Shown here: piece after piece, positions 1 to 64,000 of the stretch
Layout: each line of letters starts with the position of its first letter
How positions within the stretch are numbered: the stretch's first letter is position 1
Origin: Rugamonas rubra
GTDB taxonomy: Bacteria; Pseudomonadota; Gammaproteobacteria; Burkholderiales; Burkholderiaceae_D
Length of the DNA: 64,000 nt
Direction: 5' to 3'
NCBI RefSeq assembly: GCF_900114705.1
Contig: NZ_FOTW01000008.1
Coordinates: 124,001-188,000 of the forward strand
Made by a program: the position numbers and the translations under genes
Notes under the pieces: model-generated
The model's database searches: none
The model's input: only the letters and a program-made list of their open reading frames with translations
Told to the model about the DNA's origin: nothing

Positions 1-302
1 AGCAGGGCCAGCATGGCGACGCCGGCGTCGCGCCCGAGCAGGGTGTGGAAGGAGCGGTAGACGCCGGCCATGGCCAGTAGCGAGACCGGCAGCAGCAGCC
101 ACAACGGCGGCAGGCGCTTGCCGCGCAGGGTCAGCGCGGCGCGCCACAGCAGCGTGGCGCAGACGGTGGCGCTGGTCCACAGCGGCAGGTGGCCAAAGTG
201 CGGCAGCAGCACCAGCACGGCGGCGGCCAGCAGCAGCAGGGTGTCGGCCTTGTCGCGCGGTAGTTGCCGGGCCAGGCGCAGCCAGCGGGCCGGGCGGCTC
301 AT
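1..302 (-). CDS. TgpA-like DUF3488/transglutaminase protein, N-terminal part only
   Basis: The gene starts at 302 and runs off the window, so only about 100 N-terminal residues are visible. They begin MSRPARWLRLARQLPRDKAD and continue into hydrophobic segments (LLLLAAAVLVLLP, PPLWLLLPVSLLAMAGVY), as in the membrane N-terminus of DUF3488 proteins that carry a periplasmic transglutaminase domain further on. The start overlaps the stop of the DUF58 gene as ATGA, which implies translational coupling. The order MoxR, DUF58, DUF3488/transglutaminase is a very common conserved cluster, and the assignment leans on it. The transglutaminase domain itself is outside the window. Confidence 0.75.
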   Translation of the reverse strand, partial: MSRPARWLRLARQLPRDKADTLLLLAAAVLVLLPHFGHLPLWTSATVCATLLWRAALTLRGKRLPPLWLLLPVSLLAMAGVYRSFHTLLGRDAGVAMLAL

Positions 303-1294
303 GCCTCGTCCTCCAACCCGTACAAGGCCAGCGCGCGCAGGCAGGCGGCGCGGTGCGCCTGGCCCAGCGCCGGCCCCAGCGTGCGGCCGTGCAGGCGCAG
401 CGAGTAGGGCAGGGCGCGCCGCTCGGCCAGCAGCACCCAGCTGGCCAGGCGCGCCAGGCGCAGCTCCAGGTCCAGCCGCGCCGGCAGCTGCTCGAAGTCC
501 AGCGTCAGCTCGGCCACCGCGCCGCCGTCGAATTGTTTGCTGACCAGCTGGCCGCCGTGCGCCGGGTCGTGGCGGGCGATCTGGCGCCAGGCGAGGTGGC
601 GCATCGGGTCGCCCGGCTGGTAGGGGCGGATGCCGGTGAAGTTGTCCAGCCCGACCTGGCCCTGGCCGTCCTCGCTGGCCGCGCCCTGGGTCGGCAGCGG
701 CGGCGCGTCCGCCTCGGGGTAGGGGTAGACCAGCACGCGCAGCGCCGGATGCCAGTAGCTCCAGGCGCGGAACAGGCCGAGCGGGAAGCGCGTGCTCAAT
801 TGCAGGCGCGGCGCGTGCTGCCAGCCGCGCCGCGCGGTCGGCGCCGACAGCAGCACGCTGGTGCTGGCGCCGGCCGCCACGTCGGCCGCCTGGCGCGGCG
901 CGGCGGCGCCGTGCACGTCGATCCAGACGGCGTAGCGGTCGCGCCGCGTGCGGTTGTGCAGGTGCAGCTCGAACTGCGCCTCCTCGCCGGCGAACACCGG
1001 CGCGGCGCGGCCGGGCGACAGGCGCAGCAGGGCCAGGTTGCGCGCCGTCATGACCATGTCGGCGACGGCGCAACTGCCGGCCAGGAAGGTCAGCGCGTGG
1101 CCCAGGCCGAGGTTGTAGTTGACGGCGCCGACCAGCATCAGCAGCAGCAGGCCGGCGAAGGCCAGGCCGGGGCCGCTGGGCACGATGAAGACGCGGCGCA
1201 TCGTCAGCAGCACCTCGCCCGCCTCGGGCGCGCTGAGCTGGAACAGCCAGCGGTCGGCGCCGTCCCTGGCCAGCTGTCGCAGGCGCGCCAACAT
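299..1294 (-). CDS. DUF58 domain-containing membrane protein
   Basis: A 331-residue protein of the DUF58 family, the usual partner of MoxR ATPases. Two adjacent membrane segments lie near residues 38-80 (GLAFAGLLLLMLVGAVNYN and the following LTFLAGSCAVADMVM). The C-terminal half contains the DUF58 signature region GIRPYQPGDPMRHLAWRQIAR, which resembles a degenerate von Willebrand A-like fold. Its exact biochemical role is not known; MoxR-DUF58 pairs are thought to act in assembly or stress-linked maturation of envelope proteins. The start lies 4 bp after the MoxR stop and the end overlaps the next gene by 4 bp, so the three genes form one operon. Confidence 0.88.
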   Translation of the reverse strand: MLARLRQLARDGADRWLFQLSAPEAGEVLLTMRRVFIVPSGPGLAFAGLLLLMLVGAVNYNLGLGHALTFLAGSCAVADMVMTARNLALLRLSPGRAAPVFAGEEAQFELHLHNRTRRDRYAVWIDVHGAAAPRQAADVAAGASTSVLLSAPTARRGWQHAPRLQLSTRFPLGLFRAWSYWHPALRVLVYPYPEADAPPLPTQGAASEDGQGQVGLDNFTGIRPYQPGDPMRHLAWRQIARHDPAHGGQLVSKQFDGGAVAELTLDFEQLPARLDLELRLARLASWVLLAERRALPYSLRLHGRTLGPALGQAHRAACLRALALYGLEDEA

Positions 1295-1298
1295 GCGG

Positions 1299-2219
<921 letters not shown>

Positions 2220-2414
2220 CGAGAGGGTGGCCCTGGGCTGGTTGGGTGGCGCCGACGGCGCCTCGCTTCGGCCGACGGCGCAGCGGAAAAGCGCGCCGGC
2301 GTGGTAGATTAGCGCCATCGGCAGTTTTGAACAATATAAAGTACCGGTCTAGGGATTCTATGCGAGAACGCGCGCAGCGGATACCCATTGATCGCGGCGG
2401 CAGAGACGAATACC

Positions 2415-3344
2415 ATGACCACAGCAATTTACACCCATCCCGACTGCCTGCGCCACCAGATGGGCGACTGGCACCCCGAGTCGCCGGCCCGCCTGCAGGC
2501 CATCTCCGACCAGCTGATGCGGGCGCAGATCAACGACCTGCTGGAGCACCGCCAGGCGCCGCTGGTGGCCATGGCCGACCTGGAGCGCAACCACAGCAAG
2601 AACGCCATCGCCATCGTGCGCGACAACACGCCGGCCGCCGGCGCCGACGACTACCCGATCGACGGCGACACCTCGCTCAACGCCCACAGCTGGCAGGCCG
2701 CGCAGCGCGCCGCCGGCGCCGCCGTGGCGGCCACCGACGCCGTCATCGACGGCGAGTTCGACAACGCCTTCTGCTCGATCCGCCCGCCCGGCCACCACGC
2801 CCGGCCCAGCGAGCCGATGGGCTTCTGCCTGTTCAACAACGTCGCCATCGCCGCCAAGCACGCGCTCGACGCGCGCGGCCTGCAGCGCGTCGCCATCGTC
2901 GACTTCGACGTCCACCACGGCAACGGCACCGAGGAGGCCTTCGCCGCCGATCCGCGCGCGCTGATGGTCAGCTTCTTCCAGCACCCGTTCTACCCCTACA
3001 CGCCGCCCGAGCCGTACACCGCCAACCGCGTCAACGTGGCGCTGCCGGCCCATTCCGGCGGCGCGGCGGTGCGCGAGGCGGTGCTGGCGCACTGGCTGCC
3101 GGCGCTGCACGCCTTCCGCCCGCAGATGATCTTCGTCTCGGCCGGCTTCGACGCCCACCGCGAGGACGACATCGGCGGCATGGGCCTGGTCGAGGCCGAC
3201 TATGCCTGGATCACCGGGCAGGTGATGGCGGTGGCCAAGCTGTACGCCGGCGGCCGCATCGTCAGCTGCCTGGAGGGCGGCTACAACCTGTCGGCGCTGG
3301 GCCGCAGCGTGGTGGCCCACGTCAAGGCGCTGGCCGAGCTGTAG
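2415..3344 (+). CDS. Histone deacetylase-family (class II HDAC-like) amidohydrolase
   Basis: A 309-residue Zn-dependent deacetylase-fold enzyme. Characteristic motifs are RPPGHH at about residues 123-128, DFDVHHGNG at about 163-171 (metal ligands and catalytic His), SAGFDAHRED, and LEGGYNLSALG near the C-terminus. Bacterial members remove acyl groups from acetylated small molecules (polyamines, acetoin-type substrates) or lysines; the substrate cannot be told from sequence. The frame opens at 2388, but MTTAIYTHPDCLRHQ at 2415 fits the family N-terminus. It appears monocistronic, since its 3' side is a 300 bp gap before the chemoreceptor gene. Confidence 0.9.
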   Translation: MTTAIYTHPDCLRHQMGDWHPESPARLQAISDQLMRAQINDLLEHRQAPLVAMADLERNHSKNAIAIVRDNTPAAGADDYPIDGDTSLNAHSWQAAQRAAGAAVAATDAVIDGEFDNAFCSIRPPGHHARPSEPMGFCLFNNVAIAAKHALDARGLQRVAIVDFDVHHGNGTEEAFAADPRALMVSFFQHPFYPYTPPEPYTANRVNVALPAHSGGAAVREAVLAHWLPALHAFRPQMIFVSAGFDAHREDDIGGMGLVEADYAWITGQVMAVAKLYAGGRIVSCLEGGYNLSALGRSVVAHVKALAEL

Positions 3345-3368
3345 CCGCCGCGCCGAGGTCGCCTGCGC

Positions 3369-3421
3369 GACTAGTCCTTTGTGACTAGTCCTGTGGGGGA
3401 ATCCACTGTGCGCAATAGTCC
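3369..3421. promoter_or_regulatory. Paired GACTAGTCC boxes upstream of the chemoreceptor gene
   Basis: The nonamer GACTAGTCC occurs at 3369-3377 and again at 3383-3391, a 14 bp period. A degenerate third copy, AATAGTCC, ends near 3421. The core GACTAGTC is itself a palindrome. The boxes lie in the 300 bp gap between the deacetylase and chemoreceptor genes, about 230-275 bp before the chemoreceptor start. This looks like a tandem regulator-binding site, but the regulator is unknown. The rest of the gap holds no gene that I can support. Confidence 0.4.
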
Positions 3422-3644
3422 CTCTTGGATATTTCATCCCCCGCCTGATATCGCTATCATGTTTACGTAGGGCAACATCCTCCCCGCCGCCCCCACTCAG
3501 ACAACGCCGTTTTTCCATCCTCGTTTTGTCTTGCCGGCCGGGAGCCTGTCGGCGCGGCCAGGCCCGCCGCATGACGCCCCGCCGGCGCGGCCGCCTGCCC
3601 GCCGCACCCGCCCGCGCCTGCGGCGCACACATTGAGGAACCAAG

Positions 3645-5297
3645 ATGAACATCGGGAATTGGACTATCGGACGGCGTCTGGGCGCCGGCTTTGCGCTGGT
3701 CTTGCTGCTGACGGCGGCGCTGATCGCCTTCGCCCTAGTACGGCTGGACCACATCGGCGCGACCAGCGCGCGGATGATCGACAAGGACTGGGTCAAGGCC
3801 GAGGCGCTGGCCGACATCAGCTCGCGCACCCGCGCCAACGCGCGCCGCACGCTCGAGCTGTTCCTCGAGCCGGACGCCGCCCGCGTCGAGCAGATCCGCC
3901 GCCGCATCGAGGCCAACAAGCTGGCCATCAACGGCGCCGTCGAGACGCTCGACCGCCTGCTCTACAAGGACGAGGCCAAGGTGATGCTGCAGCGCTTCAA
4001 GCAGGATCGACGCGTCTACGTCACCTCGTTCGGCCAGGTCGACCAGCAGCTGGCCGCCGGCCAGCGCGCCGAGGCCAAGGCGCGCATGCTCGAGGAGACG
4101 CTGCCGGCGCTCGACCGCCTGCAGGACAGCGTGACGCAAATGGCGCAGTTCCAGCGCCAGCTGGTCAACGCCAGCGGCGCCGAGGTGCGCGGCGACATCG
4201 GCTCGGCCCGCACCCTGATGCTCAGCTTCGGCGCGCTGGCGCTGCTGCTCGGCGTCGCCCTGGCCTGGTGGATCACCCTCTCCATCACCCGGCCGCTGCG
4301 CGCGGCGATCGAGGTGGCGCGCACCGTCGCCGCCGGCGACCTGTCGAGCCGCATCGAGGACGGCGGCCGCGACGAGACCGGCCAGCTGCTGCAGGCTTTG
4401 AAGGACATGAACGGCAGCCTGGTCGACATCGTCGGCCGGGTGCGCAGCGGCAGCGACAGCATCGCCACCGCCTCCGGCCAGATCGCCAGCGGCAACGTCG
4501 ACCTGTCGGCGCGCACCGAGCACCAGGCCAGCTCGCTGGAGGAGACCGCCTCGTCGATGGAGCAGTTGACCGTCGCCGTGCGCAACAACGCCGACCACGC
4601 CAACCGCGCCAGCGCGCTGGCCCGCAGCGCGCTGGAGGTGACCAAGGAGGGCGGCGCTGCGGTCGCCCAGGTGGTCGACACGATGGCCTCGATCAACGCC
4701 TCGGCGCGCAAGATCGGCGACATCATCAGCGTCATCGACGGCATCGCCTTCCAGACCAACATCCTGGCCCTGAACGCGGCGGTCGAGGCGGCCCGCGCCG
4801 GCGAGCAGGGTCGTGGCTTCGCCGTGGTGGCCACCGAGGTGCGCACGCTGGCCCAGCGCAGCGCGGCGGCGGCCAAGGAGATCAAGACCCTGATCGACGA
4901 CTCGGTGCAGCAGGCCGACGCCGGCAACGCCCAAGTGGAGCGGGCCGGCGCGACGATGCGCCAGATCGTCACCAGCATCGACGGCGTCAGCGCCATCATC
5001 GACGAGATCAGCACCGCCGGCCAGGAGCAGAGTGCCGGCATCGAGCAGATCAACCAGGCGATCATCGAGATGGACGGCGTCACGCAGCAGAACGCCGCGC
5101 TGGTGGAGGAAGCTTCCGCCGCCTCGGCCGCGCTGCTGGAGCAGGCCGGCAGCCTGACGCAGGCGGTCAGCGTGTTCCGGCTGGCGCCGGCCGGCGGCCG
5201 CGCCAAGGCGCCGGCGCAGGCCATCGGCACGTCGCGGCGCGACGGACGCGGCGGCGGCCAGCCCGCCGCGCCGCGCCTGGAGGCGCGCGCCGCCTGA
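3645..5297 (+). CDS. Methyl-accepting chemotaxis protein
   Basis: A 550-residue transmembrane chemoreceptor. The first membrane helix is near residues 12-32 ([19 protein letters not shown]), followed by a roughly 150-residue periplasmic four-helix-bundle-type sensor. A second helix is near 187-210, a HAMP domain follows, and the cytoplasmic coiled-coil signalling domain runs from about 270 to 520. The conserved hairpin tip [20 protein letters not shown] begins at about residue 364 and continues into [10 protein letters not shown], where CheA and CheW bind. The C-terminus is Arg/Ala/Pro-rich and has no CheR-docking pentapeptide. GAGGAAC lies about 6 bp before the ATG. The ligand cannot be predicted. 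Confidence 0.95.
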
Positions 5298-5373
5298 GCC
5301 GGCGGCGCGGCCTGAACTGGCGCCAGTAAAAAGAAAGGAGCCGCGGTCACCCGCAGCGGAAGGCCGGAAGGCC

Positions 5374-5548
5374 GGGGTCAGTGCCGACATTCGGACACGA
5401 CCTCAACCATATCCCTTCTCACCGATCGATTGCGGCTGAGTCTGTGTCCGAATGTCGGCACTGACCCCGGCTCTCCTCGGCTGAGTCTGTGTCCGAATGT
5501 CGGCACTGACCCCGGCTCTCCTGACCCCGGCTCTCTGACCCCGGCTCT
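5374..5548. repeat. Long GGGGTCAGTGCC palindromic repeat with partial duplications
   Basis: A 25 bp arm at 5374-5398 starts GGGGTCAGTGCCGACATTCG. Its exact reverse complement is at 5444-5468, giving a roughly 95 bp element with an unpaired middle beginning CACGACCTCAACCATA. The right end is then copied again at 5489-5513, and two shorter tails (CTGACCCCGGCTCT) follow to 5548. A second element with the same arms and the same start of the middle section lies at 28414-28509. This is the architecture of REP/REPIN-type elements. The gap 5298-5651 contains this repeat and a terminator and no gene. Confidence 0.85.
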
Positions 5549-5596
5549 TCGCCTGTAGGTGGTCTTGGAGCCGCTGGCGCCTAAGTAATCCCGGCG

Positions 5597-5628
5597 AAAA
5601 AAAAGGAGCCGCAGTCGCCCGCGGCTCC
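5597..5628 (-). terminator. Intrinsic terminator of the OPT transporter gene
   Basis: On the minus strand GGAGCCGC pairs with GCGGCTCC across an 8-nt loop (stem arms 5621-5628 and 5605-5612), followed by eight T residues (5597-5604). It sits 24 bp beyond the stop of the OPT gene. A broken look-alike (AAAGGAGCCGC, left half only) occurs at 5331-5350 on the other side of the palindromic repeat. Confidence 0.85.
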
Positions 5629-5651
5629 TTTCTCATGTCAAGCCGGTCGCA

Positions 5652-7637
5652 TCAAGCGGCGCAACTGCGCGCGCTCTTGGCCGACCACGAGTACAGGCCG
5701 GCGACGACGACGATGCCGACGATCAGCGCGACGATCATGGTCTGCGCCTCGCTCATGCTGTTGGCGATGGCCAGCGGTTCGCCGTCGCCGGACATGACGA
5801 TCAGTCCGGCCAGCGCGACGTTGAACAGGCTCTCGCCGACGATGAAGCCGGACATGATCAACACGCCCAGCCGCTTGGCCGTCTCGCCGCTGGCGCGGCG
5901 CGCCATGGCGCGCTCGAACAGGTAGCCGGCGACGGCGCCCACCACCACCGGCGCGGTGACCGCGCTGGGCAGGTAGATGGCCAGGCCGACGCCGAGCGGC
6001 GGCAGGCTGTACTTGTTGTCGCTGAATCTCTTGAGCAGGTAGTTGAGCAGCACCAGGCCCAGGCCCAGCGCGGCGCCATAGCCCAGCAGGTGCCACGGCA
6101 GGTTGCCGCCGATGACACCCTTGGCCAGCGTGGAGATCAGCGCCGCCTGCGGCGCCGCCAGCGGCGTCGAGGAGATCACGCCGACGTTGGCGGCGCCGGC
6201 GAAGCCGTTGGCGTGGTTGAGCAGGTCGAGCACCGGCGGCACTACGGCCGAACCGGCGAACACGCCAACCAACAGGGCGACCTGCTGTTTCCACGGCGTG
6301 GCGTCGACCAGTTGGCCGGTCTTCAAATCCTGCAGGTTGTCGTTGCCGATCACCGCCACCGCCAGCACCACGGTGGTGACGAACAGGGCGAAGGCGACCA
6401 GCGCTTGCGCCACCTCGGGGCCCATGACGTGGCGGCCGACCATGCCGACGCTGAGCGCGGCGCCGAGGATGGTCAAAATGGCGATGCCCGACACCGGCGA
6501 GTTCGACGAGCCGATCAGTCCGGCCATGTAGCCGCACACGGCGGCGGCGAACATGCCGGCGATGATGATGTAGCCGATGCCGACGGCCACCAGCGGCCAG
6601 GCCAGCTCGGCCAGCACGGTGCCCTGCAGGAAGGTGGCCAGCAACCAGCCGGCCGGCACCATCGAGATCATGGTGACCAGGCCGACGATGAACAGCGGCA
6701 GGTCCTGCTCGGTGCGCGGCAGCGCCACGCCCTTGTTGGCCTTGGCCAGGCGGGCAGTCTCCAGCGCCGATTTCAAGCCGCCGATGACCGGCTTGGCCAG
6801 TCCGGCCAGCGTCACCAGCGCGGCCGCGCCGATGGTGCCGGCGCCCATCATGCGCACGTCGGTCTTCCACACCGACAGCGCCTGCTCGGCGGCCGACAGC
6901 AGCGGCGCCGGATGCAGCGCCGTCATCAGCGGCACCAGCACGCCCCAGGCGATCAGCAGGCCGGCCAGCATGGCGATGCCGACGGTGATGCCCATCAGGT
7001 GGCCGGCGCCGAGCAGGGCCAGCGAGCTCGATGCGCCGATGCCGGTGGCGCCGGCGCCGGTCTTGAAGTAGATCGCCACTTCGCCGGCCATCACCTTGAC
7101 GGCGCTGCCGGCGGCGAACAGGGCCGAGGCCAGGCTGCCCCACACCAGGGCCAGCAGGCCGGCCTTGCCTTCGGCCGCGCCGTTGCGCGAGGCCATGCCG
7201 ACCTTCAGCACCTCGGCGGCGGCGACGCCCTCCGGATACGGCAGGTCGGACTGCGACACCAGGGCGCGGCGCAGCGGCATGGTGTACATCACGCCGAGCA
7301 CGCCGCCGATGGCGCAGCAGCCGAAGGTGGGCCAGAACGGCACCTTGGCCCACCAGCCGATCATGATCAGGCCGGGCAGCACGAAGATCACCGAGGCCAG
7401 CGTGCCGGCCGCCGAGGCGATGGTCTGGACGATGTTGTTTTCCTGGATGGTGGCGTCCTTGAAGGCGCTCAGCAGGGCCATCGAGATCACCGCCGCCGGG
7501 ATCGAGGTGGCGAAGGTCAAACCGACCTTCAGGCCCAGATAGACCTGGGCGGCGGTAAAGACCAGGGTAATGAGGACGCCGAGGATGATCCCGCGTACGG
7601 TGATTTCCTTCGGCGTCGGTGCTGCGGCTTGTCTCAT
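5652..7637 (-). CDS. OPT family oligopeptide transporter
   Basis: A polytopic inner-membrane protein of 661 residues with more than a dozen hydrophobic segments, matching the bacterial OPT superfamily, which takes up peptides or metal-chelate-like substrates. Recognisable segments are KEITVRGIILGVLITLVFTA at the N-terminus, KVGLTFATSIPAAVISMALL, SQSDLPYPEGVAAAEVLKVG and NNIVQTIASAAG. A GTG at 7646 is in frame but lies inside the likely ribosome site. The ATG at 7637 has GGAG 8 bp upstream and is chosen. It is transcribed divergently from the YlqF GTPase and ends at its own terminator, so it is probably monocistronic. Confidence 0.92.
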   Translation of the reverse strand: MRQAAAPTPKEITVRGIILGVLITLVFTAAQVYLGLKVGLTFATSIPAAVISMALLSAFKDATIQENNIVQTIASAAGTLASVIFVLPGLIMIGWWAKVPFWPTFGCCAIGGVLGVMYTMPLRRALVSQSDLPYPEGVAAAEVLKVGMASRNGAAEGKAGLLALVWGSLASALFAAGSAVKVMAGEVAIYFKTGAGATGIGASSSLALLGAGHLMGITVGIAMLAGLLIAWGVLVPLMTALHPAPLLSAAEQALSVWKTDVRMMGAGTIGAAALVTLAGLAKPVIGGLKSALETARLAKANKGVALPRTEQDLPLFIVGLVTMISMVPAGWLLATFLQGTVLAELAWPLVAVGIGYIIIAGMFAAAVCGYMAGLIGSSNSPVSGIAILTILGAALSVGMVGRHVMGPEVAQALVAFALFVTTVVLAVAVIGNDNLQDLKTGQLVDATPWKQQVALLVGVFAGSAVVPPVLDLLNHANGFAGAANVGVISSTPLAAPQAALISTLAKGVIGGNLPWHLLGYGAALGLGLVLLNYLLKRFSDNKYSLPPLGVGLAIYLPSAVTAPVVVGAVAGYLFERAMARRASGETAKRLGVLIMSGFIVGESLFNVALAGLIVMSGDGEPLAIANSMSEAQTMIVALIVGIVVVAGLYSWSAKSARSCAA

Positions 7638-7822
7638 CTTCAACACTCCGGGTGGTGTAAAGTTAATAAAAAAGTCATGGATCGGTAAAAAAGTGCCCCA
7701 TCATATCCGAGTCTGCGACAAATCTATACAGGTGAAAGTGGGGCGCTCGGCGGCAATTCTGGTTGGCGCCGGGGGCAGCAGGTAAAATAGCGGATTGATA
7801 GAACGATTTTGAAGGCAATAGC

Positions 7823-8770
7823 ATGGCAATTCAATGGTATCCGGGGCACATGAACGCCGCCAAAAAGAAGGCGGCGGAGCAGATGGAGAACACCGATCTG
7901 GTGATCGAGGTGGTCGACGCCCGGCTGCCCGAGGCCAGCTGCAACCCGATGGTGGAGGAGCTGCGCCTGTTCCGCCAGCGGCCCTGTCTGAAGATCCTCA
8001 ACAAGATCGACCTGGCCGATCCGGCCGCCACGGCGGCCTGGGTGGCCTACTACAACGCCCAGGAGGGCGTCACCGCCTACGCCATGACCACCAAGAAGGC
8101 GGCCGAGGTGGCGCGCATCCCCGACTTGGCCAAGTCGCTGGCGCCGCACCGCGGCGTGCCGACCAAGCCGCTGCGCATCATGATCATGGGTATTCCCAAC
8201 GTCGGCAAGTCGACCCTGATGAACGCGCTGTTGAAGAAGCGCGTCGCCAAGGTGGGCGACGAGCCGGCCGTCACCAAGCAGCAGCAGAAGCTCTACCTGG
8301 GCAAGAACACCATCCTGGTCGACACGCCCGGCATGCTGTGGCCGAAGATCGCCCTGCCGAGCGACGGCTTGATGCTGGCCGCCAGCCACGCCATCGGCTC
8401 GAACGCGCTGATCGAGGAGGAGGTCGCGGTGTTCCTGGCCGACGTGCTGCTGCAGCGCTATCCGGCCCTTCTGGCGACGCGCTACGGTTTCAAGACCGAG
8501 GGCATGGACGGCATCGCCGTGGTGGAGGGCGTGGCGGCGCGGCGCGGCTTCCGCCAGAAGGGCGGCGATTTGGACTTCGAGAAGGCCTCGCACACCTTCC
8601 TCGGCGACTACCGCAGCGGCATCCTCGGCCGCATCTCGCTGGAGACGCCGGAGACGCGCCAGGCCCTGCTGGCCGAACACGCCGCCGAGATGGCCGCCAA
8701 GGCCGAAAAGGCCGCCATCCTGGCGGCCGAGAAGGCGCGCGCCGCCGCCAACGGCAAGCGCGGCAGCTAG
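7823..8770 (+). CDS. ylqF: Ribosome biogenesis GTPase YlqF/RbgA
   Basis: A 315-residue circularly permuted GTPase. The G4 motif NKID (residues 60-63) precedes G1 GIPNVGKST (about 123-131) and G3 DTPG (167-170), the permutation that defines the YlqF/RbgA/YawG group. The N-terminus IQWYPGHMNAAKKK is the family signature. RbgA assists a late step of 50S subunit assembly in Bacillus; the role in Betaproteobacteria is inferred from family. The C-terminus is an Ala/Lys-rich helical tail (AAEMAAKAEKAAILAAEKAR). The gene faces ygiD convergently, with a palindromic repeat between them. Confidence 0.93.
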   Translation: MAIQWYPGHMNAAKKKAAEQMENTDLVIEVVDARLPEASCNPMVEELRLFRQRPCLKILNKIDLADPAATAAWVAYYNAQEGVTAYAMTTKKAAEVARIPDLAKSLAPHRGVPTKPLRIMIMGIPNVGKSTLMNALLKKRVAKVGDEPAVTKQQQKLYLGKNTILVDTPGMLWPKIALPSDGLMLAASHAIGSNALIEEEVAVFLADVLLQRYPALLATRYGFKTEGMDGIAVVEGVAARRGFRQKGGDLDFEKASHTFLGDYRSGILGRISLETPETRQALLAEHAAEMAAKAEKAAILAAEKARAAANGKRGS

Positions 8771-8800
8771 TCCGCTGCCGCAGCCCGGCGGCGTGACTCG

Positions 8801-8827
8801 AGGGTCAGACCCTGAGGGTCTGACCCT
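8801..8827. repeat. Short GGGTCAGACCC dyad, copy 1
   Basis: AGGGTCAGACCCT at 8801-8813 is followed by one base and its complement AGGGTCTGACCCT at 8815-8827, so the whole segment can fold into one long hairpin. It lies between the convergent ylqF and ygiD genes, where it could serve as a bidirectional stem, but no T-tract follows. Confidence 0.9.
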
Positions 8828-8845
8828 GGCGCCCGGCCGCTGGCA

Positions 8846-9664
8846 TCACCCCGGCGCCGCCGCGCCGAAGCGGAAGCTCGACACCGCCAGCCCGCCGAAG
8901 AACTTGTCCTCGTGGTAGGGCACTGTCGCCGCCTCCTGCTCGGCCGCGCCCAACACCACCATCAAGGGCAGCAGATGCTCCTCGCGCGGGTGCGCCACGC
9001 GCGCCGCCGGCGCGCTTTCCCATTCCATCAAGCGCGCCGTGCGCTGCCCGGGTGGCAGCGCCATGCTCTCGCGCAGCCACTGGTCGAAGGCGTGCGAGGC
9101 CGCCGCGCCGCTGGCGTTGAAGGCGCGCAGATTGTGGAAACTCAAACCGCTGCCGACGATCAGCACGCCCTCGGCGCGCAGCGCGGCCAGCGCGCGGCCG
9201 GCGCGCAGGTGGGTCAGCGGGTCCAGGCCGTGCTTGAGCGAGAGCTGCACGATAGCCACGTCGGCCCGCGGATACACCGGATACATCGCGCTGAAGGTGC
9301 CGTGGTCGAAGCCGCGCTCGTGGTCCAGTTGCGCCGGCAGGCCGGCGCCGTCGAGCAGCGCCTTGGCCCGCGCCGCCAACTCCGGCGCGCCGGGCGCGTC
9401 GTAGTGGATCTGGTAGGTGTGCGGCGGGAAGCCGGAATAATCGTAGATCATCGGCGGCTTAGCGCCGGCCGAGAGCAGGAAGTCGCGGCCCTCCCAGTGC
9501 GCGGTGACCACCAGCACGGCCTTCGGCGTCACGCCGAGCTGGCGCGGAATGTCGCGCAGCGAGGCTTCCAGCTGGTCGTAGGTGCCGCCGACCTGCTCCT
9601 TCATGAACGGCCAGGGGCCGCCGCCGTGGGACAGGAAATAGGTGGGAAGTAGGGTGCTGGACAT
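8846..9664 (-). CDS. ygiD: Class III extradiol ring-cleavage dioxygenase, 4,5-DOPA dioxygenase-like (YgiD)
   Basis: A 272-residue LigB-superfamily protein. The N-terminus LPTYFLSHGGGPWPF carries the metal-binding His. Further conserved segments are VVTAHWE, IYDYSGFPPHTYQI and ERGFDHGTFSAMYPVYP, which hold other metal and catalytic histidines, and VGSGLSFHNLRAF. E. coli YgiD cleaves DOPA at the 4,5 position, but the natural substrate in other bacteria is unknown. The frame opens at 9706. The ATG at 9664 (MSSTLLPTYF) has GGAG 8 bp upstream and is the better start. It stands alone and is divergent from the cobalamin riboswitch. Confidence 0.9.
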   Translation of the reverse strand: MSSTLLPTYFLSHGGGPWPFMKEQVGGTYDQLEASLRDIPRQLGVTPKAVLVVTAHWEGRDFLLSAGAKPPMIYDYSGFPPHTYQIHYDAPGAPELAARAKALLDGAGLPAQLDHERGFDHGTFSAMYPVYPRADVAIVQLSLKHGLDPLTHLRAGRALAALRAEGVLIVGSGLSFHNLRAFNASGAAASHAFDQWLRESMALPPGQRTARLMEWESAPAARVAHPREEHLLPLMVVLGAAEQEAATVPYHEDKFFGGLAVSSFRFGAAAPG

Positions 9665-9836
9665 GGTGGCGCTCCGTGAAGTGATGTCCACATCATAGTC
9701 ATTCAATAGATGTGGATCAATCGGGCAAAACTATATGCATCGTTCAGTTTTTATGAATGATGTCGGGCGCCGGCGCCACCGTCTGTTGTCGAAATCCGTC
9801 ATGCCGCAGGCGTGCCCGGCGGTATAATGCCCGCGT

Positions 9837-10050
9837 TTTGGTGCCCGCGCATGTGACCACGTGCGCAGTTAAACGGGAAACACAAGGCCGCTGCCAGCAA
9901 GCTCGGCCAAGGTGTGCTGCCCCCGCAACGGTAACGCAAGCGCCGCCCCGCGCAATCGGGCGGCAGGCTGTCTCGACGACCACTATGCGTACGCATAGGA
10001 AGGTGAGGCGGTCCGACTTGCCAGCCCGGATACCGGCCAGACAGGTGGGA
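9837..10050 (+). promoter_or_regulatory. Cobalamin (AdoCbl) riboswitch
   Basis: The segment has the hallmarks of the B12 riboswitch in order: TTGGTGCC at about 9838, AACGGGAA near 9873, the conserved core GCCCCCGCAACGGTAA near 9919-9934, AGGAAGGTGAGGCGG near 9998, and the B12-box-like GCCAGCCCGGATACCGGCC near 10021. A TATAAT sequence at 9823-9828 is a plausible -10 element just upstream. The element lies about 90 bp before a TonB receptor gene, so B12 is expected to repress the receptor and probably the downstream btuF. The exact 3' boundary is approximate. Confidence 0.95.
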
Positions 10051-10140
10051 GCGCCGCGCGGAGCAGTCCGTGGCGGCGCCTTCCGTTCCATTCCGGCTTG
10101 CGGGGACGCAGGCGGATGCCTTTTTCGAAAACGATCCATC

Positions 10141-12129
10141 ATGACCTTCTCCGCTACCCGCCGCCTGCCGGCGTTCCTGCCATTGGCCGCCGCCGTCGCG
10201 CTGTGCTTCGCCGCCGCGCCCGCCGTGGCGCAAACCGCCGCGCAGACGCTGGCCCCCATCGTCGTCACCGGCGCCCGCTTCGACAGCGCCCCGGCCTTCG
10301 CGCCGATCGGCGCCACCGTCATCAGCGCCGACCAGATCCGCCGCGCCGGCATCAACGACGTCAACTCGGCGATCCGCAAGATCGGCGGCGTGTACGGCCG
10401 CCAGAGCCTGGACGGCGGCCCGGACTTCAGCCTGGACCTGCGCGGCTTCGGCGCCGCCAGCAGCCAGAACATGGTGGTGGTGCTGGACGGCGTGCGCCTG
10501 TCCGAGAACGAACTGCTCAACGCCGTGCTGACCACGGTGGCCATCGACACCGTCGAGCGCATCGAGATCACCCGTGGCGGCAGCTCGGTGCTGTACGGCG
10601 AGGGCGCCACCGGCGGCGTCATCAACATCGTCACCAAGCGGCCGACCAGCAAGAACGGCAGCGGCAGCGTCTACACCGAAGTGGGCCAGCAGGGCCAGCG
10701 CGAAGCGCGCGGCTCGGTGGCGCGCGCCTGGGACGGCTTCGCCCTCGACGCCACGTTGGGCACCCAGCAGACCGACAACTACCGCGACAACAACGACTAC
10801 AAGCAAACCAACTTCAGCGGCGGCGCGCAATGGTTCACCGCCGCCGGCCGCATGGGCGTGCGCCTTGACAGCCTGCGCCAGGACTCGCGCTTCGCCGGTT
10901 CGCTGAAGATGAGCGAGTACCTGGCCAACCCGCAACAGACCAAGACGCCGGACGACTTCGGCTCGCTCGACAGCGACCGCGTCACCGCCTTCATCAGCCA
11001 GCGCGTCGCCGGCTTCGACCTGGCGGCGGAACTGTCGCACCGGCAGAAGACCGTCAAGGCCAGCTACGGCAGCGGCGCCAACATCTTCGCCGCCCAGTAC
11101 GACAGCAAGCAGACCCAGTTCTCGCCGCGTCTGCGCCAGCTGGGCAATGTCGGCGGCATGCTCAACGAGTTGGTGGCCGGCATCGACCTGACCCGTTGGG
11201 AGCGCGACACCAAGAGCAGCTACGCCGGTTTCCCGTCGTCGGCCGCCGAGGCGACCCAGCGCTCCAAGGCGATCTACCTGCGCGACGAGATCCGCTTCGA
11301 CGCCGCCCACGACGGCCGCCTGGCCGCCGGCGTGCGCCGCGAGCTGTTCGACAAGGGCTTCGCCGATCCGATCGGCTTCGGCACCACCCGCTACGACAAC
11401 ACCCAGGGCCTGAACGCCTGGGACCTGCAGGGCAGCTACACGGTACTGCCGCTGTTGACCGCCTACGCCAAGGCCGGCCAGAGCTACCGCGTCGCCAACG
11501 CCGACGAGAACGCGCTGACGCCCAAGCTGAACACGCCGCTGCGGCCGCAAACCTCGCACGACCTGGAGCTGGGCGCCAGCTACGGCAACGCCGAGCGAAA
11601 GTTCACCGCCGCCGTGTTCCGCCACAAGCTGCGCAACGAGTTGTTCTACGATCCAACCATCGGCTACGGCGCCAACACCAACCTGGACCCGACCAAGCGC
11701 CAGGGCGTCGAGCTGTCCGCCAGCGCCGTGGTTGCCGCCGACTGGACCGTCAGCGGCCACTACCAGCACGTGCAGGCCACTTTCACCGAAGGCGCCAACG
11801 CCGGCCGCGAGATGATCCTGGTGCCGAAGAACGTGCTCAGCGCCCGCCTGGCGTGGACGCCGGCCGACGGCCAAAGCGCCGCCTTCGGCGCGCAGTGGGT
11901 CGACAGCCAGCGCTACGGCGACGACTTCACCAACAGCTGCTCGTCGCGCATGCCATCGTTCACCACCTTCGACGCGCGCTATGCCCGCAAGTTCGGCCAG
12001 TGGGAACTGGCGCTCGCCGCCCTCAACCTGGGCGACAAGCAGTACTTCTCCCAGGCCTTCGCCTGCCGTGGCGGCATCTACACCAGTGCCGGCCGCCAGA
12101 TGAAGGTATCGGCCCGCTACGACTTCTAA
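10141..12129 (+). CDS. btuB: TonB-dependent vitamin B12 receptor, BtuB-like
   Basis: A 662-residue outer-membrane receptor. A signal peptide (LPLAAAVALCFAAAPAVAQ) is followed by a TonB-box-like LAPIVVTGARF, a plug domain containing VVVLDGVRLSENELL and RIEITRGGSSVLYGEGATGG, and a beta-barrel that ends in the aromatic RYDF. The frame is open back to 9757, but that part is riboswitch leader; the ATG at 10141 starts the signal peptide. The cobalamin riboswitch immediately upstream and the BtuF-like gene downstream make cobalamin or a corrinoid the likely ligand. No btuC or btuD follows, so the inner-membrane parts must lie elsewhere. Confidence 0.93.
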   Translation: MTFSATRRLPAFLPLAAAVALCFAAAPAVAQTAAQTLAPIVVTGARFDSAPAFAPIGATVISADQIRRAGINDVNSAIRKIGGVYGRQSLDGGPDFSLDLRGFGAASSQNMVVVLDGVRLSENELLNAVLTTVAIDTVERIEITRGGSSVLYGEGATGGVINIVTKRPTSKNGSGSVYTEVGQQGQREARGSVARAWDGFALDATLGTQQTDNYRDNNDYKQTNFSGGAQWFTAAGRMGVRLDSLRQDSRFAGSLKMSEYLANPQQTKTPDDFGSLDSDRVTAFISQRVAGFDLAAELSHRQKTVKASYGSGANIFAAQYDSKQTQFSPRLRQLGNVGGMLNELVAGIDLTRWERDTKSSYAGFPSSAAEATQRSKAIYLRDEIRFDAAHDGRLAAGVRRELFDKGFADPIGFGTTRYDNTQGLNAWDLQGSYTVLPLLTAYAKAGQSYRVANADENALTPKLNTPLRPQTSHDLELGASYGNAERKFTAAVFRHKLRNELFYDPTIGYGANTNLDPTKRQGVELSASAVVAADWTVSGHYQHVQATFTEGANAGREMILVPKNVLSARLAWTPADGQSAAFGAQWVDSQRYGDDFTNSCSSRMPSFTTFDARYARKFGQWELALAALNLGDKQYFSQAFACRGGIYTSAGRQMKVSARYDF

Positions 12130-12174
12130 GTCCGCGACCCAGCTCTTAGAAAATTCACCCAACGGCGTAGCGCC

Positions 12175-12200
12175 AGGGTCAGACCCTAGGGTCTGACCCT
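12175..12200. repeat. Short GGGTCAGACCC dyad, copy 2
   Basis: AGGGTCAGACCCT at 12175-12187 directly abuts AGGGTCTGACCCT at 12188-12200, a perfect 26 bp palindrome. It lies between btuB and btuF, which are co-oriented and probably share the riboswitch, so the stem could lower btuF expression or stabilise the btuB message. Confidence 0.9.
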
Positions 12201-12287
12201 TGGTTTTCGTCCTTGGGTGTAGCTCAAGCAAGCGGGGCCGGCGTCCCGCCGACCTGCGACGAACAGCTCTTTTTGGAGACCGCCACG

Positions 12288-13217
12288 ATGTCCCATCCTA
12301 TTCCCTCCCGCGCCCGCGCGCTGGCCCCGCTGGCGCTGCTCTGCGCCGCCATCCACAGCCCCGCCGCCCACGCCGCCACGCCGGCCGCCATATCTGTGCG
12401 CGACGACGCCGGCCTGACCGTCACGCTGGCCAAGCCGGCGCAGCGCGTCATCGCCATGGCGCCGCACATCACCGAGCTGCTGTTCGCCGCCGGTGGCGGC
12501 GAGCACGTGGTCGGCGGCATGAACTTCAGCGACTACCCGGCCGCCGCCAAGCGCCTGCCGCTGGTCGGCAGCAACGAGCAAATCGACCTGGAGCGGGTGC
12601 TGGCGCTCAAGCCCGACCTGCTGGTGGTCTGGAAGGGCGGCAACAGCTCGCGCCAGATCGAACAACTGAAAAGCCTGGGCCTGCCGATCTACTACAGCGC
12701 GCCGGCCAGGCTCGACGAGATCGCCACCTCGCTGATCCGCCTCGGCCAGCTGCTCGGCACCGAGCCGGCCGCGCAAGCCGCCGCCAGGGACTACCGGCAA
12801 AAGATCGCCGCGCTCGGCGCCAAGTACGCGCAGCGCCCGCCGGTGCGGTTGTTCTACCAGATATGGGACAAGCCGCTCTACACCCTCAACGACGAGCACA
12901 TCGTCGGCGACGCGATCCGCCTGTGCGGCGGGCGCAACGTGTTCGGCGGCTTGAAGGTGCTGGCGCCGTCGGTCGGCATCGAGGCGGTGGTGCAGCAGAA
13001 CCCGGAGGCCATCGTCGGCGGCGAGCGCCACGAGGGCGACAGCGCGACCGACAGCGGCCTGGCGATCTGGCGGCCGTACAAGGGCATGCTGGCGCTGCAG
13101 CGCGGCAATCTGTTCGAGTTGAGCGGCGACCTGATGGCGCGCGCCACGCCGCGCATGGCCGACGGCACCGCCCAGCTATGCGAGAAACTGGAGCTGGCGC
13201 GCGCCCGCCGCCCTTAA
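12288..13217 (+). CDS. btuF: Periplasmic cobalamin-binding protein, BtuF-like
   Basis: A 309-residue helical-backbone (cluster A) ABC binding protein. An N-terminal signal peptide ends near AHAATPAA. The mature part has the typical VIAMAPHITELLFAAGGGEHVVG start, DLLVVWKGGN, and the long linking helix between lobes. Related proteins bind cobalamin or ferric siderophores; the position directly after a riboswitch-controlled btuB favours cobalamin. The start is the ATG at 12288, with GGAG about 9 bp upstream. An open extension back to 12213 is not convincing. No permease or ATPase gene is adjacent. Confidence 0.88.
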   Translation: MSHPIPSRARALAPLALLCAAIHSPAAHAATPAAISVRDDAGLTVTLAKPAQRVIAMAPHITELLFAAGGGEHVVGGMNFSDYPAAAKRLPLVGSNEQIDLERVLALKPDLLVVWKGGNSSRQIEQLKSLGLPIYYSAPARLDEIATSLIRLGQLLGTEPAAQAAARDYRQKIAALGAKYAQRPPVRLFYQIWDKPLYTLNDEHIVGDAIRLCGGRNVFGGLKVLAPSVGIEAVVQQNPEAIVGGERHEGDSATDSGLAIWRPYKGMLALQRGNLFELSGDLMARATPRMADGTAQLCEKLELARARRP

Positions 13218-13354
13218 AGCCGGCTTAATTTGGCGCCAAATCGCCGATTTTTGCGCCCAAGCCTGAAAACGCCGCGAAAAAAGTGGTAATCTCGCGGCGA
13301 TCGCACCATTGTTTCCCACAGCGTGTGCCAACCCCATCGAACAAGGATTTTGTT

Positions 13355-14044
13355 ATGCGTCTTCTGCGTCTGCTGCTCGTCTCCGTCGCCTTCATGGCCT
13401 CCGCCTCCGGCGCCTTTGCCGCCGAACCGAAAAACGGCACCGATTACCTGACGCTGGACACGCCGGTGCGCGCCGACACGGGCAAGAAGATCGAAGTGGT
13501 CGAGGTCTTCATGTACCACTGCCCCCATTGCAACGCGCTCGAGCCGGTGATGGCCGACTGGGTCAAGCAGCAGGGCGACAAAATCATCTTCCGCCGCCTG
13601 CACATGGCCAACGGCTTGACCGATCCGCAGGCGCACGCCTTCATCACGCTGGAGGCGATGAACCTGCTGAGCAGCGGCATCCATGAAAAAATCTTCCGCG
13701 CCATCCACGTCGAGCGCAACCGCCTCAACACCGACGCCGGCATACTCGACTTCGTCGTCAAGAACGGCGTCGACAAGGCCAAGTATCTGGAATTTTTCAA
13801 CTCCTTCGCGGTCCAAACCAAGATGAAGCGTTCGATGCAGCTGATCGGCCAGTACAAGCTCGACAGCGCACCGAGCATCGTCATCGACGGCCACTACGTC
13901 ACCTCGCCGGCCATGGCCGGTGTCGGCAAGCCGGTGCCGGCGGCGCACGCGGCGCTGTTCCAAGTGATGGACGCGCTGGTGGCCAAGGCCAACCAGGAAA
14001 AGAACGGCGCAACGGCGGCGGCTCCAAAGGCGGCCAAGAAATAA
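13355..14044 (+). CDS. dsbA: Thiol:disulfide interchange protein DsbA
   Basis: A 229-residue periplasmic oxidoreductase with a signal peptide (RLLLVSVAFMASASGAFA) and a thioredoxin fold. The active site CPHC is at residues 56-59, preceded by VVEVFMYH, and the cis-proline segment SAPSIVIDG is present. It introduces disulfides into secreted proteins and is reoxidised by DsbB. The C-terminus is Ala/Lys-rich. The start at 13355 has AAGGA about 9 bp upstream. The 105-residue membrane protein begins 1 bp after its stop, so the two are probably co-transcribed. Confidence 0.94.
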   Translation: MRLLRLLLVSVAFMASASGAFAAEPKNGTDYLTLDTPVRADTGKKIEVVEVFMYHCPHCNALEPVMADWVKQQGDKIIFRRLHMANGLTDPQAHAFITLEAMNLLSSGIHEKIFRAIHVERNRLNTDAGILDFVVKNGVDKAKYLEFFNSFAVQTKMKRSMQLIGQYKLDSAPSIVIDGHYVTSPAMAGVGKPVPAAHAALFQVMDALVAKANQEKNGATAAAPKAAKK

Positions 14045-14045
14045 T

Positions 14046-14363
14046 ATGAGCGAAAAAGAGAACGACGTCGAAAAGGGCGTGATGAAGATGTACCGCGAGT
14101 CCGAGCCCAACATCGAGGACTTGTACGAGCGCAGCTACATCAACCACATCGCCTGGAGCGTGCTGGTGCTGGCCTTGGGCCTGATCTTCTGGCTGACCAT
14201 CGCCCTGATCAACGCCGAGAACCAGCGCAACGCGCTGTACACGGCGATGTGCGCCGATCCGGTGTTCAAGGGCGAGCTGGACAAGAAGTGCCTGAAGTCG
14301 GTCCACTCGCGCGAGCACTGGTGGCAGCACGTCGGCTACGCGCTGACGCACGTGCGGCCGTAG
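14046..14363 (+). CDS. Small single-pass membrane protein of unknown function
   Basis: A 105-residue protein that I do not recognise. The first 35 residues are charged (MSEKENDVEKGVMKMYRESE). One strong membrane helix follows (WSVLVLALGLIFWLTIALI, about residues 37-57). The C-terminal part has two cysteines (MCADPVF, KKCLKSV) and ends HVRP. If the N-terminus is cytoplasmic, the cysteines face the periplasm, where the upstream dsbA product could oxidise them. A terminator follows directly, so this closes the dsbA operon. Confidence 0.8.
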   Translation: MSEKENDVEKGVMKMYRESEPNIEDLYERSYINHIAWSVLVLALGLIFWLTIALINAENQRNALYTAMCADPVFKGELDKKCLKSVHSREHWWQHVGYALTHVRP

Positions 14364-14390
14364 TCCACGCCGACGCCGTTTGCCATGCAA

Positions 14391-14420
14391 GGAAAAGCCC
14401 GCTGATGCGGGCTTTTCCTT
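14391..14420 (+). terminator. Intrinsic terminator after dsbA operon
   Basis: GGAAAAGCCCGC pairs perfectly with GCGGGCTTTTCC around a TGAT loop, with T residues at the end. Because A- and T-tracts flank both sides, it could also work for the ccdAB-like operon that converges on it from the other strand. Confidence 0.85.
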
Positions 14421-14439
14421 TGCTGGCATTGATATCGAA

Positions 14440-14763
14440 TCAGTACGAACCAAAAAGGCGGTCTAGTGCTGCCAGAATTTCGTTTTGATACATGGCGCCC
14501 GAGGTGATGAATGCGCCCAGTCTCTCGCTCCCCATGGCCGCAAGCTCAGCAGTAGAGAGAAAGTATCGCGCACCGGCAAGGTGGAGAATGGGGCACAAGT
14601 CATTCGGGACGATGTCGACAAAGCGAGAAAAAGACTGAATTGTTCTTAGCGGGATAACCACTCGTGTCCCCAGGCCACTGACGTTGTTGTTCTGTACGTC
14701 AATGAGGAAAGGTGCCGAAGCCCGGGATGCAGCAGTGTTGCGATGGATATCAAATCGCGCCAT
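14440..14763 (-). CDS. ccdB: CcdB family toxin
   Basis: A 107-residue protein that follows CcdB along its length: ARFDIHRNT at the start, APFLIDVQNN, LGTRVVIPL, and the C-terminal helix NEILAALDRLFGSY. In F-plasmid CcdB the C-terminal Trp-Gly-Ile (WGI) contacts DNA gyrase; here the protein ends in FGSY, as in the chromosomal group, so gyrase poisoning cannot be assumed. The start lies 1 bp after the stop of the antitoxin gene, the usual antitoxin-first arrangement. Base composition is visibly less GC-rich than its neighbours, which suggests acquisition. Confidence 0.88.
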   Translation of the reverse strand: MARFDIHRNTAASRASAPFLIDVQNNNVSGLGTRVVIPLRTIQSFSRFVDIVPNDLCPILHLAGARYFLSTAELAAMGSERLGAFITSGAMYQNEILAALDRLFGSY

Positions 14764-14764
14764 T

Positions 14765-14956
14765 TCAAAACAAGCGGAACTCTTCCAACGCTACGCCTTC
14801 CGCTTCAATGAGCTTGTTGTACTCGGCTAGAAAAGCAGCGTGCTCATCGTTCCAGTTACCGGCTGTCGGCTCGCCGGGAGGAGAGACTGCCGGAATTTTT
14901 GCAGATGGGTATATTCTTGAGTTTTGTTGGCTTGAACGAAACATAAATCGTTTCAT
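14765..14956 (-). CDS. ccdA: CcdA-like antitoxin lacking the DNA-binding N-terminus
   Basis: A 63-residue protein. The last 32 residues (NWNDEHAAFLAEYNKLIEAE onward, ending EEFRLF) match the toxin-wrapping C-terminus of CcdA, which in relatives ends with a similar aromatic-acidic tail. The N-terminal 30 residues (MKRFMFRSSQQNSRIYPSAK) do not resemble the ribbon-helix-helix domain of CcdA. The ATG at 14956 has GGAG 7 bp upstream; the frame opens earlier, to 15076, but shows no ribbon-helix-helix there either, nor in the other frames. It may neutralise the toxin without repressing the operon, or be a decayed antitoxin. Confidence 0.7.
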   Translation of the reverse strand: MKRFMFRSSQQNSRIYPSAKIPAVSPPGEPTAGNWNDEHAAFLAEYNKLIEAEGVALEEFRLF

Positions 14957-15176
14957 ATTGGCTCCGGTTCGGAGTGGGGACTCACGACGATTATAGCGCG
15001 ATCCACCTTGCGTCCGCGCGGTTGGCGGATGGAGCCAAGTTGACTTACATTGAAGGTTGATCATGTCCCGCGCCATATCGACAACGGCGCTAGCCCGAAC
15101 CGGACCGGGTATGTAGTCGCCACCATCCGATCCTTGCTATGATTTCCGCTTTGACGAATCGAGCATGGAGCATGAC

Positions 15177-15923
15177 ATGAAACAAGTGATCCTGATTACC
15201 GGCAGCGGGCGCGGCATCGGCGCGGCGACGGCGCTGCTGGCCAGCCGGCGCGGCTACGCGGTCTGCATCAACTATCGCAGCGACGCCGCCGCCGCCGAGG
15301 CGCTGCGCCGGCAGATCGTCGACGCCGGCGGCGAGGCCATCGCGGTGCAGGCCGATGTGGGCGTCGAGGCCGACGTGCTGCGTCTGTTCGCCACCGTCGA
15401 CGCCCAGCTTGGCGCCATCACCGCGCTGGTCAACAATGTCGGCATCCTGGAGACCCAGTGTCGCCTGACGGAGATGTCGGCCGAGCGCTTGCAGCGCGTG
15501 TTCACCACCAACGTCATCAGCTACTTCCTGTGCTGCAAAGAGGCGGTGCGCCGCATGTCGACCGCCAGCGGCGGGCAGGGCGGCGCCATCGTCAACGTCT
15601 CGTCGGGCGCGGCCAAGGTCGGCTCGCCCAACGTCTACATCGACTACGCCGCCTCCAAGGGCGCGGTCGACACGCTGACGCTGGGCCTGTCGAAGGAGGT
15701 GGCGGCCGAGGGCATCCGCGTCAACTGCGTGCGGCCGGGCTTGATTTATACCGAGATCCACGCCAGCGGCGGCGACGCGGACCGCGTCGCCCGCATGGCG
15801 GCCTCGGTGCCGATGGGGCGCGGCGGCCAGCCGGAGGAGGTGGCCGAGGCCATCCTGTGGCTGCTCAGCCCCGCCGCCTCCTACGTCAGCGGCACGTTTA
15901 TCGACGCCGCCGGCGCGCGCTAG
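15177..15923 (+). CDS. SDR family NAD(P)-dependent oxidoreductase
   Basis: A 248-residue classical short-chain dehydrogenase. The Rossmann motif TGSGRGIG lies near residue 8, the structural NNVG motif follows, and the catalytic Ser sits in NVSSGAA with Tyr157 and Lys161 in DYAASKG. RVNCVRPG and the C-terminal SYVSGTFIDAAGAR are also typical. Arg12 plus the NYRS segment after beta-2 suggest NADP preference. The ATG at 15165 is in frame, but 15177 has GGAG 5-6 bp upstream and gives the standard N-terminus. The substrate is unknown. It is a single gene, divergent from the ccdAB-like pair. Confidence 0.9.
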   Translation: MKQVILITGSGRGIGAATALLASRRGYAVCINYRSDAAAAEALRRQIVDAGGEAIAVQADVGVEADVLRLFATVDAQLGAITALVNNVGILETQCRLTEMSAERLQRVFTTNVISYFLCCKEAVRRMSTASGGQGGAIVNVSSGAAKVGSPNVYIDYAASKGAVDTLTLGLSKEVAAEGIRVNCVRPGLIYTEIHASGGDADRVARMAASVPMGRGGQPEEVAEAILWLLSPAASYVSGTFIDAAGAR

Positions 15924-15984
15924 GCCTGCGCCGTCATCTTCAATAAAAACAAGAAGATGATTCAAAACGTGGCTGCATTATCAA

Positions 15985-16031
15985 TCCTGGGTGGAAACAT
16001 GACAATGCGGTTTCCATCCACCCACCCAGGA
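15985..16031 (+). promoter_or_regulatory. Leader hairpin overlapping the ribosome site of the SnoaL-like gene
   Basis: TCCTGGGTGGAAAC at 15985-15998 can pair with 16010-16031, which reads the complement with an 8-base bulge (GTTTCC then CCACCCAGGA). The 3' arm contains the AGGA that lies about 8 bp before the ATG at 16039, so folding would hide the ribosome-binding site. A regulatory role is an inference. Confidence 0.35.
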
Positions 16032-16038
16032 CTTCACC

Positions 16039-16578
16039 ATGTTCAACAAATCCCCGCTGCTTCCCGTGCTGAGCGCCGCCGTGCTGGCCGCCGTCTCGAT
16101 GACCGTGCTGGCCAGCGATGCCGTGCTGCCCGTGCCGCAGCACATCGCCAGCGCCGCCCCGTCGCCCGAGCTGGAGGCGGTTATGTTGGCGGCGCGCCGC
16201 TACGCCGCCTTCTGGAACAGCGGCGATCCGGCCTACGCCGAGCAGGCGCTGGCCGTGGACTTCACCGACCGCACACTGCCACCCGGCCGCGAGCAGGGCA
16301 CGGCCGGCCCGCTGCAGGCCTCGCGCACCTTCCGCGGCGCCGTGCCCGATCTGAAAGTGGAGGTGACCGACATGGTCGCCGCCGGCGACCGCGTCACCGT
16401 GCGGCTGCACTTCACCGGGCATTTCACCGGCCAGTTCGGCAAGGTGCAGGGCAAGGGGCAGGCGATCGACTTCCAGGCCTTCGACCTGTACCGCGTGGTC
16501 AAGGGCCGCATCGCCGACAACTGGCATCTGGAGGACAACCTGACGCTGTTGCGGCAGATGGGCGTGGTGCAGCAGTAG
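16039..16578 (+). CDS. Exported SnoaL-like (NTF2-fold) protein
   Basis: A 179-residue protein with a signal peptide (LLPVLSAAVLAAVSMTVLAS). The following domain resembles SnoaL-type polyketide cyclases and ester cyclases: ARRYAAFWNSGD, TFRGAVPDLKVEVTDMVAAG, DRVTVRLHFTGHFTGQF and DLYRVVKGRIADNWHLEDNL. The family includes both enzymes and non-catalytic small-molecule-binding proteins, so no reaction is assigned. The signal peptide implies a periplasmic location. It converges on the LysR gene across a palindromic repeat. Confidence 0.8.
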   Translation: MFNKSPLLPVLSAAVLAAVSMTVLASDAVLPVPQHIASAAPSPELEAVMLAARRYAAFWNSGDPAYAEQALAVDFTDRTLPPGREQGTAGPLQASRTFRGAVPDLKVEVTDMVAAGDRVTVRLHFTGHFTGQFGKVQGKGQAIDFQAFDLYRVVKGRIADNWHLEDNLTLLRQMGVVQQ

Positions 16579-16634
16579 GCGGCCGCGCCAAGCATTTTTG
16601 CATGATTGAGCGTTGACCCCGCACCCCGGAGGCC

Positions 16635-16662
16635 GGGGTCAGACCCCTCGGGGTCTGACCCC
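16635..16662. repeat. Short GGGTCAGACCC dyad, copy 3
   Basis: GGGGTCAGACCCC at 16635-16647 and GGGGTCTGACCCC at 16650-16662 are separated by 2 bp. It lies between the convergent SnoaL-like and LysR genes. Confidence 0.9.
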
Positions 16663-16686
16663 TTTCAGCCGCATTGCGGGGTGGGG

Positions 16687-17649
16687 CTAGCTAACTAGCC
16701 GGCCGAAGCGATCGAGCAGGAAGTCGATCAGCAGCGCGATGCGCGGCGGTTGGAAGCGGTTGCGGTGGTACAGCAGGTTGAGCGGCGCGCTGTCGGTGAA
16801 GTAGTCGTCCAACACCGTTTGCAAGCGGCCGGCGCGCAGGTCGTCGGCGATGTCGAGGATGGACTTGTAGGCGAATCCCCGGCCGGCCACCGCCCACTTG
16901 CGGACGATCTCGCCGTCGTTGCTCTGGTTGTAGTGCTGCACGCGCACCGAATGGGCGCGGCGTCCAGGCGCCTTGTCGCTGGCGTCGGCCGCTACCGTGG
17001 CCGGCGCCGTGTAGCGCCACTCGTTCATGGCGCCGAGCGGCGTCACCAGAACGATGGCGGGCAGCTCGGCCAACTGTTGCGGCGTCTGCGGCAGGCCCAC
17101 CCGCGCCGCCAGCGCCGGCGCCACGCAGACCACGCGCCGGCTCGGCGCCAGCAGGCGCGCCACCATGTCGCTGTCGGGCAGTTGGCCGTAGCGGATCGCC
17201 AGGTCGATATCGTCCTGCACCAGGTTCGAGGTGGCGTCGGTCAGCACCAGCGCGTAGCGCAGTTCGGGATGCAGATCGCGGAAGGCGTCGAGCATCGGCA
17301 GCAGCACATTGCGGCCGATGTCCGACGGCGCCGAGATCTTGACGGTGCCTCGCACCACGTCGCTGCCGGCGTGCAGGCTGGCCTCGGCCTCGACCATCAG
17401 CGCCAGCGCCTGTTCGCTGAAGTGCTGGTAGATGCGGCCCTCCTCGGTCAGCCGCAGCTGGCGCGTGGTGCGCTCGAACAGCTTGACCTTGAGCGAGGCC
17501 TCCAGCCGCTGGATGCAGGCGCTGGAGGCGGCCGGCGACATGCCCTGCTTGCGGCCGGCGGCCGAGAAGCTGCCCAGCTGGGCGGCGTCGAGGAACAGGC
17601 GGATCACGCCGAAGCGGTCGATGCCGCTTTTGTGCTCTGGATTAGCCAT
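16687..17649 (-). CDS. LysR family transcriptional regulator
   Basis: A 320-residue regulator. The winged helix-turn-helix spans about residues 12-70 (RLFLDAAQLGSFSAAGRKQG, ACIQRLEASLKVKLFERTTRQ). An effector-binding domain follows with VKISAPSDIGRNVLLPMLD and DLAIRYGQLPDS. The start overlaps the HlyD gene by 8 bp and has a GGAGG inside that gene, so it is the last gene of the efflux operon. In E. coli the aaeXAB pump is controlled by a LysR protein (AaeR) that responds to aromatic acids; this one may do similarly, but here it is inside the operon rather than divergent. Confidence 0.9.
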   Translation of the reverse strand: MANPEHKSGIDRFGVIRLFLDAAQLGSFSAAGRKQGMSPAASSACIQRLEASLKVKLFERTTRQLRLTEEGRIYQHFSEQALALMVEAEASLHAGSDVVRGTVKISAPSDIGRNVLLPMLDAFRDLHPELRYALVLTDATSNLVQDDIDLAIRYGQLPDSDMVARLLAPSRRVVCVAPALAARVGLPQTPQQLAELPAIVLVTPLGAMNEWRYTAPATVAADASDKAPGRRAHSVRVQHYNQSNDGEIVRKWAVAGRGFAYKSILDIADDLRAGRLQTVLDDYFTDSAPLNLLYHRNRFQPPRIALLIDFLLDRFGRLVS

Positions 17650-18526
17650 GGTTGGCCTCCGCCATGCGCGGCGTCAGCACCACCGTGCAGGTGGTGCCGG
17701 CCACCAGTTGCAGCGACGCCGGCAGCTGGTCGATGTGGATGCGCACCGGCACGCGCTGCGCCAGGCGCACCCAGTTGAAGGTCGGGTTGACGTCGGCCAG
17801 CAGTTCGCGGCCGGTGCTGGCGTCGCGGTCGGTGATGCCGTGGGCGATGCTCTCGATGTGGCCGCGCACCACGGCGCCACCGCTCATCATGCGCATCTCC
17901 ACCGGGTCGTTCAGCGCCAGCATCGGCAGTTTGGTCTCCTCGAAGTAGCCGACCACGTAGAACGACTCGCGGTTGATGACGGCCAGCTTGGCGGCGCCGA
18001 CGGCGGCGAAGTCGCCGACGTGCACGTTGAGGTTGGTGACGTAGCCGGCGGCCGGCGCGCGCACCACGGTGCGCTCCAGGTTCAGCCGCGCCATGTTGCG
18101 CGCCACCAGTGCCGCCTGGTACTGCGCCGACGCGGTGCCGACGGCGAATTCGGCCGTCTCGCGGCTCTCGGCCGAGACGATGCTGCTATCGAGGCCGGCG
18201 CGGCGGCCGGCCTCCTTGGCGCGCCGGCCCTTTTCCACCTGCTGCGCGGCCAGCGCCGCCTCGCTCTGCGCCAGCGCGTTCTCGTAGCGCGCCTTGTCGA
18301 CGACGAACAGCACCTGGCCCTGCCGCACCAGCTCGTTGTCGCGCACCAGCACCTCGGTGACCGTGCCGGCGACGTCGGCGCCGATGCTGACCACGTCGGC
18401 CTTGACGCGGCCGTCGCGGGTCCAGGCCGATTCCATGTAGTGGTCCCAGGCGCTGCGGCCGACCCACAGGGCGGCGGCCAGTAGCAGCAGGGTGATGCAG
18501 TGGCGGATGATCTTGGATGCGTTCAC
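17642..18526 (-). CDS. HlyD/AaeA-type periplasmic adaptor of an aromatic-compound efflux pump
   Basis: A 294-residue membrane-fusion protein. A single N-terminal anchor (IIRHCITLLLLAAALWVG) is followed by the lipoyl halves KADVVSIGADVAGTVTEVLV and VRAPAAGYVTNLNVHVGDFA, a short coiled-coil hairpin between them, and a beta-barrel (VNPTFNWVRLAQRVPVRIHI). This matches AaeA/EmrA-like adaptors that pair with FUSC permeases. The start codon is GTG at 18526, preceded by GGAACG at about 8 bp. It follows the DUF1656 gene by 34 bp. Confidence 0.9.
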   Translation of the reverse strand: MNASKIIRHCITLLLLAAALWVGRSAWDHYMESAWTRDGRVKADVVSIGADVAGTVTEVLVRDNELVRQGQVLFVVDKARYENALAQSEAALAAQQVEKGRRAKEAGRRAGLDSSIVSAESRETAEFAVGTASAQYQAALVARNMARLNLERTVVRAPAAGYVTNLNVHVGDFAAVGAAKLAVINRESFYVVGYFEETKLPMLALNDPVEMRMMSGGAVVRGHIESIAHGITDRDASTGRELLADVNPTFNWVRLAQRVPVRIHIDQLPASLQLVAGTTCTVVLTPRMAEANHG

Positions 18527-18560
18527 GTTTGGCGTTCCGGTAAAAAGGTTGGATTCTGGT

Positions 18561-18782
18561 TTAGGTGTACAGCGTGGTGATCAGCGCGCCGAAGATGCAG
18601 ACCAGCAGGCACATGCGCACCAGCGCCGGATGCCACAGGTGGCGGTACAGGCCGAGCCGGCCCAGCACCCAGTCCAGCGCGCCCTGCAGCACGAGGCTGA
18701 ACAGGAACAGCGGTAGGATGGTCGGCAGCAGCACGCCGAAAACTGCCAGCTCACGCGGCATGGTGTGGACGGTCTGCAGCAT
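18561..18782 (-). CDS. DUF1656 (AaeX-like) small membrane protein
   Basis: A 73-residue protein with two membrane helices (LLPTILPLFLFSLVLQGALD and ALVRMCLLVCIFGALITTLY) around the conserved YRHLWHPALV segment, as in AaeX. Its function in the pump is unknown. The ATG at 18782 lies inside the 3' end of the FUSC gene (32 bp overlap) with GGAG 6 bp upstream, so translation is coupled. The alternative ATG at 18758 lacks a ribosome site. Confidence 0.85.
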   Translation of the reverse strand: MLQTVHTMPRELAVFGVLLPTILPLFLFSLVLQGALDWVLGRLGLYRHLWHPALVRMCLLVCIFGALITTLYT

Positions 18783-20892
18783 GTGCGTCTCCTGGAAACT
18801 GCGCCATCTGGTCGCGCAGGGATGTGTAAATGGAATGCAGGTCGATCAGCGCGGTGCGCAGGCGCTGCTCGCGTTCCGGGCCGGCGTCCGGCAGCTCGGC
18901 GCGCAGCGTCGGCCCGGCCTGCAGCAGGGCGAACTGGGCCGCCGCGCAGCTGGCCGGCGTGGGCGCGCGCAGGTAGCGCGCCAGCATGTCGACCGCCAGC
19001 TCCAGCGCGTTGCGCACCGCCAGCAGCTGCGAGTTGGCGACCAGCTGGCGCATCTCGATCACCGAGTGGCCCAGCTCCAGCAGGGTCAGGCCCTGGCGCA
19101 CCACGGCGCGCGCCGCCTTGCCCGGCGTCGGCCCGGCCGCCGCGTTGAGCTGGTTGAGCAGGTCGCGCACGCGGTTGTCGAAGCGCTGCTTGAGCTGTGG
19201 CAGCGGCGCCTTGCAGGTGGCCAGCGCCTCGCGCCACAGCGCTTCGGCGATGTGGTCCTTCTGGCCCATGGTGTGCTCGGGCAGCACCACGGCGAAGATG
19301 GCGTAGGCCACCGCCACGCCCAGCACCAGCGTCAGCGTGGTGTTGAAGAAGCCGTTGACGTCGTAGTGCATCAGGTTCAACGGCGCCACCACCTGGGCGG
19401 CGAACAGGCTGATGCCGACACCGATGCCGGCGCGTTTGGGATCGGTGGTCAGGTAGGCGCCCAGCACGAACACGGGCAGGGCGGCCAGCACCAGCATCGG
19501 ATAGTCGTTGGCGTGGATGACGACGAAGAACTCGGTGGCGAAGGCCAGCGGCCAGCACAACAAAAAGCCGATCAGCACCTGCTTGACCATCATGGTCGGC
19601 CGGGGCGACGACGAGGCCAGCGCGCTGAACACGGTAATCATCAGCATGGCGTTGGCGGCGTAGGGCCAGGCCAGCCAGTACCACGCGGCGGCGGCGGCCA
19701 GCAAGGCGCTGGCGGCGCGCACGCCGCTGCCGACGACGATGGCCGGCGGCGTCTTCGGGCTGTAGGCGACCGGGTCGCTGACCTGCTGCCGCTTGGCCTG
19801 GGTCAGGCCGTGGTACAGCGCGACGAAGGCGCGCATGTCGAGGGCGAAGCGTTCGAGCAGCTCGACGGCGGTGTCGAAGTCGATCCGGCAGGCCCGCTCG
19901 ACCTGGCCCAGCGCGGCGCGGGCGGCGCCGATTTTCTGTTCCAGCCGGACGCCCACCTGGTCCAGGCTGGCGACGCTGGCGTCGTCGCGCAGCGCGCCGG
20001 CCAGCGTGGTGTGCAGCGGCTCGACCAGCGCCAGCACCGGGCCGGCCGGCCCGGTGCGCAGCCGGTGCAGCAGCCGGTGCAGCGTGTAGAAGGTGGTCAG
20101 CGCGGCCATGAAGGCGCCGTTGAAGGCGTGCAGCTGGCGCGTGTGCGAGCGGGCGTGGGCGGCCTCGAAGAAGGCGGCGGCGCGGCCCGATTCGAGGGCG
20201 GCGATGTCGGCGGCGAAGCGCAGGTGGGTCAGCTCGGTTTCGGCCGGCGTCAGGCGGCCCTGCAGCACCTCCTGGCAGAAGCCGAGGAAGCGGCTGTAGC
20301 GCGCCTGCACGGTGCGCATCACCTGGCGCGACTGGTGGCGCGGCAGCAGCGTGTCGTGCACCACGGCGGCGCAGATGATGCCCAGGCCGACTTCGCTGAC
20401 GCGGGTCACCGCCAACGTGAACACGGTGGCCGGATTGTCGATGGCGGGAATGGCGATCATGCAGGCGGTGTAGCCGGCCAACACGAAGCTGTAGGATTGC
20501 TGGTTGCGGTACATCGCCGCGCCGCCGGTGCACAGGCCGACCCAGAGTGCCAGCACCAGGAACAGCAGCACCGGCTGCTGCGGCACCAGGGCGATCATCA
20601 GCAGCGCGCCGGCGCAGCCGACCAGGGTGCCGAGCAGGCGGTAGAAGCTTTTTTCCAGCACCATGCCGCTGCTGGGCAGGGCCAGGATGAAGGTGGTGGT
20701 CATCGCCGTGTTGGGCGAGTCGAGGCCGAGGCGGAAGGCCAGCCACAGCGCGCCGAAGGCGGCCAGCATGGTCTTGGCGACGAAGATCAGGCGCTCGCCC
20801 TCGCTGCCGCGCCAGTCGCGCGCCTGCGCACCGATCCACTGGAGCGCTCTCGTGGCCGGGGAAGATGGTGGGGCGGAGGGCGCTGGGGGCAT
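18751..20892 (-). CDS. FUSC/AaeB-type inner-membrane efflux protein
   Basis: A 713-residue permease with two blocks of membrane helices. The N-terminal block is near residues 38-180 (IFVAKTMLAAFGALWLAFRL, MTTTFILALPSSGMVLEKSF, LLFLVLALWVGLCTGGAAMY). A second block is near 370-500 (ASALLAAAAAWYWLAWPYAA, LVLAALPVFVLGAYLTTDPK). Soluble regions lie between them and at the C-terminus. The first-block motif FYRLLGTLVGCAGALL is typical of FUSC proteins. Such pumps, with HlyD and DUF1656 partners, export aromatic acids such as p-hydroxybenzoate. The NodT gene upstream supplies the outer-membrane channel. Confidence 0.92.
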   Translation of the reverse strand: MPPAPSAPPSSPATRALQWIGAQARDWRGSEGERLIFVAKTMLAAFGALWLAFRLGLDSPNTAMTTTFILALPSSGMVLEKSFYRLLGTLVGCAGALLMIALVPQQPVLLFLVLALWVGLCTGGAAMYRNQQSYSFVLAGYTACMIAIPAIDNPATVFTLAVTRVSEVGLGIICAAVVHDTLLPRHQSRQVMRTVQARYSRFLGFCQEVLQGRLTPAETELTHLRFAADIAALESGRAAAFFEAAHARSHTRQLHAFNGAFMAALTTFYTLHRLLHRLRTGPAGPVLALVEPLHTTLAGALRDDASVASLDQVGVRLEQKIGAARAALGQVERACRIDFDTAVELLERFALDMRAFVALYHGLTQAKRQQVSDPVAYSPKTPPAIVVGSGVRAASALLAAAAAWYWLAWPYAANAMLMITVFSALASSSPRPTMMVKQVLIGFLLCWPLAFATEFFVVIHANDYPMLVLAALPVFVLGAYLTTDPKRAGIGVGISLFAAQVVAPLNLMHYDVNGFFNTTLTLVLGVAVAYAIFAVVLPEHTMGQKDHIAEALWREALATCKAPLPQLKQRFDNRVRDLLNQLNAAAGPTPGKAARAVVRQGLTLLELGHSVIEMRQLVANSQLLAVRNALELAVDMLARYLRAPTPASCAAAQFALLQAGPTLRAELPDAGPEREQRLRTALIDLHSIYTSLRDQMAQFPGDAHAADRPHHAA

Positions 20893-20910
20893 GGTGGTCG
20901 GTGGGCTTTG

Positions 20911-21408
20911 CTAGGTGGCGTTTTCGAGGTTGTCCAGCTGTCGTTTGAGCAGGGATTCCAGTAGTTTTACTTCGTCGGCGTTGTAGCCTTCATAGGCGCG
21001 CATGGTGCTTCGCCATACTTCCGGCAGCACCAGGGCGACCAGGTCGCGGCCGGCGTCGGTCAACGAGATCATCACGCAGCGGCGGTCGCCGGGACGGTTG
21101 CCGCGCACGATCAGGCCCTGCGTCTCGAGGTCGTTGCAGACCCGTGTCAGGTTGGCCGGCTTTTCCATGCAGGCCTCGCCCAAGGTGGAGGCGGTCGAGG
21201 TCTCGTCGTCCGAGCCGTACAGCACCGCCAGCACCATGTAGCTGGCGTCGACCAGGTCGTATTTGCGCAGCGCCGCGTTACTCAGGTCCTTCATCCGTTT
21301 TTGGATGTGGTAGGTCATGCGTAACAGGCGCACCATGTCTTCCGGGAAGTCCGGCATACGTGCATGGATATTTTGCAGGCGCTTTTTTGTGGCTTCAAAA
21401 CTGCTCAT
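20911..21408 (-). CDS. MarR family transcriptional regulator
   Basis: A 165-residue winged-helix regulator: YHIQKRMKDLSNAALRKYDL, the recognition region TLGEACMEKPANLTRVCNDL, the wing LIVRGNRPGDRRCVMISLTD, and C-terminal dimerisation helices. It lies between the NodT gene and the FUSC gene, 18 bp before the latter. A GTACTAT half-site at 21444-21450, in the short gap before this gene, repeats the half-site found in the operon promoter at 23385-23406, so this protein is the best candidate for the local repressor. MarR proteins beside efflux genes usually sense phenolic ligands. Confidence 0.9.
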   Translation of the reverse strand: MSSFEATKKRLQNIHARMPDFPEDMVRLLRMTYHIQKRMKDLSNAALRKYDLVDASYMVLAVLYGSDDETSTASTLGEACMEKPANLTRVCNDLETQGLIVRGNRPGDRRCVMISLTDAGRDLVALVLPEVWRSTMRAYEGYNADEVKLLESLLKRQLDNLENAT

Positions 21409-21457
21409 CGCCTTCTCCTCTGCTTGTCTCGAAAGGCTTGATTGTACTATCTAAGCT

Positions 21458-22882
21458 TCACGGCAAATCCAGTTTAATTCCGCCGCCCAGGGCCGCCATC
21501 AGCTCGGCGTAGTTGTCCAGTTGGCGGCCGACGATCTGCGCCTGCTGCTGCTCCTCGTTGAGCAGGGCGATGTGGGCGTTGATGACGCCGACCGAGTCGG
21601 TCATGCCGGCGCGCCAGGCCTTTTCGGCCAGCGCGTGGGCGCGCCGCGCCGAGGCCAGCGCCTGCCGGCTCAGGCGTTCCTGCTCGCGCGCCGAGGCGGC
21701 GCGGGTGACGGCGTTGGCCACCTCCGCCAGGGCCTGCACCACGGTGGCGTTGTACTGCTCGACGGCGCCGTCGTAGGCCGCCGATTGCGCGCCGAGCTGG
21801 CTGCGCAGGCGGCCGCCCTCGAAGATCGGCAGGCTGATCGCCGGCGTCACGCCGCGCATGGCCGAGTGGGTGTCGAGTAGGTGGCTAAAGCCGATCGACT
21901 GGAAGCCGGCGAAGGCGGCCAGGTTGATGTTCGGGTAGAAGTCGGCGCGCGCCGCCTTGATGCGCTGCGCCGCCGCCTCGACGCGCCAGCGCTGGGCGGC
22001 GATGTCGGGCCGGCGGCTGAGCAGCTCGGCCGGCAGCGCGCTGGGCAGCGCCGCCGCGTGGTCCAGCGCCAGCGTCGGCCGGACGATGGCCTCGCCGTCG
22101 CCCGGTCCCTTGCCGATCAGCGCCGCCAACTGGTTGCGCAGCAGGGCGATCTGCGCACCGATCTGCTCGTGGTCGCGGCGGCCGGCCGGCAGCGTGGTCT
22201 CGATACTGCTCACGTCGATGTCGCTGGCCAAGCCGGCGGCCTGGCGGCGCCGCGTGATCTCGAGGATGCGCTGGCGCTGCGCCAGGTTGGCGACGATGGT
22301 GTCCTGCAGCGCGTAGTCCAACGACAGCTGGATGTAGCTGCGCACGATGGCCGACTGCAGCGCCAAGCGCGCCATCTGCGACTCCGCCGAAACGGTTTGC
22401 ACCTCGCCCAGCGCGGCGGCCAGCAGGTCGCGGTTGCGGCCCCACAGGTCCAGGTCGTAGGAGCCGGACAGCGCGGCCGTGTTCTTCCAGGCGTAGTTGC
22501 CGGCCAGCGGGGCCGGCACCGTGCTGTGCGCCGAGTACAGCTCGCGGTCGGCGCTGGCGTTGGCGTCGATCTTGGGCAGCGTGGCCGCCTCGGCCACCCC
22601 GGCCAGCGCGCGCGCCTGGCGCACCCGCGCCTGGGTGGCGTGCAGGCCGGGGTTGTCGGCCAGCGCGGCGTCGACCAGCTGGTTCAATTGGGGATCGTGC
22701 AGGCTCTCCCACCAGGCCTGCGTCGGCCATGCCGCCTTGCCGTCGGCGGCGGCGATGGCGCTGCCGGCGTTCAGTTCGGCTGGCTTGAGCTGCTGCGCCT
22801 GCGGCTTGACGTGGCCCATGTCGGCGCAGGCGGCGAGGGCGAGCGTCAAGGCGGTGGCGGTCAAGGTGCGGATCAGTGTCAT
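21458..22882 (-). CDS. NodT/OprM-type outer-membrane efflux lipoprotein
   Basis: A 474-residue outer-membrane factor. The lipobox LAAC gives a lipidated N-terminus after about 18 residues. Two repeats of the TolC-like fold are visible: WWESLHDPQLNQLVDAALAD and NPGLHATQARVRQARALAGV, then AELLSRRPDIAAQRWRVEAA, DFYPNINLAAFAGFQ and EGGRLRSQLGAQSAAYDGAV. It completes a tripartite pump with the HlyD and FUSC proteins of the same operon. It lies 75 bp downstream of the DUF4148 gene and 49 bp before the MarR gene. Confidence 0.93.
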   Translation of the reverse strand: MTLIRTLTATALTLALAACADMGHVKPQAQQLKPAELNAGSAIAAADGKAAWPTQAWWESLHDPQLNQLVDAALADNPGLHATQARVRQARALAGVAEAATLPKIDANASADRELYSAHSTVPAPLAGNYAWKNTAALSGSYDLDLWGRNRDLLAAALGEVQTVSAESQMARLALQSAIVRSYIQLSLDYALQDTIVANLAQRQRILEITRRRQAAGLASDIDVSSIETTLPAGRRDHEQIGAQIALLRNQLAALIGKGPGDGEAIVRPTLALDHAAALPSALPAELLSRRPDIAAQRWRVEAAAQRIKAARADFYPNINLAAFAGFQSIGFSHLLDTHSAMRGVTPAISLPIFEGGRLRSQLGAQSAAYDGAVEQYNATVVQALAEVANAVTRAASAREQERLSRQALASARRAHALAEKAWRAGMTDSVGVINAHIALLNEEQQQAQIVGRQLDNYAELMAALGGGIKLDLP

Positions 22883-22957
22883 GGCGGCGTTTGGGTGGGA
22901 GAGGGTGTCAATGGGCCGCCTGCCGGGTTGGGGCGGGCGGCTCTTTACCGGTGCGGC

Positions 22958-23224
22958 TTACTTGGCGAAGTGCTTCTTGGTCTGGGCGACGTCGTAGTCG
23001 GCTTCCGTTTCCGGGATGGTGCCGTTCTTGCGCGCTTCGATAAGTTCGGCGATCACCTGGGCGCGGGTCACGCCGCTGGTGGTGGCCTTTGGATACTCGA
23101 CCTGGTTGCCGCTGACGGCCTTGGTGTCGCTGGCGGCCTTGTCGCCGGCCGGTGCCGATTGGGCCAAGACGCTGCCGGCGGCGGCGAGGGTGACGAGGGC
23201 GGCGATGAGGTGTTTGCTGTTCAT
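22958..23224 (-). CDS. DUF4148 domain-containing periplasmic protein
   Basis: An 88-residue protein with a signal peptide (LIAALVTLAAAGSVLAQ) and the DUF4148 core (GVTRAQVIAELIEARKNGTI, ETEADYD). Proteins of this family are widespread in Burkholderiales as short exported proteins of unknown role. The ATG at 23224 has AGGAG 7 bp upstream; an open frame back to 23281 is unlikely to be used. As the first gene after the operator-promoter at 23385-23415, it is probably the lead gene of the efflux operon. Confidence 0.88.
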   Translation of the reverse strand: MNSKHLIAALVTLAAAGSVLAQSAPAGDKAASDTKAVSGNQVEYPKATTSGVTRAQVIAELIEARKNGTIPETEADYDVAQTKKHFAK

Positions 23225-23384
23225 GGTGTTTCTCCTGATGAGGTAGGGGCGGCGCCCGCACGCTGCGGAACGGCCTGCCAAAGGCTTTGTGGCGCTACGG
23301 ACTTGTTGGCCGGACTGCCACCTACCGGTCGTCGAACTTGCTTCCGACGCGATGCCGGATGAGTCGTATCGCGTTTGGATGCAA

Positions 23385-23415
23385 GTACTATATCTCTGAA
23401 TAGTACATTTGTAAA
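23385..23415 (-). promoter_or_regulatory. Promoter with overlapping GTACTAT dyad operator, efflux operon
   Basis: On the minus strand TTTACA (23415-23410) and TATAGT (23392-23387) are spaced by 17 bp, a good sigma-70 promoter. The inverted repeat GTACTAT (23385-23391), 8 bp, ATAGTAC (23400-23406) covers the -10 element and spacer, so a bound repressor would block transcription. The same half-site occurs before the MarR gene at 21444-21450. The rest of the 306 bp gap 23225-23530 holds nothing else that I can support. Confidence 0.65.
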
Positions 23416-23530
23416 ATAAAAAATTACTATCGGGAACATAGCAATCTACGAGAGGTGGCGCACCGACGGCGGGCGCGGGGCTTGTTCAAATGAAGCTTCG
23501 CAATTTCATGACGCACAGAAGGAGGCCTTC

Positions 23531-23923
23531 ATGTCCGGCAGCACACTAGACCCCGCCAACATTCCGGTTGGCACCGACCGCACGCTGGGGCGCGGTCACG
23601 GCACGGGCGCGCTCGGTCCGAGCGACAGTTCCGACAGCGGCAGCGATGTGCACGGCGGCGCCGGCCTGGCGCCCGAGCTCGACCCGGCGCTGGGGCGCGG
23701 CAGCGATGACGATGTGGAGCTTGGTGGTGTGGTCGCCGACGTCTACCTCGACAGCGACACCGACGCCGCCGGCACCGGCGAGCGCGCCGGCGCCGACGGC
23801 GACAACGTGGCGCCGGACGGCGCCGACATCGACGTCGACCACATCGAGTCGATTCCGCTGCTCGACCTCGGCGTCGAGGCCGATTTCGACGCGGCGGCCG
23901 AGGGCGGCAAGCACCACCGTTGA
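23531..23923 (+). CDS. Small, highly acidic protein of unknown function
   Basis: A 130-residue protein rich in Asp, Gly and Ala with few basic residues (PSDSSDSGSD, LGRGSDDDVEL, DSDTDAAGTG, DGADIDVDHIESIPLLD). Two similar stretches (DRTLGRGHG and DPALGRGSD) suggest an internal repeat. It has no signal peptide or membrane helix and I recognise no domain. A strong GAAGGAGG lies about 5 bp upstream of the ATG, and codon use fits the neighbourhood, which supports real expression. The Asp-rich composition would suit cation binding or extreme solubility, but this is only inference. Confidence 0.65.
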   Translation: MSGSTLDPANIPVGTDRTLGRGHGTGALGPSDSSDSGSDVHGGAGLAPELDPALGRGSDDDVELGGVVADVYLDSDTDAAGTGERAGADGDNVAPDGADIDVDHIESIPLLDLGVEADFDAAAEGGKHHR

Positions 23924-24015
23924 GGCCGGGGTGGGTGCCAGGAACGGGCGGGCGGCACGGCCGCGCCGCCCGCGTTCGCGCACCTGCCGCAGGGGCAGGC
24001 GTGGTATGGCCGGCG

Positions 24016-24240
24016 TTAAAGCTGGGGCGTATGCGTCTTGGCAGGCTGGGGAGGCAGTTCCGTCGCCTGCGTGGTGGTAGCTTGCGCGGTGAGGCGCAGG
24101 CCAAGTGCCTTCAATACCGCGAGTAAATCCCACAGTGCGAGCGGCGTGTTCGGCGCAGCACCACGTTGCTGGCGTTCGAGCCGGACTGCCCGCACCGGCA
24201 GCGGCGAGCCGCCCGCCGTGCGGCCCGGCGGACGGCGGCG
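24016..24240 (-). pseudogene. Possible remnant of a helix-turn-helix regulator
   Basis: In the 438 bp gap 23924-24361 the minus strand reads, without a start codon, VRLERQQRGAAPNTPLALWD then LLAVLKALGLRLTAQ and a stop at 24016-24018. This resembles the C-terminal end of HipB/XRE-type DNA-binding domains (an ERG-like turn followed by a helix ending ALGL). Upstream in the same frame two stops follow quickly. It may be a decayed gene or chance, and the confidence is low. Nothing else in the gap is supported. Confidence 0.25.
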
Positions 24241-24361
24241 CCAGACCGCCTAGTCCCCGAAATTCGCCACCCATCGCGACTAGCCGCGTTCCGTCGCACG
24301 GCCGAGGCGGGCGGCGGCGGGCGCTGCCATACTGCCCGCTCCTGTCATCATCTGGATCACC

Positions 24362-26848
24362 ATGTTCCGACTCTCGCTGAGAATGACCCTGCGCGACTGG
24401 CGCGCCGGCGAACTGCGCTTCCTGCTGGCGGCGCTGACGCTGTCGGTGGCGGCGCTATCGGCCGTCAACTTCTTCGTCGACCGCATGGGCGCCGCCTTCA
24501 ACCGCGACGCCCACCAGACGCTGGCGGCCGACCTGCGGCTGGAGTCGGAGCAGCCGCTGGCGCCCGAGTGGCGCGCCGAGGCGCTGCGCCGTGGCCTGCG
24601 CGCGGCCGACACCGTCACCATGCTGAGCATGGCCGTGGCCGGCGAGGGCGAGCAGACCAATTCGCTGCTGGTGGCGCTGAAGGCGGTGGGCGAGGGCTAT
24701 CCGCTGCGCGGCAAGCTGACGCTGGCGCGCGGCGACGCCGCCGTGGCCACCGCCGCGCTGCCCACCCCCGGCACCGTCTGGGTCGACCAGGCGCTGATGC
24801 TGAACCTGAACCTGCGCGTCGGCGCGCGCCTGCGCATCGGCGACAGCGAACTGCTGGTGGCCGAGCGCATCGCCAGCGAGCCGGACGCCGGCGCCGCCTT
24901 CATGAACCTGGCGCCGCGCGTGATGATGGCGCGCGCCGACCTGGACGCCGCCCACCTGCTGCAACAGCACGCGTTGGCCACCCACCGCCTGCTACTGGCC
25001 GGCGAGCCGGCCGCCGTCGCCGGCTACGCGCAATGGGCCAAGGCGCGCAGCGCCACGGCGCAGGGCGGCGGCGTGCAGATCGAATCGTTCGAGTCGCGCC
25101 GCTCCGAGGCCAACACCATGCTGGAGCAGGCGCAGCAATTCCTTTCGCTGGTCGGCCTGCTGTCGGCGCTGCTGGCGGCGGTCGCCGTGGCGATGGCGGC
25201 ACGCCGCTTCATGCTGCGCCACGTCGACGCCTGCGCCATGCTGCGCTGCCTCGGCATGGCGCAGGGCCAGGTGCTGCGCCTGTACCTGCTCGAGTTCCTG
25301 CTGGTGGCCCTGGCCGGCAGCGTGGCCGGCGTGCTGTGCGGCTTCGCCGCCCACTTCGTGCTGATCGAGTGGCTCGGCAAGCTGGCCGCCGCCGACCTGC
25401 CGGCGGCCGGCTGGCGTCCCGCCTTGCAAGGCCTGGCCACCGGCCTGGTGCTGCTGGTCGGCTTCGCCCTGCCGCCGCTGCTCCAGCTGCGCAACACCTC
25501 CCACGTGCGCCTGCTGCGCGGCGACGCCGGCGCGCCCAAGGCGCTGAGCCTGGCCGGCTACGCTCTCGGCCTCGGCATGTTCACCGCGCTGCTGTTGTGG
25601 CAGACCGGCGATGTTGTGCTCGGGCTGGCCGGCGCCGCCGCCTTCCTGCTCGGCGGCCTGCTGTTCGGCCTGCTGGCCTGGCTGGCGCTGCGCCTGTTGC
25701 GCCGCGCCCGGCCGCTGCTGCGCCAGCCGGCCTGGCGCTTCGCCATCACCGACATGCTGCGCCGGCCGGCCGCCACCGTCGCCCAGATCGTCGCGCTGGC
25801 GCTGGGCCTGACCGCCCTGTTGCTGCTCACCGTGGTGCGCGCCGACCTGCTGGCCTCCTGGCGCCTGGCCACGCCGGCCAGCGCCGCCAACCACTTCGTC
25901 GTCAATATCCAGCCGGAGCAGAGGGACGCCGTCGAGGCGCGCATGCGCGCCGTCGGCCAAGCCGAGCTGCGCGCCAGCACGCGCGGCCGCCTGACGCTGA
26001 TCAACGGCCGCGCCGCGGTCGACGCAGGCACCGGCGCCGAGGCCAAGGAGAGCCTGGAGCGCGAGTTCGACATCGGTCAGACCAGCCTGTTGGACGCCGC
26101 CAGCAGCATCACGGCGGGCGCCTGGTACGGCCAGCGGCACGGCGAGGTCTCGGTCGAGGAGAAGACCGCGCAGAGGCTCAAGCTCAAGCTGGGCGACCAA
26201 TTGACCTTCGACGTCGCCGGCCAGGACTTGACGCTGCGCGTAAGCAGCCTGCGCAAGGTCGACTGGCGCCAACGCCGCGCCAGTATGATCTTCGACACGC
26301 ATGCGAACTCGCTGGCCGGCCTGCCGCTGTCCTACGCGGCGGCGCTGCACGTGCCGCCGCAGGACAAACGCTTCGCCCACCAGCTGGCGCGCGACTTCCC
26401 CAACCTGAGCGTGTTCGACGTGGCCGCCTTCATCGAGCAGATGCAGCGCACCCTGGACCAGGTCAGCCACGCCGTCGAGTTCCTGTTCCTGTTCACGCTG
26501 GCCTCCGGCCTGATGGTGCTGTACGCCGCGCTGGCCGGCGCGCAGGACCAGCGCAGCCGCCAGGCCGCGCTGCTGCGCGCGCTGGGCGCCACCCGGCGCC
26601 AGCTGGCGCGCGCGCAGTGGGTCGAGCACGGCCTGACCGGCGCGCTGGCCGGCCTGCTGGCCGCCGCCGGCGCCAGCGCCGCCAGCTGGGCGCTGGCGCG
26701 CTACGCCTTCCACCTGGAGTGGACGTGGTCGGCGCCGCTGTGGCTGGGCGGTCTGCTGGCCGGCGCCGTCTGCGCCATGGCCGGCGGCTGGTTCGGCCTG
26801 CGCCATGTGCTCAAGCTGCCGCCGCTGCACAGCCTGCGCCAGGCCTGA
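24362..26848 (+). CDS. ybbP: YbbP-like FtsX-family ABC permease
   Basis: An 828-residue membrane protein. An N-terminal helix (RFLLAALTLSVAALSAVNFF) precedes a large MacB-type periplasmic domain (to about residue 250), then a block of FtsX-type helices (LSLVGLLSALLAAVAVAMAA, LYLLEFLLVALAGSVAGVLC), further helices around residues 395-470, a second periplasmic domain, and a final FtsX block (FLFLFTLASGLMVLYAALAG). Such permeases move lipids or work mechanically rather than transporting solutes. The substrate is unknown. Its ATPase follows 67 bp downstream, the reverse of the usual ybbA-ybbP order. Confidence 0.9.
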   Translation: MFRLSLRMTLRDWRAGELRFLLAALTLSVAALSAVNFFVDRMGAAFNRDAHQTLAADLRLESEQPLAPEWRAEALRRGLRAADTVTMLSMAVAGEGEQTNSLLVALKAVGEGYPLRGKLTLARGDAAVATAALPTPGTVWVDQALMLNLNLRVGARLRIGDSELLVAERIASEPDAGAAFMNLAPRVMMARADLDAAHLLQQHALATHRLLLAGEPAAVAGYAQWAKARSATAQGGGVQIESFESRRSEANTMLEQAQQFLSLVGLLSALLAAVAVAMAARRFMLRHVDACAMLRCLGMAQGQVLRLYLLEFLLVALAGSVAGVLCGFAAHFVLIEWLGKLAAADLPAAGWRPALQGLATGLVLLVGFALPPLLQLRNTSHVRLLRGDAGAPKALSLAGYALGLGMFTALLLWQTGDVVLGLAGAAAFLLGGLLFGLLAWLALRLLRRARPLLRQPAWRFAITDMLRRPAATVAQIVALALGLTALLLLTVVRADLLASWRLATPASAANHFVVNIQPEQRDAVEARMRAVGQAELRASTRGRLTLINGRAAVDAGTGAEAKESLEREFDIGQTSLLDAASSITAGAWYGQRHGEVSVEEKTAQRLKLKLGDQLTFDVAGQDLTLRVSSLRKVDWRQRRASMIFDTHANSLAGLPLSYAAALHVPPQDKRFAHQLARDFPNLSVFDVAAFIEQMQRTLDQVSHAVEFLFLFTLASGLMVLYAALAGAQDQRSRQAALLRALGATRRQLARAQWVEHGLTGALAGLLAAAGASAASWALARYAFHLEWTWSAPLWLGGLLAGAVCAMAGGWFGLRHVLKLPPLHSLRQA

Positions 26849-26915
26849 ACCGGATGAACGACACGCACCGAAGCAAACCGTCGCAAAACAATTTGAACCA
26901 AAACGAGGGACACCC

Positions 26916-27626
26916 ATGACGAATATGAACCTAGACCGCGCCGCGCTGCGCCCGGCCATCGCGGTCAGCCAGCTGTCCAAGCGGGTGGCCGACGCCACCG
27001 GCGAGCTGACCATCCTGCACGAGGTGGACTTCGCTGTACAGGCCGGCGAGACCCTGGCCATCGTCGGCGCCTCCGGCTCCGGCAAGTCGACCCTGCTGGG
27101 CATCCTGGCCGGCCTGGACACGCCCAGCGACGGCACGGTGGCGCTGGAGGGCGTCGACATCTTCAAGCTTGACGAGGACGGCCGCGCCGTTTTCCGGCAA
27201 AACAACCTGGGCTTCGTGTTCCAGTCCTTCCAGCTGCTGGCCCATTTGACGGCGCTGGAGAACGTCATGCTGCCGCTGGAGCTGCGCGGCTTCACCCACG
27301 CCAACGCCCAGGCCCGGGCCGAGGCGATGCTGGCGCGGGTCGGCCTGTCGAGCCGGCTGGGCCACTATCCCAAGTACCTGTCCGGCGGCGAGCAGCAGCG
27401 TGTCGCGCTGGCGCGCGCCTTCGTCACCGAGCCGCCGCTGCTGCTGGCCGACGAGCCCACCGGCAGCCTGGACGCCGCCACCGGCGCCGCCGTGGTCGAG
27501 CTGATGTTCGCCCTCAACCGCGAGCGCGGCTCGACGCTGGTGCTGGTCACCCACGACCTGAACATCGCCGCCCGCTGTGGCCGCACGCTGACCATGGCCG
27601 CCGGCCGTCTGCGCCAAGAACCCTAA
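26916..27626 (+). CDS. ybbA: YbbA-like ABC transporter ATPase
   Basis: A 236-residue ATPase of the MacB/LolD class. Walker A is GASGSGKST, the Q-loop is FQSFQLLAHLTALENVMLPL, the signature is YLSGGEQQRVALARA, Walker B is LLLADEPTGSLD, and the H-loop is TLVLVTHDLN. The ATG at 26916, with GAGGGA about 6 bp upstream, gives a standard length; the frame is open further upstream inside the permease tail. It energises the YbbP-like permease encoded directly before it. Confidence 0.92.
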   Translation: MTNMNLDRAALRPAIAVSQLSKRVADATGELTILHEVDFAVQAGETLAIVGASGSGKSTLLGILAGLDTPSDGTVALEGVDIFKLDEDGRAVFRQNNLGFVFQSFQLLAHLTALENVMLPLELRGFTHANAQARAEAMLARVGLSSRLGHYPKYLSGGEQQRVALARAFVTEPPLLLADEPTGSLDAATGAAVVELMFALNRERGSTLVLVTHDLNIAARCGRTLTMAAGRLRQEP

Positions 27627-27635
27627 GGAGTCCGC

Positions 27636-28394
27636 ATGCGCTTATCCCACACCATGTTGCTGGCCGCCCTGGCCCTGTGCGGCCACGCCGCCCGCGCCGA
27701 CGGCCAGGCCGACCTGAAGGCGGCGCTGGAGCGCTGCCAGGCGCAGGCGCCCTTGAAGGCGCTGTTGGAAACCAAGACCTGGCGCCGCGCCGGCGAGGGC
27801 AAGGACGCCGAGGAGACCCATGGCGCGGCCAGCGTGTTCATCGACGACAGCGTGCGCGGCATGCAGCTGTCCTACGGCCGCGAGATCCTGGCGCGCATGG
27901 ACGCCGAGGCGCACGCCCAGGCGAAGAACCCGAACGCCAAGACGCCGACCCTGATGGCGGCGCGCGAGTTCGCCCCCAACGACCTGCGGCCGATGATCTC
28001 GGCGGCCAGCGAGCTGCAGCGCGTGCTCGACAAGGCGGTGTGGAAGAGCGAAAAGGCCGACACCTACGGCGGCAAGGCGGCCCGCCTGCTGACCTACGAG
28101 ACCTCGATCGACACGCTGAGCGACCGCGACCGCAAATACATCAAGGACTTCGAGGGTGTGCTGCACGTGTGGATCGCCGCCGACGGCGTGCCGCTGGCCA
28201 GCCGGCTGACGCAGAACGCCTCCGGCCGCGCCTTCATCGTCATCAGCTTCGAGGCGAAGAACGAGGACCAGAGCGTCTACAGCCTGGTCGGCGACCGCCT
28301 GATCGCGATCCGCAAGGAGAGCAAGAACAGGGCCTCCGGCGCCGGCGAGCGCGACGAGAACAAGGTGGTCAAAACCCTGCAGCTGCAGTCCTGA
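27636..28394 (+). CDS. Exported protein of unknown function, third gene of the ybbP-ybbA cluster
   Basis: A 252-residue protein with a cleavable signal peptide (MLLAALALCGHAARAD). The rest is soluble and mixed alpha/beta (ALLETKTWRRAGEGKD, SYGREILARMDAEAHA, DFEGVLHVWIAADGVPLASR, FIVISFEAKNEDQSVYSL). I do not recognise a family with confidence; the beta-rich end has a faint LolA-like feel. AAGGAG lies 6 bp before the ATG, and the gene starts 9 bp after the ATPase, so it is probably a periplasmic partner of the YbbP/YbbA complex. Confidence 0.75.
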   Translation: MRLSHTMLLAALALCGHAARADGQADLKAALERCQAQAPLKALLETKTWRRAGEGKDAEETHGAASVFIDDSVRGMQLSYGREILARMDAEAHAQAKNPNAKTPTLMAAREFAPNDLRPMISAASELQRVLDKAVWKSEKADTYGGKAARLLTYETSIDTLSDRDRKYIKDFEGVLHVWIAADGVPLASRLTQNASGRAFIVISFEAKNEDQSVYSLVGDRLIAIRKESKNRASGAGERDENKVVKTLQLQS

Positions 28395-28413
28395 CGCCAA
28401 GCCCCTAAGCCCC

Positions 28414-28523
28414 GGGGTCAGTGCCGACATTCGGACACGACCTCAACCATAGCAACGCCGCCGAACCTCTTTACAGCTGAGCTCGTGTACGAATGTCGGC
28501 ACTGACCCCGGTTGCTGCTGACC
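28414..28523. repeat. Long GGGGTCAGTGCC palindromic repeat, second copy
   Basis: The left arm at 28414-28438 is identical to that at 5374-5398 and is followed by the same CACGACCTCAACCATA. The right arm at 28485-28509 differs from a perfect complement at one base (GTGTAC for GTGTCC). A short extra tail (CTGACCCCGGTTG) follows, as in the first copy. The inner 30 bp are not conserved between copies. Confidence 0.85.
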
Positions 28524-28567
28524 CCGGTTGCGGTTGGGGGGCGGCTTCCGCGTCCCGGGGGAGAGAT

Positions 28568-28601
28568 GAAAAAAAGCCTGCGCCGCGAGGCACAGGCTTT
28601 C
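28568..28601 (-). terminator. Intrinsic terminator of sodB
   Basis: On the minus strand AAAGCCTG pairs with CAGGCTTT around a GC-rich loop (TGCCTCGCGGCG, which can pair further), followed by a T-tract of seven. It lies about 55 bp beyond the sodB stop. Confidence 0.8.
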
Positions 28602-28654
28602 TGTCACCCGCCGCGCCGGCACGGGCCGGCGGCGGGTGGTCTAGCGAAAATCGA

Positions 28655-29233
28655 TCAGGCGAAGTTGGCGCCGGCGAATTCCCAGTTGACCAGTTTCCAG
28701 AACGTTTCCACGTATTTTGGACGGGCGTTGCGGTAGTCGACGTAGTAGGCGTGTTCCCACACGTCGCAGGTCAGCAGCGGCTTGTCGGTGGTGGTCAGCG
28801 GGGTCAGGGCGTTCGAGGTGTTGACGATGTCAACCGAACCGTCGGCCTTTTTCACCAGCCAGGTCCAGCCGGAACCGAAGTTGCCGACGCAGGACTTGGT
28901 GAACTCTTCCTTGAATTTGTCGAACGAACCCCATTTGGCGTTGATCGCGTCGGCCAGCGCGCCGGTCGGTGCGCCGCTGCCGGTCGGGGTCAGGCCGTTC
29001 CAGTAGAAGGTGTGGTTCCATACCTGGGCGGAGTTGTTGAAGATGCCGCCGGAGGATTTTTTGATGATCTCTTCGAGCGACAGGTTCTCGAACTCGGTGC
29101 CCTTGATCAGGTTGTTCAGGTTGGTGACATACGCTTGGTGGTGTTTACCGTAGTGGTATTCCAGCGTTTCTTGCGAGATGTGGGGCGCCAGGGCGTCCAT
29201 TGCATACGGCAGAGGTGGCAGGGTATGTTCCAT
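28655..29233 (-). CDS. sodB: Superoxide dismutase [Fe]
   Basis: A 192-residue Fe/Mn-type superoxide dismutase. The metal ligands are His27 (LEYHYGKHH), His74 ([10 protein letters not shown]), Asp157 and His161 ([11 protein letters not shown]). Gln70 in the [10 protein letters not shown] segment is the hallmark of the iron-specific form. There is no signal peptide, so it is cytoplasmic. It removes superoxide formed in respiration. It appears monocistronic, with its own terminator, and lies between a palindromic repeat and the LacI regulator gene. Confidence 0.97.
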
Positions 29234-29377
29234 TTGTTATTCCTTAGTGGTTTGAGACAGAAGACGATTTTTGCCGAAACGACCATCATTGTAAAGCGGA
29301 TGCGCGAACGGTGCAGGAGTGCGTGCGATTGTCGCGCCACAGGAACAGCGCGCCCGGCCTAGCCCGGAATGGACAGC

Positions 29378-30397
29378 TTAGCGCACCCGCCGGGTGGTCT
29401 CGCGCACGATCAACTCCAGGGGCGGCACCTGCGTGTCGACCGTCTCGCCGTTGATCAGGCGCAACAGCGCGTTGGTGCTGAGCAGGCCGATCTCGTAGAG
29501 CGGCTGGCGAATCGTGGTCAGCGGCGGCGTCGTGTAGGAGGAGCCGGGCAGATCGTCGAAGCCGACTAGCGAGATGTCGTCCGGCACGCGGATGCCCTTG
29601 CGGTACAGGCACAGGCGCACGCCGTAGGCGCTCTGGTCGTTGGCGGCGAACACGGCGGAAAACTGCTGCTGGGTCTCGAACAGGTGGTTGATCGCCAGCA
29701 GGCCGCCGCTTTCGATGAAGTTGCCCTCGACCACCAGCTTGGGGTCGAAGGGCAGGTCGGCCTCGCGCAGCGCGCGGCGGTAGCCGGCCAGGCGCTCCTC
29801 GGCGTCGATGTTGTTGGGCGGACCGGCGATGAAGGCGATGCGGCGGTGGCCCAGTTCGATCAAATGGTGGGTCGCCATCCAGGCGCCGTGCTCGTTGTCG
29901 AGCTTGATGCCGAGCGCGCTGCGGGTGTGCAGCTCGCGTCCGGTCGAGACGATGGGGCGCTGCAGCGAGAAGGCGCGCACCGCCTCGTCGGACATGCGGC
30001 CCGACAACAGGATGATACCGTCGACCTTGCGCCCCAGCAGCAGGCGGATGCGCTCGGCCTCTTCCTCGGGGTTCCAGTGGCCGCTGACGATCACCGAGGC
30101 GTAGCCGGTGCCCTTCAGGCCGTCGTCGATGCCGCGCAGGTTCTCGTCGAAGAAGGCGCTGGAGATGTCCTGCACCACGATGCCGATGGTCATCGAACGG
30201 CCCTTCTTCAGGGCCTGGGCCATCTGGTTGGGGGCGAAGTTCATCTGCGCGATGGCGGCCAGCACGGCCTGCCGCTTGTCCTCGGAGACGCGGGCGGTGC
30301 CGTTGAGAATGCGCGACACCGTGCTCGGCGACACCCCCGCCAGGCGTGCGACATCCATCAGGGTCGATGGCGGGGTGGGCTGGTCGTCGTGGGTCAA
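29378..30397 (-). CDS. LacI family transcriptional repressor of the beta-glucoside regulon
   Basis: A 339-residue LacI/GalR regulator. The helix-turn-helix is TLMDVARLAGVSPSTVSRIL at about residues 12-31, followed by the hinge (FAPNQMAQALKKGRS) and a periplasmic-binding-type effector domain (GIVVQDISSAFFDENLRGID, SLVGFDDLPGSSYTTPPLTT). The best start is TTG at 30397, preceded by AGGA at 7 bp, because upstream in-frame codons give a long unrelated extension. It is divergent from the sugar ABC operon. A TGAAAAC-type operator lies 43 bp before its start, which implies autoregulation. Confidence 0.92.
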   Translation of the reverse strand: MTHDDQPTPPSTLMDVARLAGVSPSTVSRILNGTARVSEDKRQAVLAAIAQMNFAPNQMAQALKKGRSMTIGIVVQDISSAFFDENLRGIDDGLKGTGYASVIVSGHWNPEEEAERIRLLLGRKVDGIILLSGRMSDEAVRAFSLQRPIVSTGRELHTRSALGIKLDNEHGAWMATHHLIELGHRRIAFIAGPPNNIDAEERLAGYRRALREADLPFDPKLVVEGNFIESGGLLAINHLFETQQQFSAVFAANDQSAYGVRLCLYRKGIRVPDDISLVGFDDLPGSSYTTPPLTTIRQPLYEIGLLSTNALLRLINGETVDTQVPPLELIVRETTRRVR

Positions 30398-30438
30398 AGT
30401 GGTTCCTGTCGGTGCGATGCGCGGTTGCCAGGTCGGGC

Positions 30439-30454
30439 CTGAAAACCTTTTCAG
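30439..30454. promoter_or_regulatory. LacI-type operator near the regulator start
   Basis: CTGAAAACCTTTTCAG is a near-perfect palindrome matching the TGAAAAC-TTTTCA operator core seen twice more in the same gap. Its position, 43 bp before the repressor start codon, suits autorepression. Confidence 0.7.
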
Positions 30455-30543
30455 CGAAAGGGTAACATAAATCGCCCGCCACCCGGCCAAAATGCATCGC
30501 AGCGGGCGGGTTCGGCGCTTTTTGGGAATCACGTCACGCAATG

Positions 30544-30559
30544 TTGAAAACGTTTTCAA
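30544..30559. promoter_or_regulatory. LacI-type operator, central copy
   Basis: TTGAAAACGTTTTCAA is a perfect 16 bp palindrome with the central CG typical of LacI-family operators. It lies mid-way in the 430 bp divergent gap and could serve either promoter or act in looping with the outer copies. The gap holds no gene that I can support. Confidence 0.8.
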
Positions 30560-30735
30560 GTATTGTTGCATATTTTTCACAACTGACCGGAGCGCAACGG
30601 TGCGCCGCCACGGCCCGCCGCGCGACCGGCTTTTCATAGGGGAGGACGGGATTTGGCGGGCGTCGCCGGCCGGCGGCGCGCCCCGGCGGAACTTTCTGTG
30701 CTTCAATCCTCGATTCCGCCGGCCCCGATTTGCGA

Positions 30736-30791
30736 TTGACTTCAAACAAAAAGCGGTATTTAATGAATGCATGATGTGAAAACGTTTTCAA
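30736..30791 (+). promoter_or_regulatory. Promoter and operator of the beta-glucoside ABC operon
   Basis: TTGACT (30736-30741) and TTTAAT (30759-30764) are spaced by 17 bp, a strong sigma-70 promoter. The operator GTGAAAACGTTTTCAA (30776-30791) falls about 5-20 bp downstream of the expected transcription start, a classic repression position. The first gene starts at 30828 with GGAGAC about 9 bp upstream. Confidence 0.8.
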
Positions 30792-30827
30792 GATAGAAAA
30801 CGCAAACGAATAATCGGAGACAAAACA

Positions 30828-32084
30828 ATGAAGTTAAGGATATCGGCCGCCATGGCCAGCGCCGTCGCATTCTGCGCCGTGGCCACGCCACAGGTGGGCG
30901 CCGCCCCGGCGACCATCACCGTAGCCTCCTTCCCGGATCTTGACCGGGCGGTGAAGGTAGCGCTACCTATGTGGGAAAAGCTGCACCCCGAAATCAAGAT
31001 CAAGCTGGTCAGCCTGCAGATCGAGGACCACCACAACTCCATGACCACCGCGCTGGCGGCCGGCGCCCACCTGCCGGATGTGGTGGCGGTCGACTTCGGC
31101 TACATCGGCATCTTCGCCGAGTCCAAGGGGCTGGACGACCTGCTGGCGCCGCCATATGCTGCCGAGCAGTACCGCAAGCAGTTCGTCTCCTACACCTACC
31201 CGCAGGCCACCAACTCGCGCGGCAACCTGGCGGCGATGCCGGCCGACATAGGCCCGGGCATGCTGTTCTACCGCAAGGACCTGATGGACAAGGCCGGCAT
31301 CAAGGAGGAGGAGCTGACCCGCTCGTGGGAGTCCTACATCGAGGCCGGCAAAAAGCTCAAGGCCGCCACCGGCGCCATGCTGCTGGCGCGCGCCGGCGAT
31401 TTGAAGGACATCTACATCCGCGCCAACCTGAAAGACGGCGAGGGCATCTACTTCGGCGACAAGGGCAAGGTGCTGGTCGACTCGCCGCGCTTCGTGCGCG
31501 CCTTCGAGCTGGCCAAGGCGGCCCGCGTCGCCGGCATCGACACCAAGACGGTGGCCTGGACCAGCGAATGGTCGGAGGGCTTCAAGCGCGGCAAGGTGGC
31601 CAGCCAAATGAGCGGTTTCTGGTTCGGCGGCCACCTGGCCAAGTGGCTGGCGCCGGACTACAAGGGACAGTGGCGTGCCAGCGGCCTGCCGGGCGGCGCG
31701 CTGGCCTCCTACGGCGGCTCCTTCTACGCGATCCCCAAGAAGGCCGTCAACAAGGCCGAGGCCTGGGAGTTCATCAAGTTCATGACCGCCAACAAGGAGG
31801 TCCAGCTCACGGCCCTGCGCGAGATCAGCGGCTACCCGTCGCTGCTGGCGGCGCACGGCGACCCGGCGATGGACGAGGCGCAGCCTTACTTCGGCGGCCA
31901 GAAGACGCGCCAGCTGGCGCGCGACACCGCCGTCAAAATCCCGGTGATCCGCGTCGACAAATACGACTGGATGGCCAACGAGGTCGTCAACAGCGAGCTG
32001 GAAAACGTCCTGGAGCAAAACAAGGACATCAAGACCGCGCTGCGCGACGCCAAGGCGCTGATCGAGCGCCGGGCGCGCCGTTGA
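30828..32084 (+). CDS. Sugar ABC transporter substrate-binding protein
   Basis: A 418-residue extracellular solute-binding protein of family 1. A signal peptide (AAMASAVAFCAVATPQVGA) is followed by TITVASFPDLDRAVKVALPM, DVVAVDFGYIGIFAESKGL, MPADIGPGMLFYRKDLMDKA and FEFIKFMTANKEV-type segments (here WEFIKFMTANKEVQLTALRE) normal for carbohydrate binders. There is no lipobox, so it is a soluble periplasmic protein. The operon context (beta-glucosidase, glucokinase) suggests a beta-glucoside or cello-oligosaccharide ligand. It is the first gene after the LacI-controlled promoter. Confidence 0.92.
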   Translation: MKLRISAAMASAVAFCAVATPQVGAAPATITVASFPDLDRAVKVALPMWEKLHPEIKIKLVSLQIEDHHNSMTTALAAGAHLPDVVAVDFGYIGIFAESKGLDDLLAPPYAAEQYRKQFVSYTYPQATNSRGNLAAMPADIGPGMLFYRKDLMDKAGIKEEELTRSWESYIEAGKKLKAATGAMLLARAGDLKDIYIRANLKDGEGIYFGDKGKVLVDSPRFVRAFELAKAARVAGIDTKTVAWTSEWSEGFKRGKVASQMSGFWFGGHLAKWLAPDYKGQWRASGLPGGALASYGGSFYAIPKKAVNKAEAWEFIKFMTANKEVQLTALREISGYPSLLAAHGDPAMDEAQPYFGGQKTRQLARDTAVKIPVIRVDKYDWMANEVVNSELENVLEQNKDIKTALRDAKALIERRARR

Positions 32085-33190
32085 TGAATGGAGATGAGCA
32101 TGCACCAGACCACACAGCGGACCAAGGCGCCCACCACGTTGCGGACTGCCTCGAATCGGCAGCGGCAGGACACGCTCCGGGGGCGCCCGTGAGCGCGCCC
32201 GCGCTCGGCCCGTTCAAGGCCATCGAGCCGGTCGGCGCCGCGCCAAGCCGGCGTGGCGGCGCGCGCCGTCGCTTCGACTCGAAGAAGTGGGCACCCTACC
32301 TGTTCATCAGCCCCTTCTTCATTTTGTTCGGCGCCTTCAGCCTGTTCCCGCTGCTGTTTTCGATCTACCTGTCGTTCAACCAGTGGGACGCCGCCAGCGG
32401 CATCACCGCCATGCAGTGGGTCGGCCTGGACAACTACATCTTCGCGCTGAACGACCCTTGGTTCTTCAAGTCGCTCGGCAACACGCTGTGGCTGGCGCTG
32501 GCCTCCGGCGTGCCGCAGCACTTGGTGGCGATCCCCTTGGCGGCCTATATCCACAACACCTTCAAGCGCTCGCGCAACCTGGTGATCGGCGCCTACTTCC
32601 TGCCCTTCATCACCTCCAGCGTGGCCATCGCGATGGTGTTCAACACCCTGTTCTCGCGCCAGTACGGCGAGATCAACCTGCTGCTCAAGGCGCTCGGCGA
32701 GGTGCCGCTGCTCGGTTCCCTGATGCCGGCCGAGCCCATCGACTGGCTCAACAACTCGCAGTTCATCAAGCCGGCCGTGGCCTTCGTGATCTTCTGGCGC
32801 TACCTGGGCTGGAACCTGGTGCTGTACATCTCGGCGCTGCAGGTGATCCCGCGCGACCTATACGAGGCCGCCACCCTGGACGGCGCCAGCAAGCGCCAGC
32901 AGTTCTGGCACATCACGCTGCCGCAGCTGCGGCCGATGATGTACCTGGCCGTGACCATGACCATCATGGGCAATTTGCAGACCTTCGAGGAGCCCTTCAT
33001 CCTGGTCGGCGAGTCCGGCGGGGCGGGGCAGGCGGCGCTGACCACCGCCATGTTCGTCTACAAAACGGCGTTCTCGTCGGGCGACTTCGGCACCGCCTCG
33101 GCCATCTCCTGGCTGCTGTTCCTGCTCATCGCCAGCAGCACCTGGATCAACAACCGCATCTTCAGCCGCAATGAAAGGGGCGCACGATGA
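32084..33190 (+). CDS. Sugar ABC transporter permease (MalF/UgpA type)
   Basis: A 368-residue inner-membrane protein with six core helices (YLFISPFFILFGAFSLFPLL first) and the EAA-type coupling loop YEAATLDGASKRQQFWHITL-P. The ATG at 32084 overlaps the stop of the binding-protein gene (TGATG). It adds a roughly 35-residue polar leader. An alternative start is GTG at 32189, where a 32-codon reading frame (32094-32192, with GGAG just before it) ends by overlapping that GTG. The core domain begins after RRFDSKKWAP in either case. Confidence 0.88.
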   Translation: MNGDEHAPDHTADQGAHHVADCLESAAAGHAPGAPVSAPALGPFKAIEPVGAAPSRRGGARRRFDSKKWAPYLFISPFFILFGAFSLFPLLFSIYLSFNQWDAASGITAMQWVGLDNYIFALNDPWFFKSLGNTLWLALASGVPQHLVAIPLAAYIHNTFKRSRNLVIGAYFLPFITSSVAIAMVFNTLFSRQYGEINLLLKALGEVPLLGSLMPAEPIDWLNNSQFIKPAVAFVIFWRYLGWNLVLYISALQVIPRDLYEAATLDGASKRQQFWHITLPQLRPMMYLAVTMTIMGNLQTFEEPFILVGESGGAGQAALTTAMFVYKTAFSSGDFGTASAISWLLFLLIASSTWINNRIFSRNERGAR

Positions 33191-34071
33191 GCGCAGCATC
33201 CGCAACAATGGCAGCAAGCGCGGCGCGTTCGAACGGCCTGGGCGCCGCCGCAGCATGGAGCGCCAAGTTCGGCGCCTACGGCATCGTCGGCATCGGCGCG
33301 CTGATCATGTTCACGCCGTTCTACTTCATGTTCGTCTTCGCCACCCACACCAGCGCGGAGATCTTCAGCTTCCCGCCGCCAGCCTGGTTCGGCGCCTCGG
33401 CGCTGGACAACCTCAAGCTGCTCGAGGAGCGCCTGCCGTTCTGGCGCAACATCGGCGTCAGCCTGTACGTGGCGTTGATGCAGACCGCGCTGACCCTGTT
33501 CTTCTGCTCGCTGGGCGGCTACGCCTTCGCCGTCTACGAGTTCCGCTTCAAGCAGCCGCTGTTCGCCATCGTCATGGGTTCGATGATCATCCCCGCCTTC
33601 ATGGGCATGGTGCCGACCTTCATGCTGATGGACTTCATCGGCTGGCTCGACCAGCCGCGCGCCCTGTACGTGCCGGGCGCGGCCGGCGCGCTGGGCATCT
33701 TCCTGATGCGCCAGTACATCGGCACGGCGATCCCGCGCGAGCTGATCGAGGCGGCCCGCATCGACGGTTGCGGCGAGTTCGCCATCTACTGGCGCGTGGT
33801 GCTGCCGTTGATCGGCCCGGCCATGGGCACGCTCGGCCTGATCACCTTCATCAACTCGTGGAACAACTTCATCACGCCGCTGGTGGTGATGCGCTCGGTG
33901 GAGAACTACACCATACCGGTGGCGCTGCGCAGCATCCAGGCGCCCAACAACACCGAGTGGGGCGCCTTGATGGTGGGCGCCGCGATCGCCGTGCTGCCGC
34001 TGTTGATCATGTTCTTCGTCGCCTCGAAGCGCTTGATCGAGGGCTTGACCCAGGGCGCCGTCAAGGGCTGA
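33187..34071 (+). CDS. Sugar ABC transporter permease (MalG/UgpE type)
   Basis: A 294-residue permease with six helices (YGIVGIGALIMFTPFYFMFV, then SLYVALMQTALTLFFCSLGG and others) and the coupling loop IPRELIEAARIDGCGEFAIY. The start overlaps the stop of the first permease (ATGA). It forms the heterodimeric channel with that permease. A palindromic repeat and about 150 bp separate it from the beta-glucosidase gene. Confidence 0.92.
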   Translation: MSAASATMAASAARSNGLGAAAAWSAKFGAYGIVGIGALIMFTPFYFMFVFATHTSAEIFSFPPPAWFGASALDNLKLLEERLPFWRNIGVSLYVALMQTALTLFFCSLGGYAFAVYEFRFKQPLFAIVMGSMIIPAFMGMVPTFMLMDFIGWLDQPRALYVPGAAGALGIFLMRQYIGTAIPRELIEAARIDGCGEFAIYWRVVLPLIGPAMGTLGLITFINSWNNFITPLVVMRSVENYTIPVALRSIQAPNNTEWGALMVGAAIAVLPLLIMFFVASKRLIEGLTQGAVKG

Positions 34072-34110
34072 CCCCGCGCCAGACCCAGAAAATCCGCCGG
34101 CGAAAATATA

Positions 34111-34149
34111 GGGTCAGACTCCCCGCCTTGGCGCTAGGGTCTGACCCTG
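34111..34149. repeat. Short GGGTCAGACCC-type dyad, copy 4 (diverged, long loop)
   Basis: GGGTCAGACTCC at 34111-34122 and AGGGTCTGACCCT at 34136-34148 are the two arms, here separated by about 14 bp and with one arm diverged. It lies inside the sugar operon, between the second permease and the beta-glucosidase gene. Confidence 0.75.
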
Positions 34150-34226
34150 GGGATAGTGCGTCCCATCGCCCCGCCGACCCGCTAGTTTCAACGACTTCTA
34201 ACCCGACTTTTTTCGACTCAACGACC

Positions 34227-35615
<1,389 letters not shown>

Positions 35616-35617
35616 GC

Positions 35618-36664
<1,047 letters not shown>

Positions 36665-36790
36665 ACACGAAAATGCAGAAAGCTAAACGGGGGCCCGCCA
36701 TGAACTCAACTTGAGCACAGCAATGCATGTGCAGCAGTAGCCAAAGAGCTATGTGACATCATTTAATTAACGGAAATAGAGGATAGACAA

Positions 36791-39244
36791 ATGAACCACC
36801 TGAAAAAAACCCGGATGGCGCTGGCCATCGCGCTGATGGCCGGCGGCAGCGCCTTCGCCCAGCAGGCCGCCACCGGCGCCGCCGCTCCGACCGCAGCTCC
36901 CGCCGCCGCCGCGCCGGCCGCCGCCGACAGCGTCGACCGCATCGTCGTCACGGCGACGCGCCGCAACACCTTCGTGCAGGAGACGCCGCTGGCGATCACC
37001 GCCTACAGCCAGGACACGCTGGCCAACAACCAGGTCAAGGATCTGGCCTCGCTGACGGCGATGGTGCCCAGCCTGGTGGTCGAGCAGCACGGCGACTCCG
37101 GCGGCGTGCACGTCTACATGCGCGGCGTCGGCTCGGCCAACCACACCGAGCTGGGCGATCCGGCGGTGGCCTTCTACGTCGACGGCATCTACTCGCCGCG
37201 GCCGCAGGGCGCCACCGCGCTGATGTACGACTTGAGCCACGTCGAGGTGGCGCGCGGCCCGCAGGGCACGCTGAACGGCCGCAACTCGACCGCCGGCGCG
37301 GTCAACCTGGTGTCCGGCGCGCCCAGCACCGACAAGTTCTTCGGCACCGCCGGCATGACCGTCGGCGACCGCCACCACCTGCAGACGCAGGCGATGGTCA
37401 ACATCCCGCTGAGCGACACGCTGGGCCTGCGCATCGCCGCCATCAAGGACAGCCAGGACGGCACCGTGGCCTTCCGCCAGGGCTCCAACGTGCTGCCCGG
37501 TTCGAAGAAGTACGGCGCCAACGACCAGATGGGCGTGCGCGCCTCGCTGCTGTGGAAGATCACGCCCGAGCTGCGCGGCACCTTCATCGCCGACTACTTC
37601 CACGACCAGGGCGCCGGCAACGTCTACCTGGCGGCCGAGCCGAAGGCCGGCCAGGAGCTGCGCTCGGCGCTGATCGACACGCCGGGCATGCTCGACCAGT
37701 CCATCATGACCTACAAGGGCCGCCTCAACTACAAGCCGACCGAGTCGCTCGACCTGACCTACCTGGGCAGCTGGAGCCGCTACCAGCGCACCAACGCCAA
37801 CGACGCCGACGCCGGCGTCTTCCCCGGCTTCAAATCGGAGAACCGCACCGAGTGGGCCAAGTTCGACAGCTACTCGCACGAGCTGCAGGCGCGTTCCGAC
37901 AACGACGCGCCGTTCCAGTGGGTCGGCGGCCTGTTCGTCTTCGGCGAGAAGAACAAGGTGCGCTTCGACATCGACCGCAGCCAGATCTCGCAGGCCACGG
38001 TGGCGCAGGACGTCGCCAACGGCTCGGTGATCTTCGTCCAGCCGACCGTCGGCCAGTACGCCTCGGCGATGTCGTTCAAGCAGGGCAACCGCCAGTTGAA
38101 ATCGAACGCCGCCTTCGCCCAGATCAGCCAGCAGGTGACCGAGCAGATCAAGCTGACCGCCGGCGCGCGCTACACCAAGGACCACAAGTTCGACATCGGC
38201 GGCCAAAACTGGGCCTGCCCGAACTGGCCGGCCAACGTCCCGCTGGGCACCACGGTGCTGACGGCCGACCAGATCCGCCAGCTGGTCACGCCCGGCTCGG
38301 GCCTGATCAACAGCCACAACATCGGCCCCGGCGGCGCGGTGACGGCGGCCGGCTGCGGCAACACCCCGGGCGACAACTCGGCCGACCTGAAATACAGCCA
38401 GTCGACCTGGCTCGGCCGCGTCGAGTACAAGCTGGCGCCGCAGATCCTGCTGTTCGGCTCCGTCACCACCGGCTTCCACTCGCCGGCCATCGGCGACGGC
38501 GGCGCCACCACCAAGCCGGAAAAACTGACCAGCTACGAGATCGGCTTCAAGTCCGACCTGTTCAACCGCGAGCTGACCTTGAACCTGGACGCCTTCTGGA
38601 TGAAGTACAAGGACAAGCTCGAATCGCAGGTGGTCAACAGCGTGCTGGCCAACTTCAACGCGGCCGGCGCCACGGTCAAGGGGATCGAGGCGGAATGGAC
38701 CTGGCGTCCGACCCGCATCGACCGCCTGACCGGCAACGCCACCTACCTGAAGGCGGTGTACGACGATTTCCTGTCCTGCGACGTCGACGCGGCGCGCGCC
38801 AACGGCCAGTCCTGCGGCTCGACCGCGCCGCTGGTCAACGTCGGCGGCGCCACCATGAAGCACGCGCCCAAGTTCGCCACCACCATCCAGTACGAGCACG
38901 ACTTCGCGCTCGGCGGCGGCCAGCTGACCCCGCGCGCGGCGGTGCACTACGAGGGCGATTCCTTCATCGGCAGCGGCGCCTTCAACGGCGACGTGCCGGG
39001 CCACGCCGGCGTGAAGCGGCAGGACGCCTACACCACGCTCGACCTGAGTGTGCGCTACCAGCCGAGCAACAAGGCCTACACCGCCGAGCTGTTCGTGCAG
39101 AACGCCACCGACAAGGCGGTCAAGCTGGACGTGACGGAGCTGTGCACCGACACCGGCATGCCTTGCCAGCCGACCCAGCAAATCTACGGCGCGTTCTATA
39201 ATCAGCCCCGTACGTTCGGTGCGCGCGTGTCGATGAAGTTCTGA
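36791..39244 (+). CDS. TonB-dependent receptor of the beta-glucoside regulon
   Basis: An 817-residue outer-membrane receptor. A signal peptide (ALAIALMAGGSAFAQQ) precedes an Ala/Pro/Thr-rich linker. A TonB-box-like VDRIVVTATRRN follows, then a plug with PLAITAYSQDTLANNQVKDL, VAFYVDGIYSPRP and EVARGPQGTLNGRNSTAGAV. The barrel ends RTFGARVSMKF. It lies between the sugar ATPase and glucokinase genes, so it probably imports oligoglucosides across the outer membrane. The 126 bp gap before it shows no TGAAAAC-type operator, so it may depend on the upstream promoter. Confidence 0.9.
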   Translation: MNHLKKTRMALAIALMAGGSAFAQQAATGAAAPTAAPAAAAPAAADSVDRIVVTATRRNTFVQETPLAITAYSQDTLANNQVKDLASLTAMVPSLVVEQHGDSGGVHVYMRGVGSANHTELGDPAVAFYVDGIYSPRPQGATALMYDLSHVEVARGPQGTLNGRNSTAGAVNLVSGAPSTDKFFGTAGMTVGDRHHLQTQAMVNIPLSDTLGLRIAAIKDSQDGTVAFRQGSNVLPGSKKYGANDQMGVRASLLWKITPELRGTFIADYFHDQGAGNVYLAAEPKAGQELRSALIDTPGMLDQSIMTYKGRLNYKPTESLDLTYLGSWSRYQRTNANDADAGVFPGFKSENRTEWAKFDSYSHELQARSDNDAPFQWVGGLFVFGEKNKVRFDIDRSQISQATVAQDVANGSVIFVQPTVGQYASAMSFKQGNRQLKSNAAFAQISQQVTEQIKLTAGARYTKDHKFDIGGQNWACPNWPANVPLGTTVLTADQIRQLVTPGSGLINSHNIGPGGAVTAAGCGNTPGDNSADLKYSQSTWLGRVEYKLAPQILLFGSVTTGFHSPAIGDGGATTKPEKLTSYEIGFKSDLFNRELTLNLDAFWMKYKDKLESQVVNSVLANFNAAGATVKGIEAEWTWRPTRIDRLTGNATYLKAVYDDFLSCDVDAARANGQSCGSTAPLVNVGGATMKHAPKFATTIQYEHDFALGGGQLTPRAAVHYEGDSFIGSGAFNGDVPGHAGVKRQDAYTTLDLSVRYQPSNKAYTAELFVQNATDKAVKLDVTELCTDTGMPCQPTQQIYGAFYNQPRTFGARVSMKF

Positions 39245-39309
39245 TCGCCGGGCGCGGCGGTCAGTGGGACCGCCCGCCGCGCCCGCACCACGGAACCTCA
39301 AGGACAACC

Positions 39310-40302
39310 ATGCAACGCGACAGCTTCCCCGGTTTCATCAACGGCCCGCGCCTGCTGGCCGACATCGGCGGCACCAACGCCCGCTTCGGCGTGGAGACGG
39401 CGCCCAAGCGGATAGAGGCGATCTGGACGGCCGACTGCGCCGCCTACCCGACCCTGGGCGCGGCGCTGGTGCACTACCTGGCGCAGCCGGCCACGGTGGC
39501 CGCCGGCGGCTACCAGGCGCGCCTGGCCGGCATCGCCATCGCCAACCCGATCGACGGCGACTGGGTGCGCATGACCAACCACCACTGGTCGTTCTCGATC
39601 GAGGCGGTGTGTTCGCAATTCAGTTTGAAATCGCTGGTGGTGGTGAACGACTTCACCGCGCTGGCCAGCGCCTTGCCGCACCTGGACGCCGGCCACATGC
39701 GGCAGATCGGCGGCGGCACGGCGCGCGCCGGCGGCGTGGTCGGGCTGGTGGGGGCGGGCACCGGGTTGGGCGTGTCCGGCCTGGTGCCGGCCGGCGCGCG
39801 CTGGATCGCCCTCGACAGCGAGGGCGGCCACAGCACCTTCGCGCCGATGAGCGAGCGCGAGATCGACATCCTGCGCTACGCCCGCCGCTTCCACGAGCAC
39901 GTGTCGAGCGAGCGGCTGGTGTCGGGCATCGGCCTGGGGCTGGTGTTCCGCGCGCTGGCCGAACGCGGCCGCGTCGAGGCGGAGAATTTAAGCGCGCCGG
40001 AGATCGTCGAGCGCGGCCTGCGCGGCAACTGCCCGCTGTGCGTCGAGACGCTGGAGGCGTTTTGCGAAATGCTCGGCACCGTCGCCGGCAACGTCGCGCT
40101 GACCCTGGGCGCCAAGGGCGGCATTTACATCGGCGGCGGCATCGTGCCGCGCATGGGCGATTTTTTCGCCCGCTCGGGCTTCCGCGCCCGCTTCGAGCAG
40201 AAGGGGCGCTTCTCCGACTATCTGGCGCAGATCGCCACCTTCGTCATCACCGACGACTATCCGGCGCTGATCGGCATGTCGGCCATGCTGTCGGCGGAGT
40301 AG
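39310..40302 (+). CDS. glk: Glucokinase
   Basis: A 330-residue ROK-independent (GLK family) glucokinase. The ATP-binding phosphate-1 motif LLADIGGTNARFG starts at about residue 15. VVNDFTALASALP carries the catalytic Asp, and VGLVGAGTGLGVSGLVPAG and ALDSEGGHSTFAP are also family segments. The C-terminal GGIYIGGGIVPRMGDFFARS is present. It phosphorylates glucose released by the GH1 enzyme. It lies 66 bp after the TonB receptor and ends the sugar cluster, 8 bp from the stop of the convergent DUF1016 gene. Confidence 0.95.
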   Translation: MQRDSFPGFINGPRLLADIGGTNARFGVETAPKRIEAIWTADCAAYPTLGAALVHYLAQPATVAAGGYQARLAGIAIANPIDGDWVRMTNHHWSFSIEAVCSQFSLKSLVVVNDFTALASALPHLDAGHMRQIGGGTARAGGVVGLVGAGTGLGVSGLVPAGARWIALDSEGGHSTFAPMSEREIDILRYARRFHEHVSSERLVSGIGLGLVFRALAERGRVEAENLSAPEIVERGLRGNCPLCVETLEAFCEMLGTVAGNVALTLGAKGGIYIGGGIVPRMGDFFARSGFRARFEQKGRFSDYLAQIATFVITDDYPALIGMSAMLSAE

Positions 40303-40310
40303 CTACAGGA

Positions 40311-41348
40311 TCAATCCGTGTTGCCTGCCAGTTCCGCCTCGATCTCGGCGATACTTGGCAGGCTGCGCTCCAGCGATTCCGGTAAATCGCGTAGCAATTG
40401 GTACTCGGCGATGCCTATCGGTTTGTCGATGCCGGACAGCGCATATTCCGCCACCAGCCGGTTTTTCTGCTTGCACAGTAACAAGCCGATGGTTGGCTTG
40501 TCATCCTCGGCTTTGATCTGGGCATCGACCGTGGAAAGATAGAAATTAAGTTGGCCAGCGTGTTCGGGTTTGAAGGCGCCGGCTTTCAGGTCAACGACCA
40601 CGTAGCATTTCAGGCGCGTGTGATAAAACAGCAGGTCGATGAAGAATTCGTCGCCGGCCACGTCAAGCCGGAATTGCCGCCCGACGAAGGAAAAGCCGGC
40701 GCCAAGTTCCAGTAGGAAGCGGGTGATATGACGGATTAGTCCATCTTCGATCTCGCGTTCCTGCGCATCATTGCCCAAACCGATAAAATCGAACAGATAG
40801 GGGTCTTTCAGGGCTTCCTGTGCCAGGGCGGAGGCAGCGTTCGGCAAGCTGATCATGAAATTGCTTACCGCAGCCCCCTGACGTTGCCGCAAATGGTTCT
40901 TGATGTTCAATTCCAGTGTCGTGCGCGACCAGCCGTGCTGTACGGCCTGCGACGCATACCATTCTCGCTCGTTGACGCTGCGCAGCTTGGTCAGCAACGT
41001 GACGATATGGAACCACGGCAATTGGTCAGCAGGCTGCTGACCGAATTGTCCAGCCGGGCAATGCTGCGCAAAAAAGCGCATATATTTCAGATTACTTGAC
41101 GACCAACCCCGCATATCAGGAAATTCATCTTTGAGATCGCGCGCCAGTCGGTCGATAACCTTCGAACCCCAGGCTTGGCTTTGTTGCCTTTGCAGGATGT
41201 CATGTCCAATACGGCCGTAAAGCCGGACCAGTTCGGCGTTGACGGCCAGTACGGCCCGTTGCCGGGCGCTACTGATGTCGGTTTTGAGTTGCCTGAGCCA
41301 GTCGGCGTAATCGTCGGGCATGGCTGCAGGGAGCGAGGTTGTTGTCAT
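40311..41348 (-). CDS. DUF1016 / YhcG-type PD-(D/E)XK nuclease-domain protein
   Basis: A 345-residue protein. The N-terminal DUF1016 domain reads RQLKTDISSARQRAVLAVNA, RDLKDEFPDMRGWSSSNLKY, PWFHIVTLLTK and EWYASQAVQHGWSRTTLELN. A C-terminal PD-(D/E)XK fold has DEFFIDLLFYHTRLKCYVVVDLK (Asp and the D-x-K strand) and KAEDDKPTIGLLLCKQKN. The ATG at 41348 has GAGG about 8 bp upstream. The family is often found near restriction and defence genes, but its action is unproven. GC content is visibly lower than in the neighbours, which suggests horizontal gain. Confidence 0.88.
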   Translation of the reverse strand: MTTTSLPAAMPDDYADWLRQLKTDISSARQRAVLAVNAELVRLYGRIGHDILQRQQSQAWGSKVIDRLARDLKDEFPDMRGWSSSNLKYMRFFAQHCPAGQFGQQPADQLPWFHIVTLLTKLRSVNEREWYASQAVQHGWSRTTLELNIKNHLRQRQGAAVSNFMISLPNAASALAQEALKDPYLFDFIGLGNDAQEREIEDGLIRHITRFLLELGAGFSFVGRQFRLDVAGDEFFIDLLFYHTRLKCYVVVDLKAGAFKPEHAGQLNFYLSTVDAQIKAEDDKPTIGLLLCKQKNRLVAEYALSGIDKPIGIAEYQLLRDLPESLERSLPSIAEIEAELAGNTD

Positions 41349-41492
41349 GCTGACACCTCTTTTGGGAAGGTTTCGGCGACGGCTCCCTGCCAACGTCAAT
41401 GCCTTATTGCTGACCTGTTGTAGCAAAATGCAGAGAGGATATTGGATATCTTAGCGGCGCGATCCAAATACTCTCTGCTTTTTCTCGACAAA

Positions 41493-42854
41493 TCAGTCCA
41501 GCGTGGGCTGCACCGCCGCCACGTCGATCTGCGCGCTGCCCTCGGCCAGGCGCACGGTGAGCGATTGGCGCGGCTTGAGCTGGGCCGGCGAGCGTAGTAC
41601 GGCGCCCTTGGCGTCGGTGACGATGGCGTAGCCGCGCTCCAGCGTGCGCTGCGGATTGAGCAGCTCCAGCTGCGCCGCCAGCGCGCCCAGCGCGTCGCGC
41701 CGCTGCCCCAGCAAACTCCCCATGCACAGCGCGCCGCGATGCTGTAATCCGGCCAGCTGCTGGCGCGCCGCGCGCACGTCCGGCCGCTGCGCCGCCAATC
41801 TACCGCTCAATCGATCCAAAGCACCGCGCGCCTGCGCCAGCGGCGCACGGTTGGCGTGCGTCATCGCCGTTGACAAGGCCAGCAGCTTCAAGCGCTGCTG
41901 GCGGATCTGCGCGGCGGGGCTGAGCAGGCGGCGCGTGTGGTTGTCCAAGGTCTGCGCCGCCTCGCCCACCGCGCGGCGCATGGCGCGGCGCAGGTCGGTG
42001 GCGTCGGCGCGCAGCGAGGCGAGCCAGTCGGCGCGCGGCGTGGCGGCCAGCTCGGCGGCGGCGGTCGGCGTCGCCGCGCGCAGGTCGGCGGCGAAGTCGC
42101 TGATGGTGAAGTCGGTCTCGTGGCCGACGCCGGAAATCACCGGCATGCTGCAGTTGGCGACGGCGTAGGCCACCGCCTCGTCGTTGAACGACCACAGGTC
42201 CTCGATGCTGCCGCCGCCACGGCAAACGATCAGCACGTCGCACTCGGCGCGCTCGGAGGCGGTGTCGATGGCGCGGGCGATCAATTCGGGCGCTTGCTGG
42301 CCCTGCACCGGCGTGGGATACAGCACGATGTGGATGTGCGGCGCGCGGCGTTTCAGCGCGGTGAGCACGTCGCGCAGCGCCGCCGCCTGCGGGCTGGTGA
42401 CGATGCCGATGGTGCGGGCGAACATCGGCAGGGCGCGCTTGCGGTCCTGGTCGAACAGACCGGCCGCGCCGAGCCGCTCCTTGAGCCGCTGGAAGGCCTC
42501 GAACAGCGCACCGACGCCGGCGCGGCGGATCGCCTCCACATTGATCTGGTAGTCGCCACGGGCGCCGTACAGCGTCACCAAGGCGCGCACCTCGACCTTG
42601 TCGCCCTCGCGCGGGATGAAGCCGGCGTGCTGGGCGCGGCCACGGAACATCACGGCGCGCACCTGGGCCGCGTCGTCCTTCAGCGTGAAGTACCAGTGGC
42701 CCGAGCTGGCGCGGGTGAAGTTGGACACCTCGCCGGCGATCCAGCTGAGCGGAAAGGAGCGTTCCAGCAGGCGGGCAACGGCCTGGTTGAGCGCCGTGAC
42801 GGTCATCACGGGCGGTGGAGGAGGGCTGAAATCGGTGTCGTCGCTGTGGTTCAT
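41493..42854 (-). CDS. xseA: Exodeoxyribonuclease VII large subunit
   Basis: A 453-residue protein. The N-terminal OB-fold ([40 protein letters not shown]) is followed by the conserved catalytic region [40 protein letters not shown] and [21 protein letters not shown] long coiled coil and a C-terminal strand ([16 protein letters not shown]) complete it. With XseB (not in the window) it degrades single-stranded DNA to oligonucleotides. The ATG at 42854 is preferred to an earlier in-frame codon at 42881. Its upstream region is the DnaA-box array. Confidence 0.95.
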
Positions 42855-42871
42855 GATGTCGAAAAAATAAG

Positions 42872-42880
42872 CTATCCACA
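42872..42880 (+). promoter_or_regulatory. DnaA-box-like site upstream of xseA
   Basis: CTATCCACA differs from the consensus box TTATCCACA at one base. It lies 18 bp before the xseA start codon (on the other strand) and 126 bp outside the eight-unit array. Confidence 0.4.
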
Positions 42881-43005
42881 AAAATTGGTGGCGGTCATGC
42901 TTATGTCATATATCAACTAAAACGGCAAGGTTATATTGTAAACATTTGATTATTAAGGGTAAATATTTTTGCCGCATTTGCATGCAGAGGCAAAAAAGCC
43001 TTACG

Positions 43006-44274
43006 GATCAAGCACTTTGGGTTTGCCACCGGCAGTTACGCACAAAGTTATCCACAGAAGATGTGTGGAACTTTGTGTGAGCGATAGTCTTTTTCGTATT
43101 GCTTGTTTGCCACTGCGCAAAATTTATGCAGGGAAAGTATATTATTACAAATCAATGACTTAGTCTCTTATCTGCCGTCTTGCGCACAATTTTATCCACA
43201 GAAGATGTGCAGAACTCGCGACTTGTCCCCACGCGGCGAATGGCGCCAAATAACTGGCGGAGGGCGAACGCGCGCGTTTTCCACTGCGGAAGCTGGCTGC
43301 CTTGTTTTTACTCAAGGCAATAAATCTTATATAAATCAAAGACTTCACGGGCCATCACCTAGCTTGCGCACAATCTTATCCACACAAAATGTGCAGAAGT
43401 GTAGTGTTGCCGCCGATAGCGAGACTAAATCGATTACCTGCCGTATTTGGGTGGTGGAAACGGCCGCTCCGGTGCAGAAGTCGACAAATATTGCCGATCT
43501 GCCATATTTTTATGCATTGCTTAAATATTCTTTAAAAACAAAGACTTGGAGGTTGGTGAGAATGATTGCTAACAATCTTATCCACATTTAATGTGCAGAA
43601 CCGTGGTCTGGCGTGGCGGCCCGCTGGCGCGGGCGCGACCGAGTCGGCGCAGGTTTTACCATGCGTTTTTTTTACGCATGGTAAAAATACCCATACAAAT
43701 CAAGCACTTGATACTTAGCCACGGGCCTTGCTAACAATCTTATCCACAGTTTGTGTGCAGAACTGAGAGTTTTGCCACTTTTGGTGTCCTTAGTCGCTGC
43801 GGCCGGCTCCAAACAGCCGGTCCGGTGGATATCTTCCACCCAGGAAGGGCGATTGCCCTATTTTTGCGCACGGGTATAATATTAATATTTATCAATGACT
43901 TAGCTGTTGATGTCCACCGTTGCACACAATCTTATCAACAGAATATGTGCAGAAGTAGGCACAACTTTTGCTGAGTATATTCGGCCAGCATGGTCGGCTG
44001 CCCGGAGCGGCGCTGCGACTATTTTAGGCTGCTTGACTATGTCTATATAAATCAATGGCTTAGCTAGGCATTGATGGCATTGCGCACAATTTTGTCCACA
44101 GAAAATGTGCAGAACTCCACAAGCTCAGCATTCTGTGGATTGTTTGATGCCGCGCAAACGACGATCGGATTTTTGCTGCGTTTTTGCGCACACCTGAATT
44201 CTCCTTTGAAATCAACGGTCTTCCCGACTGTCAATTGGCTTGCGCACAATCTTATCCACAGAACATGTGCAAAA
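43006..44274 (+). other. Array of eight IHF-site plus DnaA-box units (datA/DARS-like locus)
   Basis: Each unit holds, in order, an IHF-like 13-mer (WATCAANNNNTTR), a 29 bp spacer, a DnaA box, 5 bp, and an inverted box-like TGTGCAGAA. IHF-like sites start at 43006, 43150, 43334, 43536, 43698, 43890, 44050 and 44210. DnaA boxes start at 43048, 43192, 43376, 43578, 43740, 43932, 44092 and 44252. Six boxes are exact TTATCCACA; the sixth is TTATCAACA and the seventh TTGTCCACA. IHF matches are exact in units 2, 5, 6 and 7, and one or two bases off in the others. The last 12 bp of the spacer (TTGCGCACAATC) are conserved and the first 17 are not, yet the length never changes. Units repeat every 144-202 bp with unconserved filler. 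The whole gap 42855-44431 has no gene that I can support. IHF and DnaA binding is inferred from motif matches. Confidence 0.8.
43654..43686. other. Perfect 13-bp-stem hairpin inside the DnaA-box array
   Basis: TTTTACCATGCGT (43654-43666) and ACGCATGGTAAAA (43674-43686) are exact complements around a seven-T loop. The hairpin lies in the filler between units 4 and 5 and is not repeated in other units. The T-run is in the loop rather than after the stem, so it is not a normal terminator. Confidence 0.7.
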
Positions 44275-44410
44275 CCCGCAGCAATGGCCGGCGCCGCCAC
44301 CCTGCGCCGGCCGAATCGCCACTTGCCGAGCGCGGCCCAACAAGTTACATTGCGCCTTTGGGTTGCGCCCTTGTCGCCAGCCCTAGCCGGCGGATTCGAT
44401 CCCGGCCGGT

Positions 44411-44425
44411 TTATCCACACAGGAG
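44411..44425 (+). promoter_or_regulatory. Perfect DnaA box abutting the exbB ribosome site
   Basis: TTATCCACA at 44411-44419 is followed directly by CAGGAG, the ribosome site for the TTG start at 44432. It has no IHF-like site 42 bp upstream and no inverted partner, so it is not a ninth full unit. Confidence 0.55.
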
Positions 44426-44431
44426 TTCGTT

Positions 44432-45037
44432 TTGCTCGCCATTCTTCAAGCTGCAGGTTGGCCTATCTGGCTGTTGTTGATCGCTTCCATCGTTGCCACC
44501 GCGTTGATCATCGAGCGCCTGTTGTATCTGCGCCGCCGCAAAATCCTGCCACGCAAGCTGCTCGACGAGGTGGTGCAGGTCTACCGCAGCGGCAACATCA
44601 CCCCCGACATCATCGACAAGCTGGAGAAGAATTCGCCGCTGGGCGTGGTGCTGTCGGCCGCACTGCGCAATATCGATTCGCCGCGCGAGGTGATGAAGGA
44701 GTCGATCGAGGAGGCCGGCAGCGGCGTGGCCCACATGCTGGAACGCTTCCTGACCACGCTGGGCACCATCGCCACGCTGGCGCCCTTGATGGGCTTGTTC
44801 GGCACGGTGGTCGGCATGATCGAGATCTTCGGCTCGCAAAACGCCAGCGGCGCCAATCCGGCCCAACTGGCGCACGGCATCTCGGTGGCGCTGTACAACA
44901 CCGGCTTCGGCCTGGCCATCGCCATGCCGGCGCTGGTGTTCTACCGCCACTTCCGCGCCCTGGTCGACAGCTTCATCATCGAGATGGAGCAGCAGGCGGT
45001 GAAGTTCGTCGACATCGTCCACTGCAAGCGAAAGTAG
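44432..45037 (+). CDS. MotA/TolQ/ExbB proton channel family protein
   Basis: A 201-residue inner-membrane protein with three helices: GWPIWLLLIASIVATALIIE near the N-terminus, then LGTIATLAPLMGLFGTVVGM, and GISVALYNTGFGLAIAMPAL with VFYRH after it. The last two form the proton path of the family. It starts with TTG at 44432, with AGGAG 6 bp upstream; no in-frame ATG offers the first helix. With the ExbD-like protein encoded 6 bp downstream, it harnesses proton-motive force, as ExbB does for TonB or TolQ for TolA. Which of these it serves is not clear, since no tonB or tolA is adjacent. Confidence 0.92.
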   Translation: MLAILQAAGWPIWLLLIASIVATALIIERLLYLRRRKILPRKLLDEVVQVYRSGNITPDIIDKLEKNSPLGVVLSAALRNIDSPREVMKESIEEAGSGVAHMLERFLTTLGTIATLAPLMGLFGTVVGMIEIFGSQNASGANPAQLAHGISVALYNTGFGLAIAMPALVFYRHFRALVDSFIIEMEQQAVKFVDIVHCKRK

Positions 45038-45043
45038 AACGCG

Positions 45044-45487
45044 ATGGGCATGAACTTCCGCAAAGGGCAGGGCCGCGAGCATCCCGAGATCAATCTGATC
45101 CCCTTCATCGACGTGCTGCTGGTGATCCTGATCTTCCTGATGGTCACCACCACCTACAGCAAGTTCACCGAGCTGCAGATCACCCTGCCGACGGCCGACG
45201 CGGCCAAGGCGGTCGAGCGGCCCAACGAGTTGAACATCACCGTCGACGCCAAGGGCAACTACACCATCAACAAGGAACCGGTGTCCTTCCACGACGTGGC
45301 CGGCCTGGCCGCCGCCATGCAGGAGGCCGCCAAGGCCGGCGCCAAGCCGGGCGACAAGAGCCCGGTGGTGATCATCAACGCCGACCAGTTCGCGATGCAC
45401 CAGATGGTCATCAACGTGATGGAGGCGGCGCGCATGGCCGGCTACGACAAGCTGACCTTCGCCGCGCAGACCGGCGGCGCCAAGTAA
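45044..45487 (+). CDS. ExbD/TolR family biopolymer transport protein
   Basis: A 147-residue protein with one membrane helix (INLIPFIDVLLVILIFLMVT) that contains the conserved proton-carrying Asp in PFIDV, and a periplasmic domain (LQITLPTADAAKAVERPNEL, VVIINADQFAMHQMVINVME). It pairs with the upstream TolQ/ExbB protein. These two precede the lpxK-trm112-kdsB-adk set, as is common in Betaproteobacteria. A palindromic repeat follows its stop. Confidence 0.93.
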   Translation: MGMNFRKGQGREHPEINLIPFIDVLLVILIFLMVTTTYSKFTELQITLPTADAAKAVERPNELNITVDAKGNYTINKEPVSFHDVAGLAAAMQEAAKAGAKPGDKSPVVIINADQFAMHQMVINVMEAARMAGYDKLTFAAQTGGAK

Positions 45488-45543
45488 GGCCGCTACCCCA
45501 GGCAGCTTGCTGAGCGACGACCCACCCCGCAATGCGGCCGAAA

Positions 45544-45573
45544 GGGGTCAGACCCCGCATGGGGTCTGACCCC
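45544..45573. repeat. Short GGGTCAGACCC dyad, copy 5
   Basis: GGGGTCAGACCCC at 45544-45556, a GCAT loop, and GGGGTCTGACCCC at 45561-45573 form a perfect hairpin between the exbD-like gene and lpxK, which read in the same direction. Confidence 0.9.
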
Positions 45574-45634
45574 GGCATCCGGGGTACGGGGTAACGCTCA
45601 ATCATGCCCCTTTTTTCACATTACCTCTTTATCC

Positions 45635-46780
45635 ATGCCTTCCACCCGACCGACTCGCACTGCCGCATTGGAAACCACGCTGACGCGCGCCTGGTTGCGC
45701 CGTGGCCCGCTGGCCTGCGCGCTGTGGCCCGTCTCGCTACTGTTCCGCGCCCTGAGCGCGCTGCGCGCGCGGCTGTACCGCGCCGGCCTGCTGGCCTCGT
45801 CGCGGCTGCCGGTGCCGGTGGTGGTGGTCGGTAACATCTTCATCGGCGGCACGGGCAAGACGCCGCTGACGATCTGGCTGGTGCAGGCGCTGCAAGCGGC
45901 CGGCATGCGGCCGGGCGTGGTCTCGCGCGGCCACGGCAGCGCCGCCGCCACGCCGCGCGCGGTGGACGCCGGCTCGACGCCGCAGCAGGTCGGCGACGAG
46001 CCGCTGCTGATCTTCCAGCGCACCGGCTGCCCGGTGATGGTGGGGCGCGACCGCGCCGCCACCGGCCGCGCGCTGCTGGCGGCCCATCCCGGCGTCGACA
46101 TCCTGCTCACCGACGACGGCCTGCAACACTACGCGCTGCAACGCGATGTCGAGATCATCCTGTTCGACGGCCGTGGCGCCGGCAACGGCTGGCTGCTGCC
46201 GGCCGGGCCGCTGCGCGAGCCGCCGTCGCGCTGGCGCGACTTCACCGTCATCAACGCGCCGGAGCTGACGCCGGCGCTGGTCGCCGCCACCGGCGCCGCC
46301 GAGGGCCGCGCGGTGCAGATGCAGTTGGTCGGCGAGATGGCCGAGCAGCTGCGCGACCGCAGCCAGCGGCGCCCGCTCAGCGCGCTGGCCCGGCCCGAGC
46401 GGCTCGGCCCGGCGAACCAGTCCGGCGACTCCGACCCGACCGGCCAATCGAGCCAGCCCGGTCCGTCTGCCCAGCCCGCCCTGCGCATCGTGGCGGCGGC
46501 CGGCATCGGCAATCCGCAGCGTTTTTTCGCCATGCTGCGCGCCGCCGGTTTGCGCTTCGAGGAGCTGCCGCTGCCCGACCATCACGATTTCCTCGACCAG
46601 CCGTTCGGCGCCCTGCAGGCCGATATGATCTTGATGACCGAGAAGGATGCAGTAAAATGTGCGCGAATTGAAGATCTCAAAGACGACCCGAGACTGTGGG
46701 TCGTCCCGGTGACAGCGCGCATCGACGCGGCGCTGGCCGAACAAATTGTGGAGAAATGCCGTGGATGCTCGCCTGCTTGA
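45635..46780 (+). CDS. lpxK: Tetraacyldisaccharide 4'-kinase (lipid A synthesis)
   Basis: A 381-residue kinase. An N-terminal membrane anchor region ([20 protein letters not shown]) precedes the P-loop [47 protein letters not shown] and [20 protein letters not shown] follow, and DHHDF and MTEKDAVKC are near the C-terminus. It adds the 4'-phosphate to the lipid A disaccharide at the inner membrane. About 40 residues of Pro/Ser/Gln-rich sequence (around residues 252-287, including [19 protein letters not shown]) interrupt the usual core between the acceptor region and [13 protein letters not shown]. Trm112 starts within its last 20 bp. Confidence 0.94.
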
Positions 46781-46937
46781 TATTCTGGTCTGCCCTGTTT
46801 GCAAGGGCCCCCTGGAGTACGATAAAAAAGCCCAGGAAATGATTTGCCGCGGCGACCGCCTGGCCTACCCGATCCGCGATGGCATCCCCATCATGTGGGC
46901 CGACGAGGCGCGCACCCTGCAGGACGCGGTGGAATAA
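46761..46937 (+). CDS. Trm112 family protein
   Basis: A 58-residue zinc-ribbon-like protein: [20 protein letters not shown], then [20 protein letters not shown]. Only one CxxC pair (residues 11 and 14) is clear; the later Cys is single, as in many bacterial members. The start is GTG at 46761, with GGAG 7 bp upstream, and overlaps lpxK by 20 bp. Members of the family act as small activators or partners; in bacteria the role is not settled. The gene commonly sits between lpxK and kdsB. Confidence 0.88.
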
Positions 46938-46938
46938 G

Positions 46939-47706
46939 GTGTCCTTCGTCGTCATCATTCCGGCCCGCCTGGCCTCGACCCGCCTGCCCAACAAGCCGCT
47001 GGCCGACCTGGGCGGCAAGCCGATGGTGGTGCGCGTGGCCGAGCGCGCGCGCGAGGCGGGCGCCGCCCGCATCATCGTCGCCACCGACCACGCCGAGATC
47101 CGCGCCGCCTGCGAGCTGCACGGCGTGGAGGTGTGCATGACCCGCGCCGACCACCCGTCCGGCACCGACCGCATCGCCGAGGTGGCGCACGCGCTGGGCC
47201 TGGCGGCCGACGCCGTGGTGGTCAACCTGCAGGGCGACGAGCCGCTGATCGACCCGGCGCTGCTGCGCGCGGCGGCCGACTGCATCTCCGCCAGCGTGCC
47301 GATGGCCACCTGCGCCCATCCGCTGCACGACGCCGCCGACGCCTTCAACCCCAACGTGGTCAAGGTGGTGTTGGACAAGGCGGGCAGGGCGCTGTACTTC
47401 TCGCGCGCGACCATACCGTGGCACCGCGACGGCTTCGCCCAAAGCAAGGAAGCGCTGCCGGCCGGCTACGTGCCGCTGCGCCACATCGGCCTGTACGCCT
47501 ACCGCAACGACTTCCTGCAGGCCTATCCGCAGCTGGAGGCGTCGCCGCTGGAGTCCATCGAGGCGCTCGAGCAGCTGCGCGTGCTGTGGCACGGCCACGC
47601 CATCGCCGTCCATGTCACCGAGGCGGCGCCGGCCGCCGGCGTCGACACGCCGGAGGATCTGGCGCGCGTGCGGCGGCACTACGATTCAGCTGCCAGTAAG
47701 GAATAA
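46939..47706 (+). CDS. kdsB: 3-deoxy-manno-octulosonate cytidylyltransferase
   Basis: A 255-residue enzyme that activates KDO with CTP for the lipopolysaccharide core. Motifs are [20 protein letters not shown] near the N-terminus, [44 protein letters not shown] and [13 protein letters not shown]. The start is GTG at 46939, 1 bp after the trm112 stop; the open frame upstream lies in trm112. It belongs to the lipid A/KDO operon with lpxK. Confidence 0.95.
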
Positions 47707-47900
47707 ACGATATAACTGAAATCGCATCACGATATTCACATAGAACATCACTTTCCCCACGCCGGCCGACGATAAGCCATGTCATTTTGCTCATAAACTG
47801 GCGTGGCGCGGGAGTTCTGTGGTAAGTTTCGTACCAAGATAGTCAGATTCGCAGCACTTCTACTGTTTCCAATACCAACCATCCAAACATCGTTTTTTAG

Positions 47901-48566
<666 letters not shown>

Positions 48567-48579
48567 GCGTTACAGTAGA

Positions 48580-48604
48580 GCGGACCGAGCGTCCGCTTTT
48601 TTTG
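48580..48604 (+). terminator. Intrinsic terminator after adk
   Basis: GCGGAC (48580-48585) pairs with GTCCGC (48591-48596) around CGAGC, followed by eight T residues. Confidence 0.88.
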
Positions 48605-48799
48605 CGCCCGCTTTTCGCGCCGCGCGCCGCGCGCCCCATGCTCGTTGCCGTCCCGTTTTCGTTCCACGTCCGCGCCCGCGCGGGCGGAGTATCAAAGTGT
48701 TGCAGTTCGCAGGTTGGTTGGCTGCGCGCGCCTACCCGGCGCGTTGGCGGTTATCTGAGTGTGGTTTGTATGCTTGATCAATAACAAGAAGGGGACAAT

Positions 48800-50983
<2,184 letters not shown>

Positions 50984-51038
50984 CAGGGTCGGCGGCGCCG
51001 GGCCAGCCGCGCCGAATGGGCAAGCAAGTGCCCAATTG

Positions 51039-51071
51039 AATGTCCAGCCTGAGCTTCGGCTGGACATTTTT
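51039..51071 (+). terminator. Intrinsic terminator after hppA
   Basis: TGTCCAGCC (51041-51049) pairs with GGCTGGACA (51058-51066) around TGAGCTTC, followed by five T residues. Confidence 0.88.
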
Positions 51072-51172
51072 CCTTGGCGCGGCCACAAACGTGAACAATT
51101 GTTTCCATTGCTGGTAACGCGCGCCGGGCCGGCCGATAATGAATGACACGATGCGCACAGCGAGGTGTCGCC

Positions 51173-51709
51173 ATGAGTTACCAAAAAACCGCGTTGATTT
51201 TGGCCGCCGTGCTCGGCTTGCTGGCTTGCGGCTATGCCTGGGCTGCGGCGGGGCAGGGCGCCGATCCGGCTCCAGTTCCAGCTCCGGCCGTGGCCGTGAC
51301 CGCGCCGAGCACGCCGCCGCCGCCCGCGTCGACCGCCGCGCCTCAGCGACCATTGGAGGGGCAGGCCTACGCCAGCCTGCCGTTCTGCACCTTGAGCGCG
51401 GACGGCAAGCACTTGGCGCGGCAACCCTGCCGCACCGCGCCGCCGCAGCGCCCCATGCCGCGCCGGCCGGTGCCGCAGATCGTCGAGCCGATGCCGTCGC
51501 CCGCCGCGCCGCCGCGCGTGGCGATGCCGCCGTTGCCGCCGTCCGCGCCGCTGCGCGCGCCGAGTCCGCCCCAGCCGCTGGGCAACTGCGGCGCCGGCGG
51601 CTGCTACGACGCCGGCGGCGCCTGGCAGGGCAACGGCGTCGGCAACACCACCGTCGCGCCGAACGGCAAGCTGTGCCAGCGCAACGGCATCTGGTTGCAG
51701 TGCCTCTGA
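51173..51709 (+). CDS. Exported Pro/Ala-rich protein with cysteine-containing C-terminal motif
   Basis: A 178-residue protein that I do not recognise. A signal peptide or anchor (ALILAAVLGLLACGYAWAAA) with a lipobox-like LLAC precedes long Pro/Ala-rich stretches. Islands of sequence lie around QAYASLPFCTLSADGKHLAR and the C-terminal LGNCGAGGCYDAGGAW and LCQRNGIWLQCL. Six cysteines in short pairs suggest disulfides. The ATG at 51173 has GAGG about 7 bp upstream. The compositional bias and neighbours do not suggest a role. Confidence 0.7.
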   Translation: MSYQKTALILAAVLGLLACGYAWAAAGQGADPAPVPAPAVAVTAPSTPPPPASTAAPQRPLEGQAYASLPFCTLSADGKHLARQPCRTAPPQRPMPRRPVPQIVEPMPSPAAPPRVAMPPLPPSAPLRAPSPPQPLGNCGAGGCYDAGGAWQGNGVGNTTVAPNGKLCQRNGIWLQCL

Positions 51710-51874
51710 GTCTCTGCGCCAGCCAGATGTCCTTGGTAAGCGTCGGCCCGGTAGCCCGGTGGAATGAAGCGTATGCAACGGCGGTGTGGTGCCTAGTCGA
51801 GGTGAAGCGAGGTGGTAACGCACCGGTGTCGTGGAAAGCGCCCCTTGCCAACAGACATGACGGGGAAAACAAGA

Positions 51875-53185
51875 ATGGCTAAACAGGTCTTAGTTCGCAA
51901 GCGCGTTGCAGTTGTCGGCGGAGGTCCGAAAGCCGTCGCCTTGGCGGTCAAGACCAAAGTATTGAAGGCGCTCAAGCTGCAAGATACGGAAGTTGTCATC
52001 TTCGAAAAGAAATCCATCGGTGCCGCCTGGGAAGGTGGCGACGGCTATTCGGATGGGGAGCAACGGCTGTGTACTCTGGCGGAGCGCGACCTTGGGTTTC
52101 CCTACAAGTCTTTGTACGGCCGGACGGCGGACGCAGGTATGCTGAACTACTCGTGGCAGCAATTCTTGGTAAGCCGCGCGCAGGCCTACAGCGCTTGGGT
52201 CGACGCCGGGCGCAAACCTCCCAAACATAAGATGTTCGCGCACTATTTGCGGTGGGCGTTGAAGCGGGCGGGTAACAACCCAGTTTTTGGCAAGGTCACT
52301 CAAGTCCAACAATCGGGAGGCCAGTGGAGCGTCGAGTACGAGGACGCGGCAGGAACCCGCCAAACGCATGCGGACCTTTTTGATGGCGTGGTGATGACTG
52401 GGCCGGGCCCTGCCAAGCCCTTGCAGGTGCTGGACGATGCGGGGCGGCCGGCAACATGTTCACGCATCTTCAACGGTGAAGACTTCTGGCGTCGGCTCAG
52501 TGAGGTGGCGGCGCTCATCCCCACCATGGGTTCTCCGACCTTCGGCCAGTTCGATACCGACATCCTCATCATCGGTGGTGGTGGCACGGCCGCAGCAACG
52601 TTGGCCTGGCTGTTGTCGAATGGCTGCATGAGCCATGCCGTTCAGGTCGTGGCTACCCGCGCGGTTTTGCACACCAGGGTGGACAGTCTGTTCGAGAACA
52701 AGCTTTTTAGCGAGGAGGACACGTGGAAGACTTTGTCTTCGGCCAGTCAGGACGAATTTTTCAATCGTCTCAATCGCGGGGTGGTCTGGGCCACGGTGAT
52801 CGACAAGGTGTCCGCAGCAGAAAACCTCGCCATCAGGGACGGCAAAGTCGACTCCATCGTGGTCAAGGCCGTGAACGGCCAGGAGCAGCTGTCTGTGACG
52901 GTGACGCAAGGCAACGCCACGCAAATTGTGATTCAACCGTATATTCTCATTGACGCCACCGGATTCGACTCGCGTTGGTTCAAGCCTCTGCTCCCGCAGT
53001 GGCCCGCCGGAGCGCGGGACCAAGACCTTGAAGCATCATTAGGCGACGAACTCCAATATGTGGCGCCACACTGGAAGCTGCCCCTGCTGCATGCCCCCAT
53101 GCTATCGAAGCGGGTGGGGCCTGGATTTGCCAGCTTGATGGTCTTGGGCGGCATGTCCGACCGCATCTTGCGGGCCTATCGGTAG
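51875..53185 (+). CDS. Two-Rossmann FAD/NAD(P)-binding protein, function unknown
   Basis: A 436-residue protein. A first dinucleotide fold starts at KRVAVVGGGPKAVALAV (about residues 10-26). A second, DILIIGGGGTAAATLAWLL, lies near residues 228-246, and DATGFDSRWF is near the end, as in flavin-dependent monooxygenases and related pyridine-nucleotide enzymes (lysine/ornithine N-hydroxylase-like layout). The substrate is unknown. The ATG at 51875 is chosen; an in-frame ATG 18 bp earlier lacks a ribosome site. Lower GC and looser codon use than the neighbours suggest transfer. The tandem ribbon-helix-helix gene follows 78 bp downstream. Confidence 0.75.
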   Translation: MAKQVLVRKRVAVVGGGPKAVALAVKTKVLKALKLQDTEVVIFEKKSIGAAWEGGDGYSDGEQRLCTLAERDLGFPYKSLYGRTADAGMLNYSWQQFLVSRAQAYSAWVDAGRKPPKHKMFAHYLRWALKRAGNNPVFGKVTQVQQSGGQWSVEYEDAAGTRQTHADLFDGVVMTGPGPAKPLQVLDDAGRPATCSRIFNGEDFWRRLSEVAALIPTMGSPTFGQFDTDILIIGGGGTAAATLAWLLSNGCMSHAVQVVATRAVLHTRVDSLFENKLFSEEDTWKTLSSASQDEFFNRLNRGVVWATVIDKVSAAENLAIRDGKVDSIVVKAVNGQEQLSVTVTQGNATQIVIQPYILIDATGFDSRWFKPLLPQWPAGARDQDLEASLGDELQYVAPHWKLPLLHAPMLSKRVGPGFASLMVLGGMSDRILRAYR

Positions 53186-53201
53186 GGGACTCTCCCTCCG
53201 C

Positions 53202-53234
53202 TTGACATGCGGTCGAGAGATATGTATACGTATA
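53202..53234 (+). promoter_or_regulatory. Promoter with TATACGTATA palindrome before the tandem ribbon-helix-helix gene
   Basis: TTGACA (53202-53207) is an exact -35 element, 17 bp before TATACG (53225-53230). The palindrome TATACGTATA (53225-53234) overlaps the -10, a natural operator for the downstream ribbon-helix-helix protein itself. Confidence 0.6.
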
Positions 53235-53263
53235 TATGTTTTGTATCTACTGCGGAGCTCATT

Positions 53264-53653
53264 ATGTCCACCGAAAATCTGGTTCTGCGCACCGTCTACG
53301 TCGACCCTGACATAGACGACCAGTTGCGTGAGGAGGCACTCGCCAAGCAGGTCAGCAAGGCGGACTTGTTTCGGACGTACCTGGTGGCGGGAATCAAGGC
53401 TGTGAAGTTGCAACCCAATTTGTTCAAGGTGGAGGGCGCTCGCGGCGGCCCTGCGTTGGTGCTGCGTACTGTCCACATGGACCCTAAGTTGGACGAGAAG
53501 CTGCGCGTCGAAGCGTTCGATAGCCGCACCAGCAAGAACGACCTGATGCGTCGCTATGTACGTATCGGCATGAGCCAGCAGGATGCTTCGACGACGCGGG
53601 CGGTACGCCCTTCGAAGCGGTCTGCCAACAAGCGGGAACCCGTCCTGGGGTGA
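53264..53653 (+). CDS. Tandem ribbon-helix-helix-like protein (internal duplication)
   Basis: A 129-residue protein made of two similar halves, ENLVLRTVYVDPDIDDQLRE... (residues 5-46) and PALVLRTVHMDPKLDEKLRV... (64-105). They share LVLRTV, DP, LR, EA, SK, DL and R-Y. Each half has a short strand followed by two helices, the layout of a ribbon-helix-helix monomer, so one chain may form a complete single-chain DNA-binding unit. The C-terminus is basic (RPSKRSANKREP). The ATG at 53264 has GGAG 6 bp upstream. It may repress its own promoter; target genes are unknown. Confidence 0.7.
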   Translation: MSTENLVLRTVYVDPDIDDQLREEALAKQVSKADLFRTYLVAGIKAVKLQPNLFKVEGARGGPALVLRTVHMDPKLDEKLRVEAFDSRTSKNDLMRRYVRIGMSQQDASTTRAVRPSKRSANKREPVLG

Positions 53654-53793
53654 CGAGGGACTCCTGCCCCGTACGCACGGCACCAAGGTGGGAAGTCCGA
53701 GCCTTGGGCTATGGTTTTGAGCGCTCCCCCGTCCCCCACGAAGAACTTTTTTGCTGCCGCGCGCGGAAATTCGCTACAATTGCCGTCGACTTG

Positions 53794-53809
53794 ACGTTTA
53801 CGTAAACGT
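53794..53809. promoter_or_regulatory. ACGTTTACGTAAACGT operator before the SDR gene
   Basis: A perfect 16 bp palindrome, preceded by TTG to read TTGACGTTTACGTAAACG, lies 90 bp before the SDR start. It resembles the TTTACGT-type sites of the MerR regulator LiuR, which controls branched-chain amino acid and fatty acid breakdown in Proteobacteria; this likeness is from memory. A possible promoter TTGCTG/TACAAT (53751-53780) lies just upstream. The 245 bp gap 53654-53898 holds no gene that I can support. Confidence 0.6.
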
Positions 53810-53898
53810 TATATGTAAGCGTCGCGCGCGACATTTCGATCGGCCAAGGTCCGTGCAGAGGCCGAACCCTTCCATCTATTTTCGAATTGAGGACAGAC

Positions 53899-54657
53899 AT
53901 GCAGATTCAGAACAATGTATTCATCATCACCGGCGGCGCCTCGGGCCTGGGCGCGGCCACCGCGCGCATGATCGTCGAGGCCGGCGGCAAGGTCGTGTTG
54001 GCCGACGTGCAGGTCGAGGCCGGCGAGAAGCTGGCGGCGGAACTGAAGGGCGTGTTCGTCAAGTGCGACGTCACCTCCGAGGCGGACGGCTTGGCCGTGG
54101 TCGCCGCAGCCGTGGCGCAGGGCACCCTGCGCGGCCTGGTCAACTGCGCCGGCGTGGCGCCGGCCGTCAAGACCGTCGGCAAGGACGGCCCGCACCCGCT
54201 CGACGTGTTCCAGCGCACCGTCAACATCAACCTGGTGGGCACCTTCAACATGTGCCGCCTGGCGGCCGACGCGATGGGCAAGACCGAAGCGGCCGAGCAC
54301 GGCGAGCGCGGCATCATCATCAACACCGCCTCGGTGGCGGCCTACGACGGCCAGATCGGCCAGGCCGCCTACGCCGCCTCGAAGGCGGCCGTGGTCGGCC
54401 TGACCCTGCCGATGGCGCGCGACCTGTCGCGCAGCGGCATCCGCGTGATGACCATCGCCCCGGGCATCTTCGAAACCCCGATGTTGCTGGGCATGCCGAG
54501 CGAGGTGCAGGACGCGCTGGGCAAGATGGTGCCGTTCCCGCCGCGCCTGGGCAAGCCGTCCGAGTACGCCCAGCTGGCCCGCGCCATCATCGAGAACGTC
54601 ATGCTGAACGGCGAATCCATCCGTCTGGACGGCGCTATCCGCATGCAACCCAAGTAA
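53899..54657 (+). CDS. SDR enzyme, 3-hydroxyacyl-CoA dehydrogenase type 2-like
   Basis: A 252-residue short-chain dehydrogenase. The Rossmann motif is FIITGGASGLGAATARMI, an Asp in LADV after beta-2 favours NAD, and LVNCAGVAPAVKT and NTASVAAYDGQIG are followed by Tyr158 and Lys162 in AYAASKA. The segment APGIFETPMLLGMP is typical of the HSD17B10-like 3-hydroxyacyl-CoA dehydrogenases that act in fatty acid or isoleucine oxidation. GAGGA lies about 7 bp before the ATG. The upstream palindrome fits control by a fatty acid or branched-chain amino acid regulator. Confidence 0.88.
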   Translation: MQIQNNVFIITGGASGLGAATARMIVEAGGKVVLADVQVEAGEKLAAELKGVFVKCDVTSEADGLAVVAAAVAQGTLRGLVNCAGVAPAVKTVGKDGPHPLDVFQRTVNINLVGTFNMCRLAADAMGKTEAAEHGERGIIINTASVAAYDGQIGQAAYAASKAAVVGLTLPMARDLSRSGIRVMTIAPGIFETPMLLGMPSEVQDALGKMVPFPPRLGKPSEYAQLARAIIENVMLNGESIRLDGAIRMQPK

Positions 54658-54696
54658 GGTGTAAACGGTTTTTGGTGTAGGATGCCAGAGTCATCG

Positions 54697-54726
54697 GCGC
54701 GCGGCCCAGGTCGCGCGTTTTTCTTT
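54697..54726 (+). terminator. Intrinsic terminator after the SDR gene
   Basis: CGCGCG (54698-54703) pairs with CGCGCG (54712-54717) around GCCCAGGT, followed by a T-rich stretch (TTTTTCTTTT). Confidence 0.75.
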
Positions 54727-54777
54727 TGGGTGCTTCACGGAGCCAGGGATGCTGGTGAATTCAGCCGGCGCGGCCTC

Positions 54778-54803
54778 AGGGGCAGACCCTAGGGTCTGAC
54801 CCT
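54778..54803. repeat. Short GGGTCAGACCC dyad, copy 6
   Basis: AGGGGCAGACCCT (54778-54790, one base changed) directly abuts AGGGTCTGACCCT (54791-54803). It lies between the SDR terminator and ggt. Confidence 0.85.
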
Positions 54804-54858
54804 CGATCTGTGCCGCCGGTTTTGCCGGCGTTCCGATAGGCCGTGAAGGCCCATTTTT

Positions 54859-56670
54859 ATGAGAGGCTGCATGCCACATCTGAAGAACCGCGCGCTGTCC
54901 GCCGCGCTGCTGGGCGCCACCTTGCTGGCCGGCGCCGCCGCATTCACCAGCCCGGCGCTGGCCCAGGAGGCGCCGCAGCGCGCCCCCGAAATCGCCACCG
55001 GCTACGCCGCCAAGGCTGGCTGGTCGGCGCAGAAGTACATGGTGGCGGCGGCCAATCCGCTGGCGGCCGACGCCGGCTACCAAATGCTCAAGCGCGGCGG
55101 CAGCGCGGTCGACGCGGCCATCGCCACCCAGCTGGTGCTGACCCTGGTCGAGCCGCAGTCGTCCGGCATCGGCGGCGGCGCCTTCCTGATGTACGCCGAC
55201 GCCAAACAGATCCAGGCCTTCGACGGCCGCGAGACGGCGCCGGCCAGCGCCGACGAGCACCTGTTCCAGGACGCCGACGGCAAGCCCGTCTCGCGCGAGA
55301 CCGGCGTCATCGGCGGCCGCTCGGTCGGCGCGCCCGGCGTGCTGCGCATGCTCGAGCTGGCCCACCGCCAGCACGGCAAGCTGCCGTGGGCCGCGCTGTT
55401 CGGCCCGGCCATCAAGCTGGCCGAGGGCGGCTTCGCCGTCAGCCCGCGCCTGAACGCGCTGCTGTCGTGGGACAAGTACCTGGTGCGCGACCCGGTCGCC
55501 GCCGCCTACTTCTTCGACGCCGACAAGCGGCCCTGGCCGGTCGGCCACGTGCTGAAGAACCCGGCGCTGGCGCAGACCCTGCACGAGATCGCCAAGGGCG
55601 GCGCCGATGCCTTCTACACCGGCCGGATCGCCCGCGACATCGTCGCCAAGGTGGCCGGCCATGCCCGCAATCCCGGCAAGCTGAGCCTGGCCGACATCGC
55701 CGGCTACCAGGCCAAGGTACGCGCGCCGATCTGCAGCGACTACAAGGCCTGGACCGTGTGCGGCATGCCGCCGCCGTCGTCGGGCGGCATCGCCATCGCG
55801 CAGATGCTGGGCATGTTGGAGAACAAGAACCTGGCCGCCTACCCGCCGCAAAACGGCAGCTACGGCGCCGAGGCGATCCACCTGTTCAGCGAGGCCGGCC
55901 GGCTGGCCTACGCCGACCGCAACCGCTACGTCGCCGACACCGACTTCGTGCCGCTGCCGGGGCGCGGCGTCGACGCCCTGCTCGACAAGGGCTACCTGGC
56001 GCAGCGCGCCGCGCTGATCGGCGAGCGCTCGATGGGCCGCGCCAAGCACGGCACGCCGCCCGGCATGACGGTGGCCTGGGGCGCCGACAGCGAGACGGCG
56101 CGGCCGTCCACCTCGCACCTGGTGGCGGTCGACGGCTTCGGCGGCGCCGTCTCGATGACCACCTCGGTGGAGGACGCCTTCGGCTCGCGCCAGATGGTCG
56201 ACGGTTTCCTGCTTAACAACCAGCTGACCGACTTCTCCTTCGAGTCGGCCGACGCCGACGGCCCCGTCGCCAACCGGGTCCAGGCCGGCAAGCGGCCGCG
56301 CAGCGCCATGTCGCCCACGCTGGTGTTCGACAAGGGCACGCGCAAGCTGCTGCTGGCCACCGGCTCGCCGGGCGGCTCGGCGATCATCAACTACGTCGCC
56401 AAGGTGCTGGTGGGGACGCTGGACTGGGGCCTCGACGTGCAGCAGGCGATCAGCCTGCCCAACCTGGGCAGCCGCAACGGCCCGACCGAGCTGGAGGCCG
56501 GCCGCGTCGCCCCCGAGGTCGTCGCCGCGCTGCGCGCCCGCGGCCACGAGGTGCGCGAGACGGAGCAGAACTCCGGCCTGCAGGGCATCATGCGGCGCCG
56601 GACGGCCGCCGGCGAACACTGGTTCGGCGGCGCCGACCCGCGGCGCGAGGGGGCGGTGCGCGGCGACTGA
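54859..56670 (+). CDS. ggt: Gamma-glutamyltransferase (glutathione hydrolase) proenzyme
   Basis: A 603-residue periplasmic Ntn-hydrolase precursor. A signal peptide (SAALLGATLLAGAAAFTSPA, cleaved near ALAQ) precedes the large subunit (SGIGGGAFLMYADAKQIQAF, ETAP). The autocleavage point is before Thr418 in ARPSTSHLVAVD, which becomes the catalytic N-terminus of the small subunit. SAMSPTLVF and TGSPGGSAIINYVAKVLVG are substrate-site motifs. It cleaves gamma-glutamyl bonds, for example in glutathione. The ATG at 54871 (MPHLKNR, with GAGAGG close before) is an alternative start. Confidence 0.95.
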   Translation: MRGCMPHLKNRALSAALLGATLLAGAAAFTSPALAQEAPQRAPEIATGYAAKAGWSAQKYMVAAANPLAADAGYQMLKRGGSAVDAAIATQLVLTLVEPQSSGIGGGAFLMYADAKQIQAFDGRETAPASADEHLFQDADGKPVSRETGVIGGRSVGAPGVLRMLELAHRQHGKLPWAALFGPAIKLAEGGFAVSPRLNALLSWDKYLVRDPVAAAYFFDADKRPWPVGHVLKNPALAQTLHEIAKGGADAFYTGRIARDIVAKVAGHARNPGKLSLADIAGYQAKVRAPICSDYKAWTVCGMPPPSSGGIAIAQMLGMLENKNLAAYPPQNGSYGAEAIHLFSEAGRLAYADRNRYVADTDFVPLPGRGVDALLDKGYLAQRAALIGERSMGRAKHGTPPGMTVAWGADSETARPSTSHLVAVDGFGGAVSMTTSVEDAFGSRQMVDGFLLNNQLTDFSFESADADGPVANRVQAGKRPRSAMSPTLVFDKGTRKLLLATGSPGGSAIINYVAKVLVGTLDWGLDVQQAISLPNLGSRNGPTELEAGRVAPEVVAALRARGHEVRETEQNSGLQGIMRRRTAAGEHWFGGADPRREGAVRGD

Positions 56671-56739
56671 CTGTGGTAAGGAGGCTCTAAAGGCTGGGCG
56701 AGCCTCCCCAAACAGTGCAGACCCTGCTAATCTTGTCGT

Positions 56740-57909
56740 ATGGGAATTCAAAAGAAAACCGGCCTGATCCTCACCGGCGGCGGCGCCCGCGCCGCCTACC
56801 AGGTGGGGGTGCTGCAGGCTATATCGGAAATACTGTGGGAGGCCGGCTGGCCGCCGGCGCGCAACCCCTTCGACATCATCTGCGGCACCTCGGCCGGCGC
56901 CATCAACGCCACCGCGCTGGCCTGCCGCGCCGACAACTTCGGCGAGGGCGTGCAGAAGCTGCTCGACGTCTGGCAGCACATCAGCGTCGACCAGGTCTAC
57001 CGCGCCGACTCGCTCGGCGTGCTGCGCTCCGGCGCGCGCTGGCTGTCGCTGCTGTCGTTCGGCTGGCTGCTGCGCAAATGGCGCGCCGCGCCGCCCCAGT
57101 CGCTGCTCGACAACACGCCGCTGGCCAGCCTGCTGCACCGCATGCTCGACCTGCCGCGCCTGGACACGGCGCTGTCCGAGGGCCTGCTGCACGCGCTGGC
57201 GGTGACCGCCTCGTCCTACACCGGCGGCCAGCACATCACCTTCTACCAGACCGCCGCCGAGATCGCGCCCTGGGTGCGCATGCAGCGCATCGCGCTGCAG
57301 GACCAGATCGGCATCGAGCACCTGCTGGCCTCGGCGGCGATCCCCTTCATCTTCCCGGCCACGCCGCTGTACCTGGGCGGCCACCGCGAATACTGCGGCG
57401 ACGGCTCGATGCGCCAGCTGGCGCCGATCTCGCCGGCCATCCACCTCGGCGCCAGCAAGGTGCTGGTGGTCGGCGCCGGCCGCCTGACCGAGCCGGCGCG
57501 CGACGCCAGCGAGTCGGCCCGCTACCCCAGCCTGGCGCAGATCGCCGGCCACGCCATGTCCTCGATCTTCCTCGACAGCCTGGCGGTCGACATCGAGCGG
57601 CTCGAGCGGATCAACCGCACCCTGTCGATGCTGCCGCCGGAGCTGCTGGTGAACACCCCGCTCAAACCGGTCGAGCTGCTGGTGATCGCGCCGTCCGAGC
57701 GGCTCGACGACATCGCCAGCCGCCACATCGCCAGCCTGCCGCCGCCGATCCGCACCATGTTGTCGGGCATCGGCGCGACCGAGGCGCGCGGCTCGGCGCT
57801 GGCCTCGTATTTGTTGTTCGAATCGACGTATACTTGCGAGCTGATCCGTCTCGGCCAGCGCGACACCCAGGCGCGTAAGGCCGATGTGTTAGCCTTCTTC
57901 GGTTCGTGA
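56740..57909 (+). CDS. Patatin-like phospholipase
   Basis: A 389-residue acyl hydrolase of the patatin family. The oxyanion glycine-rich loop is LTGGGARAAYQVGVL, the nucleophile elbow is CGTSAG with Ser51, and the catalytic Asp is Asp221 in CGDGS, where the usual DG(A/G) has Ser. There is no signal peptide. A C-terminal region (SRHIASLPPPIRTMLSGIGA) is common to proteobacterial DUF3734-lacking patatins. It probably hydrolyses phospholipids or neutral lipids in the cytoplasm or at the inner membrane. It follows ggt by about 70 bp. Confidence 0.9.
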   Translation: MGIQKKTGLILTGGGARAAYQVGVLQAISEILWEAGWPPARNPFDIICGTSAGAINATALACRADNFGEGVQKLLDVWQHISVDQVYRADSLGVLRSGARWLSLLSFGWLLRKWRAAPPQSLLDNTPLASLLHRMLDLPRLDTALSEGLLHALAVTASSYTGGQHITFYQTAAEIAPWVRMQRIALQDQIGIEHLLASAAIPFIFPATPLYLGGHREYCGDGSMRQLAPISPAIHLGASKVLVVGAGRLTEPARDASESARYPSLAQIAGHAMSSIFLDSLAVDIERLERINRTLSMLPPELLVNTPLKPVELLVIAPSERLDDIASRHIASLPPPIRTMLSGIGATEARGSALASYLLFESTYTCELIRLGQRDTQARKADVLAFFGS

Positions 57910-57950
57910 GCGGCTTAGCCGGCTGCACCCCGCCCCGCGACGCATACGTC

Positions 57951-57980
57951 GGGGTCTGACCCCGCATGGGGTCAGACCCC
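57951..57980. repeat. Short GGGTCAGACCC dyad, copy 7
   Basis: GGGGTCTGACCCC (57951-57963), GCAT, and GGGGTCAGACCCC (57968-57980). The arm order is reversed relative to copy 5, but the same GCAT loop is kept. It lies between the patatin and hybrid kinase genes. Confidence 0.9.
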
Positions 57981-58049
57981 TAGCTTGCGGGGTTGGTTTG
58001 GCGTCACGCGCGCCCCCAATACTTTTTTTACTGTGAACGAGTCACGCTA

Positions 58050-61000
58050 GTGCGGTTGTTAAGACGTCTTTGTTGCCACCTGCTGATGCCGGCCCTGCTG
58101 CTGTGGGGCCTGGGCGCGGTCGCGGCGTCGGCGGCGGCGCCGCCGCGCACGCTGCGCTTCGAACAGCTCGGCGTCGAGCACGGCCTGGCGCAGGAGTCGG
58201 TGCTGGCCATCGCCCAGGACAAGCAGGGCTTCATGTGGTTCGGCAGCCAGGCCGGCCTGAGCCGCTTCGACGGCTACCGCGTCACCACCTACAAGAGCGT
58301 GGTGTCGGACCCCAGCAGCCTGGGCGACAACTGGGTGCGCGTGCTGCACCTGGACGGCGCCGGCCGGCTGTGGGTGGGCACCGACGGCGGCCTCGACCTG
58401 TTCGACCCGCGCAGCCAGACCTTCAGCCACTTCCTGCCGCGCGAGTCGGCCAAGCGCGGCAACGGCAACCGCCACATCCGCGCCATCCTCGACGACGGCC
58501 TGGGCGGCCTGTGGCTGGCCAGCGGCGACGGCCTGCACCACTTCGACCCGGCCAGCGCGCGCTTCACCAGCTGGCACCACGATCCGGCCGACGCCGGCAG
58601 CCTGGTCGACGACCAGGTGCTGGCGCTGGCGCGCGACGCCGCCGGCCGCCTGTGGGTGGGCACCGCCACCGGGCTCGACATGCTGGCGCCGGGGGCGGCG
58701 CGCTTCCAGCACTTCCGCCTCGACAGCCGGCCCGACTCCAAGTTCAACTCGATCGCCGCGCTGCAGGTCGACAGCGCGCAGACCCTGTGGGTCGGCACGA
58801 TGGCCGGGCTGGAGCAGTGGAACCTGCTCGGCGACCAGCCGCGGCGGCGCCGCCTGGGCGAGGCCGAGGGCCTGGCGCCGGGCGCCGTCACCGCGCTGTA
58901 CCAGGACGGCGAGGGCCATTTCTGGGTCGGCAGCAACGCCGACGGCCTGTACCGCTGGCTGCCGGCGGAGAACCGCCTGGTGCCCTACCGCCACCAGTTC
59001 AGCGACCCGCACAGCGTGGCCGACAACCAGATCTCGGCGCTGTTCCGCGACCGCGTCGGCACCTTCTGGGTCGGCACCTGGAACAACGGCGTCAGCCGGG
59101 TCGACCTGGGCAGCGGCGGCTTCGCCCGCGTGGTGCGCCAGGCCGACCAGCTGCGCACGCTGTCGGACAACAAGGTGCGCGCCATCGTGCCGGACGGGCG
59201 CGGCCGGCTGTGGCTGGGCACCAGCAGCGGCCTGAACCACTTCGACCCGCTGAGCGGCGAGGGCCGCCTCTACCGCCACGAGCCGAACCGGCCGGGCGGC
59301 CTGTCCGACGACCTGGTCAACGCGCTGTGGCGCGACCCGGCCGGCAACCTGTGGATAGGCGGGCGCAGCGGCGTCAACCGGCTCGACGCCGCCAGCGGCC
59401 AGTTCAGCAACGTCAGCTTCGCCCGCGGCGACCCGGGCAGCGACACCATCCGCAACATCGTCGGCGACCGCGGCGGCCTGCTGTGGGTGGCCTCGCGCGG
59501 CGGCCTGCACCGCTACGACCCGCGCACGGGCGCGACGCAGACCTACCGCCACGACCCGGCCGACAGCGACAGCCTGGCCGACAACGTGGTGCGCCCGATC
59601 CTCGAGGACCGGCGCGGCCGGCTGTGGGTGGGCACCTTCAACGGCCTCGACCTGCTCGACCGCAAGAGCGGCCGCTTCCGCCACTTCCGCCGCGACCCGA
59701 AGGACCCGTTCAGCCTGAGCCACGACGAGGTGCACTACCTGTACGAGGACGCGCGCGGCGCGATATGGGTCGGCACGGCGGCCGGCCTGAACAAGATGGA
59801 GACGGCGGCCGACGGCAGCGTGCGCTTCCGCCGCTACCTGCGCCGCGACGGCATCGCCGACGACGCCATCGCCTCGATCCTGCCCGACGGCGTCGGCAAC
59901 CTCTGGCTGAGCACCAACAGCGGCATCTCGCGGCTGAACGTCGAGACCGGCTTGTTCCGCAACTACAGCGGCGCCGACGGCACCATCGAGGGCGCCTACT
60001 TCGACGGCTCGGCGCTGCGCACGCCGGACGGCACGCTGTACTTCGGCGGCTTCAACGGCATCACCGCCTTCGCCCCGCAGGAGGTGCGCGAGAACAGCGT
60101 GGCGCCGACGGTGGCGATCACCGACCTGCAGGTCTTCAACAAGTCGGTGCGCGCCGGCCAGGGCGAGCACGGCGCGGTGCTGAGCAGCGCCATCGAGCAC
60201 ACCAGCGCCCTGACCCTGCGGGAGCACGACTCGGTGTTCTCGCTCGAATTCGCCGCGCTGCACTACGCCGCGCCGCAGCGCAACCGCTTCGCCTACCAGT
60301 TGCAGGGCTTCGACGAGGACTGGGTGGTGACCGACTCGACCAAGCGCTTCGCCACCTACACCAACCTCGACCCGGGCCGCTACGTGTTCCGCGTCAAGGC
60401 GGCCAACAAGGACGGCATCTGGAACGACAACGCCGCCACGCTGGAGATCACCATCCTGCCGCCGTTCTGGAAGACCTGGTGGTTCCGCCTGCTGGTGGCG
60501 CTGCTGCTGCTGGGCGCCGGCGCCGCCGCCTACCAGGCGCGCATGCGCGGCATGCGCCGGCAGAAGAGCCTGCTCGAGCAGCAGGTCGGCCTGCGCACCG
60601 CCGAGGTGGAACAGAAGAACCAGCTGCTGCAGCAGCAGAAAGGCGAGCTGGAACAGCGCCGGCTGGAGGCGGAGAGCCAGCGCGCCGAGGCCGAGCAGCG
60701 CCGCATGGACGCCGAGCGGCAGAAGCAGGAGGTCGAGCGGCAGAAGGAGAACGTCGAAACGGCGCACCGCAACATCTCGGTGCTCAGCGAGTTGGGCCGC
60801 GAGATGAACGCCACGCTGGACATGGAGACGGCGATGGGCACGCTGTACCGCCACGTCCACCACCTGATGGACGCGCAGATGTTCGGCATCGGCTTCCTGC
60901 GCGAGGAGCAGGGCGTCATCGAGTTCCCCTTCGCGCTGGAGGGCGGCGTGCGCGCGCTGCCGTACAGCCGCAGCCTGGACCAGCCGAACCAGCTGGCCGT

Positions 61001-63005
61001 GTGGTGCCTGCTGAACCGGCGCGAGGTGTTCATCAACGACTTCTACGCCGAGTATGCCGACTACATGGGCGCCCAGGGCCTGGACCTGTTGACCCGCACG
61101 CCGCTGGAGAACGGCGCCATGCCGGAGATCCCGCTGGCCATGCTGTACACACCGCTGCTGGCCAACGACAAGGTGATCGGCGTGCTGTGCGTGCAGAGCA
61201 TGCAGCGCAACGCCTACCAGCGGGTGCACATGGACATGCTGCAGGCGCTGGCGGCGCACGCCGCCGCCGGCCTGGAGAACGCGCGCGCCTACCAGCAGCT
61301 GGAGGACGCGCTGCAGGCGCTGCGCCGCACCCAGGAGCAGCTGCTGGCGCAGGAGCGCCAGGTGCGGCAGAACACCGAGGAGCTGGCGCGCGCCAACCGC
61401 GCGCTGCAGGAGAACGACGAGCGGCTGCGCCTGGCCAAGCAAAAGGCCGAGGACGCGACGCGGCAAAAGTCCGAGTTCCTCGCCAACATGAGCCACGAGA
61501 TGCGCACCCCGCTGGCCGGCGTGATCGGCATGCTCGGCTTCGCCCTGCGCGACGGCGCGCTGCAGGACAGCACGCGCGAGCAGATCCTGCGCGGCCAGGC
61601 CAACGCCCAGTCGCTGCTGGCCATCATCAACGACCTGCTCGACTTCTCGAAGATCGAGGCGGGCAAGCTGAGCATCGAGAACATCGACTTCGCCCTGTCG
61701 TCGACGGTGGAGAACGTGGTCAGCCTGTTCGAGGAGCAGGCCGCCGCCCACAGCGTCGAGTTCGACCTGGAGTTCGGCGAGGCCCTGCCGCAGTTCGTCG
61801 TCGGCGACCCGACCCGGCTGCGCCAGGTGCTGGTCAACCTGGTCGGCAACGCCTTCAAGTTCACCCAGCGCGGCGCGGTGCGCATGCGGGTCGAGCGCAT
61901 CGCCGAGCCGGCGCCTCCGCCCGGCCTGAACCTGATCCGCTTCACGGTGGAGGATTCCGGCATCGGCATCGAGGCCGACGCCATGCCGCGCCTGTTCCAG
62001 AAGTTCGAGCAGGCCGACAGCACCACCACCCGGCGCTACGGCGGCACCGGCCTGGGGCTGGCGATCTGCCGCCAACTGGTCGAGCTGATGGGCGGCGCCA
62101 TCAGCGTGGTCAGCACGCCCGGCGTGGGCAGCGTGTTCGCCTTCGAGCTGCCGCTGGCCGACGGCGTGGCGCCGCCGCTGGTGCCGCACGTGCCGCGCGA
62201 GCCGCACAGCCACCAGCTGCGCATCCTGTGCGCCGAGGACTTCCCGACCAACCAGATCATCATCCGCATGATGCTCGAGGACCTGGGCCACAAGGTCGAC
62301 ATCGCCGCCAACGGCGCGCTGGCGGTGAAGGCCTGCTCGATGACCCGCTACGACCTGATTTTGATGGACGGCCGCATGCCGGAGATGGACGGCGCCAGCG
62401 CCACCCGGCTGATCCGCTCGGGCGGCAGCGAGGAGGCGCCGGTGCGCGACCAGGAGCTGATGATCATCGCGCTGACCGCCAACGCCAGCGAGGAGGACCG
62501 CAGCCGCTACCTGGGCTCGGGCATGGACGACTTCCTGACCAAGCCGATCGACGAGTCGGCGCTGCACTTCCAGCTGAGCCGCGCCATCGAGCGCCAGCTG
62601 CAGCGCGGCGTGGCGCTGCCGCGCATGGCGCCGCGCCTGCAGGCGCCGGAGATGCCCAGCGTGGCCGAGCTAGACGCCATGTTCGGCGTGGCGGCCGAGC
62701 CGGCGCCGACGGCGGGCCACTACAGCGGCAGCGGCGCCGGCCTGCGCGCGCGCCTGCGCGCCGCCTTCAACGCCGACGTGCCGGCCCGCCTGGCCGAGCT
62801 GGACCGCGCCCTGGCCGAGCAGGACGGCGACGGCGCGGCGCGCCTGCTGCACGGCATCAAGGGCAGCGCCGCCTATCTGGAGGAGCAGGAATTGCAGACC
62901 CTGTGCGCCGAGCTGGAGCGGGCCGCCGACGCCGGCGACTGGCCCAGCGTGGTGGCCGGCCTGGCGCCGCTGCGCGGCCTGCTGGGCCATCCGCTGCCGG
63001 CCTGA
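58050..63005 (+). CDS. Hybrid sensor histidine kinase with two-component beta-propeller sensor
   Basis: A protein of about 1651 residues. A signal peptide (LLMPALLLWGLGAVAASAAA) precedes a periplasmic sensor of a dozen or more propeller repeats (LWVGTDGGLDLFDP, FWVGSNADGLYRW and similar), then a Y_Y_Y domain (FAYQLQGFDEDWVVTDSTKR). One membrane helix (WFRLLVALLLLGAGAAAYQA) follows, then a long Gln/Glu/Arg coiled coil, a GAF domain, a HisKA domain (phospho-His in NMSHEMRTPL) and an ATPase domain (NLVGNAFKFT, GGTGLGLAICRQL). A receiver domain (phospho-Asp in LILMDGRMP) and an HPt domain (His in LLHGIKGSAA) close it. The start is uncertain: GTG at 58050 is chosen, with ATG at 58086 as an alternative. 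Such receptors often sense polysaccharide breakdown products. Confidence 0.92.
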   Translation: MRLLRRLCCHLLMPALLLWGLGAVAASAAAPPRTLRFEQLGVEHGLAQESVLAIAQDKQGFMWFGSQAGLSRFDGYRVTTYKSVVSDPSSLGDNWVRVLHLDGAGRLWVGTDGGLDLFDPRSQTFSHFLPRESAKRGNGNRHIRAILDDGLGGLWLASGDGLHHFDPASARFTSWHHDPADAGSLVDDQVLALARDAAGRLWVGTATGLDMLAPGAARFQHFRLDSRPDSKFNSIAALQVDSAQTLWVGTMAGLEQWNLLGDQPRRRRLGEAEGLAPGAVTALYQDGEGHFWVGSNADGLYRWLPAENRLVPYRHQFSDPHSVADNQISALFRDRVGTFWVGTWNNGVSRVDLGSGGFARVVRQADQLRTLSDNKVRAIVPDGRGRLWLGTSSGLNHFDPLSGEGRLYRHEPNRPGGLSDDLVNALWRDPAGNLWIGGRSGVNRLDAASGQFSNVSFARGDPGSDTIRNIVGDRGGLLWVASRGGLHRYDPRTGATQTYRHDPADSDSLADNVVRPILEDRRGRLWVGTFNGLDLLDRKSGRFRHFRRDPKDPFSLSHDEVHYLYEDARGAIWVGTAAGLNKMETAADGSVRFRRYLRRDGIADDAIASILPDGVGNLWLSTNSGISRLNVETGLFRNYSGADGTIEGAYFDGSALRTPDGTLYFGGFNGITAFAPQEVRENSVAPTVAITDLQVFNKSVRAGQGEHGAVLSSAIEHTSALTLREHDSVFSLEFAALHYAAPQRNRFAYQLQGFDEDWVVTDSTKRFATYTNLDPGRYVFRVKAANKDGIWNDNAATLEITILPPFWKTWWFRLLVALLLLGAGAAAYQARMRGMRRQKSLLEQQVGLRTAEVEQKNQLLQQQKGELEQRRLEAESQRAEAEQRRMDAERQKQEVERQKENVETAHRNISVLSELGREMNATLDMETAMGTLYRHVHHLMDAQMFGIGFLREEQGVIEFPFALEGGVRALPYSRSLDQPNQLAVWCLLNRREVFINDFYAEYADYMGAQGLDLLTRTPLENGAMPEIPLAMLYTPLLANDKVIGVLCVQSMQRNAYQRVHMDMLQALAAHAAAGLENARAYQQLEDALQALRRTQEQLLAQERQVRQNTEELARANRALQENDERLRLAKQKAEDATRQKSEFLANMSHEMRTPLAGVIGMLGFALRDGALQDSTREQILRGQANAQSLLAIINDLLDFSKIEAGKLSIENIDFALSSTVENVVSLFEEQAAAHSVEFDLEFGEALPQFVVGDPTRLRQVLVNLVGNAFKFTQRGAVRMRVERIAEPAPPPGLNLIRFTVEDSGIGIEADAMPRLFQKFEQADSTTTRRYGGTGLGLAICRQLVELMGGAISVVSTPGVGSVFAFELPLADGVAPPLVPHVPREPHSHQLRILCAEDFPTNQIIIRMMLEDLGHKVDIAANGALAVKACSMTRYDLILMDGRMPEMDGASATRLIRSGGSEEAPVRDQELMIIALTANASEEDRSRYLGSGMDDFLTKPIDESALHFQLSRAIERQLQRGVALPRMAPRLQAPEMPSVAELDAMFGVAAEPAPTAGHYSGSGAGLRARLRAAFNADVPARLAELDRALAEQDGDGAARLLHGIKGSAAYLEEQELQTLCAELERAADAGDWPSVVAGLAPLRGLLGHPLPA

Positions 63006-63038
63006 GTGGCGGCCGAGTGGCGGCCCAAATGTTATCGA

Positions 63039-63068
63039 GGCGGCGCCCTGTTCGGCGCCGCCGTTTGT
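63039..63068 (+). terminator. Possible terminator between kinase and response regulator
   Basis: GGCGGCGCC (63039-63047) pairs with GGCGCCGCC (63054-63062) around CTGTTC, followed by the short T-rich GTTTGT. It is a strong stem with a weak tract, so it may only reduce read-through. Confidence 0.45.
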
Positions 63069-63132
63069 CTGTAAGATCCGGCGCGGCTGCCATGTTGATG
63101 GCCTTGTTCCGCGCGCGGCACTGGAGAGATGA

Positions 63133-63903
63133 ATGAAAGTATTGGTGGTCGATGATGATGTGGTGTCGCGCATGGTGCTGATGCACCTGGTCGACAGCTG
63201 CGGCAGTTTCGAGATTCTCGAGGCGGAGGACGGCGCCGACGCCTGGCGCCAGCTGGAGCAGGGCCTGCGTCCGGCGATCTGTTTCTGCGACCTGCGCATG
63301 CCGCGCCTGTCCGGCATGGAGCTGTTGCAGCGCGTGCGCGCCGAGCCGGCGTTCGACGGCATGCCCTTCGTGCTGGTCACCTCGGCCAACGACGACGACA
63401 CCGTGCAGTCGGCCGACAAGGCCGGCGCCGCCGGCTTCATCGTCAAACCCTTCCAGGCCGAGCAGGTGCGCCAGCACCTGGCCCCCTTGCTCGCGCCGGC
63501 GGGGGAGGCGCGCGCGTCCGCGCCGGAGGTGTTGTACCAGGCCGAGGCGCCGGCGGCGACGCTGCAGCGCCTGGGCATCAACCACGAGCGCCTGCTGGTC
63601 TACCTGGACGGCTTCCACAAGCAGCTCGACGCCGCCGGCGGCGACATCGGCGCGCTGCTGGCGCGCGGCGAGCAGCGCGAGGCCCAGTTGCGCCTGGAGC
63701 GGCTGCGCGCCGGCTGCCTCACGCTGGGCCTGGACGGCGCCGCCGCCACCTTGCAGGCGCTGGCGCCGGCCGCCGGCGCAGCAGCAGCAGCAGCGGCGGC
63801 GCCAGCGCCATTGGCCAGCGCCGCCGTGCAGGCCGCGCTGGCCGGCGTGGTGCGCGCCGTGCTGCAGCAATCCGCCGAGGTGCGCCAAGCCGGCGCCGCC
63901 TGA
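63133..63903 (+). CDS. Response regulator with degenerate HPt-like C-terminal domain
   Basis: A 256-residue protein. The receiver domain (residues 1-120) has the acidic pocket VVDDD, the phospho-Asp in FCDLRMP, Ser in VTSAND, and Lys in IVKPF. It has no DNA-binding domain. The C-terminal part is helical (NHERLLVYLDGFHKQLDAAG, LRLERLRAGCLTLGLDGAAA) and has the length pattern of an HPt domain, but the phospho-His motif HxLKG is replaced by ERLRAG. An Ala-rich stretch follows. GGAGAGATGA precedes the ATG. It sits next to the hybrid kinase and is probably its partner. Confidence 0.85.
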   Translation: MKVLVVDDDVVSRMVLMHLVDSCGSFEILEAEDGADAWRQLEQGLRPAICFCDLRMPRLSGMELLQRVRAEPAFDGMPFVLVTSANDDDTVQSADKAGAAGFIVKPFQAEQVRQHLAPLLAPAGEARASAPEVLYQAEAPAATLQRLGINHERLLVYLDGFHKQLDAAGGDIGALLARGEQREAQLRLERLRAGCLTLGLDGAAATLQALAPAAGAAAAAAAAPAPLASAAVQAALAGVVRAVLQQSAEVRQAGAA

Positions 63904-63959
63904 TTTGCCGCCAATGCCAAGGCGCCAGCGGCGCCCAAACCACCCCGCGGCAAAGAGCC

Positions 63960-63985
63960 AGGGTCAGACCCTAGGGTCTGACCCT
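63960..63985. repeat. Short GGGTCAGACCC dyad, copy 8
   Basis: AGGGTCAGACCCT (63960-63972) abuts AGGGTCTGACCCT (63973-63985), a perfect palindrome identical to copy 2. It follows the response regulator gene. Confidence 0.9.
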
Positions 63986-64000
63986 AGATTTTGCTTCGGG

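What the first reader, a model, noticed from the sequence alone, without database searches (positions are those of the whole stretch)
42855..44431. Eight-unit IHF/DnaA-box array: a candidate datA- or DARS-like replication-control locus
Seen: a 1.6 kb gene-free gap with eight units, each an IHF-consensus-like site followed by a DnaA box and an inverted box-like 9-mer. Six boxes are exact TTATCCACA. Known: E. coli datA combines several DnaA boxes with an IHF site and promotes DnaA-ATP hydrolysis; DARS loci combine clustered boxes with IHF/Fis and reload DnaA. Inference: this is a DnaA-control or titration locus, here built as a tandem array. No dnaA, dnaN, rpmH or parAB is in the window, which argues against oriC. 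I know of no description of such an array in this family.
Basis: partly seen in the sequence, partly recalled or inferred. Interest (0 to 1): 0.95.

Follow-up and report, generated by a model that had tools for sequence, protein, structure and literature searches.

The report
Eight-unit array of DnaA-recharging (DARS) sites
A gap between two bacterial genes carries eight copies of a three-site DNA pattern that matches, in orientation and spacing, the E. coli sites that recharge the replication initiator DnaA, each preceded by a predicted IHF-bending site; the array likely recharges DnaA and so would help set when the chromosome starts to copy itself.

Summary
The xseA–exbB gap holds eight modules; the same rule finds none elsewhere in the 64 kb window. 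Each has three DnaA boxes, not two: box III, 3 bp, box II (mostly TTATCCACA), 5 bp, inverted box I. This is the orientation and spacing of the E. coli DARS1 and DARS2 cores, and the rule finds nothing at datA. An IHF-consensus-like site lies at a fixed 16–17 bp ahead of box III, and a Fis-like palindrome ahead of that: the order of DARS2, but compact. Shifting both spacings by 1 bp drops matches from 219 of 349 Burkholderiales genomes to 0. Single cores sit at the same gene junction in other betaproteobacterial families; many Oxalobacteraceae carry 4–9 in a row. Reactivation of DnaA and binding by IHF and Fis are inferred; titration is likely too. My ten paper searches listed no DARS array. 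Verdict: new variant of a known kind.

The parts
42855..44431 (+). Gap between xseA (minus strand) and exbB (plus strand, start 44432) that holds the array
   Evidence: XseA TIGR00237 473 bits; ExbB/TolQ-type protein, below curated cut-offs
42970..43070 (+). Unit 1: Fis-like palindrome 42970-42986, IHF-like 43006-43018 (2 mismatches), box III 43036-43044, box II 43048-43056, box I 43062-43070
43114..43214 (+). Unit 2: Fis-like 43114-43130, IHF 43150-43162 (exact), box III 43180-43188, box II 43192-43200, box I 43206-43214
43298..43398 (+). Unit 3: Fis-like 43298-43314, IHF-like 43334-43346 (1 mismatch), box III 43364-43372, box II 43376-43384, box I 43390-43398
43500..43600 (+). Unit 4: Fis-like 43500-43516, IHF-like 43536-43548 (1 mismatch), box III 43566-43574, box II 43578-43586, box I 43592-43600
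43662..43762 (+). Unit 5: Fis-like 43662-43678, IHF 43698-43710 (exact), box III 43728-43736, box II 43740-43748, box I 43754-43762
43854..43954 (+). Unit 6: Fis-like 43854-43870, IHF 43890-43902 (exact), box III 43920-43928, box II 43932-43940 (TTATCAACA), box I 43946-43954
44014..44114 (+). Unit 7: Fis-like 44014-44030, IHF 44050-44062 (exact), box III 44080-44088, box II 44092-44100 (TTGTCCACA), box I 44106-44114
44174..44274 (+). Unit 8: Fis-like 44174-44190, IHF-like 44210-44222 (2 mismatches), box III 44240-44248, box II 44252-44260, box I 44266-44274
44411..44419 (+). Single exact DnaA box just before exbB, outside the modules

Best explanation
The xseA-exbB gap holds eight tandem modules, each with three DnaA boxes in the orientation and spacing of the E. 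coli DARS core and an IHF-consensus-like site 17 bp ahead of them, and it likely works as a DARS-type locus that turns ADP-DnaA back into ATP-DnaA when IHF, and perhaps Fis, is predicted to bend it. Inferred steps: ADP-DnaA would bind boxes II and I head to head, with box III helping; AAA+ contacts would release ADP; apo-DnaA would leave and pick up ATP. IHF between the core and the Fis-like palindrome would fold each module, as proposed for DARS2. Repeating the module would raise reactivation capacity at one place on the chromosome, and the same boxes would also hold DnaA (titration). Shown directly: the box geometry and its conservation, the preferred IHF-consensus position in array units, the shared gene junction, and the higher copy number in many Oxalobacteraceae.
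For: The rule built from the E. coli consensus and 3/5 spacing finds DARS1 and DARS2 cores, all 8 units, and nothing else in the window. Of 231 TTRTCCACA upstream of exbB in 81 loci, TGTG lies at +5 in 198 and CACA at -3 in 191. The 3/5 pattern is in 219 of 349 Burkholderiales genomes, reversed control 0, 4/6 spacing 0 of 349. IHF consensus within 1 mismatch at -30/-29 in 153 of 234 array units; Fis-like G-N13-C with A/T centre at -66 to -64 in 162 of 234 against 0.003 per position. Order Fis-IHF-III-II-I as in DARS2. IhfA and Hda over their cut-offs; DnaA keeps D269, R285, L290. Array 28.5-32.8% of the circumference from dnaA in six genomes.
Against: No binding or activity was measured. Box III is usually TTGCGCACA, 2 mismatches from consensus, and box I mostly has 1. 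DnaA AID-1 R227, reported important for DARS2, is H here. The Fis homologue scores under its cut-off, and only 24 of 234 units match the full Fis consensus at -65, while looser Fis matches also arise inside the core. IHF lies 16-17 bp from box III, not 58 bp as in DARS2, and the published spacing was sensitive to shifts. Single-core gaps have an IHF match at the fixed place in only 5 of 21. 12 of 74 gaps, some in Oxalobacteraceae, have no core.
Confidence: 0.62

Rival explanations
1. Titration only: the array is a sink of about 24 boxes that lowers free DnaA, like the chromosomal DnaA-box clusters of B. subtilis or Streptomyces, with no effect on the bound nucleotide.
For: 7 of the genome's 27 exact TTATCCACA lie here; datA, DARS1 and DARS2 were reported to act also as titration loci (PMC12371093, passages); clusters elsewhere repress early initiation (PMC5742627, passages).
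Against: A sink needs neither the 3/5 spacing nor the inverted box I, yet both are kept in over 80% of 231 boxes and 4/6 spacing is absent in 349 genomes. It does not explain the placed IHF and Fis-like sites.
Confidence: 0.2
2. datA-like: IHF bending lets DnaA on boxes on both sides meet and hydrolyse ATP, lowering ATP-DnaA.
For: An IHF-consensus site with each core, and the previous unit's boxes on its other side; datA needs one IHF site between boxes (PMC10380432, passages).
Against: The rule finds no core in the datA stretch; the inverted pair there (TTATTCACA and TCATCCACA, L067 2407 and 2419) is 3 bp apart, not 5. The array is about 30% of the circumference from dnaA, not near it.
Confidence: 0.08
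3. A DnaA- and IHF-dependent control region for transcription of exbB or xseA.
For: The last core lies 69-343 bp before exbB in loci with 3 or more cores, and one exact box lies just before the exbB start.
Against: Up to nine units over 1-1.8 kb exceed a promoter's need; the distance to exbB varies fivefold; cores of the same geometry occur at unrelated junctions such as hemE-priA.
Confidence: 0.06
4. A second replication origin, or a mobile or neutral repeat.
For: Tandem DnaA boxes in a gap of 48% GC within a 68% GC window.
Against: dnaA is far away in six complete relatives; GC skew in the window is weak and shows no switch at the array (a weak test); the rule finds no copy elsewhere in the window; the locus is the same across the family and window unit 1 finds unit 1 as best match in 12 of 14 relatives compared.
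Confidence: 0.03

Closest known systems
E. coli DARS2 (rppH-mutH gap; IHF- and Fis-dependent DnaA-reactivating sequence)
   Same: Three-box core with the same orientation and 3/5 spacing; IHF sites on the box III side of the core and Fis sites beyond them.
   Different: One core, not eight; two IHF sites 58 bp from box III instead of one at 16-17 bp; other genes around it; Fis sites mapped by footprint there, only predicted here.
E. coli DARS1 (bioD-uvrB gap)
   Same: Same three-box core. DARS1 at 17.5 min (PMC5742627) is about 33% of the map from oriC (oriC at 84.6 min is recalled), near the 28.5-32.8% seen here.
   Different: One core and no IHF-consensus site within 1 mismatch in its gap.
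E. coli datA
   Same: DnaA boxes with an IHF site.
   Different: No 3/5 core; its inverted pair is 3 bp apart; near oriC.
DnaA-box clusters of B. subtilis and Streptomyces
   Same: Chromosomal DnaA boxes outside the origin, reported to repress early initiation (PMC5742627, passages).
   Different: Their box arrangement was not compared here.

Membership tests
DARS (core class) | Three DnaA boxes with box I opposite to boxes II and III (PMC5742627) | tested here: met
   8 of 8 units
DARS (core class) | The common spacing of DARS1 and DARS2 (5 bp between I and II, 3 bp between II and III as read in MG1655) | tested here: met
   conserved in relatives; 4/6 spacing 0 of 349 genomes
DARS (core class) | Intergenic, between oriC and terminus | tested here: met
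   xseA-exbB gap; 28.5-32.8% of the circumference from dnaA in six relatives; the terminus itself was not mapped
DARS (core class) | Stimulates release of ADP from DnaA and raises ATP-DnaA | not testable with these tools
   Needs biochemistry
DARS2 | IHF and Fis sites required for activity | tested here: inconclusive
   IHF-consensus and Fis-like sequences at fixed places in many array units; binding and need untested
DARS2 | IHF-to-core distance and locus of E. coli DARS2 | tested here: not met
   16-17 bp against 58 bp; xseA-exbB, not rppH-mutH
datA | datA box geometry around one IHF site, close to oriC | tested here: not met
   Inverted pair 3 bp apart in datA against 5 bp here; distance from dnaA
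datA | Promotes hydrolysis of DnaA-bound ATP | not testable with these tools
   Needs biochemistry
oriC | At the GC-skew switch, commonly near dnaA | tested here: not met
   dnaA on another contig, far away in six complete relatives; no skew switch inside the window (weak test)

The most novel reading that the evidence does not exclude
Oxalobacteraceae turned an ancestral single DARS core at the xseA-exbB junction into a helically phased array of compact, complete DARS2-like modules (Fis-like site, IHF site, core): a reactivation hub whose copy number, up to nine, tunes how fast ATP-DnaA is rebuilt.
Probability: 0.42. Interest if true: 0.85.

Novelty: new variant of a known kind. Interest (0 to 1): 0.74.

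Why it matters
DARS1 and DARS2 of E. coli each have one core. Papers seen in passages disagree on reach: DARS-like sequences in many proteobacteria (PMC10380432), DARS2 in beta- or gammaproteobacteria near E. coli (PMC5742627), DARS2 core in gammaproteobacteria only (PMC4245941). A conserved betaproteobacterial locus that repeats core, IHF and Fis-like sites up to nine times would extend the DnaA reactivation switch and offers natural variation in copy number. It makes an open question directly testable: how much of initiation timing comes from the ATP/ADP switch and how much from titration, since spacing changes would keep the boxes but should spoil reactivation.

Tried and rejected
I first took L066 1451-1485 as the DARS2 core; the published 3 bp between IBS1 and IBS2 and the scan place it at 1136-1170, which the rule had found. 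My first gaps for DARS1 and DARS2 were also wrong and were redone. Other arrays: the three class genomes with six or more cores (G661, G775, G823) have them dispersed; G652 (5 cores) and G628 (4) were not mapped. The TTTTTGCGCA motif first read as a fourth DnaA box (58 of 195 later units within one mismatch at -58) is better described by TGC-N11-GCA at -66 (123 of 234); longer hairpin stems there are only slightly commoner than in shuffles. Inter-core spacing shows about 10.5 bp periodicity (R 0.40, n = 58, p about 1e-4), but I chose the 13 representatives and they are related. Position is not fixed outside the family: arithmetic with rounded genome sizes gives roughly 14-47%. Rfam found nothing.

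Full report
Observation. The gap between xseA (minus strand) and exbB (plus strand) holds eight direct units. A rule built only from the E. coli consensus TTWTNCACA and this spacing (up to 1 mismatch in II, 2 in I, 3 in III, 5 in all) gives 8 hits in the gap and 0 in the rest of the window, and 0 in 2,000 shuffles of the gap.

Identity of the core. In E. coli MG1655 the same rule finds one site in the bioD-uvrB gap (DARS1; the locus was recalled) and one in the rppH-mutH gap, and nothing in the stretch with datA. I take the rppH-mutH site as the DARS2 core because two one-mismatch IHF sites lie beside it exactly 3 bp apart, as published for IBS1 and IBS2 (PMC4245941, passages). PMC5742627 (passages) says that the box spacing is the same in DARS1 and DARS2 and that box I is opposite to II and III; PMC8682772 (passages) says that the head-to-head pair I-II stimulates ADP release. 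All eight units have this geometry.

Controls on spacing. In up to 1.7 kb upstream of exbB in 81 loci there are 231 TTRTCCACA on the plus strand. TGTG follows at exactly 5 bp in 198 (next most 22, at 3 bp) and CACA precedes at exactly 3 bp in 191 (next most 15, at 5 bp); 17 such boxes lie on the minus strand. In 349 Burkholderiales genomes the 3/5 pattern with up to one mismatch is in 219 genomes and 94 of 149 genera, and the reversed pattern in 0. With spacings 4/6 it is in 0 of 349. In a class sample with up to two mismatches it is in 177 of 206, reversed control 0. A narrower pattern of the window type was in 175 of 294 genomes of the family, with one reversed-control hit.

The module. Loci with four or more plus-strand cores hold 234 units. 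At -30 or -29 from box III, WATCAANNNNTTR is exact in 94 and within one mismatch in 153. Over all 267 cores the median count at an offset is 0; smaller peaks exist at +13 (24, inside box II) and on the minus strand at -97 (26) and -27 (14). Further upstream, G-N13-C with an A/T-only centre is at -66 to -64 in 162 of 234 against 0.003 per position elsewhere, and TGC-N11-GCA is at -66 in 123 of 234. I call it Fis-like: that Fis sites carry G and C seven bases either side of an AT-rich centre is recalled and agrees with the consensus GNNYANNNNNTRNNC printed in PMC8682772. Exact matches to that full consensus at -65 are only 24 of 234; matches within one mismatch are 97 there but 145 and 159 at two places inside the core, so the consensus alone proves little. 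The order Fis-like, IHF, III, II, I is that of DARS2, but compact: 16-17 bp instead of 58 bp between IHF and box III.

Distribution. Of 80 ExbB-anchored loci (the best 80 of 541 relatives), 73 show xseA upstream; with the window that is 74. A core is in the gap in 62 of 74, and outside it in the locus in 0 of 74 (the 80 loci hold 942 kb). Five gaps also have one core on the minus strand. Plus-strand cores upstream of exbB occur in 65 of 81 loci: one in 21, two in 3, three in 2, four to nine in 39. The 39 are the window and records named Duganella, Rugamonas, Massilia, Pseudoduganella, Janthinobacterium, Undibacterium, Collimonas, one Oxalobacteraceae sp. and one Herbaspirillum sp.; nine cores were seen in one record (L086). 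Copy number varies inside the family: Noviherbaspirillum and Herbaspirillum have 0 or 1 apart from that record, and one Janthinobacterium MAG (L080) has none. Of the 12 gaps without a core, four (L102, L103, L104, L111) keep boxes III and II but not I, two (L133, L138) keep II and I but not III, and L125 has a near-core with a degenerate box II. Records named Rhodocyclaceae, Azospira, Denitromonas and other betaproteobacteria mostly have one core. Among 13 genomes outside the family with a core listed and an exbB, the core lies within 240 bp of exbB in 8 (G490, G345, G508, G297, G420, G386, G448, G340), 0.8 kb away in G572, 1.6 kb in G517, and elsewhere in 3 (G422, G389, G478); G549 had no exbB match. 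In arrays the first unit has the III-II spacer AAG in 27 of 39, which is also the commonest type in single-core gaps (7 of 21), while later units mostly have ATC or ATT (134 of 195). Single-core gaps have an IHF match at the fixed place in only 5 of 21, so the full module seems to belong to the array.

Position. In six array genomes with known contig lengths the array lies 28.5-32.8% of the circumference from dnaA: G048 29.2, G123 28.5, G070 32.8, G201 31.5, G212 31.0 (largest of 7 contigs), G054 30.9 (my arithmetic). With rounded sizes three more of the family (G028, G018, G079) lie near 27-36%. Outside the family the position varies widely.

Trans factors. The genome has IhfA (155 bits, over the cut-off), Hda (223 bits, over the cut-off), a Fis-like protein (87.9 bits, under the cut-off of 99) and a DnaA identical to that of E. 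coli at 248 of 452 aligned residues, keeping D269, R285 and L290 but with H for R227. PMC4245941 names R227 and L290 as important for DARS2, so this point is mixed.

Mechanism. Most likely each module lets ADP-DnaA form the head-to-head pair on II and I that expels ADP, gated by IHF and perhaps Fis. This is inferred from geometry. The array would also titrate DnaA; the two do not exclude each other. datA-like hydrolysis fits the IHF site but not the box geometry.

Novelty. DARS-like sequences are said to occur in many proteobacteria (PMC10380432); one review extends DARS2 conservation to beta- or gammaproteobacteria near E. coli (PMC5742627), while PMC4245941 ties the DARS2 core to gammaproteobacteria. 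So DARS in a betaproteobacterium is not new as such. I read passages of these papers, no whole texts and no supplements, and Fujimitsu 2009, the first DARS paper, was not seen. Searches for DARS with Burkholderia, betaproteobacteria, Pseudomonas or tandem/array, and for DnaA boxes with Oxalobacteraceae or Janthinobacterium listed no paper whose title or abstract start describes a DARS array or this locus; the papers that came up only in those listings were not opened. Hence: a new variant of a known kind.

Noticed in passing
L178:5017-5051 and 5463-5497 (own genome C41:155016 and 155462): Second DARS-like locus between hemE (URO-D domain) and priA (PriA domains), with one strong core and one weaker copy.
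   Followed up: partly
L019-L028 (genus g27 of the same family): All ten loci have two 3/5 cores about 365 bp apart; in L020 they follow a gene that looks like hemE (by eye). In G269, G129 and G207 the site is 9-12% of the circumference from dnaA.
   Followed up: partly
own genome C54:342583 and 343916 (L180:6584), C48:91434: Further single 3/5 cores; the C54 site lies before a PAS-domain gene and has an IHF-like sequence nearby.
   Followed up: no
own genome C38:297422-301581 (L001-L005): Exact TTATCCACA in two divergent pairs about 159 bp apart plus a further box, without the 3/5 core: another DnaA-box element of a different layout.
   Followed up: no
L084, L085, L093, L115: The xseA-exbB gap is enlarged to 2.1-4.7 kb although the array is kept, which suggests inserted DNA beside it.
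   Followed up: no
L042 (own genome C81:5301-5748): The stretch just upstream of dnaA has one exact TTATCCACA, fewer than the array; oriC itself was not mapped.
   Followed up: no
G661, G775, G823: Gammaproteobacterial genomes with 6-8 dispersed 3/5 cores each.
   Followed up: partly
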